This document shows positions 1 through 44,639 of a stretch of 44,639 nt of DNA, piece by piece. The DNA lies in IMG/VR virus record IMGVR_UViG_3300025237_000008, positions 1-44,639 of that record, one strand, 5' to 3'. The position numbers and the translations under genes were made by a program. Origin of the DNA: a virus. Positions within the stretch are counted from its first letter, which is position 1. Every line of letters begins with the position of its first letter. The notes under the pieces were generated by a model. The model searched no databases. It worked only from the letters and a program-made list of their open reading frames with translations, and had not been told where the DNA came from.

Positions 1-306
1 GCCTAAGAGAGAGTAAGGTAGTTCAAGCTCAGGTAGCGGCTTGCATGGAGCAAAGCAAAGAGCGATATAGCGCTGCTAGTACTAGCTGGCGAAAAAATAA
101 ATCGTCAGATAGAAGCCGTAGACGTAGACGAGCTAAAAGCTCGCGCAGAGAGTACCCAACAACAATGCATGAACTTTAATGCCTCTATGAAGATAATAGA
201 TAGCGGATACTTAATTGTGGCAATTTACTTTATTGTAATAAACTTAGGGTTAACTGTACTTATTTTGCCTTGCGTGTTTTATTGGTTTTTTAATTTGATA
301 TTTTAG
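1..306 (+). CDS. 3' part of junction-spanning membrane protein, apparent frameshift
   Basis: Continuation of the gene that starts at 44510. From base 9 the frame reads ESKVVQAQVAACMEQSKERY and stays open to TAA at 177-179, but after about base 90 it turns into an Arg/Ser/Lys-rich string that looks out of frame. The frame one base later is open from 37 to TAG 304-306 and encodes a protein-like stretch (INRQIEAVDVDELKARAEST) and a strongly hydrophobic C-terminal segment (about 190-300). The switch fits one extra A in the A6 run at 92-97. The joined product would be about 145 aa with one C-terminal membrane helix. Lying between neck genes, it could be a neck or membrane accessory protein. The alternative is two separate overlapping genes. 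Confidence 0.5.
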
Positions 307-317
307 CTGGCGGTTGC

Positions 318-554
318 ATGATTGTTAAGTTATCTTGGAATGAAAGAATTAGATTAAAGTCAGCATTGCGACTCTTGAGCTTTATTGGTGTAATCTTTGG
401 CCTCAAGCCTAATGCACCTAAATTCTTAATAGTTAAGGATGAAAATAAAGAAAAGCAAGAATGCCTTTGCGAAAAGTGCAACACAAAATATATTGGTCAT
501 TATGGTGTTGGTTATTACTCATGTAAAAATTCAGATAGGTTTATTGTGATATGA
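318..554 (+). CDS. small cysteine-containing protein, unknown
   Basis: 78 aa, not recognised. The N-terminus has a basic amphipathic stretch and a short hydrophobic segment (residues about 18-30). The second half carries CLCEKCN and a later single Cys (YYSCKN), like a small zinc knuckle. It starts 12 bases after the preceding stop, and its TGA overlaps the ATG at 551 (ATGA), so translation may be coupled. The ribosome site is weak. It belongs to the neck operon by position only. Confidence 0.5.
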   Translation: MIVKLSWNERIRLKSALRLLSFIGVIFGLKPNAPKFLIVKDENKEKQECLCEKCNTKYIGHYGVGYYSCKNSDRFIVI

Positions 555-628
555 TTAAATTTAAAGAAGAAAAATGGACTATTATTTCAGATGACTACGA
601 GCCACTTTCAGAATTTACAGGGCCATAA
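551..628 (+). CDS. 25-aa ORF in neck operon
   Basis: A very short acidic peptide (MIKFKEEKWTIISDDYEPLS...) that starts in an ATGA overlap with the upstream stop and ends 2 bases before the next ATG. It fills the gap in a tightly packed operon, which is the main support. No family recognised; it could be a coupling leader rather than a functional protein. Confidence 0.3.
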   Translation: MIKFKEEKWTIISDDYEPLSEFTGP

Positions 629-630
629 CT

Positions 631-1026
631 ATGCCAGTTGTCGGAGCTAATCAAATAAAAGCTAGAATGAAAAGCTTTGTTAGTGATGTTACCAACAATA
701 AAAGCTTGCAGTTTATTAATGCTGTTGGCGCTCAGGCTGGTATACTGTCGAAAGAAAAAGCACCGATTGAATTTGGCACATTGCAAAATAGTCAAATGTT
801 TGATGTAGTTAAAAATGCAACGGGAGTGAAAGGCACGCTGAGCTATAATACTATGTATGCGTCAATTCTTAATGATGGCATTTACAAGTGGAAACCAAGA
901 GCGCCAGCAAATAAGAAAGGACCAGCTTGGAACCCTAATGCCACACCGCACTTTTTAGAATACGGCTTTGAATCGGCACAGGGTAAAGCTAATATTCAGA
1001 AATACTTAGAGATATTTAAAATATGA
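631..1026 (+). CDS. HK97 gp10-like neck/tail completion protein
   Basis: 131 aa, the size and pattern of the HK97 gp10 family. It has an N-terminal helix, a KAPIEFGTLQNS stretch (family pattern AP-x-x-x-G-x-L-x-x-S), a YASIL segment and a C-terminal NPNATPHFLEYGF block (family pattern NP-x-A-x-PFLxPA). Proteins of this family sit between the head-closure ring and the tail terminator. The gene order here fits: connectors at 43780-44513 before it, and a tail terminator that overlaps it by 4 bases after it. Confidence 0.75.
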   Translation: MPVVGANQIKARMKSFVSDVTNNKSLQFINAVGAQAGILSKEKAPIEFGTLQNSQMFDVVKNATGVKGTLSYNTMYASILNDGIYKWKPRAPANKKGPAWNPNATPHFLEYGFESAQGKANIQKYLEIFKI

Positions 1027-1469
1027 CACTACTAGCAGATTTTGAAAGTCAGCGCGTACTAAATCACATTCGGTCTAGTGGGCTGTTAACGTCATTTACT
1101 GACTACCTAGGCAATGCACAAGGCGCAACATTAAGCGCATCTGGTATGGTTAACTTAACCGAATTACCTAGCGACCAAAGATTGCTACAAGTACGATTAG
1201 CTGGCAACGACCAAGTGGCGGATGGGTCGGTTAATTTTACTCAATATCCAGTTAGTGTGTATATTTACGGCAAAACCGATTTAAGCGATGCAGGCATTGT
1301 TGACGGTCTTACCTGTGATATTAGAAACTGGCTTAGGTTAAAGGAAAACTCAGGAAGCAAAGCAGAGTGCATTATTGCAATTCAAGTGCTAGGCAAAGGT
1401 GGGCCATATCCAATGGGTGATAGCCGCCCTTATTGTGAGATACCGCTGATAGTTAAATTTAATGCCTAA
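1023..1469 (+). CDS. tail terminator-like protein
   Basis: 148 aa, starting in an ATGA overlap with the gp10-like gene. Size, mixed alpha/beta pattern and position directly after a gp10-like protein match tail terminator proteins (lambda gpU/HK97 gp11 type), which cap the finished tail tube and dock it to the head. The name rests mainly on synteny; no catalytic motif is expected. Its stop overlaps the 3' end of the convergent gene 1466-1789, and no terminator lies between them. Confidence 0.6.
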   Translation: MTLLADFESQRVLNHIRSSGLLTSFTDYLGNAQGATLSASGMVNLTELPSDQRLLQVRLAGNDQVADGSVNFTQYPVSVYIYGKTDLSDAGIVDGLTCDIRNWLRLKENSGSKAECIIAIQVLGKGGPYPMGDSRPYCEIPLIVKFNA

Positions 1470-1789
1470 TCCAGTAGCGAATCCCAGTAATCAGGCTCTA
1501 GGCTCTCTTTTATATCCTCTATAGAGCGACTTGTTTCAATGCTGACAGATTGGGTCTCAAGAGGTTTGCCAGCCCTCATTTTCTCCTTCCTGTCCTTGAT
1601 GGTGCAAGTGTCACATTGCTGGCTTGATGTGTAGCGCATATAATTTCCGCATTCGCATCGCACACTGGAAAAGTAAAACCTCAGCCCTCTCTCTTTTGCT
1701 TCAGCTCTAGTTATTTTTTTATCAAAAGCATCCTGCCTAGAAGTTTTCGATTTACCCCCAACAAACAACCCACCTGATACGCCTTTCAT
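1466..1789 (-). CDS. stand-alone zinc-module protein related to HNH endonuclease N-terminus
   Basis: 107 aa on the strand opposite to the tail genes. Residues about 26-65 hold the pattern I-T-R-x-E-A-x3-G-L-R-F-Y-F ... C-x-C ... R-Y-T-S-x3-C-x2-C. This closely matches the N-terminus of the phage's own HNH protein at 30514 (I-S-R-x-E-A-x3-G-L-K-F-Y-F ... C ... R-Y-T-A-x3-C-x2-C). The nuclease part is absent. The gene has its own sigma70-type promoter (1825-1853) and an AGAGGG ribosome site, so it is probably expressed early. It may be a DNA-binding accessory protein or a remnant of a mobile endonuclease. It interrupts the tail operon between terminator and tube genes. Confidence 0.65.
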   Translation of the reverse strand: MKGVSGGLFVGGKSKTSRQDAFDKKITRAEAKERGLRFYFSSVRCECGNYMRYTSSQQCDTCTIKDRKEKMRAGKPLETQSVSIETSRSIEDIKESLEPDYWDSLLD

Positions 1790-1824
1790 AATTCAACCCT
1801 CTACAAGTAAAAACAATTTAATTA

Positions 1825-1853
1825 AATGTACATCAACACTTTTAAATAGTCAA
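1825..1853 (-). promoter_or_regulatory. early-type sigma70 promoter for 1466-1789
   Basis: On the minus strand TTGACT (1848-1853), 17-bp spacer, TACATT (1825-1830), AT-rich surroundings, and an AGAGGG ribosome site before the ATG at 1789. Confidence 0.6.
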
Positions 1854-1879
1854 CAAATTAAATTTAATGAAAATAACGA

Positions 1880-1908
1880 TTGACCATCAATCATAATTAA
1901 CCTATTGT
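1880..1908 (+). promoter_or_regulatory. sigma70 promoter of the structured RNA
   Basis: TTGACC (1880-1885), exact 17-bp spacer, TATTGT (1903-1908). The predicted start is near 1915, at the left edge of the structured region. No open reading frame follows. It is divergent from the promoter at 1825-1853. Confidence 0.6.
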
Positions 1909-1989
1909 TTGCTTTGTGCAGTGCGAAGTATGGCACGTAAAGACACAAGGATTTATTGAGGAAGCCAAGACAATATTTATTGAGCCTCA

Positions 1990-2115
1990 GCAAACCTGCA
2001 AAAAGGTCTAGCCAGTGAGCGGTAATGTGTGTAATGTTGGTTTTTATTAGATAGCCCATACGTAAAAGTATCTAAGCAAACCTGTAAAAAGGTCAGTCCA
2101 TGTACGGTAATGTGT
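1990..2115 (+). repeat. 85-nt tandem duplication inside the structured RNA
   Basis: GCAAACCTG(C/T)AAAAAGGTC occurs at 1990-2008 and 2076-2094, and CGGTAATGTGT at 2020-2030 and 2105-2115, with the same order and nearly the same spacing. Each copy can form an ACCT/AGGT hairpin with an A-rich loop. Confidence 0.75.
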
Positions 2116-2590
2116 AAATTGGGAGAGCGTGGCAACGTACCGACTGAGAGAGTGTCACCCAGCTATTTTGTAGTATGAGCGCAAGGCTTATCGAAAGTGG
2201 TGGTCGGATAGTTTATCATTAACTTAATAAGTGAGGTGGTATTTCTAGTAGCTATGACGTTATATAGCATTGCTAAGCACGGTCGAGAGATAGAGCGAGG
2301 CTAAATAGAATGCAATGGTGTGTGTAATAAAGGTGCGTCACGAGAATAACGAAGTCGTAGCGCTGCGATTGATACCTTAACCGCTTAGGCGCTGAACGGT
2401 TATTACACACAACCGGTGCATTCTGTACCAATCAATTTAGATTTAGCCGCTCATTAATTTGGGCGGTCTTTTAAAAGAGTTTATAGGTGTGTGATGACCA
2501 TGTGCGTAGGATGACCCGCAAGCCACTAAATCGATAAGAGTCATTAATTATCACACAACCTATACACTCTTCTCTATTTCAAACCCTCTA

Positions 2591-2620
2591 AAACCCACTC
2601 TAATCGGTGGGTTTTCTTTT
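2591..2620 (+). terminator. intrinsic terminator ending the structured RNA
   Basis: AAACCCAC (2591-2598), 8-nt loop, GTGGGTTT (2607-2614), then a U-rich tail. It separates the RNA from the late promoter of the tail tube gene. Confidence 0.8.
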
Positions 2621-2633
2621 ATCTACTCCAAAG

Positions 2634-2642
2634 TGGTATAAT
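2634..2642 (+). promoter_or_regulatory. late extended -10 promoter for tail genes
   Basis: TGGTATAAT with no recognisable -35 box, followed by a leader with GGAGTAA before the ATG at 2682. It matches the extended -10 consensus seen before other structural operons. Confidence 0.65.
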
Positions 2643-2681
2643 CACACTGAATTAATTCATTTAACTTCGGAGTAATATATT

Positions 2682-3194
2682 ATGGCAACAGGCTGTAAAC
2701 AAGATTTAGATATTGGCCGCAATCTGATTGTGCGCTGGGCAGAGGCTTGTGGTTCAGAAGACCCACTTTCAACAGCAGATACACCACTAACTTACAAGCC
2801 GCTTGGTTATACAACAACCAAAGCAATCAACGAATCAACACGTACCACTGATGCGAATAACGATACATCTGGCGCGTATCAGAAGACATTGCAAACTGGT
2901 TTTGGTATGGAAATACCAGTATCTGTATTTACATCGGCAGATATTGTTGACGTTAGTACGCAAGAGGAATTGCGAATTTACCGACGCACTGAAATTGCAG
3001 CTGGTCGCCAAGCTACTGTATGGCTTGAGCTTACAAATACACAACTAAGCGTTAAAGAGTACGTATTTTGCCTAGTTAACGATGTTTCTCGCTCATACGG
3101 TAATGAAGATGTTAACACTGGTGATTTCAACTTTATGATGATTGCCACTGATGACAGCGCAAACCCAGCATACCAAACGGAAGCTATCGTATAA
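2682..3194 (+). CDS. major tail tube protein
   Basis: 170 aa, the usual size for a siphovirus tube protein. It has a beta-rich sequence and an acidic C-terminal half with a region (SRSYGNEDVNTGDFNFMM) typical of tube-protein families in which a long loop and beta strands build stacked hexameric rings. It is the first gene after a terminator and a late promoter, and it is followed by chaperone and tape measure genes, the standard order. GGAG lies upstream of the ATG. Its stop overlaps the next start (TAATG). Confidence 0.8.
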   Translation: MATGCKQDLDIGRNLIVRWAEACGSEDPLSTADTPLTYKPLGYTTTKAINESTRTTDANNDTSGAYQKTLQTGFGMEIPVSVFTSADIVDVSTQEELRIYRRTEIAAGRQATVWLELTNTQLSVKEYVFCLVNDVSRSYGNEDVNTGDFNFMMIATDDSANPAYQTEAIV

Positions 3195-3766
3195 TGCTAT
3201 TAAAAGAGTACGGTCACGGCTGTATAGAGTACGGCGGCGTTAAATACGTCGTTGTACCATCTTTTATAAATATATCAGCCATAGGCACGCCAGAAGAAAT
3301 TATAAATACAATCAAATGCTTGCACAGTAGCGACCCTCTTGATGTTTATTGCTCAGCGTTTTCTATACTGCAATCATGTTGTGATGAAGACTTTCCACCT
3401 GAATTATTTGGTGATTTATCCGTTACTGATAGCGGTATAAATGAATTAGATATTTCACCTGAACAAATTAACGACTTAATAGTGCTGGCGACTCACTGCG
3501 TAAAGCATGGTGTTATTGGTGATGCTGAAACCAAAGGCGAAAAAGGCGAGCCATTAACAGAGTTTGACGCATACGAATTTATTGATTTAGCCGTTGAGCA
3601 CTTCAACTTAAGTTACGATGACGCGGCAAAAATGACAATGACACAATTTGTTAGACGCATGCGCACAAAATACCCAGAAGCCCACAAAAAACAAGCAGCC
3701 AAAGCAGCGAAAGAAAGTGAGCAAAAGGCCATGGTCGAGTACATGAAACGAAACGGGATGATTTAA
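3194..3766 (+). CDS. tail assembly chaperone-like protein (DUF6246 type)
   Basis: 190 aa between tube and tape measure genes, the position of the gpG/gpGT chaperones. The N-terminal part (YVVVPSFINISAIGTPEEI) resembles the DUF6246 phage family. The C-terminal quarter is a Lys/Ala-rich helix (AHKKQAAKAAKESEQKAM). The whole protein is in one frame. I saw no slippery heptamer or second overlapping frame, so the usual programmed frameshift product appears to be replaced by a single fused protein. It should load onto the tape measure and recruit tube subunits. Confidence 0.65.
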   Translation: MLLKEYGHGCIEYGGVKYVVVPSFINISAIGTPEEIINTIKCLHSSDPLDVYCSAFSILQSCCDEDFPPELFGDLSVTDSGINELDISPEQINDLIVLATHCVKHGVIGDAETKGEKGEPLTEFDAYEFIDLAVEHFNLSYDDAAKMTMTQFVRRMRTKYPEAHKKQAAKAAKESEQKAMVEYMKRNGMI

Positions 3767-3767
3767 A

Positions 3768-5903
3768 ATGGCTGAGAACTTAGGCTCGATTAGGTATGAC
3801 TTCGATGTTACGACAGCGCCACTATTTAAAGCGTCTGACACTGTCAATAAAACGACTGACAGCATAGTTAGCGACTTTAAGAGAGTTGATAGCTCATCAA
3901 AAAGCCTAAATACGCAAGTAACAAAAACCGCTGATGGAGTCAAGAAAAGCGTACACAGAAACTTCGGCCAAGCTGGTATTCAGGTGCAACAATTCGTAGG
4001 TCAGTTGCAAGGCGGCCAATCTGCAATGCTTGCTCTATCCCAGCAATCAGCGGATTTGGGTATTGTATTGGGTGCGCCGATGATAGGTGTAATAGTGTCG
4101 CTTGGTGCTGTATTGCTTGGAACTTTACTGCCATCATTGATGAGCAATAAAACTAGCGCTGACGCACTGGCAAAATCTGTTGAAAATGTAAAAGCAGTAA
4201 TGACACTTGGAGCTGGTGGCGTTGCTGAATACACGGAAGAAATGGAAAAGCTGAACAAGGTTAGCAAGCAGCTTGCAAAAATACAGTTGGCACAAGCCAT
4301 CGTTGAGCAAAACAAAGTTATAAAACTGTCAGCAAAATCTGTAATTGAATCAGCTCAAAATACATCAAAGCTTTACGAATCAACATTCAGCAATATGAGA
4401 GCGCTTGCGGAAAAGGTTGCTGTTGATATTGGCGGAAGTATGGCGGATGTTGCCAAGGCTGTTTCAGGCGATTCACTAAAACTTGGATCATCTGGGAGCT
4501 ACTTAACTGCCGACTTAGATAAGATATCCAGCAAGTTCAAAATAACTAGAGAGGAGGCCTTAGAGCTTGGTCTAGCGTTTTCTGACGTATCCAAGAAAGG
4601 CGATGCTATGTCGCTCAAGTCCCTGCAGAACGTGCTTGAGGACTTATCGGAAACTTACGGCTATAGCAATGAGGAAATAACAAAGCTGGGTGCTGGTGTA
4701 GTTCAATTTCTTGTTAGCGCTAACTCTGCAACGGATGGAATTAACGAGCTAAGAGGTGCCATAACAGGTACTGGTGATGGCATTGATGAGCTGACAGGGA
4801 AAACCAAAGAGGCTAGCGACACCTTTGTATCACTAAGTACCCAGCTTGAAATAGAAAAGGTAAGACTTGAACAGGGTGAAAGAGCAGCATTTCAAAAAGC
4901 GCTCAAAATGCAAGAGCTTACTGATGAGCAAATAAAAAACCTTACGGTGCTATGGGATGAAAACGAAGCTTTAAAGAAAAACAACGAAGCGCGAAATGAG
5001 GCTAGTAATGAGCTTGAAAGAGAGATTGACGGATACATTAAGCTAGCTGATGCTGTTGTTGCATCTGAAAATGCAAAAAAAGAAAGGGAGATATCACAAG
5101 GCCAAACTTTTGCTCAGGGAATAATTGAGAGCGGTATGACTGAGCCAGAAAGGCTGCAAGCGGAAATTGAAGAGCTTGAAATACTGCGAGATAAAGACCT
5201 TGAGAATAGACAGCTTTACAATGATGCGATAGCAGTTACTGAGCAGAAAAAAGCAGACGCAGTAGCGGCAGCAAAAGAGAAGGAAATTAAATCTCAAGCA
5301 CTATTCAATCAATCACAGTCTCAGTTGCTTGGCTCTGTAGGCAGTTTGATTGGCGCTTATGCCGACAACATGGAAGTCGAAGATAAAAAATCTTTTGAGA
5401 AGAAAAAGAAATTCCAAACAGCTCAAGCTTTAATAAATACGGCAATGGCAGTATCAAACGCATTAGCAGCGGCGCCACCTCCAGTAAGTTACGCGCTAGC
5501 TGCTGCAGCGGGTGCAATGGGCGCAATGCAAGTATCAGCAATCCAAGGTCAAGAGTATTCAGGAGGTCGTGAATTTGGCGGTCCTGTTTCTGCTGGCTCA
5601 ATGTATCGCGTAGGTGAAAAGGGTAAGCCTGAGTTTTATAAAGATAACTTAGGTAATCTTTCAATGATACCTGGCGAGAATGGCGAGGTTATACCAGCTA
5701 ATAAAATGGGCGGTAGTGGTGGCGGCATGACCGTTCAGGTTAACAACTATACTCCTTATCAAGTTTACGTAACGCAAGACCAAGCTGCTAACATAGCAAA
5801 AGTTGAGATAGGTAACGAGGCGGGAAAGTTACAAAAAGGACGCGGCAACATGTATAATGCTATGAAGTCAGGCGGCAACTACTCAAACAACGCGAAGAGG
5901 TAA
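3768..5903 (+). CDS. tape measure protein
   Basis: 711 aa and the longest coiled-coil-rich protein of the tail block. It sets tail length and is ejected with the DNA. The N-terminal region is predicted helical, with a hydrophobic transmembrane-like stretch around residues 95-125. Long charged helices occupy about 330-520. An alanine-rich segment (NTAMAVSNALAAAPPPVS) lies near 560, and a Gly-rich C-terminus follows a GEKGKPEFY motif common in phage tape measures. At about 1.5 angstrom per residue, 711 aa predicts a tail of roughly 100-110 nm. Confidence 0.85.
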   Translation: MAENLGSIRYDFDVTTAPLFKASDTVNKTTDSIVSDFKRVDSSSKSLNTQVTKTADGVKKSVHRNFGQAGIQVQQFVGQLQGGQSAMLALSQQSADLGIVLGAPMIGVIVSLGAVLLGTLLPSLMSNKTSADALAKSVENVKAVMTLGAGGVAEYTEEMEKLNKVSKQLAKIQLAQAIVEQNKVIKLSAKSVIESAQNTSKLYESTFSNMRALAEKVAVDIGGSMADVAKAVSGDSLKLGSSGSYLTADLDKISSKFKITREEALELGLAFSDVSKKGDAMSLKSLQNVLEDLSETYGYSNEEITKLGAGVVQFLVSANSATDGINELRGAITGTGDGIDELTGKTKEASDTFVSLSTQLEIEKVRLEQGERAAFQKALKMQELTDEQIKNLTVLWDENEALKKNNEARNEASNELEREIDGYIKLADAVVASENAKKEREISQGQTFAQGIIESGMTEPERLQAEIEELEILRDKDLENRQLYNDAIAVTEQKKADAVAAAKEKEIKSQALFNQSQSQLLGSVGSLIGAYADNMEVEDKKSFEKKKKFQTAQALINTAMAVSNALAAAPPPVSYALAAAAGAMGAMQVSAIQGQEYSGGREFGGPVSAGSMYRVGEKGKPEFYKDNLGNLSMIPGENGEVIPANKMGGSGGGMTVQVNNYTPYQVYVTQDQAANIAKVEIGNEAGKLQKGRGNMYNAMKSGGNYSNNAKR

Positions 5904-5906
5904 CGA

Positions 5907-6383
5907 ATGCCAATACCTATAGATTACCCACATGAATATTTGCCAGCGCCTTTAGTCGGAAAGCAGCGGGAAGTGCAGCAGAAGTACGATGCCCGCGAAA
6001 ACTTTGACGGTAAAATGCTAACGCGCAAAAAACGCAATAGCTCAACTGTCTATTTTGAAGTGTCGTTTTTAGTGCCTTATGAGCAGTCGCAGTTGATGGC
6101 TCTGTGGTTAGAGGGCGTTGATAATGGTCAGCAGTTTAAAATGGAACTTAAAACGGAAGGTGGATTTAATGAATACACCTGTACGTGGAAAACCCCACCA
6201 ATAAACCCTACCGAAGCAAATGGATACTATATTTACAGTGGTACGTTATATGCCGATAAGTTATTACAAGGCTGGGAAGATAGCACAGACCAAGAGAAAA
6301 ACGACTACTGGGATTTATTGACGGCAAACGGTGGTTCTGACCCGCTTGATATTGCAATTAATGAAAGGTGGCCTGAACAATGA
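5907..6383 (+). CDS. distal tail/minor tail protein (lambda M-like position)
   Basis: 158 aa immediately after the tape measure. It is beta-rich with aromatic strands (STVYFEVSFLVPYEQ, YYIYSGTLYADKLLQGW). Size and place match the small distal-tail proteins that connect tube and tip (lambda gpM or Dit-like). It overlaps the next gene by 4 bases (ATGA). Assigned by position and length rather than a diagnostic motif. Confidence 0.6.
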   Translation: MPIPIDYPHEYLPAPLVGKQREVQQKYDARENFDGKMLTRKKRNSSTVYFEVSFLVPYEQSQLMALWLEGVDNGQQFKMELKTEGGFNEYTCTWKTPPINPTEANGYYIYSGTLYADKLLQGWEDSTDQEKNDYWDLLTANGGSDPLDIAINERWPEQ

Positions 6384-6871
6384 ATGACGAATTAAAACAG
6401 TTTTATACAACTCAAGATGCTGAGCGAATTGTTTATAACGCATTCACCATCAGTAGCCCGACTATTGGCGAGTTTAGATTTGTTATTGAGCAATCAGACA
6501 ACCTAGACTTTTACGTTGACGGCGCAACAAAAGAGTTTATAGGTTGCTCTGCGTCAATCCCTGAGCAGTCAATACTATCAAGCGATGACGTTGACAAAGG
6601 TGAAGTGTCATTTGACCGAGTAGGATTTGAAGTTGTTAGCGAAATACGTAAACTTGATTACGCACCAACCTTCGAGGCTGTGACTGTCAGATTTTTGACG
6701 TACTTGGAAGGCGAGCAAGATGCGGTTTATGATTACTCTGCATATATGTCTAGTTTTTCAGCGGGCGCAAGGCAGGTTAAACTGTCACTAACAAGCGAAA
6801 ACCTTGAGAAGCAAACTAAGGTTAACAAGATATTTGACCCATCAATATACATAGGTCTACAGGGGCTATAA
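6380..6871 (+). CDS. DUF1833-like minor tail protein
   Basis: 163 aa. The N-terminal pattern (FYTTQDAERIVYNAFTISSP) and the body with alternating beta strands resemble the DUF1833 family, found between tape measure and NlpC/P60 genes in many siphophages. It overlaps both neighbours, consistent with a translationally coupled tail-tip operon. Probably part of the tip hub complex. Confidence 0.65.
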   Translation: MNDELKQFYTTQDAERIVYNAFTISSPTIGEFRFVIEQSDNLDFYVDGATKEFIGCSASIPEQSILSSDDVDKGEVSFDRVGFEVVSEIRKLDYAPTFEAVTVRFLTYLEGEQDAVYDYSAYMSSFSAGARQVKLSLTSENLEKQTKVNKIFDPSIYIGLQGL

Positions 6872-7281
6872 TGACGCAGCTAGAATTTATTAATTTAATG
6901 ATTGGTAAGCCGTGGGTTAATCGCGCAGATAGCGTTGAAGAGGTTGATTGTTATGGCCTAGTTAAGCTATATAAAAACATGGTTGATGGCATTGAATTGC
7001 CACAAGCGACCGGCTACAAAGAAGGATTTGCATTCACTAGCATTTGGCGCAGAGAGACTAAGCGCGTGTGGTGGCAAGTCGGCAAGTGGACTGATGGTGC
7101 CATGGTGACTTTCTATGATAACTCAATGCAAGCTGTGCACATTGGCATTTGCGTTGGTAATCAGCAAGTATTACATGCGCGCGGAAATGAAGCGGGTGGC
7201 GGTAAAGTTGAGATACACTCAATCAGCGTTTTAGAAAAAGCATATAAAGCGGTAAGTTTTCATGAGGTAATAAATGGCTAA
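6871..7281 (+). CDS. NlpC/P60-type tail-tip peptidase
   Basis: 136 aa. The catalytic Cys motif is VDCYGLVKLY (Cys27), with His in QAVHIGICVG (His90) and a third polar residue candidate near VLHA (His102). This is the order of NlpC/P60 Cys-His peptidases carried at tail tips (lambda gpK C-terminal half). Such enzymes cut peptide cross-links of peptidoglycan during DNA entry. The Mov34/JAB domain that is fused in lambda gpK is absent. The gene overlaps the J-like gene by 8 bases. Confidence 0.8.
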   Translation: MTQLEFINLMIGKPWVNRADSVEEVDCYGLVKLYKNMVDGIELPQATGYKEGFAFTSIWRRETKRVWWQVGKWTDGAMVTFYDNSMQAVHIGICVGNQQVLHARGNEAGGGKVEIHSISVLEKAYKAVSFHEVING

Positions 7282-9733
7282 GTTAATCGTACAAGACCAA
7301 CTAAAATTAAGAGCGCCAGAAGTTTACCCAGTAACTGAGCCAATGCGCGTTATCGATGCGGTTAAGCTTAAGTTCGATAAGATTGACCCAAGCAAAATAA
7401 CTATACATTTAAATGACAAGTTAGTGCCGCCTTATAGTCCTGTAATGTTTGAAGTTATTGGCGATAAAGATAGCGTTACAGTTACGCATGAGGTGAAAGG
7501 CTTTTTAGGTGATGCTGTTGGCTTTCTTATCAATCCGTTTTTAGCTGCCGGCAAATCTATCCTTGAATTTGCACTTGGCTCACTAGTTCCTGACATTGGA
7601 GGAACTGGTGATCAAACAAGCCCGAATAATAACTACTCATCACAAACAAATATATCTCGAGCATATTCTCAGCGACCTTTAGTTGTTGGCAGCCCTGTTA
7701 TATATCCCGATTTAATAGGTCAAGCAATTGAGTATTATCAAGACAACGTAAAGCAATCAGAGCAATACTTTGAAGTGTGTACAGGTGCTTTAGATAGCGC
7801 AACAATACAAGCGGGAAACACAAACATATTTAAGTTTGGAACCGCAATAACATCAACCTATTACCCATCATCAGGAGTTACAACAATTCCTGATTATCGC
7901 ATAGGCCAAAAGGTTGATGAGGTTGATGGGCAAGTAGTTAAGGGTACGAATGAGGGGAGTGAGGGAGCAACATACATATGCCAAGCAGGTACTAGCGCCT
8001 CTGAGTATAATAGCGGGGTATTTATTGCATACATTGCTCAAGATCCTCAGTCAGACACATTAAAGGCCGCGACACTAGAAGGCAACAGAAATGTAAAGAT
8101 GTCATACACCATAGAGCCAGAGTCTGTCAGCGGAACGGGCGAAATTACATTCATGACGCTAATAGGTTCAGAGTACAAGGTTGAAATAATAAACTTTGAT
8201 GGACCTGAATCTGACGTTGATATCTATGATGGTCCTTATGTATTCACAATACTTCTTGATAACACAATTGGTCCATTCTCATGCCCGATTGAATGTGAAA
8301 AGCTATTCTTTAACATTAAATTTGATAGGGGGCTCAAAAAAGAAGTTCCAATTAGCGTTACCGTTTACGGGCTTGATTCAAAAGGCGGTAGTCGAATTAG
8401 CGCGGGCGAAGTATTTAGCGTTATTTATGATGATGATACCGTGGACGCCGTTTACGAAACTTTCACGGTAACACCCGCATCTGGCAGAGCATGGTATGAG
8501 TTCGAGGTAAAACGAACAAACGCAGCATCGCAAGATACTGGCAAGCCAGATATTCCGACCCTAGAAGCTGTTTATTGTATTCAAGAATTAGGTGATTACG
8601 GCTTTCCCGATGGCGGAACAATGTTATCAGTTAAAATGCCAACAACTCAAATCCCTACAGGCACGGGCGTTGATAATAAAATAAATCTTATTAACGGCAA
8701 GGTTATGATGCCAAGTTATGACACCGCAACGAAAACTATATTAGCGGATGCGCCAAGCCGTAACTTTGCTGACGCAGTTTTATTTGTGTGGCGTGATTTT
8801 TACGGTCAAGACGTTAGTATTCTTAATCTTGATGAGCTTTATACTATAGCTGACTCATTGTCAGATGATTTAAAGACGTTTGATTATACGTTTGATAATG
8901 CAAGTAATGGTGTTGGCTCAGTCATAGATACGATATTAAATGTTGCACGCGTGTATAAGTATTGGGACGGTCAACAGATTAGATTTTGGCGTGATGAATC
9001 AGTAGCGTTTAACTCAACTGTATTAAGTCGTGCTGATTTAGCGGCAGAGTCAGACCGCAGTTATTCAATATCACGAACAAGCTTTGTTAGTGGCGAGTAT
9101 GACAGCGTACAGGTTGAATACATTAACCGCGACATAAACAAGAAAGCTTATATATACCGCTCAATCGACGGCACTGGAACCATTCAAAATGTAGCTGGTG
9201 CAAATGCTAAAGAGATTGTTTTATCTGGCTGCCAAAGCTTAGTTAACGCAACTAATCGCGCTGAGCTTGAAATACGCAAGATGCTATACCAGCGTTGGAC
9301 ATTAACGGACACATTCATTGATGCCCATAGGTTTTTAGAGCGTGGCGCAGTCGTTTTATACAATGAAGTATATGAAGGTGGTGATGCGTGGGGTGGTGAG
9401 ATTTTATCAGTTAGCGGTGGCACTGCTACAGTTGGTGAGGAGCTTGAATTGCAAAGTGGCATAACTTACCAAGTTTATTACACTAACGCGCTAGGTGAAG
9501 CTGTAGGCCCTCAAGCAGTAACCGCATCGACTAGCAATAGCTTTACATGCGCAAGTTTATCGCAAGTGTATCTTGAAGGCTTTGAAGGTGGGCGCATGGG
9601 TAGTAGATACTACATCACGGAAGTTAACGACACCATAAATAGAAGGTGGCGTGTAATGGAGCGTGAGACATCTGGTTATGACGTGCAAATTAGTATGATA
9701 GGCTATGACGAGCGTATTTATGAAGCAGACTAG
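7274..9733 (+). CDS. J-like central tail-tip / host specificity protein
   Basis: 819 aa. The start has the phage tail-tip pattern (RAPEVYPVTEPMRVIDAVK), a small hydrophobic region (about 75-105) and the SQRPLVVGSPVIYPDLIGQ motif seen in J-like proteins of Pseudomonas and marine siphophages. Beta-sandwich-rich segments follow. A compact C-terminal domain (about 580-819) with YDSVQVEYIN and a closing GYDVQISMIGYDERIYEAD resembles the hub region that precedes the receptor-binding part. It acts at the tail tip in adsorption and membrane penetration. Its position after an NlpC/P60 gene supports the call. Confidence 0.75.
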   Translation: MAKLIVQDQLKLRAPEVYPVTEPMRVIDAVKLKFDKIDPSKITIHLNDKLVPPYSPVMFEVIGDKDSVTVTHEVKGFLGDAVGFLINPFLAAGKSILEFALGSLVPDIGGTGDQTSPNNNYSSQTNISRAYSQRPLVVGSPVIYPDLIGQAIEYYQDNVKQSEQYFEVCTGALDSATIQAGNTNIFKFGTAITSTYYPSSGVTTIPDYRIGQKVDEVDGQVVKGTNEGSEGATYICQAGTSASEYNSGVFIAYIAQDPQSDTLKAATLEGNRNVKMSYTIEPESVSGTGEITFMTLIGSEYKVEIINFDGPESDVDIYDGPYVFTILLDNTIGPFSCPIECEKLFFNIKFDRGLKKEVPISVTVYGLDSKGGSRISAGEVFSVIYDDDTVDAVYETFTVTPASGRAWYEFEVKRTNAASQDTGKPDIPTLEAVYCIQELGDYGFPDGGTMLSVKMPTTQIPTGTGVDNKINLINGKVMMPSYDTATKTILADAPSRNFADAVLFVWRDFYGQDVSILNLDELYTIADSLSDDLKTFDYTFDNASNGVGSVIDTILNVARVYKYWDGQQIRFWRDESVAFNSTVLSRADLAAESDRSYSISRTSFVSGEYDSVQVEYINRDINKKAYIYRSIDGTGTIQNVAGANAKEIVLSGCQSLVNATNRAELEIRKMLYQRWTLTDTFIDAHRFLERGAVVLYNEVYEGGDAWGGEILSVSGGTATVGEELELQSGITYQVYYTNALGEAVGPQAVTASTSNSFTCASLSQVYLEGFEGGRMGSRYYITEVNDTINRRWRVMERETSGYDVQISMIGYDERIYEAD

Positions 9734-9741
9734 ATTTGCGG

Positions 9742-9747
9742 TATAAT
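9742..9747 (+). promoter_or_regulatory. probable late -10 element before fibre genes
   Basis: GGTATAAT shortly after the J-like stop, 37 bases before the fibre start. There is no TG extension and no clear -35. A small CTTATT/AATAAG palindrome and an AGAGAGC ribosome site follow. Confidence 0.4.
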
Positions 9748-9778
9748 AAACCAACTTATTAATAAGAGAGCTTTAAAC

Positions 9779-11707
9779 ATGTCGAAAATAGCAGATGCAG
9801 AAGCTAATGCAACGTCCTTAGACAGCTTAGTTAATGATAATGCGCTTGTTACAACATTGCGCAATGGTCCTAAGCCAAGTTATCAATATTTAGTTGATGG
9901 GTGGACGGGAGAGATTGACGACTTACTGGAAAGAACAGCAGGCGTTGGCAGTGAGAATGCATATGAAACAACTGCAGCAGGCATTGCAGCAACAGTTAAT
10001 GGGGATTACTTTAGCGTTTTAAGTGAAAGCGATGATAATTATCTTGATTTGTACAAGAATGATTCTGGTGTTGCTTTATATATAAAATCATACCCTAGCT
10101 ATGAAGTTGTCAAATTGATAGATGAAGAGTTGCAGGGTGTCACTGTTGATGTTGCAAATATTGAGTATGCAATAACCCCTGACTTAAATAGCGATATAAA
10201 TGGCGATAATGTTGAATTTGCCATTGTTGATAATGCTGGCGGTGTGGCTTTTTGGGTTAATTCAGAGGGTGAACCTGTTCTAGGTGATTCAAAATTTAAA
10301 GAAAACCCTAGCGAATACTCTATTGCTTTTGTTGATGATGAAAACAAGGTTGCTTTTGGTGTCGGTTATGGTGGTGACGTTTCCATCGCTGGCGCAGATC
10401 ATTCAGCATCACCAACCAATTACCAATGGGCGGTTATTGATAAAAATGGAGAGTTAGCGCTAGGTATTGATGAGGATGGATATCTTGTATACACTGAAAA
10501 GCCTGAACCAACGCCAGAGCAGTTTGAGCCTCTATATGTTGCTGATAATATGATGATAGAATCGTATGGGCAATCCCTATCTTTAGGTGCTAGAGGTCAG
10601 CCAGCTTTTAGCTTGACACAACAATACAATAACAGAATGTTTGCCAGTGGTTTGCGATGGTTTTCAGATCAAGACCTAAGTAGCTTTGTACCTCTTGTTG
10701 AGTCAAATGACACTGCGGGCAGTGGGGCGGACGGTCAAACGGTAATAACGTCAATTACTGATTTACTATCTGATCAGGCTGGATATGATGATAATGAGTT
10801 TAGCTATATTGGATCGTGTTCTGGTCTTGGCGGTCAACCTATTGCCAACTTGGTTAAAGGTACGACTATATATAATAGGCTAATTGAGAGAGTTCAAGCG
10901 GCTTATGACTTATCTGTGTCTGAGAGTAGGAGTTTTGTTCTTTACCAAATGAGCTGGACTCAAGGTGAGGCAGACTATAGCGCAGGAACAGACCCCGATC
11001 TATACAAAGAAATGCTTGCTAAACTTCAATACGACATAACCTTAGACGCTCGCGACATTACAGGTCAAAAATTTAAAATACCCTTCGTAACTTATCAACC
11101 TGCAAGCCACAAGCAGTATAGTGCCGATAAAGCTTCTATAGCTCTTGCTCTTGCTGAAATTTGCGAAGAAAACGATAGTTTTCACATGGCATGCCCTATG
11201 TATAGTTATGATTATGCGCCTGATTTGGTTCACCTTACAAATAATGGTTACTATATGCTTGGTAAGTATTATGGTAAGGCAATGGATGCTATCTCTAATG
11301 GTGAAGAGTTTCAGGTTTGCAAGGTTAAATCCTTTGTATCTCAACCTAGAGTGATAACGTTAAACATAAACGTACCAACTCCCCCTCTTGTTATAGACAC
11401 TTCATGGGTTACTGAGACAGACAACTATGGATTTGATATAGTCGATACTAATGGGAACTTACTAGATATAATAGATAGCGTTTCTGTTATTGGTGATAGA
11501 ATACGCATAGTAACATCTTCAGACATACCGAGTGGATCTAGGCTGCAATATGCAGTAGGTAGAATTGGAGCAACATCCTCAGGGCTGATTGCGGGACCTA
11601 GAGGAAACATAAGGGATAGTGCTGGGGATTCTTTCCAGTGGTTAAATGGCGATAATGAATTAAATCGCGGTGACAATTATTTATTAATTACAGACTTGGA
11701 GCTTTAA
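9779..11707 (+). CDS. tail fibre with SGNH/SASA-type esterase domain
   Basis: 642 aa. Residues 1-120 are likely the attachment part. About 145-238 contain three related beta repeats (EFAIVDNAGGVAFWV, YSIAFVDDENKVAFGV, YQWAVIDKNGELALGI). A carbohydrate-esterase domain of the sialate O-acetylesterase-like/CE6 SGNH type follows, with GQS (Ser266), an oxyanion-type GLGG near 348, WTQGE (Gln395, Glu397) and DLVHL (Asp482, His485). The residues give a complete Ser-Asp-His set, so an active deacylase acting on host surface glycan is likely. The C-terminal 130 residues are a beta-rich domain. The next gene, a LamG-like protein, follows after 1 base. Confidence 0.8.
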   Translation: MSKIADAEANATSLDSLVNDNALVTTLRNGPKPSYQYLVDGWTGEIDDLLERTAGVGSENAYETTAAGIAATVNGDYFSVLSESDDNYLDLYKNDSGVALYIKSYPSYEVVKLIDEELQGVTVDVANIEYAITPDLNSDINGDNVEFAIVDNAGGVAFWVNSEGEPVLGDSKFKENPSEYSIAFVDDENKVAFGVGYGGDVSIAGADHSASPTNYQWAVIDKNGELALGIDEDGYLVYTEKPEPTPEQFEPLYVADNMMIESYGQSLSLGARGQPAFSLTQQYNNRMFASGLRWFSDQDLSSFVPLVESNDTAGSGADGQTVITSITDLLSDQAGYDDNEFSYIGSCSGLGGQPIANLVKGTTIYNRLIERVQAAYDLSVSESRSFVLYQMSWTQGEADYSAGTDPDLYKEMLAKLQYDITLDARDITGQKFKIPFVTYQPASHKQYSADKASIALALAEICEENDSFHMACPMYSYDYAPDLVHLTNNGYYMLGKYYGKAMDAISNGEEFQVCKVKSFVSQPRVITLNINVPTPPLVIDTSWVTETDNYGFDIVDTNGNLLDIIDSVSVIGDRIRIVTSSDIPSGSRLQYAVGRIGATSSGLIAGPRGNIRDSAGDSFQWLNGDNELNRGDNYLLITDLEL

Positions 11708-11708
11708 A

Positions 11709-12413
11709 ATGGCAACGCTAATAAGACTAAACACAGTTTTCAACAATAACAACTTACCAGTAATTCCAAATATTTTGAGTGGAGGATTGGCTGCAAGCTT
11801 TAAACCTAACTTATCTTTTGGGCTTGTTGATCAATCAGGAAACAATACGCAATTAACAAAAATTGGCGATCCAGAGCTGGATTCTGACGGCTTGCTTTGC
11901 GGTGATGCTGACGGATATAGAACCAACCTGCAATTAAACGGAAATTTAACCATTGTGGGTGTGTTTAAAAACTCAAGCGATGTGCAGTGGGCTCTTTGCG
12001 GCGACAGGGATGCTGACGGCTCTACAGGCTGGGCTTTGTATACGCAGTCTGGAAGTTTGAGGTTTGCATGCTATAGGGACTCAGGAAGTAATACGCAAGT
12101 AGAGGCTACTAGCGAACACTCCACTGATGGTCAGTTTTGCGCGGCAGTAATAAGAAATGACGGGATAGATTTGTATCAAGCTGAGGGCGGTGTCCTTGTG
12201 AAATACAGCTCTGCTGCAAGCTTTGCATCTAGGCCTGTAAATTCATCGCATTATGTTGGTATAGGTAGTGTATCTTATTCGTCTTGGGCTGACACTATCG
12301 CAACAGCTTCCGAGGTTACTGCTTACGATAAGGCCTTAACAGAAAGCGAAATAAACAAGGCTTACGAATATTCAAAAGCCTACTTTAATAAATACACTGA
12401 CATGTCAATCTAA
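11709..12413 (+). CDS. LamG/concanavalin-like fibre-associated protein
   Basis: 234 aa. The body (residues about 30-220) has the jelly-roll pattern of LamG/laminin-type lectin domains, with GDADGYRTNLQLNGNLTIVG and a C-terminal AYDKALTESEINKAYEYSKAYF helix that is characteristic of phage LamG proteins. It probably binds glycan next to the esterase fibre. It is the last gene of the tail operon and ends just before the bidirectional terminator at 12418-12445. Confidence 0.7.
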   Translation: MATLIRLNTVFNNNNLPVIPNILSGGLAASFKPNLSFGLVDQSGNNTQLTKIGDPELDSDGLLCGDADGYRTNLQLNGNLTIVGVFKNSSDVQWALCGDRDADGSTGWALYTQSGSLRFACYRDSGSNTQVEATSEHSTDGQFCAAVIRNDGIDLYQAEGGVLVKYSSAASFASRPVNSSHYVGIGSVSYSSWADTIATASEVTAYDKALTESEINKAYEYSKAYFNKYTDMSI

Positions 12414-12417
12414 AACA

Positions 12418-12445
12418 AAAAGCCCTCTTAATTGAGGGCTTGTTC
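12418..12445. terminator. bidirectional terminator between fibre and lysis genes
   Basis: AGCCCTC (12421-12427), loop TTAATT, GAGGGCT (12434-12440). The tail on the plus strand is moderately U-rich, and on the minus strand it is U-rich too. It separates two convergent operons. Confidence 0.8.
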
Positions 12446-12474
12446 ATTTTTACTGAACGTGAAATTTAATTGAA

Positions 12475-12918
12475 CTATTTTTTAATCTTACTGCCAATAT
12501 CTACTGCAAAATAAAATCCTAATATCCAAGTCATTGAGTTTGAAAGCACTTCTTTCATGTAAACATAGCAATCATTCTGCAATGCCAGTAAAGGTTTTGC
12601 GCGTATTTCTGCTAGGTTTTGACTTGCTGCAACTTGAGCTAGTGTATCACCTGTCGTAGCTATGAAAATATAAGCTTGTGCGGTCGCTCCTGCCATTAAA
12701 TACGTAAACCCAAACAATGCCATGCCTAATGTAAAAGCTATTGCTATAAACCTACGTGCGGGGCTTTGGTGCTTTGTTGCTTCTTGATATTGAAGCATCC
12801 ACTCTGCTTTTTCTTTGCTAGTCCAATCAGTGCCAGCGATTTTATCCACAATTTTAAGCGCTGAATTTGCAACACCTTCAAAGCTAAAAAATGCCTTTAT
12901 ACCCGCTAAGATACCCAT
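12475..12918 (-). CDS. holin, GTA/3TM type
   Basis: 147 aa from the ATG at 12918 (GGTGGGG ribosome site); the frame also reads from a TTG at 12939. The segment ALKIVDKIAGTDWTSKEKAEWMLQ followed by SPARRFIAIAFTLGMALFGF is typical of the three-transmembrane holin family named from gene transfer agents. Hydrophobic helices lie near the N-terminus, around residues 65-85 and near the C-terminus (WILGFYFAVDIG). It permeabilises the inner membrane so that the lysozyme at 13171-13590 reaches the wall. It is the last gene of the lysis cassette. Confidence 0.75.
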   Translation of the reverse strand: MGILAGIKAFFSFEGVANSALKIVDKIAGTDWTSKEKAEWMLQYQEATKHQSPARRFIAIAFTLGMALFGFTYLMAGATAQAYIFIATTGDTLAQVAASQNLAEIRAKPLLALQNDCYVYMKEVLSNSMTWILGFYFAVDIGSKIKK

Positions 12919-12995
12919 AAATAAAAACCCCACCAACAAACTAAGCCAATTAAGCAGCTTGCATAAGTAGCTTGTAGTAAATTATATTTCTTCAT
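12906..12995 (-). CDS. 29-aa membrane peptide overlapping the holin start
   Basis: Starts in an ATGA overlap with the stop of 12992-13174 and runs into the holin start. It begins MKKYNLL and has one hydrophobic helix with two Cys and a Trp pair (CLIGLVCWWGFYLW). It may be a small lysis regulator or only a coupling ORF. Confidence 0.35.
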   Translation of the reverse strand: MKKYNLLQATYASCLIGLVCWWGFYLWVS

Positions 12996-13174
12996 CTAAA
13001 CACCCTCTCAAATACAAACACCACGTTAAATAAAGCTGATACGCAAGCAGTAAAAATCCAACCTGCTCGGCTATAGTGCAAATCTTTAACTAACCTTTGC
13101 ATTGCGTGCAGGTCATGCGGATTGCACTCTTGCACTTCTGTTTCAAGGTTTTCTGCGTCAATGTGTGCTGTCAT
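12992..13174 (-). CDS. small single-span membrane protein in lysis cassette
   Basis: 60 aa. The first 35 residues are soluble and acidic, then comes one membrane helix (GWIFTACVSALFNVVFVF) and a short basic C-terminus. It overlaps the lysozyme stop by 4 bases. Position and topology suggest a lysis accessory protein (antiholin or second holin). A spanin is less likely because neither a lipobox nor the long periplasmic coiled coil is present. Confidence 0.6.
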   Translation of the reverse strand: MTAHIDAENLETEVQECNPHDLHAMQRLVKDLHYSRAGWIFTACVSALFNVVFVFERVFR

Positions 13175-13590
13175 TGGTATTCACCCGTAAGCATCTGTTG
13201 AGATAATTCTTCGGCACGATAACCAACCTGTTTAGACCACTTGCTGTCAAGCATCTCTAATGCTGCATAGTCATAATTCTTACTCTTACAATCTTCAAGC
13301 ATGTTTTTAAAAGTAAGCAACCCAGTAACGCCAAGGTTAAACGCCATATTTACAAGTACATTTTGGCGAGCATCATCAAGATTTTTGAACCAAGGTAGCT
13401 TTTTATTTAATTGACTGTAAAAGTAATCAACATCATTATTAAGCATAAACAAAGCCTCTTGCTCTGTAATGCCTTTATCTTCAAGATTACGACCAATACC
13501 AAGTGTGAGCTTTCCGACCGTGTCAGTGCACGGCTTGAGGCGCAAACCTTCATGCTGCTTAAGTTGCTCAGCTAGTTTTACTTTATTCAT
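13171..13590 (-). CDS. endolysin, T4-type lysozyme (GH24)
   Basis: 139 aa. The catalytic triad pattern of T4 lysozyme is intact: Glu14 (KQHEGLRL), Asp23 (CTDTVG) and Thr29 (KLTLGIG), each offset by 3 from T4 E11/D20/T26. The helical C-terminal part is complete. No signal peptide or SAR helix is seen, so release should depend on the holin. It cleaves the glycan strand of peptidoglycan. Its ATG overlaps the upstream stop. Confidence 0.9.
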   Translation of the reverse strand: MNKVKLAEQLKQHEGLRLKPCTDTVGKLTLGIGRNLEDKGITEQEALFMLNNDVDYFYSQLNKKLPWFKNLDDARQNVLVNMAFNLGVTGLLTFKNMLEDCKSKNYDYAALEMLDSKWSKQVGYRAEELSQQMLTGEYQ

Positions 13591-13739
13591 TTCACCACCT
13601 TCGCACTAATTGCCATCCATCCACGGCCGCGCTCAATTTCAGCCTCTTCTTTTGCTTGTTGCTCGCTGTCACAATCGTAAATAGTGACATAGCATTTTTC
13701 ACCATCGGCATTTTTCAGTGTGACTTTGTAGTTATTCAT
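13587..13739 (-). CDS. 50-aa protein upstream of lysozyme
   Basis: A small mixed-charge protein (MNNYKVTLKNADGEKCYVTI start) with a beta-hairpin-like N-terminus, a short acidic helix (SEQQAKEEAEIERG) and a C-terminal strand. Its stop overlaps the lysozyme start (ATGA), so it is in the same operon and probably coupled. Function not recognised. Confidence 0.6.
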   Translation of the reverse strand: MNNYKVTLKNADGEKCYVTIYDCDSEQQAKEEAEIERGRGWMAISAKVVK

Positions 13740-13961
13740 TTATCCTCGCTCCCATTTTTTAGCGTTTTCAATGCCATAATCAACGGCAAATACAACGCTA
13801 TGATTGCTACTGTAGGGTGAGTGATTCTCCTCCATATCGCCACAGCAACACAAGCCATCTGGCACTTTCTTTTTAATCATGTAAACATCATAACACTCAA
13901 ACAGCTTACCGGTTAAAAGCTTGCCAAACATATAGCACTGAGTGCCCATAACGGCAATCAT
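13740..13961 (-). CDS. small protein with hydrophobic N-terminus and Cys cluster
   Basis: 73 aa. A hydrophobic start (MIAVMGTQCYMFG), then GLCCCGDMEENH with three adjacent Cys and nearby His, possibly metal-binding. It is the second gene of the lysis transcript. A stop precedes the ATG immediately, so the start is fixed. No family recognised. Confidence 0.5.
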   Translation of the reverse strand: MIAVMGTQCYMFGKLLTGKLFECYDVYMIKKKVPDGLCCCGDMEENHSPYSSNHSVVFAVDYGIENAKKWERG

Positions 13962-13993
13962 TAAGATTGCCGCTGAAATATCAATTAATTAAT

Positions 13994-14182
13994 TCATTCA
14001 TTTATAAACCTCATAGGCTTTTCATCGTTGTAAACTTCGGCTTTAATCTCGTAGCTGTGAGCCATAACTATATCATTCACTCGCTCACATTTACGAGCAA
14101 GCATAAGATAAAACTTACGCGCCTTTTTCGCATTTCCTTCATATTCGGCTTGCTTTGCTTTTACTAGTAGCTCATCAGTCAT
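13994..14182 (-). CDS. small helical protein, first gene of lysis transcript
   Basis: 62 aa, almost all helical and basic. The pattern KAKQAEYEGNAKKARKFYLML resembles one TPR-like helical hairpin. It is preceded by an extended -10 element (TGCTAGTAT at 14215-14223). Function unknown. Confidence 0.55.
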   Translation of the reverse strand: MTDELLVKAKQAEYEGNAKKARKFYLMLARKCERVNDIVMAHSYEIKAEVYNDEKPMRFINE

Positions 14183-14203
14183 AAGATTATAATTAATTAT
14201 GTT

Positions 14204-14232
14204 GTTTTAATCATACTAGCACGTTATAGTGA
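14204..14232 (+). promoter_or_regulatory. early-type promoter for 14264-14533
   Basis: TTGTTT (14204-14209), 17-bp spacer, TATAGT (14227-14232), then the AATTTAA-AGAGGGT leader shared with other early genes. Confidence 0.55.
14215..14223 (-). promoter_or_regulatory. late extended -10 promoter of lysis operon
   Basis: TGCTAGTAT on the minus strand, 33 bases before the ATG at 14182. It matches the TGN-TANNAT form seen at other late operons. It lies between the -35 and -10 boxes of the divergent early promoter at 14204-14232. Confidence 0.45.
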
Positions 14233-14263
14233 TAATTCAATATTTAATTTAAAGAGGGTTTTT

Positions 14264-14533
14264 ATGAGTGTTAAAAATGCATACAGACAAGGGTACAGCA
14301 ATTCTGAAATAGGTTGTGATGACGACAATCCGTATAAAAGAATGAATAAGACTAGAGATGCTTACGCGTACGAAAGGGGTTTTAATGACTTTAAAAACGG
14401 TATGATTTATCAGCCGCCACATCTCCATGATGATTTTATTAGCGGGAGAATTGTATCATCAGATCAAATCAGTAGAGATTTAAAGCCGTTTTACTGGAAG
14501 CATAAAACAAAGCCCCATAGCGGGGCTTTTTAG
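14264..14533 (+). CDS. isolated small protein, unknown
   Basis: 89 aa, Asp/Asn/Tyr-rich (GYSNSEIGCDDDNPYKRMNKTRDAYAYERGFNDFK), the kind of sequence seen in ribosome-modulation-factor-like phage proteins (R-Q-G-Y...Y-x-R-G-F-x-D). A good AGAGGG ribosome site and its own promoter support expression. Its last codons lie inside a terminator hairpin. Confidence 0.65.
   Translation: MSVKNAYRQGYSNSEIGCDDDNPYKRMNKTRDAYAYERGFNDFKNGMIYQPPHLHDDFISGRIVSSDQISRDLKPFYWKHKTKPHSGAF
14509..14530. terminator. bidirectional terminator embedded in gene ends
   Basis: AAAGCCCC/GGGGCTTT around a 5-nt loop, with U-runs on both strands. It overlaps the last codons of the plus-strand gene and abuts the MuF stop. Confidence 0.75.
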
Positions 14534-15591
14534 TGCGTGGCTTGATACGCTTTCTTTTTAGTTTCCATTCGCTTAACTGTATCGTCAATTAGTGGCTTGC
14601 CTGTTTTCTTATCAACGAGTATAGGCGATTGACTACATAAACAATTTATTGAATTTGCCGCCTCACTATAAAACTTTTCAACCTCTTGCTGGGTGTATAT
14701 CTCACCATGACGGCTCACGTGCCACTTTCTACTTGTCGCAGCCAATGCGCTAAACCACAATTGCTTAAATTCATAAGGTGAATCATCGAATACAGTTTCG
14801 TTAATCTCTTTTGTTTTAGCTCTATGTGCCGTCCTGTAAGCGCCTAAAATCTCAGTGCGCGCGATTCGTTGCGCTCGACTAAAGCCAACGCCTACGCGCT
14901 TTTGTACGTCCGCAGATATTGCACGAATACCTAAGCCGTCAGCCATGCCGCGCGTTAATGTTTCTGACAAATCGACTTTCATCGAGTCGGTTAAGCCTTT
15001 CATTTCATTAAATACACGACCATAAACTAGCGCTAATGATTGCGTAGCTTGAGGGTTAAACTCATCGCTGCTTATTGATTGAATTTGACGCGATACAATT
15101 TCACCAACTAAACTAGGCGTTGACTGGCTTTTAATATCTTGAATAGTGTCGTTAATGCCATCGTTATATGCACTTGATAAATACGACTGAAAAAACCAAT
15201 TGGGCGGCATTCTACCTGTGTACGATTGTAATATTTCATCATACAAAAGGCGCTCAATAAATTCGTTAATCGACTCGTAACGCGCTACGTCTATTTGGTA
15301 TTCGTAGTAAGTCGTTTTGTTAACTGCAATTGATGAGCGGTGAGTATCTAGCTCGCCTTTTGCATTTGTGAAATAAACAAGCGGATTCCACGCCATTGAT
15401 GCAGATGAGTTAACCGCCGATACAGTGCGGTAATTAGATTGGTCAGCAACAAGTTTGCGCACACCCGTTAAGATGCGCTCAAACCTAACCTTTAATTCAC
15501 GCTGCTCACGCGATAAGTTTTTCTTTTGATGCGCTGGGTCGGCTGCATCTTTTGGCATGACTGGCCCGTTTTTAATCTGGCGTATTTTCAT
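14530..15591 (-). CDS. MuF/SPP1 gp7-like head morphogenesis protein
   Basis: 353 aa. The C-terminal domain (about 215-330) has the phage Mu F/SPP1 gp7 signature: RIARTEILGAYRTAHRAK, then KQLWFSALAATSRKWHVSRHG and a Cys pair (INCLCSQSP). These minor capsid proteins bind portal and scaffold and are packaged with the head. It overlaps the portal gene by 20 bases, the normal order of portal then MuF. The C-terminus has no toxin extension. Confidence 0.8.
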   Translation of the reverse strand: MKIRQIKNGPVMPKDAADPAHQKKNLSREQRELKVRFERILTGVRKLVADQSNYRTVSAVNSSASMAWNPLVYFTNAKGELDTHRSSIAVNKTTYYEYQIDVARYESINEFIERLLYDEILQSYTGRMPPNWFFQSYLSSAYNDGINDTIQDIKSQSTPSLVGEIVSRQIQSISSDEFNPQATQSLALVYGRVFNEMKGLTDSMKVDLSETLTRGMADGLGIRAISADVQKRVGVGFSRAQRIARTEILGAYRTAHRAKTKEINETVFDDSPYEFKQLWFSALAATSRKWHVSRHGEIYTQQEVEKFYSEAANSINCLCSQSPILVDKKTGKPLIDDTVKRMETKKKAYQATH

Positions 15592-16960
15592 CGGTCATGT
15601 CATCCAATGTTAATTCAGATTTAGGCTCTAGCGTTTCATATTCGCTTTTGGGCTTTTCTTTATCTGCGCCCGCTGCTTCGCGTATTTCTTCCGTTGTCCA
15701 CGGTTCTTCCTCTTGCGCTTCATAAGCAAGTTTATTTTGCTCAATCATAGACTTGGCATTTGCTAGCTTTTCAGCTTTTGTAGGCTCTGAAATATCAGGC
15801 CATTTAATAGTAATTTCATCGTTAGGCTGTGGCAGTACACCCAAATCAACTAACCACTGTAAAAACTTAATGATAGTAGGACCGTATTCGTTATTTTGCT
15901 CACTGCGTAAGCGCTTACTAAATGCGCTTGAATTTTCAGTACTTGAACGCTCGCCCGTCATAAATCCTATTAATTCAGTTACCGGTATGCGTTGAGCTGC
16001 ACACGCTTCTTGCATTGCAATAGTGAACGCGCCTGTTGGGTCGGCTAAATTTGATTGAAGCGAGCTAACTGTTGAGCCAGCAAGCTTTAAGTAGTTATTT
16101 ACACCATTCTCAAAGTCGTCGATAGCTTGGTCTATATCCTCCCTTTTAGCGTGCATAGCTTGAGCTGCTTTAGTATCGTTAGCGCTCATTACGGTTCGTT
16201 GTTTAGCGTTTTTGCGATAACCCTCAGCAGATGCACCACGTATTTTGTTGCAGTCAAACAATGCGTTAAACGGAGCCTCTAAAACTGGCGTACCTTCGAT
16301 TTGCGCACCAACAGCATTAGTTACGACAAACACCCGACTGCGATGCAAATCACGTTGCTCTGTATTAGTTACCTGGTTATCTGAAAGTGCTGACGGGTCT
16401 AGCTCGTACCATTTAGGCTTATTCCAATCTTTATCAAAGTAGTCGCTAACGTATTCTGTCGCGCCTTCACATTGAGTTTGATAAAACGGATTGATTGCCA
16501 GTACATTGCGCGCGCTGGTTAATTCATCCATTAACTTTGCATCGGCACTTGTTTCGGTAAAGATAGGTACAATAGTTGAGTAGTTACCAAGTCTTGATTG
16601 CTTAAACGCCTCACGCATTACGCGCCAAAAGTCATATTTACGTGCAAACGCTTTAAACGCAACTTCAAATGCGCTGTCCTGCTCGGTATCTTCATCCGCA
16701 CCATCAATAACGGTAGGATGCTCAGAGAAACAACGCTCAGGCACAATATCAACAACAGCCTTAAAAAAGCCACCGCGATTGTATGCGTTGTACATCAAGT
16801 CAAAAGTTAAAGCGTCAGGGTAGCCGTATGATTTAGAATCATCGCGGTTTGTATCGCCAAAGTTAACTGGCGCTGAAAATAGTCGTGATAAGTTTCGAGT
16901 GCGACTTCTAGGCTGTGCCATATTTGCCGCAAATGTAGAATTTAATTTATTTTTAAGCAT
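15572..16960 (-). CDS. portal protein (DUF1073 type)
   Basis: 462 aa. The N-terminal YGYPDALTFDLMYNAYNRGGFFKAVVDIVPERCF block and later RIPVTELIGFMTGERSSTENSS are typical of DUF1073 portals. Twelve copies form the DNA channel at the head vertex. The C-terminal tail is acidic and Glu/Thr-rich. The ATG follows directly after the T6 of a hairpin (16961-16989). The gene lies on the strand opposite to the terminase and capsid genes and far from them. Confidence 0.85.
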   Translation of the reverse strand: MLKNKLNSTFAANMAQPRSRTRNLSRLFSAPVNFGDTNRDDSKSYGYPDALTFDLMYNAYNRGGFFKAVVDIVPERCFSEHPTVIDGADEDTEQDSAFEVAFKAFARKYDFWRVMREAFKQSRLGNYSTIVPIFTETSADAKLMDELTSARNVLAINPFYQTQCEGATEYVSDYFDKDWNKPKWYELDPSALSDNQVTNTEQRDLHRSRVFVVTNAVGAQIEGTPVLEAPFNALFDCNKIRGASAEGYRKNAKQRTVMSANDTKAAQAMHAKREDIDQAIDDFENGVNNYLKLAGSTVSSLQSNLADPTGAFTIAMQEACAAQRIPVTELIGFMTGERSSTENSSAFSKRLRSEQNNEYGPTIIKFLQWLVDLGVLPQPNDEITIKWPDISEPTKAEKLANAKSMIEQNKLAYEAQEEEPWTTEEIREAAGADKEKPKSEYETLEPKSELTLDDMTDENTPD

Positions 16961-16989
16961 AAAAAAGCCACACGTTAATAGTATGGCTT
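16961..16989 (-). terminator. intrinsic terminator overlapping the portal promoter start site
   Basis: On the minus strand AAGCCATAC (16989-16981), 7-nt loop, GTGTGGCTT (16973-16965), then T6 that abuts the portal ATG. It would stop read-through from the upstream early operon. The late -10 at 16991-16996 places the new start inside the 5' arm. Confidence 0.65.
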
Positions 16990-16990
16990 T

Positions 16991-16999
16991 ATTGTATCA
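16991..16999 (-). promoter_or_regulatory. late extended -10 promoter of portal operon
   Basis: TGATACAAT on the minus strand, directly before the terminator hairpin and 31 bases before the portal ATG. Predicted start about 16984. Confidence 0.6.
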
Positions 17000-17027
17000 T
17001 TGATTGTTAAGGTGGGCTATTTTGGCG

Positions 17028-17243
17028 TTAATCAATGATTGGCCTCATAGCCTGTGCGCCAGTGCCAAGATTAGCAACAAATACCCGATCGCCTTTTAAC
17101 TTTGAAAGCTCTTTGTGTAGCTCTGCGTTTTGCTCGATTAGTGATTTGTAGTTGCTTAACAAATCATCAGCTATAGGCAATGGTAGCTTTTGACCGTTAA
17201 CCAAATACGCTGTGACTTTATTTATTAAATCTTGCTCAATCAT
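17028..17243 (-). CDS. small coiled-coil protein
   Basis: 71 aa. Residues about 28-52 form a heptad-like helix (LLSNYKSLIEQNAELHKELSKLKG), which suggests a dimer. It is the last gene of the early minus-strand operon and overlaps the upstream stop by 4 bases. Not recognised. Confidence 0.55.
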   Translation of the reverse strand: MIEQDLINKVTAYLVNGQKLPLPIADDLLSNYKSLIEQNAELHKELSKLKGDRVFVANLGTGAQAMRPIID

Positions 17244-17578
17244 ACCGCTACCCCGCTGTACTCGTTAAAGTGCGCCTTACTCATAATTAAGTTTTGGCAT
17301 GTTGCAAATAAATGCTTTGTGCTATCTGTAAATTTAATAGGCTTAATTCTATGGTCGCCGCCTACCGTATATTTTATTGGCTCTTCAACATTCAATTCAC
17401 GCATTACTGATAACTGCCTTTCACGCCAACCTTGATTAATGCCGAAATAATACGGATGATGCTTTTTATCTTCATCGTTGCAAATCCAGTTATTCCACAT
17501 TGCTTTAAGCGTGCATTCTGGTAATGGGTTTTTCTTGTTTAAATTCATTAAACGTAAGTATTTTTGGTAGTTAGTCAT
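17240..17578 (-). CDS. hypothetical protein
   Basis: 112 aa, basic, with many aromatic residues (MWNNWICNDEDKKHHPYYFGINQGW). No family recognised. It is in the early operon with overlapping ATGA starts on both sides, so it is expressed with MazG. Confidence 0.6.
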   Translation of the reverse strand: MTNYQKYLRLMNLNKKNPLPECTLKAMWNNWICNDEDKKHHPYYFGINQGWRERQLSVMRELNVEEPIKYTVGGDHRIKPIKFTDSTKHLFATCQNLIMSKAHFNEYSGVAV

Positions 17579-17934
17579 CTTTCATCCCCCTCACCAACAA
17601 TAGTGCCGCGCTCACTTCTGCCGCTAAGCTTATCAATGTTTGACTGAGCAACATCTTCAAGGCTAAAACCAAGCTCAGAGCAGCACGCCTGCAACTGCCA
17701 CAGCACATCACCAAGCTCTTTTTTTAAATCGGCTCTAAGTGCTTTTGAGTTATTGCAAGAGCCGTTATTTACATCGTAAATAGCAGTAGCTAACGAGCAT
17801 TCGTTTTTACGCACGTACTTTGCCAGCTTCCCAGATACTTCGCCACCTTCTTCTGATAGCGCCAAAAATGGGTACTCGTTGTTTCTGTATTTTGCAAATT
17901 CCATAGCGTGTGATTGGTAATCGTTTAACTTCAT
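17575..17934 (-). CDS. MazG-like nucleotide pyrophosphohydrolase
   Basis: 119 aa. The metal-binding pattern EExxE (Glu28, Glu29, Glu32 in LSEEGGEVSGK) and ExxD (Glu73, Asp76 in KELGDVLWQL) are as in MazG/all-alpha NTP-PPases. Such phage enzymes hydrolyse dNTPs or (p)ppGpp-type nucleotides and may adjust pools or host stress signalling. It is a single-domain version and is located with replication genes. Confidence 0.8.
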   Translation of the reverse strand: MKLNDYQSHAMEFAKYRNNEYPFLALSEEGGEVSGKLAKYVRKNECSLATAIYDVNNGSCNNSKALRADLKKELGDVLWQLQACCSELGFSLEDVAQSNIDKLSGRSERGTIVGEGDER

Positions 17935-18092
17935 TCTATTACTCCATTCTCTTTTAGTTTTTCTAAGCGTCTAGTTATTTGACGCGTAGTGCAATGTAAA
18001 ACCTGTGCCATTTCTTTTCTATTGTGGCGTCGCAAGTACCCAAATATCAAAACCTCATCTTCATGCGCTGTAAATCTCTTGCGTCTAACCAT
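17931..18092 (-). CDS. small winged/HTH DNA-binding protein
   Basis: 53 aa. A basic N-terminus (MVRRKRFTAHEDEVLIFGYL) is followed by a clear helix-turn-helix (RKEMAQVLHCTTRQITRRLEKL), like Myb/SANT-type or MarR-like short HTH proteins. Starts in a TAATG overlap and ends in an ATGA overlap, so it is embedded in the operon. Possibly a regulator of early genes. Confidence 0.65.
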   Translation of the reverse strand: MVRRKRFTAHEDEVLIFGYLRRHNRKEMAQVLHCTTRQITRRLEKLKENGVIE

Positions 18093-18559
18093 TACCAACC
18101 TCCGTATTTATTTAATATTTTAAATATCATCAGGTCGTCAACCTCTGGGCATCGCTCAATATTAGGTATCGCTAACCAGCAATGATTTTGTATTTCTGCA
18201 ATATCATTATTTTTATATGCAAACTCGCGGTGCTTAACCCTAAGCTCTTCAACTAAATCACGCTGATAACAGAATGAATTACTCTCAGCAAGTCCGTAGC
18301 AAAAAGCCTGCTCACCTTGAGCGTCTAACCCAGTGCTAATTAAAACAACAGTCCAGTTGTGCTTAGACTCTTTTAATGTGTAGCTTAAGACGTCGGTAAG
18401 CTTTACCTGGTTAAATGATTTTAGATTAACAATCTCAAAAGGGTATCGACCCTCTGAGCGGTAATCGTAAAATACGCCAAGATTATCAAGCCCCTTACTT
18501 GAAAATATACGAGCCGTTTTAGCTGGGTTGTAAGATTTACCTTTTCGATTGTTAGCCAT
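18092..18559 (-). CDS. hypothetical protein, possible nuclease-like fold
   Basis: 155 aa from the ATG at 18559, which overlaps the upstream stop; an in-frame ATG also exists 15 bases earlier. It has an N-terminal basic region, then alternating strands and helices (NLGVFYDYRSEGRYPFEIVNLK, NWTVVLISTGLDAQGEQAFCYG). The mixture of conserved-looking acidic and Lys residues could fit a small nuclease, but I see no firm motif. Function unknown. Confidence 0.5.
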   Translation of the reverse strand: MANNRKGKSYNPAKTARIFSSKGLDNLGVFYDYRSEGRYPFEIVNLKSFNQVKLTDVLSYTLKESKHNWTVVLISTGLDAQGEQAFCYGLAESNSFCYQRDLVEELRVKHREFAYKNNDIAEIQNHCWLAIPNIERCPEVDDLMIFKILNKYGGW

Positions 18560-19028
18560 TTTCCAACTCATCAACAGAAATTAAAATTCCACCATTATCA
18601 CTTATAAAACAATCTTTAACATCAATAATCTGATTATGCATTGAATCATCACACCTATTAAGCTCGACCTTCAATCTTGGCGCTACAAACTCAGATAGAG
18701 CTAGGTAAAAATCATCATCACTATGAAATGATGTTTTAAGCATTCTCAACTTAGATTTAAGGCTCTCTTTTTCGCAGTCGGATTTTGATATAAAAATATC
18801 ACCGCAAAGCAAATCCCTGTAAAAGTAATCACACGAAGTCAAACCGGCTTTATTTCTAAATATTGGAACTCTAGAACCTTTTTCATTAACGATAAAATCA
18901 ACGAAAACTAAAGTGCCATAGCTTACCGAATAAAAACGTTGACCCTGATCCATATTATCTCGTATTAACGCCCAGGATTCACGCCCGCCAATCATAATTG
19001 CCTTGTTTATTATATTAGAATCAATCAT
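18552..19028 (-). CDS. hypothetical protein
   Basis: 158 aa from the ATG at 19028, in a TAATG overlap with the upstream gene. Mixed alpha/beta with four Cys spread over the second half. No family recognised. Early operon. Confidence 0.5.
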   Translation of the reverse strand: MIDSNIINKAIMIGGRESWALIRDNMDQGQRFYSVSYGTLVFVDFIVNEKGSRVPIFRNKAGLTSCDYFYRDLLCGDIFISKSDCEKESLKSKLRMLKTSFHSDDDFYLALSEFVAPRLKVELNRCDDSMHNQIIDVKDCFISDNGGILISVDELENG

Positions 19029-19249
19029 TACAGTTCCCCTTCCAACTCCACACAAAAAGCCCACTGCGCATTTAATTTATCTGGCATATCGTCAAACTTA
19101 CCATAGTCGCAAACTTTACCGCACGGACTAACTGCAATACCTTTAATATAATCATCTTGTACGCAGTGCTTAGTAAATATTTCATGGATAGTGCTTGTTG
19201 ATGGCAGCCCATGCTTGTTTAACGTTTTCTTAAATTTTGTATTATCCAT
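19028..19249 (-). CDS. hypothetical protein
   Basis: 73 aa from the ATG at 19249, overlapping the upstream stop. Three Cys, with VSPCGKVCDYGKF as a possible knuckle. Not recognised; part of the tightly packed early operon. Confidence 0.5.
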   Translation of the reverse strand: MDNTKFKKTLNKHGLPSTSTIHEIFTKHCVQDDYIKGIAVSPCGKVCDYGKFDDMPDKLNAQWAFCVELEGEL

Positions 19250-19526
19250 GCTGGTTACTCGCCTTGAATATTTCAACGTTTCGACACTGCTCAACGCGAA
19301 TTAAAATGCTGTTTATAACTGTTGGAATGAAATACGTTGTTGCATGAATTACATTGCCAGTAATTTCACATGTATTAGATTCAAAAGATGTAGCAACACC
19401 ATCCTCGAAAACAATTGAATCAAGGTAATTTGCGGCCGCGTCTTCGTTAAAGAAGCCTTTGATAGCCTCCTGAATTGCTGCGTAAGGAGATTCAGACTTG
19501 ATGATTGCTACATTTGATACGTTCAT
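19242..19526 (-). CDS. hypothetical protein, first gene of early sub-operon
   Basis: 94 aa from the ATG at 19526, chosen because an AAAGGGT ribosome site precedes it and a promoter lies at 19576-19604. The upstream frame extension would start before the promoter -10. Alpha/beta with a C-terminal helix. Not recognised. Confidence 0.6.
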   Translation of the reverse strand: MNVSNVAIIKSESPYAAIQEAIKGFFNEDAAANYLDSIVFEDGVATSFESNTCEITGNVIHATTYFIPTVINSILIRVEQCRNVEIFKASNQHG

Positions 19527-19575
19527 TTTATTACCCTTTTTAATTAATTGCGCATTATCGCGTTTCAGTAAGCAA

Positions 19576-19604
19576 ACTATAATCAATTAAATTAATATCG
19601 TCAA
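19576..19604 (-). promoter_or_regulatory. early sigma70 promoter for 19526 operon
   Basis: TTGACG (19599-19604), 17-bp spacer, TATAGT (19576-19581) on the minus strand, then a TTAATTAA-AAAGGGT leader. Confidence 0.65.
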
Positions 19605-19639
19605 TAATTAATTATAGTTTATTTGAATTAATTTAAGGT

Positions 19640-20977
19640 TTATTGTTTCAAGTAGTTTAGCAATTCATCTTGTGTCTTTGCTTTACCGTCTATCGCTGTC
19701 ATTACTTTTTCATCAATACAGCCCTCTGCAACAAGGTGGATAATACGCACAGGTTTGGTTTGACCTTGACGATGTAAGCGGCCGTTAAACTGCTGGTAGA
19801 GTTCTAATGACCAGTTAAGCCCGAACCATACAATCATTGAGCCCCCATGTTGCAAGTTAAGACCATGACCGGCGCTAGCAGGATGAGCTAATAACATTTT
19901 AATTTCACCTCTATTCCATTTGTCAACGGCTAAACCTTCTTTATCTAACACTACAGCTTTAGGGAAAGTCTTTTGTAAGCGTTCAAGGTCTGTTTTGTAG
20001 TTGTAAGCAACTAGTATATTTTCCCCGCTGTTATCTTCTACAATTTCTTTTAGCGCGTCCAGTTTGCAGTTGTGAAGCTCAACCCAGTTTTTATGCTCGT
20101 CTGTATATGCAGCACCATTGCTGAACTGTAAAAGCTTGTTAGCTAATGCGGCCGCATTGAACACTGCTAATTCTGTGTCGTTTATTTCGGCTATAAACTC
20201 TTTTTCTAATGTGTCATATTGTGCTTTAAGTTTAGTTGGTAACGTTACGGATTGAACCAAATCAATTCTGTCAGGTAATTGTAAATAATCCTCAGCTCGC
20301 ATAGTCATTACCAAATCGCTTATCAATGAATAAACAATGTTCTCAGACCCTTCGCGAGGCGTGTATTTATAACCCATGTAATCAGTTTCAAAGAAACGTG
20401 CTTTGTAAGCTGTCATGTTGCGACCCAATCGCGCACCGGTGTCGAGTAAGTATATTTGCGCGTACAAATCCATTAAGCCGTTAGGTGCTGGCGTACCTGT
20501 CAGTAACACGGTTCTATCAATATAAGGCGTAACTTTACGCAATGCTTTCCAGCGCTGAGAAGCTGAGCTTTTAAAACTGCTCGACTCATCAATGACAACC
20601 ATGTCGAACGGCCATTTTTTACCATAATGATCGACTAACCATTTAATGTTTTCACGGTTAATTATGTAAATATCAGAGCTTTTCATTAAACCTTGTAATC
20701 TATTTTTCTCGCTACCTGTACAAATGCTATAAGATAAGTGCTTTGTATGCTCCCACGCTTTAAGCTCTTTATGCCAGGTAGTATTAGCAACTCGTAAAGG
20801 AGCTATTATAAGCACTTTACTAACGTCCATAGAATCACTTAAATCACTAATTGCCGTGAGGCTGGTTAATGTCTTGCCTAGTCCCATATCAAGGAACAAA
20901 GCGCTCTTAGGCGTATTTTTGATAAACTCAACACCTCTATTCTGGTAAGCGTGTAACAAATCTCTAGTTAACTTCAT
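19640..20977 (-). CDS. SNF2-family DNA helicase/translocase
   Basis: 445 aa, a minimal SF2/SNF2 ATPase. Motif I is MGLGKT (31-36), motif II VIDESS near 130, motif III LLTGTPAPNG near 160, and motif VI QFNGRLHRQGQTKPV near 400 with an arginine finger. It has no extra DNA-binding domain. In many siphophages this gene follows VRR-NUC, B-like polymerase, DUF2815 and DUF2800 genes as here, so it probably remodels DNA in replication or recombination. It overlaps the VRR-NUC gene by 14 bases. Confidence 0.85.
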   Translation of the reverse strand: MKLTRDLLHAYQNRGVEFIKNTPKSALFLDMGLGKTLTSLTAISDLSDSMDVSKVLIIAPLRVANTTWHKELKAWEHTKHLSYSICTGSEKNRLQGLMKSSDIYIINRENIKWLVDHYGKKWPFDMVVIDESSSFKSSASQRWKALRKVTPYIDRTVLLTGTPAPNGLMDLYAQIYLLDTGARLGRNMTAYKARFFETDYMGYKYTPREGSENIVYSLISDLVMTMRAEDYLQLPDRIDLVQSVTLPTKLKAQYDTLEKEFIAEINDTELAVFNAAALANKLLQFSNGAAYTDEHKNWVELHNCKLDALKEIVEDNSGENILVAYNYKTDLERLQKTFPKAVVLDKEGLAVDKWNRGEIKMLLAHPASAGHGLNLQHGGSMIVWFGLNWSLELYQQFNGRLHRQGQTKPVRIIHLVAEGCIDEKVMTAIDGKAKTQDELLNYLKQ

Positions 20978-21239
20978 TAGTCAATATCCTTACTGTTTCA
21001 TCTACACTTGTAGCGATATGAACTTTAACGCCATAATCAGCAAATATTTTATGTACTTTAGACTGTAGCGCTGTCGGCTCTTTGCTCGGTTGCTTATACT
21101 CAATGTATAGCGTTTCACCGTCTTTAATAAAAGCCCTATCAGGAGCACCTCTAAAGTTAGGGCTTACAACTTTAAAACTATACCAACCTAATTTATTAGC
21201 AGCCTTTACGCTGTCTTTTTCTATCTTACTTTCTAACAT
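20964..21239 (-). CDS. VRR-NUC domain nuclease
   Basis: 91 aa. The PD-(D/E)xK core is visible: Gly31-Ala-Pro-Asp34 in FRGAPDRAFI, Glu47-Tyr-Lys49 in YIEYKQ and Gln59 in TALQSK. VRR-NUC proteins resolve branched DNA such as Holliday junctions. The length is standard for the phage stand-alone form. It lies between polymerase and SNF2 genes, with overlaps on both sides. Confidence 0.85.
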   Translation of the reverse strand: MLESKIEKDSVKAANKLGWYSFKVVSPNFRGAPDRAFIKDGETLYIEYKQPSKEPTALQSKVHKIFADYGVKVHIATSVDETVRILTNEVN

Positions 21240-23004
21240 AACTAACCCCTAAATCTGTTAACAAGCTGATGGCTTCGTCTATGTACCAACTGTAATTTAA
21301 ATCAACGGGTATTGTGTTGCTCAAATCCATCAGTGGCCTAGCCCCATCAGATTTAGGTACTTTGTTATTATTCTTTTTATAATGTATCGTGTCACCATCT
21401 TTAGAATAATAAAAACGCACAGCTTTACCTAGATACTCATTACGCCAAATTGCACCACCTTTAACTGTGCGAATTGATATGAACTTAGTAACGTCTTTGC
21501 AGGTAATGATTGTTTGCTCAACTGGTGTATTATTAGAAAGGTATTCTTTAACAGCAATAACACATATTTCATTAGTAGGATTTTTCATTAAGTTTGGTTC
21601 AGCGTAAGCACCTTTACCTTTACAACCACCATCAGACTTTAAAGCAACGTAAGAGTTAACATCGCGTGAAAAAGTAGCTTGGTAAGGTGTCCACTCGAAG
21701 TTGTAGCCGGTTTCTAACTCCCATTCATAAACTATTGTTTCAACTTCATTGCGTTGTGACTTGTCGAAAATCACGTTTATACCATCAGTATTAGCACTGA
21801 CAACGTTAAAACCTTTAAGCTCTAAGCGTTCAATCATCATTAACAGTGATAACTGCCCTGTGATAGTTGTTTGTATTAATAACTCTGGAGAATAAAGGTA
21901 ACTATACTTACTACCAAATTTGCCATAAGAACCGTTAAGCAAAATCTTATACGCTTTATCAACAATGCTGTTACCTTCATTCTTAGCTTTAACACGTTCG
22001 TCTTTAATCATCGTGTAAACGTCTAAGAATTTACGAGTTAAATGTTTAGGGAATAGCTTTTGTTCAATAATGATAACGGGATACATTGACGTTAAATCAA
22101 ACTCACCAAACATAAGATTATCTTTTGGCGTGATGATTTGCGCTTTTTCCTGTGAATGTAAACCGCCAATACCAAATTTATACTTAGCCCCGTAAAAGTC
22201 GATAGCTTTGTTAAGTGTTTTAGGTAGCACAACAGACCCGCTATCATTTACAGCAAACGTACAATCAACAACGTTTTTAAGCATTTCCTTGAAAGTATCA
22301 GTCTCGAACGTAACCCAATTTGGTAAACGGTATTTGAAAGGCTTTATTTCACCTTGACGCTTAACAACATCTACCCCATAACCTTGCAAGTAGTTTTTTA
22401 TTATCGCTTCTGCTATCTGTGCATCTGATTTAGAGCGCAAATCAATACCATACTTTTCAGTAAGAGTGATGCGAAGCTCAACTTGCTTAGTTAATGCTTT
22501 AAGCAAATCAATTGTAGTGTCTAAATCATTGATACAGTAAGAGCGCATTAGCGGCCGCAATTCAGGTGTTATTGATTCATCTGGATCAATTGGAAGGTCT
22601 TGCAGCTTTTTAGAGTGTAATCTACCACCGTATATTTTTAAACTAGCTGCACCTGGTGCAACCTGTATTAAATCGATGTGATCCCATTCTTTAGGAATAA
22701 ATAATTTATGCTCACGGCAAACAGTCCAAATAGCTTTACCGCTAAGTATTATTTTATCACTCAATTTCTTTAGGTTTTCATTAGACCAGCCTTTTAAAGC
22801 GGCCGTAATCATAGCTAAGTCGTAACCGTTACCATTAAAGCTAACAGTAAGGTTATTTTTCATTATTTTAGTAATTGATTGGCGGTCAAGTGGATGACCT
22901 TCATAGAGTTCAAACTCTCTAACTTTATTAGTACGAACGCACTTTAAGGATAAAAGCCAGTAGTCTTTATAACATTCGGTATCAAGTACCTTTGCATTAT
23001 TCAT
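21226..23004 (-). CDS. DNA polymerase, family B-like with 3'-5' exonuclease
   Basis: 592 aa. The exonuclease has LDTEC (Asp8, Glu10), NGNGYDL (Asn58, Asp62) and YCIND (Tyr156, Asp160). The polymerase has motif A FDLTSMYP (Asp303), motif B KILLNGSYGKFG (Lys353, Tyr360) and motif C SANTDGI (Asp407), where Asn405 stands in place of the first Asp of DTD. It is short for family B and matches the compact phage polymerases of the DUF2815/DUF2800 module. It synthesises phage DNA; primers should come from the primase at 25443-27668. Confidence 0.85.
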   Translation of the reverse strand: MNNAKVLDTECYKDYWLLSLKCVRTNKVREFELYEGHPLDRQSITKIMKNNLTVSFNGNGYDLAMITAALKGWSNENLKKLSDKIILSGKAIWTVCREHKLFIPKEWDHIDLIQVAPGAASLKIYGGRLHSKKLQDLPIDPDESITPELRPLMRSYCINDLDTTIDLLKALTKQVELRITLTEKYGIDLRSKSDAQIAEAIIKNYLQGYGVDVVKRQGEIKPFKYRLPNWVTFETDTFKEMLKNVVDCTFAVNDSGSVVLPKTLNKAIDFYGAKYKFGIGGLHSQEKAQIITPKDNLMFGEFDLTSMYPVIIIEQKLFPKHLTRKFLDVYTMIKDERVKAKNEGNSIVDKAYKILLNGSYGKFGSKYSYLYSPELLIQTTITGQLSLLMMIERLELKGFNVVSANTDGINVIFDKSQRNEVETIVYEWELETGYNFEWTPYQATFSRDVNSYVALKSDGGCKGKGAYAEPNLMKNPTNEICVIAVKEYLSNNTPVEQTIITCKDVTKFISIRTVKGGAIWRNEYLGKAVRFYYSKDGDTIHYKKNNNKVPKSDGARPLMDLSNTIPVDLNYSWYIDEAISLLTDLGVSYVRK

Positions 23005-23035
23005 ATTGTTACCTGTAGTGGAGTAGCCACATAAT

Positions 23036-23063
23036 AAAAAGCCTAGTGGTTAAACTAGGCTTT
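23036..23063. terminator. terminator between DUF2815 and polymerase genes
   Basis: AAAGCCTAGT (23038-23047), 6-nt loop, ACTAGGCTTT (23054-23063), a perfect 10-bp stem with a T5 tail on the minus strand. It probably attenuates polymerase expression. Confidence 0.7.
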
Positions 23064-23083
23064 GGGTCAAAGATTAATGGAGA

Positions 23084-23590
23084 TTAAAAGTCGTCTTCAA
23101 ACTCGTCAAATTCGTCGGTAACATCAACGTCACCAGCGCCAAATGCTTCACCATCAGCATAGAATTGAATGCCGAACAAGTTAGCATTGGCGCGTTTTCC
23201 GTAGTTATTATTTTGAATCCAAATATCAACAATGGCGTTAACGTAACAACCAGCGTAAGGCTTACCGTCTTCTTCAACAAGTGGAGATTTATCACGGTCG
23301 ATTAAAGTGGGGCGCTTGTTTGTTGACGCTTTGAAAGCCATGTGACCTTCATAACCGTCATATTCAAAGTCGTCACCATCTTTAAGACAATATTTATCTT
23401 TAGGAACTTTTACTTTAGCTTCTTTAATTGCTTCATCAATAGCGCTTTGCAGTTTTTCAATTTGATCGGCTTGCGTTTCTTTGTTCAATAAAAAAGTCGC
23501 TTCGAACTTACCATCGTTACCATCGAATGATGAACGCTTGAAAACAGAAGGAAAAGAAAGACGAACATTAGATAATTTGATTTTAGACAT
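23084..23590 (-). CDS. DUF2815 ssDNA-binding-like protein
   Basis: 168 aa with the DUF2815 pattern: LSNVRLSFPSVFKRSSFDG, KFEATFLLNKET, then a beta-rich core ending YADGEAFGAGDVDV and a very acidic tail (DEFDEFEDDF) like that of SSB proteins. The family is thought to be a phage single-strand DNA-binding protein. The gene is preceded by a promoter and an AAGGT ribosome site. Confidence 0.8.
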   Translation of the reverse strand: MSKIKLSNVRLSFPSVFKRSSFDGNDGKFEATFLLNKETQADQIEKLQSAIDEAIKEAKVKVPKDKYCLKDGDDFEYDGYEGHMAFKASTNKRPTLIDRDKSPLVEEDGKPYAGCYVNAIVDIWIQNNNYGKRANANLFGIQFYADGEAFGAGDVDVTDEFDEFEDDF

Positions 23591-23644
23591 TTGTTTTATA
23601 CCTTATAGTATTTAAAAGTTGTATTGTCTCAAAGGACAGTACGA

Positions 23645-23673
23645 ATAGTAGTTAATATATTCTTAACTGTAAA
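23645..23673 (-). promoter_or_regulatory. early promoter with operator-like palindrome
   Basis: TTTACA (23668-23673), 17-bp spacer, TACTAT (23645-23650) on the minus strand. The spacer is almost filled by AGTTAA-N7-TTAACT (23650-23668), a candidate repressor site. Confidence 0.55.
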
Positions 23674-23682
23674 GTGTTATTT

Positions 23683-24801
23683 TCATATTTCTTGAAATAA
23701 ATCTGATACGTCACCAATCGCAGGGCGTTTATCAGACTCTGGTGCTAACGTTGGTTTGCCTTCTGGTTTAATTATTAGGTCTGCAATAAGGTCTTTATCC
23801 TTTTTACCTAATAGCTTTTCGGCCTGTGGTGCGCTTATTAGCTTTTTAGTAAATATTTCATCTTCACTTTTAGCGGTTAATAATACTTTTTGAGCTTCTT
23901 CCTCATTAGACCATTTGCGAACGCTGCGACCTTCAACGAGTTTAAACCCTGCGAATTTGCCACCATCGAGCAATAATGCAGTAACTGATTGTTCAACACT
24001 TTTTAACCATGATTCAATTAAAGGTCTGTTTTCAATTACTAGGCGTTTTTGCTCTTTGCTTAATGACTCTGGATCATCTAATGCGCTTAAGTCGTCAAAC
24101 TCGGCCATAATAATGTTTTGCGTATAGTTCATTAACGCTTTACAGTCACCTTTAGCCTTGCACCATAAACATTGTTTATCACCTGGTACACGTTCAGCGT
24201 CTTTACTTAGCGCTAAATCAGCCTGTAGCTTCACCCATTCGCCCCACTTGAGCAAATCCCTTAAGCTAATCTCAAACTGGCTGAAATTGCCTATACGGGG
24301 TTGGTATATATCAACTATGAATGTATCTTGCCCATCTAGCAGATAACCAAAGTCATTATAGACACCAAGCGCGTATAACATGCCTTGTGAATTGTTTTCA
24401 GCATATACAGGCACACCTTTACCTGTTTTTAAATCAATAATACGTACTGCAGTATCGGTTATTATTATCGCGTCAGACGTGCCAAAACCATCAGGAACCC
24501 AAGGGCTAAAATCAACCTGTTGCTCAGGCAGCAGCTCCCCATCAAATGAACGAACATAATCAATATAACTTTGAGTACATTCAATCATTTCGGAATCAAC
24601 TTCAACACCTTCAACAACTTGACCTAAAAAACTGTCTGCAGACAAATTATTACGTAAACACCTGTCAGCAACTTCATGTGAAGCGCTACCCCATTGAGCA
24701 GCGCTTGAACTGGTATTAGGAAAGCTGTCCTCAGCAGCGACACTGCCGGGACAATTTAACCAACGAGCTGAACCAGACGCGCTTAATTTAGCGTGTTTCA
24801 T
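23683..24801 (-). CDS. DUF2800 RecB-like exonuclease
   Basis: 372 aa. The N-terminal SASGSARWLNCPGS block is the family hallmark. The nuclease core has GTSDAIII (Asp), IIDLKTGKG (D-x-K) and NSQGMLYALG (Gln). A Cys cluster (CLWCKAKGDC) near 210 suggests an iron-sulphur or zinc site, as in AddB/Cas4-like nucleases. Likely role: processing of DNA ends in recombination-dependent replication. The partner DUF2815 gene is downstream. Confidence 0.85.
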   Translation of the reverse strand: MKHAKLSASGSARWLNCPGSVAAEDSFPNTSSSAAQWGSASHEVADRCLRNNLSADSFLGQVVEGVEVDSEMIECTQSYIDYVRSFDGELLPEQQVDFSPWVPDGFGTSDAIIITDTAVRIIDLKTGKGVPVYAENNSQGMLYALGVYNDFGYLLDGQDTFIVDIYQPRIGNFSQFEISLRDLLKWGEWVKLQADLALSKDAERVPGDKQCLWCKAKGDCKALMNYTQNIIMAEFDDLSALDDPESLSKEQKRLVIENRPLIESWLKSVEQSVTALLLDGGKFAGFKLVEGRSVRKWSNEEEAQKVLLTAKSEDEIFTKKLISAPQAEKLLGKKDKDLIADLIIKPEGKPTLAPESDKRPAIGDVSDLFQEI

Positions 24802-24805
24802 TGGT

Positions 24806-25165
24806 TCAAAACTCCCCAGCGTTGATGCGAGTAATGATAGTTGTTAAATCTTCTTTACTTTTAACGTCTAGCACTTTAGCCGCGCCGAACTCTTTTAATA
24901 ATGCTTTTAGCTTTGGCTTGTTGGCTACGTCTTCGCGAGACTTAGATAAACACAATGCTTTTAAGTCGTCGTGCGTATAAGTTTGTGTTTCCAGCTCTTT
25001 AACTTCTTCAACCTTTTCGGTTTTAGGCGCTAATTCTTGTTGTGCGTCATCAACGTTTAATACCTCTTTAACCTTATCAGTGTAAGCAGTATTGTTTTGT
25101 GGAAGGATAGCTAATTCAAGTGCATCAGCAATACGGGTTAACTGTTTTAATATTTCTTCGTTCAT
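24806..25165 (-). CDS. early protein with C-terminal SAP/rho-like helices
   Basis: 119 aa. An N-terminal helix (MNEEILKQLTRIADALE), a Glu/Lys-rich linker, then KLKALLKEFGAAKVLDVKSKEDLTTII, the small helical module common in phage proteins next to DUF2800 genes. Probably an accessory of the recombination/replication module. First gene after the divergent control region. Confidence 0.6.
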   Translation of the reverse strand: MNEEILKQLTRIADALELAILPQNNTAYTDKVKEVLNVDDAQQELAPKTEKVEEVKELETQTYTHDDLKALCLSKSREDVANKPKLKALLKEFGAAKVLDVKSKEDLTTIITRINAGEF

Positions 25166-25202
25166 TTGTTTTATACCTTATAGGTTTTAGTGTTTAATTC
25201 GG

Positions 25203-25231
25203 TTGTAATAATAGTTAACAAATACTATACT
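25203..25231 (+). promoter_or_regulatory. rightward early promoter
   Basis: TTGTAA (25203-25208), 17-bp spacer, TATACT (25226-25231). It shares its DNA with the leftward promoter. An ATAGT-N8-ACTAT inverted repeat and TAGTTAAC/CTTAACTA half-sites lie in and beside it. Confidence 0.65.
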
Positions 25232-25236
25232 GTCAA
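25208..25236 (-). promoter_or_regulatory. leftward early promoter
   Basis: Minus strand TTGACA (25231-25236), 17-bp spacer, TATTAT (25208-25213): the best promoter in the window. It overlaps the rightward promoter almost completely. Confidence 0.7.
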
Positions 25237-25263
25237 CCACTACTTAACTAAAGAGAATAAGAA

Positions 25264-25443
25264 ATGCAAAAATTAATTGAACATTACGGCAGTCAATACA
25301 AATTGGCTAAACAATTAAAGGTTAGTCGAGCGTATGTTTGTCAGTGGTTTGCTGCGGGCAAAGTTCCTGCATTAATGGCCGTTAAAATTGAGAAAGATAC
25401 AGATGGTAAATTTAGAGCAGTTGATTTAGTAGAGGGTAAATAA
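25264..25443 (+). CDS. Cro/YdaS-like HTH regulator
   Basis: 59 aa. YKLAKQLKVSRAYVCQWFAAGKVP is a clear helix-turn-helix of the Cro/YdaS type (A-x3-V-S-x-A-x-V-x-Q-W). It is the first gene right of the overlapping promoters and ends in a TAATG overlap with the primase gene. It probably represses one or both of these promoters. No CI-like partner is present. Confidence 0.8.
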   Translation: MQKLIEHYGSQYKLAKQLKVSRAYVCQWFAAGKVPALMAVKIEKDTDGKFRAVDLVEGK

Positions 25444-27668
25444 TGGTTATTTTTCCACTATCCAAAAATAAAGCGCCAGCAGTACCAAAAGGCACTAACT
25501 GGCAAGACTATAAAGGTAAAGCGACCACGGCAATGGTCGGTGTAATGATACCACAAGGTGTTTTTATAATCGATATTGACACCTATAAAGGTGTTGACAC
25601 TTCTGATATTGATAAGGCTTTAGGTTGTGAGCTTGATTGGGAAGGTGCAGAGCTTCAAGCAACTTTAAATGGTGGCATGCACTACGCTTTTAAAGTTGCT
25701 AACGATTCTTCTTTACCTAATGGGTCTGATTTGTTAGGCGTTGTTGGTTTCGATGCTCGCTCAAGTGGTAAAGGTTATATTGCTACTGGTGAAGGTTATG
25801 AAAATTTAACGTTTCACGATTCGATCATTGAGGCATTGCAGGACGATTTACCAGAATTGCCGAGTAAAGCTGCTGAAGCATTAACGGTTAGATTTGAAAC
25901 TGTCGAAGAAGACGACCTTTTAAGTGTTATAGCAGCAGAGCCTCATGACTTAACTATTGATGATGTTCAAGCGTACATTGACATATTAAAAGACGAACAC
26001 GCACAAGACCAAAACACCTGGTTAAAAGTGGGTATGGCGTTATGGCACCAACTAGGTGAAGATGGATGGGCTATCTTTGACGCATTCAGCCAACGCAGCC
26101 CAGACAATTATGATAAAGACGCAAACCGCAGACGTTGGGAGAGTTTTTCACGCAGACAATTATCAAACCCTGTCACTTTTGCAAGTGTGATCAGTTTAGC
26201 CGGTGGCGGAAAAGCTAAAGGCGAAGTTGCAGCTAAGAAAACAGCTAAAGGACTAGAGCAAGCAGAAACCGTTAGTGATTTACGCGAACATATGGAGTAT
26301 ATAGCCAATGTTAAGTTAAACAACTTAGAACTTGAAATCGCGTTAAAGTCGCTGCAATCTAAGTATTTAGAACTGACAGGCAATAAGCCAAGCCTACCCG
26401 CTATTAAAAAAGAGATTAGAGCTTTGCGCGGGGATGCACGTACAGGCGATTATGTTGAAGATTATGTGTTTATGACAGCTACTGCCGAATACATGAACAA
26501 GCAAACTAAAGCTGTCTGTGGACCTCGTTCTTTTGATGTTGCACATAACCGCGATACACCTTTAAACGGTGAAGGTGAAAAACAAGCTGCAACGCTGTTT
26601 TGTAATGATGTTATCGAAGTTGTAGAAAACAGCATGTACTTCCCTTCTGCTGATGAGTTGTTTACTCACAACGGCCTTGATTATATCAACACTTATAGAG
26701 AGCCAAGAATAAAGCTTGTTGATGTCGGATCAAGTGATGTTGTTGAAAGAGTTAGCAACCACCTCAAACACTTACTACCAGACGATAAAGAACGCTCTAT
26801 TGTTTTGGACTACCTCGCGTACAACGTGCAGAACCCAGGCGTTAAAATGAACTGGTCAATAGTACTTCAAGGTGTGCAAGGTGATGGTAAAAGTTTGTTG
26901 GCTGAAATGATGCAGCACATAATGGGTTTTAACAATGTTCGTATTATGAATGTGCAAACATTGGAGAGTAGCTTCACCGGTTGGGCCACAGGTCAATGTA
27001 TGACGTTCATAGAGGAATTAAAACTCGATAACTTTAGAAAGTACGAAGTTTTAAACAACCTTAAACCGTATATCAGCAACCCAATAGTTGAGGAACACAA
27101 AAAAGGCAAAGACCCGCGCAGCGTTATCAATACAACTAACTACTTCGCACTAACAAACTTTAAGGATGCAATACCAATTGATGCTAACGATAGACGTTAT
27201 TGTATTCTGTTTAGCCAGTGGCAAAAGAAAGATGATTTACAAAAGTTCATGGATAAAAACCCAGACTATTACAGCTCGCTTTACGAATTAGTCAGAACTA
27301 ATGTTGGTGAGTTAAGAAACTGGTTATTGTCTCACACTATCAGTAAGTCGTTTTTATCACACAAGAGAGCGCCAGATACTAACGCAAAACTAATGATGAC
27401 TGAACTGAGTAAATCATCAACTCAGGTTACGTTAGAGGACGCTTTAGAGGAATTTGAGAGCGTTATTGAATGTGGTGAAGGTGAAATTGATATAACAATG
27501 CTAAGTAAGGTTGTGAAGGATGCAGCCGTATTTGATGATAAGTGGGAGGACTTTCCGAAGACGGGAGCGCTTAAAAATGCTCTTTTGAACTTAGGTTATG
27601 AAGTTGTTGGTAGAAAAAGAACAAAGCATAGTGAGGGTGATAATAAACATTATGTGTATTCAAAATAG
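25443..27668 (+). CDS. primase-polymerase/SF3-type helicase fusion
   Basis: 741 aa. The N-terminal prim-pol domain (1-155) has FIIDIDTY (Asp-x-Asp) and SSGKGYIATG. A PriCT-2-like part lies at about 170-250 (LKDEHAQDQNTWLKVGMALWHQLG ... DANRRRWESF). The C-terminal D5/VapE-like helicase has Walker A LQGVQGDGKSLLAE near 477 and CMTFIEELK as Walker B near 520. It is an initiator-type protein that could both melt the origin and prime synthesis. The GGGTC repeat field starts directly after its stop, which fits an origin next to the replication initiator gene. Confidence 0.85.
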   Translation: MVIFPLSKNKAPAVPKGTNWQDYKGKATTAMVGVMIPQGVFIIDIDTYKGVDTSDIDKALGCELDWEGAELQATLNGGMHYAFKVANDSSLPNGSDLLGVVGFDARSSGKGYIATGEGYENLTFHDSIIEALQDDLPELPSKAAEALTVRFETVEEDDLLSVIAAEPHDLTIDDVQAYIDILKDEHAQDQNTWLKVGMALWHQLGEDGWAIFDAFSQRSPDNYDKDANRRRWESFSRRQLSNPVTFASVISLAGGGKAKGEVAAKKTAKGLEQAETVSDLREHMEYIANVKLNNLELEIALKSLQSKYLELTGNKPSLPAIKKEIRALRGDARTGDYVEDYVFMTATAEYMNKQTKAVCGPRSFDVAHNRDTPLNGEGEKQAATLFCNDVIEVVENSMYFPSADELFTHNGLDYINTYREPRIKLVDVGSSDVVERVSNHLKHLLPDDKERSIVLDYLAYNVQNPGVKMNWSIVLQGVQGDGKSLLAEMMQHIMGFNNVRIMNVQTLESSFTGWATGQCMTFIEELKLDNFRKYEVLNNLKPYISNPIVEEHKKGKDPRSVINTTNYFALTNFKDAIPIDANDRRYCILFSQWQKKDDLQKFMDKNPDYYSSLYELVRTNVGELRNWLLSHTISKSFLSHKRAPDTNAKLMMTELSKSSTQVTLEDALEEFESVIECGEGEIDITMLSKVVKDAAVFDDKWEDFPKTGALKNALLNLGYEVVGRKRTKHSEGDNKHYVYSK

Positions 27669-27682
27669 ATAAAAACCTGTTT

Positions 27683-27968
27683 GGGTCTAATGTTGAAGGT
27701 GAGCGGGTCGGAAGATGACCCGCTTTTTTTATTTTAAAATCATAGGTTTAAGTGTTTTTGGGTCTATGGGTCGAGCAAAATACTATTCTACCTTATATAC
27801 GGGATGTATATATGTGTAATAAAAATAATACTATATATGTAATTACTATATTCTTTAGACCTTTAGACCCAATATAGTAATAATAGTAGTAATAACAATA
27901 AGTTAGAGTGGGTCTAAAGTAAAAATAAGATAGACCCGTTAGCGACCCAGCATGACCCATTGAGACCC
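27683..27968. other. candidate replication origin: GGGTC iteron field
   Basis: The 389-base gap between the primase and the next gene holds 12 copies of GGGTC(TA) in both orientations. They start at 27683, 27705, 27717, 27760, 27768, 27856 (degenerate), 27864, 27910, 27931, 27944, 27954 and 27963. A very AT-rich core without repeats lies at about 27775-27855. Arrangement and place suggest initiator-binding iterons around a melting region. The pair at 27705/27717 also forms the primase terminator. Confidence 0.5.
27703..27730 (+). terminator. primase terminator
   Basis: GCGGGTC (27703-27709), 7-nt loop, GACCCGC (27717-27723), T7. Confidence 0.85.
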
Positions 27969-27992
27969 AAGAGCCAAATATCAACAAAACAC

Positions 27993-28021
27993 TTTACAAC
28001 TACAAATAACTAGTTTATGTT
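27993..28021 (+). promoter_or_regulatory. early promoter for 28058 operon
   Basis: TTTACA (27993-27998), 17-bp spacer, TATGTT (28016-28021). The -10 box lies inside the perfect inverted repeat 28013-28046. Confidence 0.55.
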
Positions 28022-28046
28022 TAATCACAGTTAATTAAACATAAAC
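28013..28046. repeat. perfect 13-bp inverted repeat over promoter -10
   Basis: GTTTATGTTTAAT (28013-28025) and ATTAAACATAAAC (28034-28046) with an 8-base centre. It covers the -10 and start region of the promoter above: an operator, or a 5' leader hairpin. Confidence 0.7.
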
Positions 28047-28057
28047 GGAATAGAGAA

Positions 28058-28372
28058 ATGAAAAAATTAATACTTACTACAATCGCAGCGGTTACTTTAT
28101 CTTTTAATGCTAGCGCTAGCACATCGGCTTCTGAATGCGTAGCGCTTGGTGAGCTTGCAAGTACGGCGGTTGAGCTTAGACAGCAAGGTAAAAGTAAAAT
28201 AATTATGATGGACGCAATTAGAGCGACTAATGCAGAGGCGCATTTTAAATAAATTGGATATATGGCTGTTGACGTTGCTTTTGATTATCCAATACTCGAT
28301 AGCGCAGAAGCTCAAAAGCAGCTTGGTAAGAATGTCATGATTCAAGTTATTAAAACATGCATGGAGCAATAG
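28058..28372 (+). pseudogene. small exported protein split by an in-frame TAA
   Basis: The first part (64 aa, stop 28250-28252) has a signal peptide (MKKLILTTIAAVTLSFNASA) and CVALGELASTAVELRQQGKS. After the TAA the same frame continues open to TAG 28370-28372 with MAVDVAFDYPILDSAEA ... VIKTCMEQ. Both halves together match a known pattern of small periplasmic proteins: Cys-containing helix, RQxG, then a YxYP segment and a final Cys helix. Thus one roughly 104-aa gene seems broken by a nonsense codon. The second half could also be a separate 36-aa gene from the ATG at 28262. Confidence 0.55.
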
Positions 28373-28374
28373 TG

Positions 28375-28617
28375 ATGAGCACATACAAAATTACATTAAC
28401 TAGCGCTGAGAATAACGTTACCTTCAAAGTTGATGCTAAAACTGAATTTATGGCCTGTAGTGTGGCCAAGAAGCGATTTAAATTATTTAGTCAGGCGAAT
28501 TGTCACGTAGCAGAAGTTAAGCGCTTAAAATCGCGTACAGAGAAGATTATGATATCGAGCTCATTCGCATTATTTGCAGCAGCGTTTGTTATGACAGTTT
28601 GGCAGTTGGGAGGTTAG
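28375..28617 (+). CDS. small membrane-anchored protein
   Basis: 80 aa from the ATG at 28375 (an upstream in-frame ATG at 28357 lies inside the preceding gene). The soluble N-terminal domain (YKITLTSAENNVTFKVDAKTEF) resembles a small beta-alpha fold. Near the C-terminus a membrane helix (ISSSFALFAAAFVMTVW). Function unknown. Confidence 0.55.
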   Translation: MSTYKITLTSAENNVTFKVDAKTEFMACSVAKKRFKLFSQANCHVAEVKRLKSRTEKIMISSSFALFAAAFVMTVWQLGG

Positions 28618-28620
28618 AAG

Positions 28621-28803
28621 GTGAAAAAGTTAAAAGTGTTTTTAACATGGGTTTTATGTATATCGTTATTTTTCGCTGTGCTTGCGCTTATTGGTAAGCA
28701 TGAAGAAAGCCAAGCTAAGGTTTGCAGTGATAAAGGAATGGTTATTGTTAGGCCATTTCAGGGTAGGGTTTATTGCGCAGCAGGAAGTAGGGAGGGACTT
28801 TAA
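28621..28803 (+). CDS. small membrane/exported protein
   Basis: 60 aa, GTG start preceded by GGAGG. N-terminal membrane helix (VFLTWVLCISLFFAVLALIG), then a short periplasmic tail with two Cys. May be a superinfection or envelope accessory protein; not recognised. Confidence 0.5.
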   Translation: MKKLKVFLTWVLCISLFFAVLALIGKHEESQAKVCSDKGMVIVRPFQGRVYCAAGSREGL

Positions 28804-28804
28804 A

Positions 28805-28954
28805 ATGAAACAATGTAGAACACGAAGCAACGCCCACTTTAACGGCATACTTACAATGCAAATGATGGGATATAATCGCGGATACACTTTGGACTTGCCA
28901 CGGTGGAAAGTTCGCAACGTTAATTTTAATGTGCACGGGGTTGGTGAGGTATAG
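28805..28954 (+). CDS. 49-aa basic protein
   Basis: Starts 2 bases after the upstream stop, with GGGAGGG as ribosome site. Basic, with no recognised domain (CRTRSNAHFNGILTMQ...). The frame is open further upstream but overlaps another gene there. Confidence 0.45.
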   Translation: MKQCRTRSNAHFNGILTMQMMGYNRGYTLDLPRWKVRNVNFNVHGVGEV

Positions 28955-28994
28955 CCAACCACCAGTAAAGTAGTAAATATATTTAATAAAAAGA

Positions 28995-29023
28995 TTTACA
29001 ACAATAAATAGGTTTAGTATTAT
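28995..29023 (+). promoter_or_regulatory. early promoter for 29067 operon
   Basis: TTTACA (28995-29000), 17-bp spacer, TATTAT (29018-29023). Confidence 0.6.
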
Positions 29024-29066
29024 TAGCCCACTGAAACGAAACAACGCAAACAACTGGAGAATAAAA

Positions 29067-29417
29067 ATGACGCCACTAAAGACACTTGAAGCTCTAAATG
29101 AAATTGAAATTGATGTGCTTAAATCTCTTAACTCAAAAAGAAATGAGGCAATCAGAAATGGTGATAGTGGGATGGCTGAGAGTGTTAGTAATGAGTACTA
29201 TAAGAGGCTAGCTAAATCAAGAGATATAAGGGTAAAGATGCAAGTTGAAATGAACAAAAACCATACAAAGCCAAAGGCGGCAAAGGCAACCAAATATAGC
29301 TTAGAGCTTGCCGAGAGAGTGAAGATAAAGGAGGCAAATGTAACCAGCCTGTCGTATGAGAGATCAAGAAAAAGGCTTGATAAGATGACAGACCAAAGAG
29401 CTTTTGGTAAGTTATGA
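29067..29417 (+). CDS. helical basic protein, unknown
   Basis: 116 aa, almost all alpha-helical and Lys/Arg/Glu-rich, with a central low-complexity KPKAAKATK segment. A GGAG ribosome site and its own promoter. It may bind nucleic acid; no family recognised. Overlaps the next start by 4 bases. Confidence 0.55.
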   Translation: MTPLKTLEALNEIEIDVLKSLNSKRNEAIRNGDSGMAESVSNEYYKRLAKSRDIRVKMQVEMNKNHTKPKAAKATKYSLELAERVKIKEANVTSLSYERSRKRLDKMTDQRAFGKL

Positions 29418-29743
29418 TCTATTTTTTATTTATGGTCTTTGTGGGAGGGCCTCTCATTTGCTGCACGGCAATTTTATTTATAGCCAAACTAAAAAAGAGG
29501 GGGTTAATTATGGATGTAGATTTAAACTTGTCAGATATAGATAGCACCAACCTACAACATAGGCTATCAAAAATAAACATCGGGAATCCCTATGCGCTAT
29601 CCTCTATAGCTTCCGATAGGCATAAAATGCTAAATGACTTACTTTGTGTTATTCATCGCGACGGCGGTCAGTATATAGCTGAAAATGGATACAAGAAAGC
29701 TGTTAATGATGCAATAGAAATCCACACAAAAGGAAGGCAATGA
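29414..29743 (+). CDS. membrane-anchored hypothetical protein
   Basis: 109 aa from the ATGA overlap. An N-terminal helix (IYFLFMVFVGGPLICCTAILFIA) is followed by a soluble domain. An internal ATG at 29510 with GAGGGGG before it could give a 77-aa soluble form, so two products are possible. Confidence 0.5.
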   Translation: MIYFLFMVFVGGPLICCTAILFIAKLKKRGLIMDVDLNLSDIDSTNLQHRLSKINIGNPYALSSIASDRHKMLNDLLCVIHRDGGQYIAENGYKKAVNDAIEIHTKGRQ

Positions 29744-29895
29744 CACCATCAAAACGCGCCAAAGAGCTTGGCGCTAAATCGCTAAAGCAAATAGCTCAAG
29801 AGTTCGGTTGCACTGTAGACAACCTAAATGCAAAGTTTAAATCAAAGCCTAGGCAGTTTGATATAATTGTTTTAGGAGTTGTAAGTCTAACCTAG
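29740..29895 (+). CDS. small HTH-like protein
   Basis: 51 aa. AKELGAKSLKQIAQEFGCTVDNLNAKF looks like a helix-turn-helix of the terminase-small-subunit or regulator kind. Starts in an ATGA overlap. It lies just upstream of the late terminase promoter. Confidence 0.45.
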   Translation: MTPSKRAKELGAKSLKQIAQEFGCTVDNLNAKFKSKPRQFDIIVLGVVSLT

Positions 29896-29915
29896 TGCGC
29901 CCATTTTATTTTTTA

Positions 29916-29924
29916 TGATATACT
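29916..29924 (+). promoter_or_regulatory. late extended -10 promoter of terminase operon
   Basis: TGATATACT, no -35, 37 bases before the terminase small-subunit start. Confidence 0.6.
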
Positions 29925-29960
29925 CAAAGCATATTTTAATTAATTATTTTTAGGTGATTT

Positions 29961-30455
29961 ATGGCGTTAGATTTGTGGGAGGTATCAAGAAAGAATAGAG
30001 GTCAACCACCTTGTTTCAAGTCCCCAGATGAAATGCTGGATAAAGCTTATGAGTATTTTAATTGGTGCAAAGAGAATCAGTTACACGTACAAAAGCCTTT
30101 TTCTAGTCAAGGTGAAGTAATCTACGGTGATGAGTTCAAGATGCGCGCAATGACTCAGGAAGGTCTTTGTGTATTCTTAAATATAAGTAAGTCAACATGG
30201 CACAATTACCAGAACAAACCAGAATTCTTGGACGTCACTGGTCATATTAACGATGTAATGCGTGAGCAGAAGTTCTCAGGAGCTGCTGCAGGGCTATTAA
30301 ATGCAAATATTATAGCTCGTGACCTAGGGCTAAAAGATAGCACTGAAATTGAGCACAGTGGCGAGGTTAAACACGACGTTAAGCAGATAACTCACACTAT
30401 GGATGCTCAAGAAGCTACGCGTATTTATCAAGATATGATTAATGGCAAAGCTTGA
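29961..30455 (+). CDS. terS: terminase small subunit
   Basis: 164 aa. GQPPCFKSPDEMLDKAYEYFNWC at the N-terminus and MTQEGLCVFLNISKSTWHNYQ (helix-turn-helix) are typical of P22 gp3-like DNA-packaging small subunits. The C-terminal region carries GLLNANIIARDLGLKD, a hallmark of this family. It recognises the packaging site and loads the large subunit. An HNH gene separates it from the large subunit. Confidence 0.8.
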   Translation: MALDLWEVSRKNRGQPPCFKSPDEMLDKAYEYFNWCKENQLHVQKPFSSQGEVIYGDEFKMRAMTQEGLCVFLNISKSTWHNYQNKPEFLDVTGHINDVMREQKFSGAAAGLLNANIIARDLGLKDSTEIEHSGEVKHDVKQITHTMDAQEATRIYQDMINGKA

Positions 30456-30484
30456 TTGTGTTTTTGTTTTATTAATTACTGGGG

Positions 30485-30490
30485 TATAAT
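30485..30490 (+). promoter_or_regulatory. late -10 inside a hairpin arm before the HNH gene
   Basis: GGGGTATAAT; predicted start 30496-30498. The hexamer lies within the 5' arm (30486-30495) of the inverted repeat that hides the HNH ribosome site. Confidence 0.5.
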
Positions 30491-30515
30491 GACTCAAATA
30501 CAAAGGAGTCATTAT
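30486..30515 (+). promoter_or_regulatory. hairpin sequestering the HNH gene ribosome site
   Basis: A perfect 10-bp inverted repeat, ATAATGACTC (30486-30495) and GAGTCATTAT (30506-30515), with a 10-nt loop. The 3' arm includes most of the Shine-Dalgarno AAGGAG (30503-30508) and the first two bases of the AUG at 30514. Confidence 0.75.
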
Positions 30516-30909
30516 GAAATTGATAAGCAGAAAAGAGGCAGTTGATAGTGGCCTTAAATTTTATTTTACAGGTGTGCCATGTGTAAGAGGTCATATAGCA
30601 AAGAGGTATACAGCTAAATCTTATTGCCTAGAGTGCTCAAGGGAGTCAGCCATAGAATCCCAACAAAGAAACAAGCAAAGGAAAAGGGATAACCAAGCTA
30701 TATATGCGAAAAAGAACAGGGATAAAATAATATCTAGATATCACAATAACAAGGAAGAGTATTCTGATAGAAGTAGAAGGTACTACCAAGATAACAAGGA
30801 AGACATAATAGAGAGAGTTAAGAAATACGCTCAAGAAAATAGAGATGCTATCAGGGATAGAAGTAAAAAGTACTACATAAAAACAAGAATACCGTTAAGT
30901 TTAGAGTGA
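30514..30909 (+). CDS. HNH endonuclease, N-terminal part (zinc module and helical linker)
   Basis: 131 aa. The N-terminal module LISRKEAVDSGLKFYFTGVP-C-x3-GH ... YCLEC is common at the start of phage HNH homing nucleases. A long basic linker with repeated YYQDNKEDI-like units follows. The protein stops at 30907-30909 without the nuclease part, which is found in the -1 frame. One missing A in the A5 run at 30879-30883 would join them into one protein of about 230 aa. Either the gene is broken, or frameshifting occurs, or the base is a sequencing error. Confidence 0.7.
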   Translation: MKLISRKEAVDSGLKFYFTGVPCVRGHIAKRYTAKSYCLECSRESAIESQQRNKQRKRDNQAIYAKKNRDKIISRYHNNKEEYSDRSRRYYQDNKEDIIERVKKYAQENRDAIRDRSKKYYIKTRIPLSLE

Positions 30910-31217
30910 AAGCTGCAGCGTCCAATTCAATAAGGGGCGTGGTTAGCGCTATAAGGAAAGTCGATCCAAGCAAAGCTCCAAAGTATAGTAGCAAGATTGA
31001 CTTCGATGTTAAAGAATTTAAAGATCGTATTGAGTCTTTATTTCAAGATGGAATGACTTGGAATAATTATGGCGATTGGCATGTTGATCATATTAGGCCA
31101 ATAATATCTTTTATAAATGATGATGTATTTGACTTGAGTGAAATAAATAACATAAACAACTTGCAGCCATTGTGGGCAGTTGACAACTTAAGCAAAGGCG
31201 GTAAGTACGTTGATTAA
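30906..31217 (+). CDS. HNH endonuclease, C-terminal nuclease part
   Basis: Listed from a GTG at 30906, but the frame is open and protein-like from 30867 (KNKNTVKFRVKAAASNSIRG). The nuclease signature is WNNYGDWHVDHIRPI, then NINNLQPLWAVDNLSKGGK, the H-x-DH ... NLQPL-W-x2-N-x3-K pattern of HNH enzymes beside terminase genes. Such proteins can be homing nucleases or packaging partners of the terminase. It overlaps the terminase start by 8 bases. Confidence 0.75.
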   Translation: MKAAASNSIRGVVSAIRKVDPSKAPKYSSKIDFDVKEFKDRIESLFQDGMTWNNYGDWHVDHIRPIISFINDDVFDLSEINNINNLQPLWAVDNLSKGGKYVD

Positions 31218-32823
31218 CCAATTCGAATTTAATTTCAAGAACCCAGACTATACAGCGGTGCTTCAGTACCGCCAGCAACTTCTTACTAAGCTAAGGTCAG
31301 ACCCAAAGCTTTTGGCCGCTGCTAAGATTCATTACAAACACCACCCAGCTGACTTCATTAACACGTGGGGGATGACATTTGACCCGCGTAACCTTGAGAG
31401 AGACCTACCTGCAGTTGTTCCTTTTGTATTGTTCCCGCGACAAATAGAAACTATTGAGTGGATACATGAGCGATGGAGAAGCCAAGAGCGAGCGCTAATA
31501 GAAAAGACGCGTGACTTCGGATTGTCATGGCTGTCTATAGCTTACGGCTGTACAATGTGGCTATTTTGGGATGATTACACAGCTGGCTATGGCTCGCGTA
31601 AGGTTGACTTGGTTGATAGGCTTGGAGACCCTAAAAGTATATTCGAGAAAGGTCGCCAATTTTTGCGCTTTATACCTAAAGAGTTTCTACCGGTTGGCTT
31701 TAAAGAAAAAGAACACGCTAACTTCCTCAAGATAACCAATCCTGAAAACGGATCAACGCTCACGGGTGAAGGTGGCTATGATATTGGGCGTGGTGCGCGT
31801 ACATCAATATACTTTGTGGATGAGGCTGCGTTCCTTGAGCGCCAAGAAGCTGCCGATGCTGCATTGTCACAAACAACAAACTGCCAGGTTGATATTTCAA
31901 CACCTAACGGCAACGGTAATTCATTCTATAGAAAGCGATTTAGCGGCAAGGTTAAGGTTTTAACACTTAGATGGACTGATGACCCGAGAAAAGATAAGGC
32001 TTGGTACGAAAAGCAATGTAGAGAGCAGGACGCGGTAACAGTAGCGCAAGAAATAGATGTTGATTATGATGCATCTGTTGAAGGTGTATTGATACCAGCC
32101 GCTTATGCTAGGGCTTGCATTGACGCACATAAGAAGCTTAATTTTACTGCATCTGGTTATAAGACTGTCGGTTTCGATATTATGGATGGCGGCAAAGACT
32201 GGAATACAACGGTAATGCGGCATGGTTCAGTTATAACGCACATTGATAAGTGGCAACATAAAGAGCATGAAAGCCGAAAATCATACCGCAGAGTTTACGA
32301 CCTAGCGGCTAGCAACGGTGCAAGCATTATCTATGACTCTATTGGTGTTGGCTCTAATGCCGGCTCAAGCTTTGAAGAATACAACGATATGCGCTCGCGT
32401 GATAACGGATACGTCAAGACCGAGTTCAACGGCTTCAATGCTGGCAGCAAGGATATAATCGACCCTGATGTTGAGTATTCGACAGGTAAAACTAACAAAG
32501 ATAAGTTCTCTAACCTTAAAGCACAAATGACTTGGACGTTTGCGGATAGAATTAAAAATACCTACATGGCTATAGAAGAAGGTGAGCAGTTTGAAGAGGA
32601 TGAATTAATAAGCTTTGATAGCGAATCAATCGACCCTGCAATGCTTGAGGAGTTCATAAGCGAGATGAGCCGAATACTTCGCGATAGTGACAATAACGGC
32701 AAAGACAAGGTTGAGAGTAAGAAGGACTTGGCAAAACGTGGTATACCAAGCCCTAACTTATTTGATGGTGGTGTAATGGCCTTTGTTAAACCTGAGTCTA
32801 ACGGTTGGGATGATTGGCTATAG
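31210..32823 (+). CDS. terL: terminase large subunit
   Basis: 537 aa, TTG start overlapping the HNH stop; no other start is near. The ATPase has the variant Walker A EKTRDFGLSW (about 95-104) and Walker B SIYFVDEAAF (about 198-207). The RNase-H-like nuclease has VGFDIMDGGKDW, IIYDSIGVGSN and a final SPNLFDGGVMAFV, each supplying an Asp. It pumps DNA into the prohead and cuts concatemers. Gene end is followed by a terminator. Confidence 0.9.
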   Translation: MINQFEFNFKNPDYTAVLQYRQQLLTKLRSDPKLLAAAKIHYKHHPADFINTWGMTFDPRNLERDLPAVVPFVLFPRQIETIEWIHERWRSQERALIEKTRDFGLSWLSIAYGCTMWLFWDDYTAGYGSRKVDLVDRLGDPKSIFEKGRQFLRFIPKEFLPVGFKEKEHANFLKITNPENGSTLTGEGGYDIGRGARTSIYFVDEAAFLERQEAADAALSQTTNCQVDISTPNGNGNSFYRKRFSGKVKVLTLRWTDDPRKDKAWYEKQCREQDAVTVAQEIDVDYDASVEGVLIPAAYARACIDAHKKLNFTASGYKTVGFDIMDGGKDWNTTVMRHGSVITHIDKWQHKEHESRKSYRRVYDLAASNGASIIYDSIGVGSNAGSSFEEYNDMRSRDNGYVKTEFNGFNAGSKDIIDPDVEYSTGKTNKDKFSNLKAQMTWTFADRIKNTYMAIEEGEQFEEDELISFDSESIDPAMLEEFISEMSRILRDSDNNGKDKVESKKDLAKRGIPSPNLFDGGVMAFVKPESNGWDDWL

Positions 32824-32841
32824 CCGCTATTGCGGCTTTTT
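32822..32841 (+). terminator. terminase operon terminator
   Basis: AGCCGC-TATT-GCGGCT followed by T5. It overlaps both the terminase stop and the stop of the convergent gene. Confidence 0.75.
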
Positions 32842-33702
32842 GGTTATGTTGTACTTTCTCGCTAACTCACTGGCTACACATTCCGATATACTTATAACTA
32901 CATCACGCCTAGCAAACAGCTCAGGCATGATTGCAAAGCTTGAGAATACCTCTTTTTTTATTTCATCACGCAACTCTTCCTCTGGCGTTTTTGGTTTTTT
33001 AATTTTACCCTCAAAGCCTAAAAGTATTACATTCCCATTTTCAAACTCAACTATACTCGCGTTATTTTTGTTTTTACCTCTGTAAATCATGGTCATTTCG
33101 CGTTCAAAACCTATGTCGTAGGCAACAACCTCATCACCAACTTGCGGAATCCACTTATCACACTTTGAATCTTCACAACCTAAGCGTATATGGTTCTTTT
33201 TAAGTATGCTTTCAGCAACCCTATCGCATAGATTTTCAACGCCATCTTCACAACCCAAAATAAGATTGTCACCGGCGTTTTTTATAATCTGCGTCATTTC
33301 AAATTCATCTTCTGGTGTTGCTGTTTGTATTTGTTTAGGTGGTAGTGGTATTGTTATTTTCTGAAACCCAATGTGCAACGCGCCTATTTCAGTCTCATAA
33401 AAACCAACGTAACTTTCATTTATTCTAAAGTATTTAGCCTTGCCGCTTAATTTTGCTACAAACTCAAACCCATGCAATTCAGCCAACTCAACAATAAACT
33501 CTGCATGCTCTTTTGATTCAATTAGACCCCATGTGTTTTGTAGGTATTCGTGGGTTATGTTTTTAAACGTGCCTTCATTGTATCTGTCAGTTGTTTTTTG
33601 CTCCCTGTCATCCATATGAATGCAGCAATCTTGCTTATAATAAAGCACGGTAGTTACAGTGTTTGTTGTTTGGTATTGACCTATATACGGGTATGATTTC
33701 AT
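32827..33702 (-). CDS. hypothetical protein, early-type
   Basis: 291 aa, GGAGAG ribosome site. The N-terminal half is beta-rich with two Cys. Two similar motifs LILGCEDGVENLCDRV and IRLGCEDSKCDKWIPQVGDEV occur at about 155 and 180. The IPQVGDEVVAYDIGFEREMTMIYRG part resembles a small SH3/Tudor-like barrel seen in phage accessory proteins. Function unknown. It is driven by a promoter back-to-back with that of 33815. Confidence 0.6.
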   Translation of the reverse strand: MKSYPYIGQYQTTNTVTTVLYYKQDCCIHMDDREQKTTDRYNEGTFKNITHEYLQNTWGLIESKEHAEFIVELAELHGFEFVAKLSGKAKYFRINESYVGFYETEIGALHIGFQKITIPLPPKQIQTATPEDEFEMTQIIKNAGDNLILGCEDGVENLCDRVAESILKKNHIRLGCEDSKCDKWIPQVGDEVVAYDIGFEREMTMIYRGKNKNNASIVEFENGNVILLGFEGKIKKPKTPEEELRDEIKKEVFSSFAIMPELFARRDVVISISECVASELARKYNITKKPQ

Positions 33703-33734
33703 TTTTCACTCTCCATTAATTAATTTACACCACA

Positions 33735-33762
33735 AATATAAACTATAAATAATACTTGTCAA
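33735..33762 (-). promoter_or_regulatory. early promoter for 32827-33702
   Basis: Minus strand TTGACA (33757-33762), 16-bp spacer, TATATT (33735-33740). Shares five bases of its -35 with the divergent promoter. Confidence 0.6.
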
Positions 33763-33784
33763 TGATTAATTATATGTTTATAGT
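33756..33784 (+). promoter_or_regulatory. early promoter for 33815 operon
   Basis: TTGTCA (33756-33761), 17-bp spacer, TATAGT (33779-33784), then a TTAATTAA-GAGGGT leader. Confidence 0.65.
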
Positions 33785-33814
33785 GAGTGCAAGATTAATT
33801 AAGAGGGTAGAAAT

Positions 33815-34198
33815 ATGATAACTAAAGAGATTAAATCCGAGTTTGGCAGCTATAAGCAAAAAATGAACCACGGACACAATGTTAACAGCAGCTATACTTG
33901 CATTGATGCTTATAAAGATGTAGAAAATCCTGAGCTGTGGAGTAGCTGCCCTTGTTGCAATTTAAAGCCTAGAGTTTGGGCTTATAATAACGGATTGCAA
34001 ACAGGTTGCGGGTGCGGCAACAGTATTTACGACAACTTCTCTGTGCTCGCTGAGAGTGTTATGTCTGTTCACAAAAGATGTGATGGGCTAGTTGCTGAAT
34101 ATGATAGAGATAACTTAATGCGTAATTGGAATGAGTACTGTGCAACCATGATTAATCCATGTTCTTATGATGATTTGAGGCCGGAAGGTAAATGGTAA
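33815..34198 (+). CDS. Lar-like zinc-ribbon protein
   Basis: 127 aa. SSCPCCNLKPRVW and TGCGCGNSI form a four-Cys zinc ribbon, and NLMRNWNEYC follows. The order C-P-x-C-x2-x-P ... G-C-x-C-G ... W-N is that of the Lar/restriction-alleviation family and related phage ribbons. It may counter host type I restriction, but the family is broad and this is a guess from pattern. First gene of an early operon. Confidence 0.55.
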   Translation: MITKEIKSEFGSYKQKMNHGHNVNSSYTCIDAYKDVENPELWSSCPCCNLKPRVWAYNNGLQTGCGCGNSIYDNFSVLAESVMSVHKRCDGLVAEYDRDNLMRNWNEYCATMINPCSYDDLRPEGKW

Positions 34199-34217
34199 AA
34201 ATAGGGGTAATTAAATA

Positions 34218-34541
34218 ATGCAAACAACACACGCAACAGAAGCGGCAGAAGCTGCAACAAATATTAACCGTGAAGACTGGATAAGTGGCGCGGCTGAGTT
34301 GGTAATGCGCGGTGAGCATCAATATGACCGCAGCACAACAAAAAGTAAAGAGGCGTTTATCTCGCTTGATAATGTAATGGAGGATGTTATGGGTTTGGAT
34401 AGCATTAAAGACTTGCTTACAAAATGGATGCATGGTGCGGAGTGCTGCGATATGAGAGATATATTCTCAACTGCGGTTAGGGCTTTGATTGCAACCCATC
34501 TTTCGCAAATGGCAGATGATTTTAATATAGGAGTTAGATAA
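34218..34541 (+). CDS. hypothetical protein
   Basis: 107 aa, helical, with Ala/Glu-rich N-terminus and two adjacent Cys (HGAECCDMRD). Not recognised. Good position in the early operon. Confidence 0.5.
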   Translation: MQTTHATEAAEAATNINREDWISGAAELVMRGEHQYDRSTTKSKEAFISLDNVMEDVMGLDSIKDLLTKWMHGAECCDMRDIFSTAVRALIATHLSQMADDFNIGVR

Positions 34542-34542
34542 T

Positions 34543-34728
34543 ATGAACGGTAAACAGTATGAATCACTAGGTACAGATACGGAGCTGGCAGAGGCTATGC
34601 TTGATAATATCGAAGAACTTTTATCTCAGATTGGCGAAAGCCCCATGAGCGAGGCAAAGAAAGCAGATGCAATTAGCAAGCTTAAGTTCGCTAAGAAATT
34701 TATTGGTGGCTTTGCAGCTCAATTATAA
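34543..34728 (+). CDS. small acidic helical protein
   Basis: 61 aa, 1 base after the upstream stop. Two helices (ELAEAMLDNIEELLSQIG, KKADAISKLKFAKKFIGGF). Not recognised. Confidence 0.5.
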   Translation: MNGKQYESLGTDTELAEAMLDNIEELLSQIGESPMSEAKKADAISKLKFAKKFIGGFAAQL

Positions 34729-34739
34729 GGGGTTATATA

Positions 34740-35504
34740 ATGGATATTGAATGGAAAGAAGGCGCAGTTTGCTTTGCGGCTGGCGCTCAAATCAGAATTA
34801 AAGCAAATAGCTTTTCAGCAATGGAGAGATTGACCGGTGGCGGAACTTGGCGGCCTGAGCTAAGGCATGTTGATGCACTTGTTAAAATGGACGACTTTCA
34901 ACTAAACACCGTAAAGCAAGGAGATTACATAGAATCATTAGAGCTTGATACTAAGCAGAGGTATAATGATGCGGTTGAGGTGTTTGCGCTGTTTGGGTTT
35001 GCACTTTGTAGTGATGATAATGACTTTGAGTGGTTAAACCGGTCGGACACGTACAAAATCGGGGTTATTGTGGTTTCCGAGTCAAGGTTAATGGGGGTAA
35101 GAGCTGAATTTAGCGCTTGCGAGCGCAAGCGAAAACTAACCTACCCACAAATAATGGCAATCGGCAAATTAAAGCGCTTGGAGCTTGAGCGTGATAATGC
35201 GCTAATAGACGCGGTTGAGAATACAACCATATTAAGCGATGCGTTAAATGGCAGGCGCTCGGAATCACACAGCGAGCAAGACACAGTAAATAACCCATCA
35301 CACTATCAATTCTTTGAAGGTGTCGAGGTTATCGAGATTATAGCCAGCTCAATGACTCGTGAGCAGTTTAAAGGTTATTGCCTAGGTAATCGCATTAAAT
35401 ACAGGCTTAGAGCAGGCAACAAGGATAAGCTAGAGCAAGAGATTGCTAAAAGCGATAAGTATGTCGAGCTGTACGATGAGCATAAGCACCTATGCAAAAA
35501 GTAA
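34740..35504 (+). CDS. protein with C-terminal DUF3310 domain
   Basis: 254 aa. The last 70 residues match DUF3310: VNNPSHYQFFEGVEVIEII ... GYCLGNRIKYRLRAGNKDKLEQEIAKSDKYVELY. The family is widespread in phages and sometimes fused to nucleotide-metabolism enzymes; its activity is unclear. The N-terminal 170 residues are not recognised. Confidence 0.75.
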   Translation: MDIEWKEGAVCFAAGAQIRIKANSFSAMERLTGGGTWRPELRHVDALVKMDDFQLNTVKQGDYIESLELDTKQRYNDAVEVFALFGFALCSDDNDFEWLNRSDTYKIGVIVVSESRLMGVRAEFSACERKRKLTYPQIMAIGKLKRLELERDNALIDAVENTTILSDALNGRRSESHSEQDTVNNPSHYQFFEGVEVIEIIASSMTREQFKGYCLGNRIKYRLRAGNKDKLEQEIAKSDKYVELYDEHKHLCKK

Positions 35505-35683
35505 TACCAACTAACAAGCCGCTACTATGCAAATTCAACGGCAATGATGGCACGCACGCTGGGCACATTGTTGCCACATACAAGATGGGTCGCTTTTATG
35601 CTAATAACGGCCTATTTCCAATTAACCGCGTCACAGGCTGGCGCGAAATAGAAGAAGAGGGGTTTAATAATTATGAGTGTTAA
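35492..35683 (+). CDS. small beta-rich hypothetical protein
   Basis: 63 aa, overlapping the DUF3310 gene by 13 bases. A short SH3-like beta pattern (HAGHIVATYKMGRFYANNGLFPINRVTGWREIEE). Not recognised. Confidence 0.5.
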   Translation: MQKVIPTNKPLLCKFNGNDGTHAGHIVATYKMGRFYANNGLFPINRVTGWREIEEEGFNNYEC

Positions 35684-35831
35684 CATAAGCTACTACAGAC
35701 GACAAATTAAAAAACTAGAAGCTAAACTAATTGCTAATACTGACCTATGCAACGAATCAGAGGTTAAGCGCATTAACAAAGAAATAGCTAATTATGAGAA
35801 GTTTATTAAATCTAATGGGGGTGAGTTATGA
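35673..35831 (+). CDS. 52-aa helical protein
   Basis: Overlaps both neighbours (11 bases upstream, ATGA downstream), with GAGGGG before the ATG. Two basic helices typical of a small coiled-coil hairpin. Function unknown. Confidence 0.5.
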   Translation: MSVNISYYRRQIKKLEAKLIANTDLCNESEVKRINKEIANYEKFIKSNGGEL

Positions 35832-36028
35832 GCTCGTTGAGGGTAACTATTGCAGCATCTTTAGTGCTTACGTTCTTATTTGGAGTATTCTGTGGCTTCA
35901 TGGTGGCAGATGCTCTTAGTTGGCGGGTGTCATCAAAAGCTAAGTGCGACTCAGTAGGCGGTAACTATGGCGGAGGTAGGTGTTACTTAAATGGCGTGGA
36001 GTCACTAAATACCACCAATAACCAATAG
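35828..36028 (+). CDS. small exported/membrane protein
   Basis: 66 aa with an N-terminal hydrophobic segment (VTIAASLVLTFLFGVFCGFMVADAL) and a short Gly/Asn-rich outer part with two Cys (CDSVGG ... GRCYLNG) that could form a disulphide. Last gene of the early operon before the capsid promoter. Confidence 0.55.
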   Translation: MSSLRVTIAASLVLTFLFGVFCGFMVADALSWRVSSKAKCDSVGGNYGGGRCYLNGVESLNTTNNQ

Positions 36029-36029
36029 C

Positions 36030-36038
36030 TGATATAAT
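36030..36038 (+). promoter_or_regulatory. late extended -10 promoter of capsid operon
   Basis: TGATATAAT; predicted start about 36044-36046, inside the 5' arm of the next hairpin. Confidence 0.65.
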
Positions 36039-36068
36039 AGCCTTATCAAATAACGATAGGGCTTTTTT
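36039..36068 (+). terminator. intrinsic terminator overlapping the capsid promoter start
   Basis: AGCCTTATC (36039-36047), 7-nt loop, GATAGGGCT (36055-36063), T6 to 36068, then the ATG at 36069. It would end early read-through, while the local transcript lacks part of the 5' arm. Same design as 16961-16989. Confidence 0.65.
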
Positions 36069-37205
36069 ATGTCAGTTAATAAATTTATAATCAGCACCAA
36101 TGCAAAGCGGTCGCATATTGAAAGCACTGAGACGCACTATAAGTTAAAGGGCATCCCGATAACTATAAACGACTCAGTAATGAACGGAGTGCTGTACTCT
36201 AAAGAAGAGAACGCAAAGGGCATACCTAGCATCAAAGGCAAGCCGTTTACTATTGACCATCCAGCGGACGAAAACGGTAACTTTATCAGTGCGCTTGAAG
36301 GTAATGGCTTAATGGACTTCTTTAGCGGAGGCGTTGTAACTAATGCTTACGAGGTTGATGATACTTGGTATGTTGACGCTGAAATTAAGAAATCATTGCT
36401 TGCAGCTCAAACGAACGGAAAAGAACTAACCGAAAAGCTTGAAGGTAAAGGTGACTTGGGCGTATCAACTGGCCTTTACTTTGAGAATAACCAAGTGACC
36501 GGCACAAACGCATCAGGCCAAGAGTACCATCGAGTTGCTAAGAACCAAGACTTTAATCATTTAGCAGCTGTTGATAATCCTGCTGGTGGCAAAGGTACAA
36601 CTGCAGTATTTAATAGTGACAACACTTTTTCATGCAACTTCACCGACATTAAACCAGTTGGCCCGCAAAACGAATTGATAACCCAAGACAACTTCATTGA
36701 TAAAGTGGCAAACAAGCTAAAGTCGCTTTTTGCTAACGATAATCAAACGAGTTACAATAACACTGATTTAAACACAAACCACGAGGCTCCTATTATGGAT
36801 CGTACTGAAATGCTCGAAGCGCTAGGCTTAGCTACTAATAGCCAAGTCACAGACGATGAGCTTAAAACACTACTAAAAACTAAGCTTGCCGTAAACGCTA
36901 GCGAGGTTTTAGACGAAAGCAAGGTTACTTCAATTGTTGAGCAAGCTGTTAACGCAGCTGTTAAACCGTTGCAAGAACAACTTACAGCTAATGCGGATAA
37001 AGAGCTTAACGAAGTTGCTGAGCAAGTTGCAGCACTTAACAAAGGTTTAGATGCAGAAGACGCTAAAGCATTAGGCTTAACTAAAGCTAAGGCATTCTTA
37101 ACAGCTAACTCTGCCGAATACGTTGCTGGCGGCTACACTGCTCCACGCGGTCGTGCATCTCAAACTAACAGCGCTGAATTGCTTGATTCAGACATGCCAG
37201 AATAG
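36069..37205 (+). CDS. DUF2213 scaffold/prohead protease-like protein
   Basis: 378 aa. The N-terminal domain (1-185) fits DUF2213: GIPITINDSVMNGVLYS, GKPFTIDHPADENGN, GVSTGLYFENN and DFNHLAAVDNPAG. In this family a His (TIDHP) and Ser (GVSTG) may form a protease site. The C-terminal 150 residues are a long helical scaffold-like part rich in Ala/Glu/Lys (EQAVNAAVKPLQEQLTANAD). It probably directs head assembly and may process itself or the capsid protein. First gene of the capsid operon. Confidence 0.75.
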   Translation: MSVNKFIISTNAKRSHIESTETHYKLKGIPITINDSVMNGVLYSKEENAKGIPSIKGKPFTIDHPADENGNFISALEGNGLMDFFSGGVVTNAYEVDDTWYVDAEIKKSLLAAQTNGKELTEKLEGKGDLGVSTGLYFENNQVTGTNASGQEYHRVAKNQDFNHLAAVDNPAGGKGTTAVFNSDNTFSCNFTDIKPVGPQNELITQDNFIDKVANKLKSLFANDNQTSYNNTDLNTNHEAPIMDRTEMLEALGLATNSQVTDDELKTLLKTKLAVNASEVLDESKVTSIVEQAVNAAVKPLQEQLTANADKELNEVAEQVAALNKGLDAEDAKALGLTKAKAFLTANSAEYVAGGYTAPRGRASQTNSAELLDSDMPE

Positions 37206-37216
37206 GAGATTTAAAC

Positions 37217-37666
37217 ATGGCTAAACATACTATTTATTTAGGTCCAGCAGATAGCGCAAACTGTCACGCTTTACGCGTTGAAGGTCTTGCTGTTGATGCT
37301 GTACTGCCTGGCACTTTAGTTAAGCAAACTGCCGCTGGTCTTGCTACTAGCGATAAAGCTGCTACTGTTTTCGATTCGCAGGTTTTAGTTGCTGAGGAAT
37401 ATGGATCACACGTTGCTCAAGGTGTTGATGATGTCTACACGATTGGAGATGTTTGTTTATCTGCTAATTTACGTAGTGGTGAGTTTGCAAACGTACGTGT
37501 TGCGACTGGTAACAACATCTTAAGTAAAGGTACTGCGCTTTCATCTAACGGTGACGGTCAACTTAAGATTGCTGCAACAGACGGCACAGAACAGGTTTTG
37601 CTATACGCTGACGAAATCGTTAACGTAACAGCAGATAATACTTTAGTTAAAGCGCGTAAAGCGTAA
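37217..37666 (+). CDS. capsid decoration/cement-like protein
   Basis: 149 aa between scaffold and major capsid genes. Beta-rich with VDAVLPGTLVKQ and GSHVAQGVDDVYTIGDV, as in small head-stabilising proteins at this locus. GGAG-type ribosome site. Assigned by position, length and sequence character. Confidence 0.65.
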   Translation: MAKHTIYLGPADSANCHALRVEGLAVDAVLPGTLVKQTAAGLATSDKAATVFDSQVLVAEEYGSHVAQGVDDVYTIGDVCLSANLRSGEFANVRVATGNNILSKGTALSSNGDGQLKIAATDGTEQVLLYADEIVNVTADNTLVKARKA

Positions 37667-37676
37667 GGAGCAGATA

Positions 37677-38705
37677 ATGTCATTAGCATTACGTAAAGAG
37701 TTCGCTGCTAACGCTCAGCAATTACGCGTTATGAACGAACAGTATAAACACTTAAACGCTGTTTTCCGTGAAGGTTCAGCGCAAGATTTTGGTGACTTAC
37801 TAAAAACATTCGGCACTAACGCTGCGCGTACACCAGCGGAAGCTTACCGTGAGTTTGATTTAACATCTAAAATCGATATGGTTCCAGCAGGCGAATACGC
37901 TACATTAACTCGTTTAATGCAGAAATCACGCTCTATCAACATTGGTAAAGAAGTATTTGAATACCGCCAAACATCTAACATGGATCAAGGTCAAAGCTCT
38001 ATGTCTGGTCAGGTTGGTGTTGATTTAGATAAAGTTGCTGAAAAATACGCTGGTACTGTTGTTCCAATCCATGATAAAGGCTTTGGTCGCCGCTGGCGTG
38101 CAATTGAGTCTATGCGTTCTGATGGTTACGATGCGTTAGTTGATGATGCACGCGAAGCTCGCCGCGCGTTAATGGGTACGCTTAATAACTACCTGTGGGA
38201 TGGTAACGCAAACTTAGCGCTTAAAGGTTCTAAGTGGTTAGGTATTAAAAACGATCCAACTGTTGCAACTGCGACAATCGGTATTAATTTAACTACTGCC
38301 GCTGCAACAGCTATCCGTGCAGAAGTATCACGTATTCGTGACATTCTTTACATCACTAATAACTGCACTAACCCATTACGCCTTGGTGTTTCTCGCGAAA
38401 TCATGAGCGCATGGGAGGCTCCATTCTCTACTGGTGACGGCACGTTTGGCACTATCATGCAGTACATTGGTCAATTACGCGGCATCGCTGAGATTTACGA
38501 AGATAGCGAGATAGTTGGCAATGAACTAACTATGTATTGGGATGACCAGCAAGGCTTCCACCCTGTAGTTGGTATGGGTATGTCGTCTTATGCGGTACCA
38601 CGTACAATGCCTAACAGCGACCACTCATTTATTATGATGACTGCTGTAGGTTTCTTAGCTAAAACTGACTATGACGGTCGCAAGTGCGCCCTTTACGCAT
38701 CGTAA
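37677..38705 (+). CDS. major capsid protein
   Basis: 342 aa. Fits the HK97-fold capsid group annotated DUF6260: an N-terminal helix, FDLTSKIDMVPAGEYATLTRLM, a central YRQTSNMDQGQSSM segment, GFGRRWRAIESMRSDGYDA and a C-terminal TAVGFLAKTDYDGRKCALYAS. Codon usage is biased toward strongly translated codons and the ribosome site is AAGGAG. It should form the shell hexamers and pentamers. Confidence 0.85.
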   Translation: MSLALRKEFAANAQQLRVMNEQYKHLNAVFREGSAQDFGDLLKTFGTNAARTPAEAYREFDLTSKIDMVPAGEYATLTRLMQKSRSINIGKEVFEYRQTSNMDQGQSSMSGQVGVDLDKVAEKYAGTVVPIHDKGFGRRWRAIESMRSDGYDALVDDAREARRALMGTLNNYLWDGNANLALKGSKWLGIKNDPTVATATIGINLTTAAATAIRAEVSRIRDILYITNNCTNPLRLGVSREIMSAWEAPFSTGDGTFGTIMQYIGQLRGIAEIYEDSEIVGNELTMYWDDQQGFHPVVGMGMSSYAVPRTMPNSDHSFIMMTAVGFLAKTDYDGRKCALYAS

Positions 38706-38715
38706 GGGGTAACAC

Positions 38716-38886
38716 ATGGCTAAGATGTTAAAAGACGTTTACTGTGTTGTTGATGGTAAAACCGCTCTTGTTAAAGTTGGTGAAGATGCTCCAAAGGCTG
38801 ATTCTGAGAAACTTGTAAAGAAAGGTTACGCTATTGAAGAGGTTAAGGTTGAAACTAAACCGACAACTAAAGCAACTAAAAAGTAA
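38716..38886 (+). CDS. 56-aa Lys-rich protein after capsid gene
   Basis: Starts 10 bases after the capsid stop with AAGGGG. A short beta hairpin (DVYCVVDGKTALVKVGEDAP), then a Lys/Thr tail. Small proteins of this kind often follow major capsid genes. Ends before the terminator at 38902. Confidence 0.6.
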   Translation: MAKMLKDVYCVVDGKTALVKVGEDAPKADSEKLVKKGYAIEEVKVETKPTTKATKK

Positions 38887-38901
38887 TCTAACTTGCTAAT
38901 G

Positions 38902-38931
38902 AAAAGCCCTGCAATTACGCGGGGCTTTTTT
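38902..38931. terminator. capsid operon terminator
   Basis: AAAGCCCTGC (38903-38912), loop AATTAC, GCGGGGCTTT (38919-38928), T6. The 3' end of the minus-strand gene 38915-39130 lies in it. Confidence 0.85.
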
Positions 38932-39130
38932 GTGGGTATGAAGAGCTTATACATAGATACATGAAACATATACTTCCAAGCCTGTTGTAGCATTCAAAAT
39001 ACCTAATGGTGTTATTTATGTAGCAAGTGATTAGCATGAAGTTGTGCTCACTGGCAATTTGATAATCAGCAGCAACACCTACGCTATCCAAATATTTCAT
39101 CGCTTCATCTGCCGCTTGTTGTAAGCCCAT
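38915..39130 (-). CDS. hypothetical early-type protein
   Basis: 71 aa from the ATG at 39130 (TGATG overlap). Starts MGLQQAADEAMKYLDSVG with a helical N-terminus and Cys/aromatic-rich second half. Its last codons are inside a terminator stem. Not recognised. Confidence 0.5.
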   Translation of the reverse strand: MGLQQAADEAMKYLDSVGVAADYQIASEHNFMLITCYINNTIRYFECYNRLGSICFMYLCISSSYPQKSPA

Positions 39131-39345
39131 CAATCTTCCCCTAAAGCTATTTCAAGTAATTCATGCATTGGTTTAAAGTTGAGCCTAGCACTGTAAAGCA
39201 CATATTTATGCATCACCCATTCATCACCATTAAATCTATACCACTCACCAAAACGACTGTAAAACCTATCATTCTTAGTGTCGTAAAACTTCGCACCACC
39301 TACAGGCTCACGCTCAATTATCTCAATTGCTTGTTGTTTGTTCAT
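39130..39345 (-). CDS. hypothetical early-type protein
   Basis: 71 aa. MNKQQAIEIIEREPVGGAKFYDTKNDRFYSRFGEWYRFNGDEW is an alpha-beta pattern common in small phage proteins. AGAGGG ribosome site with the TTAATTAA leader. Function unknown. Confidence 0.6.
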   Translation of the reverse strand: MNKQQAIEIIEREPVGGAKFYDTKNDRFYSRFGEWYRFNGDEWVMHKYVLYSARLNFKPMHELLEIALGED

Positions 39346-39372
39346 TTTAAACCCTCTAATTAATTTAACCTA

Positions 39373-39401
39373 ACTGTAGTTGATTAATTATAATAAAGCA
39401 A
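39373..39401 (-). promoter_or_regulatory. early promoter of the 39345 island
   Basis: Minus strand TTGCTT (39396-39401), 17-bp spacer, TACAGT (39373-39378). Confidence 0.5.
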
Positions 39402-39427
39402 GGTGTTTTTATATGCTTTTAATAAAG

Positions 39428-39436
39428 TGATATAAT
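39428..39436 (+). promoter_or_regulatory. late extended -10 promoter
   Basis: TGATATAAT before the structural genes 39465-41172. Leader has AAAGGGG before the ATG. Confidence 0.6.
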
Positions 39437-39464
39437 AAACCATCATTTTATAAAGGGGCTATAT

Positions 39465-40058
39465 ATGCCTATTTTACACGCTACCATACTGGAGCAAGCA
39501 GGATTTTCGATTGGTAATGCCGAGCCTGAACCTGTTATAAAAAACGTTGCTAGGCTCGATGGGCTTAGTCAGGGGTGGGATTTAAGCATCCCGATATCTA
39601 TAACGCCAAGTCATAGAGTTAAAATTAAAACTTATGGTGTTGGGGATAATGGTAAAACCCGCCGCGTTTTTGGTGGTGACAATGGCGAGAACCAATTAGG
39701 GTATATACTACACCCTAACAGCCAGCTATATGTAAAAGTTAACAATCAAAATAGAGGGGAGACTTCGTTGGATGGGGGCGCTTTTGATATAGCACCATTT
39801 TTCGATATTAATGTCAATATACATACCATTGAGATGTACCCAACTCTAAATTGTGAGATTGATGCGATAGGGTTTAAGGTGGAGGGAGGTGATTACATGC
39901 CAGGCGCTTTATATGAGTTTGAAGTAGAACTTGATGGTGTAATTACCCACTCAATACCTTTGACAAATTTAGAGCAGGGTGCAACACAATTGCCAGCCGT
40001 AGGTGACGTATCTGCGTTTATGCCCAACTATAGCTCGGACGTATGGGAGCAAATATAG
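39465..40058 (+). CDS. probable virion structural protein
   Basis: 197 aa, beta-rich and glycine-poor (DLSIPISITPSHRVKIKTYGVG, EFEVELDGVITHSIPL). First of four genes that share a late promoter and a terminator between the capsid and neck genes, so a head-decoration or spike protein is likely. No family recognised. Confidence 0.5.
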   Translation: MPILHATILEQAGFSIGNAEPEPVIKNVARLDGLSQGWDLSIPISITPSHRVKIKTYGVGDNGKTRRVFGGDNGENQLGYILHPNSQLYVKVNNQNRGETSLDGGAFDIAPFFDINVNIHTIEMYPTLNCEIDAIGFKVEGGDYMPGALYEFEVELDGVITHSIPLTNLEQGATQLPAVGDVSAFMPNYSSDVWEQI

Positions 40059-40059
40059 C

Positions 40060-40359
40060 ATGCCGATTACCAATCAAAGATACGCACTAGTTACAAAGCA
40101 AAGTTGGGAGCTCTCACTATCAGGAAGATGGCCAGATGCACCAACATATGGCAATTACAAGTTATTAGTATTTGCTGGTTCTGATTTAGCCGGAATTGAA
40201 AGCGAATATCATAAAGCTGACTTTAAGCACTTATCAGCAAGCGAAACAATTGAGCAAATGAATCTAGGTGCTATTGGCCCGTTTATTTGCAACCTAGAAC
40301 AAGCGCGAGAAATTGCGGCACACTTTACACCGAATGAGGATTTAGAAAATGGCAACTAG
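40060..40359 (+). CDS. probable virion-associated protein
   Basis: 99 aa from the ATG at 40060, 1 base after the upstream stop. Aromatic beta strands (RYALVTKQSWELSLSGRW) and a helical C-terminus. Not recognised; overlaps the next gene by 11 bases. Confidence 0.5.
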   Translation: MPITNQRYALVTKQSWELSLSGRWPDAPTYGNYKLLVFAGSDLAGIESEYHKADFKHLSASETIEQMNLGAIGPFICNLEQAREIAAHFTPNEDLENGN

Positions 40360-40630
40360 ACCGAATATTAAAATAGTCGCGGGCGAAGACAACGACGTTT
40401 ACGCATTACTTAACGCGCAGGAAGGATACCCAGCAGTAACTGTTGGCGCTGCATTGCGCATTCAGAATAAAGGTGGGGCAGACGTTTATATTCAGGAAGG
40501 GCTTGCATCAATTGAAGTTAACGGTGGAACAACCCTGCCTACTCACTGGCAAGCAACTACTGCAACGGATGCAGTGGGAGTTATTGCGACATGCATTAAC
40601 GATGGATTGATTAATGTAGAGGTGATTTAA
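40349..40630 (+). CDS. probable virion structural protein
   Basis: 93 aa, beta-rich (VTVGAALRIQNKGGADVYIQEG), like small head-decoration or fibre proteins. In the same late operon; its stop overlaps the next ATG (TAATG). Confidence 0.5.
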   Translation: MATRPNIKIVAGEDNDVYALLNAQEGYPAVTVGAALRIQNKGGADVYIQEGLASIEVNGGTTLPTHWQATTATDAVGVIATCINDGLINVEVI

Positions 40631-41172
40631 TGGCTAAAATAGGCGGTTCAGGCGGCATAGGTTCGGCTGAGGCTGCAAGTATTGCACTTGCACAAATACA
40701 GGGCATACAAGGCTGGGCGCGCTATGCTGATACTCAGTACACAGAAGGCAGTCCATTTAGTGTTGCTGATGGTGCCACGGTTGCGCTCCCAAATAATGCA
40801 GGAGAAACGATAAAGTCACAACTACCAACTGGCGTAACTGACTTTTACGATTCGGTAACAGGTAAGATAATTGCAGTTAATGAGCTTGATAAATTTACGT
40901 TTACGTATCGATTCAAGGCTAAGAACTCAGCGGCTGCTAATTCATACATTGCATTTGGGGTTGATATTGGCGGCACGTTTGGGGTCATATTCCCTGATAG
41001 CCGTTTATTTATTAAAGGCGCAAATACTGAACAAGTGTTTAACTTTGTTATGCCAGGCTACACAGGCGCTACATTCTTAGCTAACGGCGGATTGCCCACT
41101 ATCACATCGGTAGGTGGCACAACTTCTATTTACGCTATTGAATTGCAGATAGAGCGGACGCAAAAAGGATAG
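40630..41172 (+). CDS. probable virion fibre/decoration protein
   Basis: 180 aa. Gly-rich start (IGGSGGIGSAEAASIALAQIQG), then a beta-sandwich-like body (FTFTYRFKAKNSAAANSYIAFGVDIGGTFG). May be a head fibre that follows the smaller decoration protein. Ends at the bidirectional terminator. Confidence 0.55.
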   Translation: MAKIGGSGGIGSAEAASIALAQIQGIQGWARYADTQYTEGSPFSVADGATVALPNNAGETIKSQLPTGVTDFYDSVTGKIIAVNELDKFTFTYRFKAKNSAAANSYIAFGVDIGGTFGVIFPDSRLFIKGANTEQVFNFVMPGYTGATFLANGGLPTITSVGGTTSIYAIELQIERTQKG

Positions 41173-41173
41173 C

Positions 41174-41200
41174 AAAAAGCCCCTTTAATTAGGGGCTTTG
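41174..41200. terminator. bidirectional terminator
   Basis: AAAGCCCCT (41176-41184), loop TTAATT, AGGGGCTTT (41191-41199), U-rich on both strands. Separates convergent late and early genes. Confidence 0.85.
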
Positions 41201-41202
41201 TT

Positions 41203-41346
41203 TCAGCTTATTAGCCCTCGCATCCTGCATAACTCTAATAGCTCTTGGTCGGTTAGGTATATATACCCCTTGCCATTGTTTAAGTGTATTTCCGCTGAGT
41301 CATTGTCGCAGTCTGCAAAGTTTATATCTACATCTTCAAAATCCAT
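41203..41346 (-). CDS. 47-aa acidic protein
   Basis: From the ATG at 41346, which follows the upstream TGA by 1 base. Acidic beta start (MDFEDVDINFADCDNDSAEI) and a C-terminal helix. Not recognised. Confidence 0.45.
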   Translation of the reverse strand: MDFEDVDINFADCDNDSAEIHLNNGKGYIYLTDQELLELCRMRGLIS

Positions 41347-41347
41347 A

Positions 41348-41539
41348 TCAACACCCCATAAATACAGTTGGATTACTACGCTTACCTTCTTTAACTCTAT
41401 CAATTAAAACATAAGGCTTGCGGTTATTATCACGCACAGCAATTAACCACGGTTTATATTGCACGTTAATATTCGCCCAATGATTGTATTCATCGTAAAC
41501 AGCTTGTGCCATTCCTGCTTTATATTCTTGTAATGCCAT
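41348..41539 (-). CDS. small hypothetical protein
   Basis: 63 aa from the ATG at 41539; the upstream in-frame ATG at 41551 overlaps the previous gene. ALQEYKAGMAQAVYDEYNHW then a basic beta part. Not recognised. Confidence 0.45.
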   Translation of the reverse strand: MALQEYKAGMAQAVYDEYNHWANINVQYKPWLIAVRDNNRKPYVLIDRVKEGKRSNPTVFMGC

Positions 41540-41540
41540 T

Positions 41541-41663
41541 TTATTTACCATCTGTTAAGTGTTCATCTTCAAATTTAGATATAAGACTAATCACGCCATA
41601 TAATCCAAGGCATGCGCCTACGTATAGCACGATTAAGAATGTCGTTAGTTGGTCAGGTGTCAT
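41541..41663 (-). CDS. 40-aa single-span membrane peptide
   Basis: Starts in an ATGA overlap with the upstream stop. One membrane helix (FLIVLYVGACLGLYGVISLI) and a short acidic tail. Small membrane peptides of this type occur in early phage operons. Confidence 0.5.
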   Translation of the reverse strand: MTPDQLTTFLIVLYVGACLGLYGVISLISKFEDEHLTDGK

Positions 41664-41926
41664 AAATCACCTTTTACTTTTGCTAGTAGTGACTTAATTT
41701 CTCGCTCTACAGAATGGTCATTAATCATCTCATGACTTACCATATGGGATAGGTAGTCGCACACCTCAGGAGCTAGTGCCATCATCCGCGCATTGGCTCG
41801 CATTTGCTCTTTATCTACATCAGCATATTGATTTACAATAACCTGCGCTATAGGATTGCCATCTACTTTAATGTCAATAAAGTGGTCATTCTCTACGGCT
41901 TCCCACTTGCCTTTTGTTATGCTCAT
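41660..41926 (-). CDS. small early protein of the NARxxAxAPE family
   Basis: 88 aa. The pattern GKWEAVEN ... ANARMMALAPEVCDYL is that of a widespread family of small phage proteins of unknown function, whose typical core is NARLIAAAPELLEAL. GAGGGT ribosome site and a strong promoter. Confidence 0.65.
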   Translation of the reverse strand: MSITKGKWEAVENDHFIDIKVDGNPIAQVIVNQYADVDKEQMRANARMMALAPEVCDYLSHMVSHEMINDHSVEREIKSLLAKVKGDL

Positions 41927-41956
41927 AATCTTTACCCTCTCAGTTAAGTTGCATTA

Positions 41957-41985
41957 AATTTAATTTAAACTTCAAGTGTTGTCAA
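41957..41985 (-). promoter_or_regulatory. early promoter for 41926 island
   Basis: Minus strand TTGACA (41980-41985), 17-bp spacer, TAAATT (41957-41962). Shares its -35 with the plus-strand promoter. Confidence 0.55.
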
Positions 41986-42007
41986 TAATTAATTTTAGAT
42001 ATATACT
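41979..42007 (+). promoter_or_regulatory. early promoter for 42038 operon
   Basis: TTGTCA (41979-41984), 17-bp spacer, TATACT (42002-42007), then a TTAATTAA-AGG leader. Confidence 0.65.
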
Positions 42008-42037
42008 AGGTGCATATTAATTAAAGGCTGTAAATAA

Positions 42038-42613
42038 ATGACAAAACTATCACAAGAAAAGATTAGCGAATTAAACTTGGTTGGCAGAATTAACAACCGC
42101 ATGTTAAATGGCATGGGCATTAACTTAGTTAAAGGTGAGTTTGAGCTACTTCCTAGCACTAGCAAAGACCATCCTATATCAACTGTAGAGCAATTCGATT
42201 ACTTACGCTCACTACTTAGAAAGGTGCTGTCTGGAGTTAATCCTAGCGACAACCTGATTGAGTCAGCAAGACTCTACCTGTTTGATAGGGATGCTTATGA
42301 AAATGAATTGCCGCATGGCAGCATTATCAAGTACCACGGCAAGCGATTGGCTGTAAAAAGATTGGTGCCAACGCATCATGCTTTATCAAACTGGCCTTCA
42401 AGCACGATGTCAAAGATTGAGGTTATGGCGCAAGTAATGGGCGGCAGAGAGGTTAATCGAAAAGTTCAAGCCGCTACAGTTGACTGCATAGATAACGGGC
42501 TAGGCATTAACGAGAGCTCATCAAGCAAAGGAGTTACTTATACTCAAGTTAAAAACATGATAAATAAAGTTGAGCAGTTCGATTTGGCTGCAAAGGAATA
42601 TGGTGATTTATGA
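42038..42613 (+). CDS. hypothetical early protein
   Basis: 191 aa, mostly helical and basic in its second half (LAVKRLVPTHHALSNWPSSTMSKIEVMAQVMGGREV). Not recognised. Overlaps the DUF551 gene by 4 bases. Confidence 0.55.
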   Translation: MTKLSQEKISELNLVGRINNRMLNGMGINLVKGEFELLPSTSKDHPISTVEQFDYLRSLLRKVLSGVNPSDNLIESARLYLFDRDAYENELPHGSIIKYHGKRLAVKRLVPTHHALSNWPSSTMSKIEVMAQVMGGREVNRKVQAATVDCIDNGLGINESSSSKGVTYTQVKNMINKVEQFDLAAKEYGDL

Positions 42614-42816
42614 GTGAGTGGATTAGTGTTGATGACAGGTTGCCAGATGAAATAAATGGAGCTCCATTTATTGAGCAGTGTATAGTTTACTGCCCCTTTG
42701 ATAAGTGCCAATACACATCTATTATGCTTAGCGGTGCTTTTGTTCACTTCGAGAGCGGTAGGGTTATTCATGGCGGAGTAACCCACTGGATGCCACTACC
42801 CGCACCGCCAAAGTAA
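42610..42816 (+). CDS. DUF551 protein
   Basis: 68 aa. Begins MSEWISVDDRLPDE and ends GVTHWMPLPAPPK, the two marks of DUF551, a small family common in phages of gammaproteobacteria. Function unknown. Confidence 0.8.
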   Translation: MSEWISVDDRLPDEINGAPFIEQCIVYCPFDKCQYTSIMLSGAFVHFESGRVIHGGVTHWMPLPAPPK

Positions 42817-42821
42817 TTTAA

Positions 42822-42830
42822 TGCTACAAT
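42822..42830 (+). promoter_or_regulatory. late extended -10 promoter
   Basis: TGCTACAAT, no -35, at the end of the early island and before the small gene at 42866. Confidence 0.5.
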
Positions 42831-42845
42831 ATAGGCTCTATTAAT

Positions 42846-43403
42846 ATGATTGAGGAATTTTTAACATGGCTGCATCTAACAAACCTAAGCGACCTGTCAA
42901 GCCCAAGAAGTGCACAGGCGTTAAGTAATTTAATTTTTATTGCCTATATTGTAACCATTAGAAAGTCGTACCTATTCGGTGCGGCTTTTTTATTATGCGA
43001 GCTTGTGACAATGACAGGCTTTATTCCTGAATCATTACCTCAGCCAATATACGGACTTTCATTCTATTGCATCGCGCTTACATCATGGTTAAGTATCGCT
43101 GGCATTCATATACGATTAAGCAATAATAAAAACACGCTATTATGCTGTGCTATAATGATTTTATTCTTACTACTGATGGCTTGGGACTCATACGTAAATG
43201 CTTACAATCAGACGTTTATTTGGGTTCACTACGAAGCTATCATTCTTTGTATTCATGTCAGCCTCATTGTTTCGCTTTATAACAATAGACTCATCATTAA
43301 CGGCATGGTGGGTAAGTTTAACAGCTTGCTCAGTATCTTGCGGTCTAATGTTTATCTCACATATTTTTGTTATACTGTCAGAAAGACCAACCAAGGCAAA
43401 TAA
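42846..43403 (+). CDS. multi-span membrane protein
   Basis: 185 aa as an open frame, with about four hydrophobic helices (SNLIFIAYIVTI, YGLSFYCIALTSWLSIAG, LLCCAIMILFLLLMAW, AIILCIHVSLIVSL). The true start is unclear: the ATG at 42846 has no ribosome site, and later starts at 43006 (GTG) or 43012 (ATG) are possible. It contains the 20-aa gene and the terminator-like hairpin in other frames. Holin or superinfection-exclusion protein are options. Confidence 0.5.
   Translation: MIEEFLTWLHLTNLSDLSSPRSAQALSNLIFIAYIVTIRKSYLFGAAFLLCELVTMTGFIPESLPQPIYGLSFYCIALTSWLSIAGIHIRLSNNKNTLLCCAIMILFLLLMAWDSYVNAYNQTFIWVHYEAIILCIHVSLIVSLYNNRLIINGMVGKFNSLLSILRSNVYLTYFCYTVRKTNQGK
42866..42928 (+). CDS. 20-aa basic peptide gene
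   Basis: Encodes MAASNKPKRPVKPKKCTGVK. A GAGGA ribosome site sits 9 bases upstream, a late promoter precedes it and a terminator-like hairpin follows. Very short Pro/Lys-rich peptides are found in some phage structural operons; the role is unknown. Confidence 0.5.
   Translation: MAASNKPKRPVKPKKCTGVK
42965..42991 (+). terminator. possible terminator after the 20-aa gene
   Basis: GTCGTACC (42965-42972), loop TATTC, GGTGCGGC (42978-42985), T6. All 8 pairs form, two of them G-U. It lies inside the open frame of the membrane protein. Confidence 0.45.
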
Positions 43404-43419
43404 CAATGGCAATCAATGA
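43198..43419 (+). CDS. two-span membrane protein overlapping another frame
   Basis: 73 aa. Two hydrophobic helices (KLSFFVFMSASLFRFITI, LTAWWVSLTACSVSCGLMFISHIFVIL) and a polar tail. 206 bases overlap the 42846 frame, whose product is also hydrophobic here. Its stop overlaps the next ATG by 14 bases, as in this phage's other operons. Holin-like. Confidence 0.5.
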   Translation: MLTIRRLFGFTTKLSFFVFMSASLFRFITIDSSLTAWWVSLTACSVSCGLMFISHIFVILSERPTKANNNGNQ

Positions 43420-43777
43420 CACGGGCATAACAGAAGAAACAATGCAATTACACCTTAGGACTTTTGAGAATTACTTAGCTCGCCAATCAGAAGACTATAG
43501 CCGCATGTGTTCAACTATGTCGCAATTATCCACGTCAATGAATGAGCTTGTTATTGCTGAAAGAATGCGTGCAGAAAGTGACAAAAGAGTGCAAGAGCAA
43601 ATTGATACGCTCAAGTCATCACTAGAAAATAATGCGGAAGGTATTGCATGGTCGAGCAAAATGTCAAAGTGGATTGATAACTATATAATGAAGATTGCAG
43701 CCCCCTTTGCCATAACAGCTATTATCCTTTTGATTGTCGCTAACACATTTGATTTTACTAAGTTGGTAGGTAAGTAA
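43406..43777 (+). CDS. coiled-coil protein with C-terminal membrane anchor
   Basis: 123 aa from the ATG at 43406. A long heptad-rich helix (about 20-80), then a helix IAAPFAITAIILLIVANTF near the C-terminus. The topology resembles XhlA-like haemolysin/holin accessory proteins, but order with the neck genes is unusual. Two bases separate it from the connector gene. Confidence 0.6.
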   Translation: MAINDTGITEETMQLHLRTFENYLARQSEDYSRMCSTMSQLSTSMNELVIAERMRAESDKRVQEQIDTLKSSLENNAEGIAWSSKMSKWIDNYIMKIAAPFAITAIILLIVANTFDFTKLVGK

Positions 43778-43779
43778 TT

Positions 43780-44160
43780 ATGGCATTCACATTAGAAACA
43801 GTTAAAGCGTATGGCGGCACTGGTAACGATATTGTTATTCAAGCCAAGATTGATGCCTTTGCAAGTATTTACACCTGCCTTATAAGCTCTTACGACGAAG
43901 CTATTGCCGATGACATAGCAAACAGTTACATAGCTGGCACATTGCAATCAGTAAGCGGTGAGGGTCAAGTAACAAGTCGCAAAGCGCCAAACGGTGCAAG
44001 TCGTAACTTTAAGCAAAATAAGTACGGTGACACTGGCGAGTATGATAACGCACGATTAAAAGAAGCGTATGAAGCTGATAATAAATTCTGCCTACCCGTT
44101 GATAGCTCTTACCTTGTTGGCACTGCTGGTACTATCTACCCTGCGGATAATCCACAATGA
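43780..44160 (+). CDS. head-tail connector (DnaT-like/adaptor position)
   Basis: 126 aa. The alpha-helical pattern with FASIYTCLISSYDEAIADDIANSYIAGTLQSVSGEG and SRKAPNGASRNFKQN fits small adaptor proteins, often named DnaT-like, that bind under the portal. First of the neck block that continues through the junction to 1469. Overlaps the next gene by 4 bases. Confidence 0.6.
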   Translation: MAFTLETVKAYGGTGNDIVIQAKIDAFASIYTCLISSYDEAIADDIANSYIAGTLQSVSGEGQVTSRKAPNGASRNFKQNKYGDTGEYDNARLKEAYEADNKFCLPVDSSYLVGTAGTIYPADNPQ

Positions 44161-44513
44161 GCCTAGAAACACGCGAAACGTCAAATAAAACCGTGACGAT
44201 ATGGTTTAAGCGCACCACTGGTTTTGGCAATGAGAAAACCACGACATTTGAAGTTGTGACCACTAAGGCATGCTATCAACAAGGTGGCAGCACAAATCGA
44301 ACTGATACAATGGGTGTTGAGTTTAATCCACAGTCTACATTCTGGCTTGAGGTGATTAGCGAAAACCCGTCATACGGTGACTTTATAGCGCTAGGCGACC
44401 AAAGTGCAATTGCTAGACCTAGTGATGCAGACAAAGCCGAAGCAATACGCATTGTTGCATTACAGGATTGTTCAGAGCTTGGTGATATTGATGATTTGGA
44501 GATTGTTACGTGA
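44157..44513 (+). CDS. head closure/neck protein
   Basis: 118 aa, beta-rich (NKTVTIWFKRTTGFGNEKTTTFEVVTTKACYQ ... FWLEVISENPSYGDFIALGD), typical of a small beta-barrel head-closure or tail-completion protein between adaptor and gp10-like genes. Assigned by order and fold pattern only. Confidence 0.55.
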   Translation: MSLETRETSNKTVTIWFKRTTGFGNEKTTTFEVVTTKACYQQGGSTNRTDTMGVEFNPQSTFWLEVISENPSYGDFIALGDQSAIARPSDADKAEAIRIVALQDCSELGDIDDLEIVT

Positions 44514-44639
44514 TTAAATTAATGCGTAAGTGGGTGTTAGATTTTATAGCTCCAGGTTGGGATTCGCCCAAGCCAGAGATAAAGATAATAATTGATTATA
44601 AATACCAAACTTGGCGCATTGATATGGAAAGCCTAAGAG
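44510..44639 (+). CDS. 5' part of junction-spanning gene
   Basis: Starts with GTG in a GTGA overlap with the previous stop; an ATG follows at 44522. Encodes VIKLMRKWVLDFIAPGWDSP ... RIDMESLR up to the window end, and the frame continues from base 9 at the start of the window. Function unknown; probably a neck or membrane accessory protein. Confidence 0.6.
   Translation, partial: MIKLMRKWVLDFIAPGWDSPKPEIKIIIDYKYQTWRIDMESLR
44631..44639. repeat. 9-bp end repeat equal to bases 1-9
   Basis: GCCTAAGAG occurs at both ends of the window. Because 9 is a multiple of 3, the reading frame of the junction gene is kept with one or two copies. It is a sign of a circular map rather than of a coding duplication. 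Confidence 0.6.

What the first reader, a model, noticed from the sequence alone, without database searches (positions are those of the whole stretch)
1880..2620. A roughly 700-nt highly structured non-coding RNA in the middle of the tail operon
Seen: a promoter (TTGACC-17-TATTGT), no credible gene, dense nested and long-range pairing, and an intrinsic terminator. The 3' half forms a long composite stem (2293-2306 with 2441-2452, then 2307-2330 with 2400-2424) that encloses a junction with two hairpins. A second arm of about 20 bp (2475-2495 with 2550-2571) follows. Known: phages carry large ornate RNAs (GOLLD, ROOL) of 500-900 nt, some of which self-assemble into cage-like particles. Inferred: this may be a divergent member or a new class.
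Basis: partly seen in the sequence, partly recalled or inferred. Interest (0 to 1): 0.88.

Follow-up and report, generated by a model that had tools for sequence, protein, structure and literature searches.

The report
Modular phage RNA with swappable caps
Between two tail genes of a marine Pseudoalteromonas-type phage lies a real, previously unclassified non-coding RNA of about 700 bases, built as a conserved chassis with clamp-like stems on which different phages mount interchangeable RNA parts, including transfer RNAs and tRNA look-alikes, beside a strong match to the ribosome's mRNA-docking sequence.

Summary
Window ~1914-2620 has a conserved promoter, a conserved terminator, no credible gene, and homologs in at least 20 distinct phage sequences at two genomic positions. 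The structure is proven by compensatory change, not by folding energy, which is only moderately unusual. Three elements recur: a 5'-terminal hairpin; a pseudoknot core (P1-P3) preceded by an 'extended Shine-Dalgarno' (consensus UAAGG-N-GGUGAU) without a consistent start codon; and one or two clamp stems ('slots': 8 bp, mismatch, 3-4 bp, bulged A, 7 bp). Other relatives carry true tRNAs next to the core. No Rfam family except tRNA matches, so it is not GOLLD, ROOL, OLE or HEARO as tested. Function is inferred: most likely an RNA that docks on 30S subunits and displays tRNA-like cassettes, perhaps against tRNA-targeting defences. I consider it a new RNA class, similar in setting to GOLLD/ROOL, different in architecture.

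The parts
1880..1908 (+). sigma70-type promoter TTGACC-17-TATTGT
   Evidence: aligned -35/-10 (TTGAC .. TATTGT) in H103, H40/1, XCL1123, L012, L018, L038
1914..1948 (+). 5'-terminal hairpin UUGUG..CACAA enclosing GUGC/GCAC, with conserved CGUAAAGACACA
   Evidence: 12 homologs, always directly after the -10 box; fold
1949..2228 (+). variable cassette site 0: holds a diverged direct repeat (1986-2030 and 2072-2115) and a stretch shared with IMG/VR L018 (2053-2301, 95%)
   Evidence: other phages have different modules or small ORFs here
2229..2240 (+). extended Shine-Dalgarno-like element AAGUGAGGUGGU (family consensus UAAGG-N-GGUGAU), complementary to the 16S rRNA 3' end
   Evidence: median -14.8 kcal/mol over 24 phages against -6.9 for gene starts of this window; no consistent start codon downstream
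2235..2301 (+). core pseudoknot: P1 2241-2245/2287-2291, P2 2251-2255/2264-2268, P3 2272-2278/2295-2301 with loop ACGGUCGAGAGAUAGA
   Evidence: covariation; covariance model R1 hits
2307..2330 (+). slot 1, 5' strand: outer 8 bp 2307-2314, mismatch A2315, clamp UGGU 2316-2319, inner stem from 2320
2331..2399 (+). module A: exchangeable cap of slot 1 (slot 2 in phage H103)
2400..2424 (+). slot 1, 3' strand: inner stem, bulged A2411, clamp ACCG 2412-2415, mismatch G2416, outer UGCAUUCU 2417-2424
2415..2429 (+). alternative hairpin GGUGCA/UGUACC, mutually exclusive with the outer stem of slot 1
   Evidence: covariation (weaker: 8 distinct rows)
2446..2472 (+). terminator-like hairpin GCCGCUC/GGGCGGU followed by CUUUU; it is the final terminator in phages that have one slot
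   Evidence: sequence comparison; not called by the terminator scan
2476..2495 (+). slot 2, 5' strand: outer 8 bp, T2484, AGGU clamp, GUGUGAU
2498..2545 (+). module B: cap of slot 2, 48/48 identical in Vibrio phages, where it caps an unrelated hairpin directly 3' of tRNA genes
2550..2570 (+). slot 2, 3' strand: AUCACAC, bulged A2557, ACCU, UACACUCU
2590..2620 (+). intrinsic terminator AAAACCCACUCUAAUCGGUGGGUUUU-CUUUU

Best explanation
SHOWN: this is a phage non-coding RNA of a new family with its own conserved promoter and terminator. It has a 5'-terminal hairpin, a 16S-complementary element, a pseudoknot core, and one or two clamp stems. The clamp stems (and two open sites, before and after the core) carry interchangeable cassettes: RNA caps, tRNA folds, true tRNAs or tiny ORFs. 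INFERRED: the RNA is made from its own promoter during infection, docks on 30S subunits through UAAGG-N-GGUGAU pairing with the 16S 3' end, and displays or delivers tRNA-like cassettes near the ribosome. Each cassette would meet a different host threat to translation (for example a tRNA-cutting defence nuclease), as decoy or as replacement, which would explain why the caps are swapped like arms-race parts while the chassis stays constant. The alternative 3' hairpin may switch slot 1 between locked and released states.
For: Slots: 25 distinct sequences, 92.6% of pairs kept against 74% shuffled, 15 of 19 pairs with double changes, 0/500 shuffles as good. Core: 34 cells with double changes against 9.8 shuffled, 0/500. 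Model R1 built from Pseudoalteromonas phages finds the core 3' of tRNA genes in Vibrio phages. Cap swapping: module A in slot 1 or slot 2, module C in slot 1 (HS5) or slot 2 (L012), module F in two IMG/VR phages and next to tRNA-Gly in Shewanella phage ZP9. tRNA link: L033 slot 1 is a 60.8-bit tRNA fold with a UUU anticodon, L015 slot 1 is 46 bits; true tRNAs lie next to the core in L012, L013, L018, C7 and, by sequence, Pq0. The 16S-complementary element reaches median -14.8 kcal/mol, and 0.1% of window positions are as strong. Precedent that phage tRNAs counter tRNA-cutting defences: PMC10264068, PMC11455837.
Against: No transcript, ribosome binding or defence phenotype has been measured. 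Most caps, including both in the window, are not recognisable as tRNAs. The 16S element is weak in two members (L007, L015), and in several members a short ORF does start 8-22 nt downstream. No target nuclease is known.
Confidence: 0.35

Rival explanations
1. A GOLLD/ROOL-like large RNA that works as an RNA-only multimer; chassis and clamps are assembly parts and the cassettes are cargo or filler.
For: Same setting: phage, tRNA-linked, hundreds of nt, part conserved and part variable; GOLLD sometimes carries tRNAs in its linker (PMC12286853).
Against: No match to the GOLLD or ROOL models. Smallest members are only about 310 nt (PHS21). Caps are placed on defined clamps rather than in one disordered linker.
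Confidence: 0.2
2. A cis-acting element of the late operon: an attenuator or leader in which core, alternative hairpin and first terminator-like hairpin control read-through into the major tail protein gene (or terminase, or endolysin).
For: It lies on the coding strand of the genes around it. Mutually exclusive hairpins exist. In Vibrio phages P3 is followed by a U-run just before the endolysin gene.
Against: Downstream genes differ completely (tail protein, small genes before terminase, endolysin). A strong terminator separates the RNA from the tail gene. The related Vibrio phages 1.247, 1.122 and 1.214 run the same gene pair with only about 56 nt between. Regulation does not explain swapped caps and tRNAs.
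Confidence: 0.17
3. Debris of a tRNA array: once a phage tRNA operon, now degenerate, with clamps as old leader/trailer pairings.
For: tRNA folds and degenerate tRNA-like pieces occur in relatives (C7, L018, H103), and ARAGORN finds no tRNA in the window.
Against: Compensatory changes in clamps and core; promoter and terminator kept; module B 48/48 and module A 74/74 identical between phages whose chassis differs by about 10%. Decay does not do this.
Confidence: 0.08
4. A leader for tiny peptides: the strong Shine-Dalgarno serves short ORFs such as MTLYSIAKHGREIERG.
For: A short ORF begins 8-22 nt after the element in about half the members.
Against: Many members have no usable start codon, reading frames differ between members, and the region varies as base pairs (P2 98.6% paired) rather than as codons.
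Confidence: 0.08
5. A packaging or virion-assembly RNA, like the phi29 pRNA, for tail or head morphogenesis.
For: Placed among tail genes or ahead of terminase.
Against: It moves between loci and phage types, and syntenic phages lack it. Caps vary more than an assembly RNA should.
Confidence: 0.04

Closest known systems
GOLLD RNA
   Same: large structured phage RNA, one conserved and one variable part, near or containing tRNAs (PMC12286853)
   Different: no covariance-model match; different helices; defined clamps with swappable caps; strong 16S-complementary element; as short as ~310 nt
ROOL RNA
   Same: phage-borne, often near tRNA islands, unknown function (PMC12286853)
   Different: no covariance-model match; core and slot architecture differ (from the model test, not from a structural comparison)
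Phage tRNA arrays and defence-resistant phage tRNAs (T5 tRNA-Lys against PARIS)
   Same: tRNAs and tRNA-like cassettes; L033 slot cap has a tRNA-Lys-like UUU anticodon loop; a plausible reason for swapping (PMC10264068, PMC11455837)
   Different: here some tRNA folds are locked by their ends inside a larger RNA, without a CCA end, and one lacks a normal anticodon loop (L015)
Extended Shine-Dalgarno sites
   Same: complementarity to the 16S 3' end
   Different: no consistent start codon follows; the family median is as strong as the strongest of 29 gene-start sites checked in this window

Membership tests
GOLLD | match to the Rfam covariance model | tested here: not met
   E up to 10; E up to 1
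GOLLD | phage-borne, tRNA-linked, conserved and variable parts | tested here: met
GOLLD | forms a homo-oligomeric cage | not testable with these tools
   needs biochemistry or cryo-EM
ROOL | match to the Rfam covariance model | tested here: not met
OLE / HEARO | match to the Rfam covariance model | tested here: not met
tRNA (RF00005) | the caps of the window fold as tRNA | tested here: not met
tRNA (RF00005) | slot caps of relatives fold as tRNA | tested here: met
   L033 slot 1 60.8 bits, L015 slot 1 46 bits; not the other slots
Protein-coding gene (decayed) | homologs with an intact gene at this place, codon-like change | tested here: not met
   no ORF; homologs vary by compensating base pairs
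This RNA family (core model R1) | significant core match in phages other than those it was built from | tested here: met
   H103/XCL1123 33 bits, Vibrio phages 23-31 bits, highest background match 15.8 bits

The most novel reading that the evidence does not exclude
A phage-encoded RNA display platform: a ribosome-docked chassis with standardised clamps on which marine phages exchange RNA cassettes (tRNA mimics and other folded caps) as modular anti-defence or translation-takeover devices, the RNA counterpart of an anti-defence gene island.
Probability: 0.25. Interest if true: 0.95.

Novelty: categorically new. Interest (0 to 1): 0.82.

Why it matters
No described RNA family that I know of has a conserved clamp on which unrelated folded RNAs, tRNAs among them, are exchanged between phages. 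If the caps are decoys or resistant substitutes, the cap collection is a ready list of ligands for unknown host RNA-targeting defences. It also adds a third, testable case beside GOLLD and ROOL to the open question of why phages carry large tRNA-linked RNAs, and the 16S element gives a direct ribosome-binding prediction.

Tried and rejected
Rfam at gathering and relaxed thresholds: only tRNA in relatives, otherwise matches far below cut-off. Plasmids: no match. Bacterial genomes: a 21-base core pattern (17 fixed bases) had no exact match in 84,980 species genomes, and the neighbouring tail protein had none by the pattern scan, so this is not evidently a prophage element; the search is strict and not exhaustive. 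A short module-B pattern in IMG/VR gave only chance matches, as did four of the six matches of pattern GTACCAATCAATTTAGA. A conserved 'HGREIE' reading frame in the core was considered and rejected: start, stop and frame are not conserved and P2/P3 covary. My first clamp register for slot 2 was one base off and was corrected; alignments A2 and A4 were mis-built and not used. The alignments A1, A3 and A5 are blocks that I cut by hand to fit the proposed helices, so their counts lean towards the structure; the slid-strand controls and the independent model hits in Vibrio phages are the guard against that. Attempts to centre genome search on a host genome failed. No paper describing this region turned up in the open-access library, which lacks most subscription journals.

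Full report
Where it is. The window is a 44.6-kb virus record. The RNA lies between a gene of family phrog_782 (1023-1469; the tail-completion position), followed by a small gene on the other strand (1466-1789), and the major tail protein gene at 2682 (phrog_1407), ahead of the tape-measure gene. The major tail protein is 91% identical to that of Pseudoalteromonas phages H103 and XCL1123, so the phage most likely infects that genus (inference).

Is it real? No ORF of 80 aa or more lies in 1790-2681. Folding energy is better than shuffled (z -3.7; the two arms about -4.4 and -4.3) but ordinary within this genome (rank 9 of 592). Proof therefore rests on relatives. A DNA search found homologs in Pseudoalteromonas phages H103, XCL1123 and H40/1 at the same tail locus, and in SL25, PHS21, AL, PHS3, PS_L5, HS1 and HS5 at another place, upstream of the terminase genes. 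Pattern and model searches added IMG/VR contigs L012-L018, L033, L038 and L051, phages C7, TW1 and Pq0, and Vibrio phages. Vibrio phages with the same tail-gene order but without the RNA have only about 56 nt between the two genes, so the RNA is an insertion (inference).

Anatomy. (a) A 5'-terminal hairpin UUGUG..CACAA with the nearly constant CGUAAAGACACA stands directly behind the -10 box in 12 phages. (b) A variable site follows; it holds different modules in different phages, and small ORFs in L014, L017 and TW1. (c) An element with consensus UAAGG-N-GGUGAU matches the complement of the 16S rRNA 3' end at all 11 fixed positions; single members deviate, mostly in the length of N. Its median hybrid energy is -14.8 kcal/mol in 24 phages, against -6.9 for 29 gene starts of this window; 0.1% of window positions are as strong. 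Many members have no usable start codon within 26 nt, so it is not simply a gene's ribosome site. (d) A pseudoknot core: AUCUC pairs with GAGAU inside the loop of P3; P2 and P3 are present in several unrelated sequence versions. In 14 distinct rows 88% of pairs are kept (71% shuffled), with 34 double-change cells against 9.8 expected and 0/500 shuffles as good. P1 itself hardly varies, so it is supported by position and conservation, not by covariation. (e) One or two slots: 8-bp outer stem, 1x1 mismatch, 3-4-bp clamp (GGU:ACC in most, UGU:ACA in L051, CUC:GAG-like in L014), bulged A on the 3' side, 7-bp inner stem, then the cap. In 25 distinct rows 92.6% of pairs are kept (74% shuffled), 15 of 19 pairs show double changes, 0/500 shuffles as good, and sliding the strands destroys it; the bulged A is kept in 23 of 25. 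(f) Downstream of the primary slot, its 3' strand can instead pair with UGUACC; this alternative hairpin also covaries (2/500; 8 rows, so weaker). (g) A terminator-like hairpin follows slot 1; the final terminator is at 2590-2615.

Modularity. The window is a mosaic with breakpoints at the slot borders. Its slot-1 cap (module A) is 100% identical over 74 nt to that of AL, PHS3 and SL25 although the chassis differs by about 10%, and in H103 it sits in slot 2. Its slot-2 cap (module B) is 48/48 identical in Vibrio phages, where it caps a different stem just 3' of tRNA genes. Module C is in slot 1 of HS5 and slot 2 of L012. Module F is in L016 and L051 and, next to tRNA-Gly, in Shewanella phage ZP9 on its own two-part stem. 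Module D recurs in XCL1123, L038 and L018.

tRNA connection. L033 slot 1 scores 60.8 bits as a tRNA and carries a UUU anticodon loop. The related L015 slot scores 46 bits but has lost part of the anticodon loop (sequence). Both lack the usual GG in the D loop and both end in A-ACC clamped to GGU instead of a free CCA (sequence). True tRNAs follow the core in L012, L013, L018 and C7 and, by sequence, in Pq0. In Vibrio phages the core lies 3' of tRNA arrays; in K394 its P3 is a wholly different helix, AACCGCA/UGCGGUU (my reading; the model match is 23.2 bits). The Vibrio core matches are 23-31 bits, above the highest other background match (15.8 bits), and lie within about 150 nt of module B where that is present. 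I rate Vibrio membership as likely, not certain; the 1.278.O copy breaks one P2 pair in my reading.

What it is not. No Rfam model except tRNA matches. Setting and size resemble GOLLD and ROOL, which are also phage-borne, tRNA-linked and of unknown function; GOLLD can carry tRNAs in its linker and was reported to bind ribosomes in pull-downs (PMC12286853). Works-like and is-a are kept apart: the setting is similar, membership was tested and not met.

How it may work. The combination of 16S-docking sequence, tRNA folds and swapped caps points to translation during infection. Phage tRNAs are thought or shown to counter tRNA-cutting defences (PMC10264068; T5 tRNA-Lys against PARIS, PMC11455837). 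I propose a ribosome-docked chassis that displays decoy or replacement cassettes. Docking, display, release by the alternative hairpin, and the defence target are all inferred. A multimeric particle and a cis-regulatory role remain open.

The two arms are right. The outer helix 2293-2306/2441-2452 is only partly possible in homologs, rests on invariant sequence there, and competes with P3.

Novelty. I mark it categorically new because no known RNA family matched and I know of none with this clamp-and-cap architecture; a stricter reader could call it a new variant of the large tRNA-linked phage RNAs.

Noticed in passing
L014, L017 (upstream of the core) and L051 (just after the core): A tiny protein family (MKL[NT]KK.[RK]KKLLGMNSATK..) is encoded inside the same loci, before the core in L014/L017 and after it in L051: apparently a protein cassette in the RNA chassis.
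   Followed up: partly
L009 2929-3383, L008 3362-3499, L001 4060-4197, L011 2574-2726: Several annotated hypothetical proteins (HS5 gp39-gp42, XCL1123 QGJ84350, H103 AKA61194, K122_0026) lie on the RNA and look like mis-annotations.
   Followed up: partly
L045 about 2925-3001; the homologous stretch of L018: A degenerate tRNA-like element GCGAGG(C/T)..CCGAGCGCCA has tandem G-A mismatches in the acceptor stem and a compensated anticodon-like hairpin, but no usable anticodon loop.
   Followed up: partly
L001 about 4344-4400; the homologous stretch of L033: Short tRNA-like elements ending in ACCA with covarying acceptor stems (GGCGAGG/CCTCGCC, GGTGCGG/CCGCACC) but apparently lacking a D arm.
   Followed up: no
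L047 about 2338-2390 and the corresponding stretch of L051: A further conserved hairpin CUCGACUAUA..UAUAGUCCGAG follows the slot in TW1 and precedes it in L051.
   Followed up: no
window 1986-2030 and 2072-2115: A diverged tandem unit (AGCAAACCTGYAAAAAGGTC..CGGTAATGTGT, spacing 85-86 nt) in cassette site 0; its meaning is unknown.
   Followed up: no
L053 1783-1852 and about 2380-2400: Shewanella phage ZP9 carries an annotated int-alpA small RNA and a TTAAGGAGGTGAT element close to module F and tRNA-Gly.
   Followed up: no
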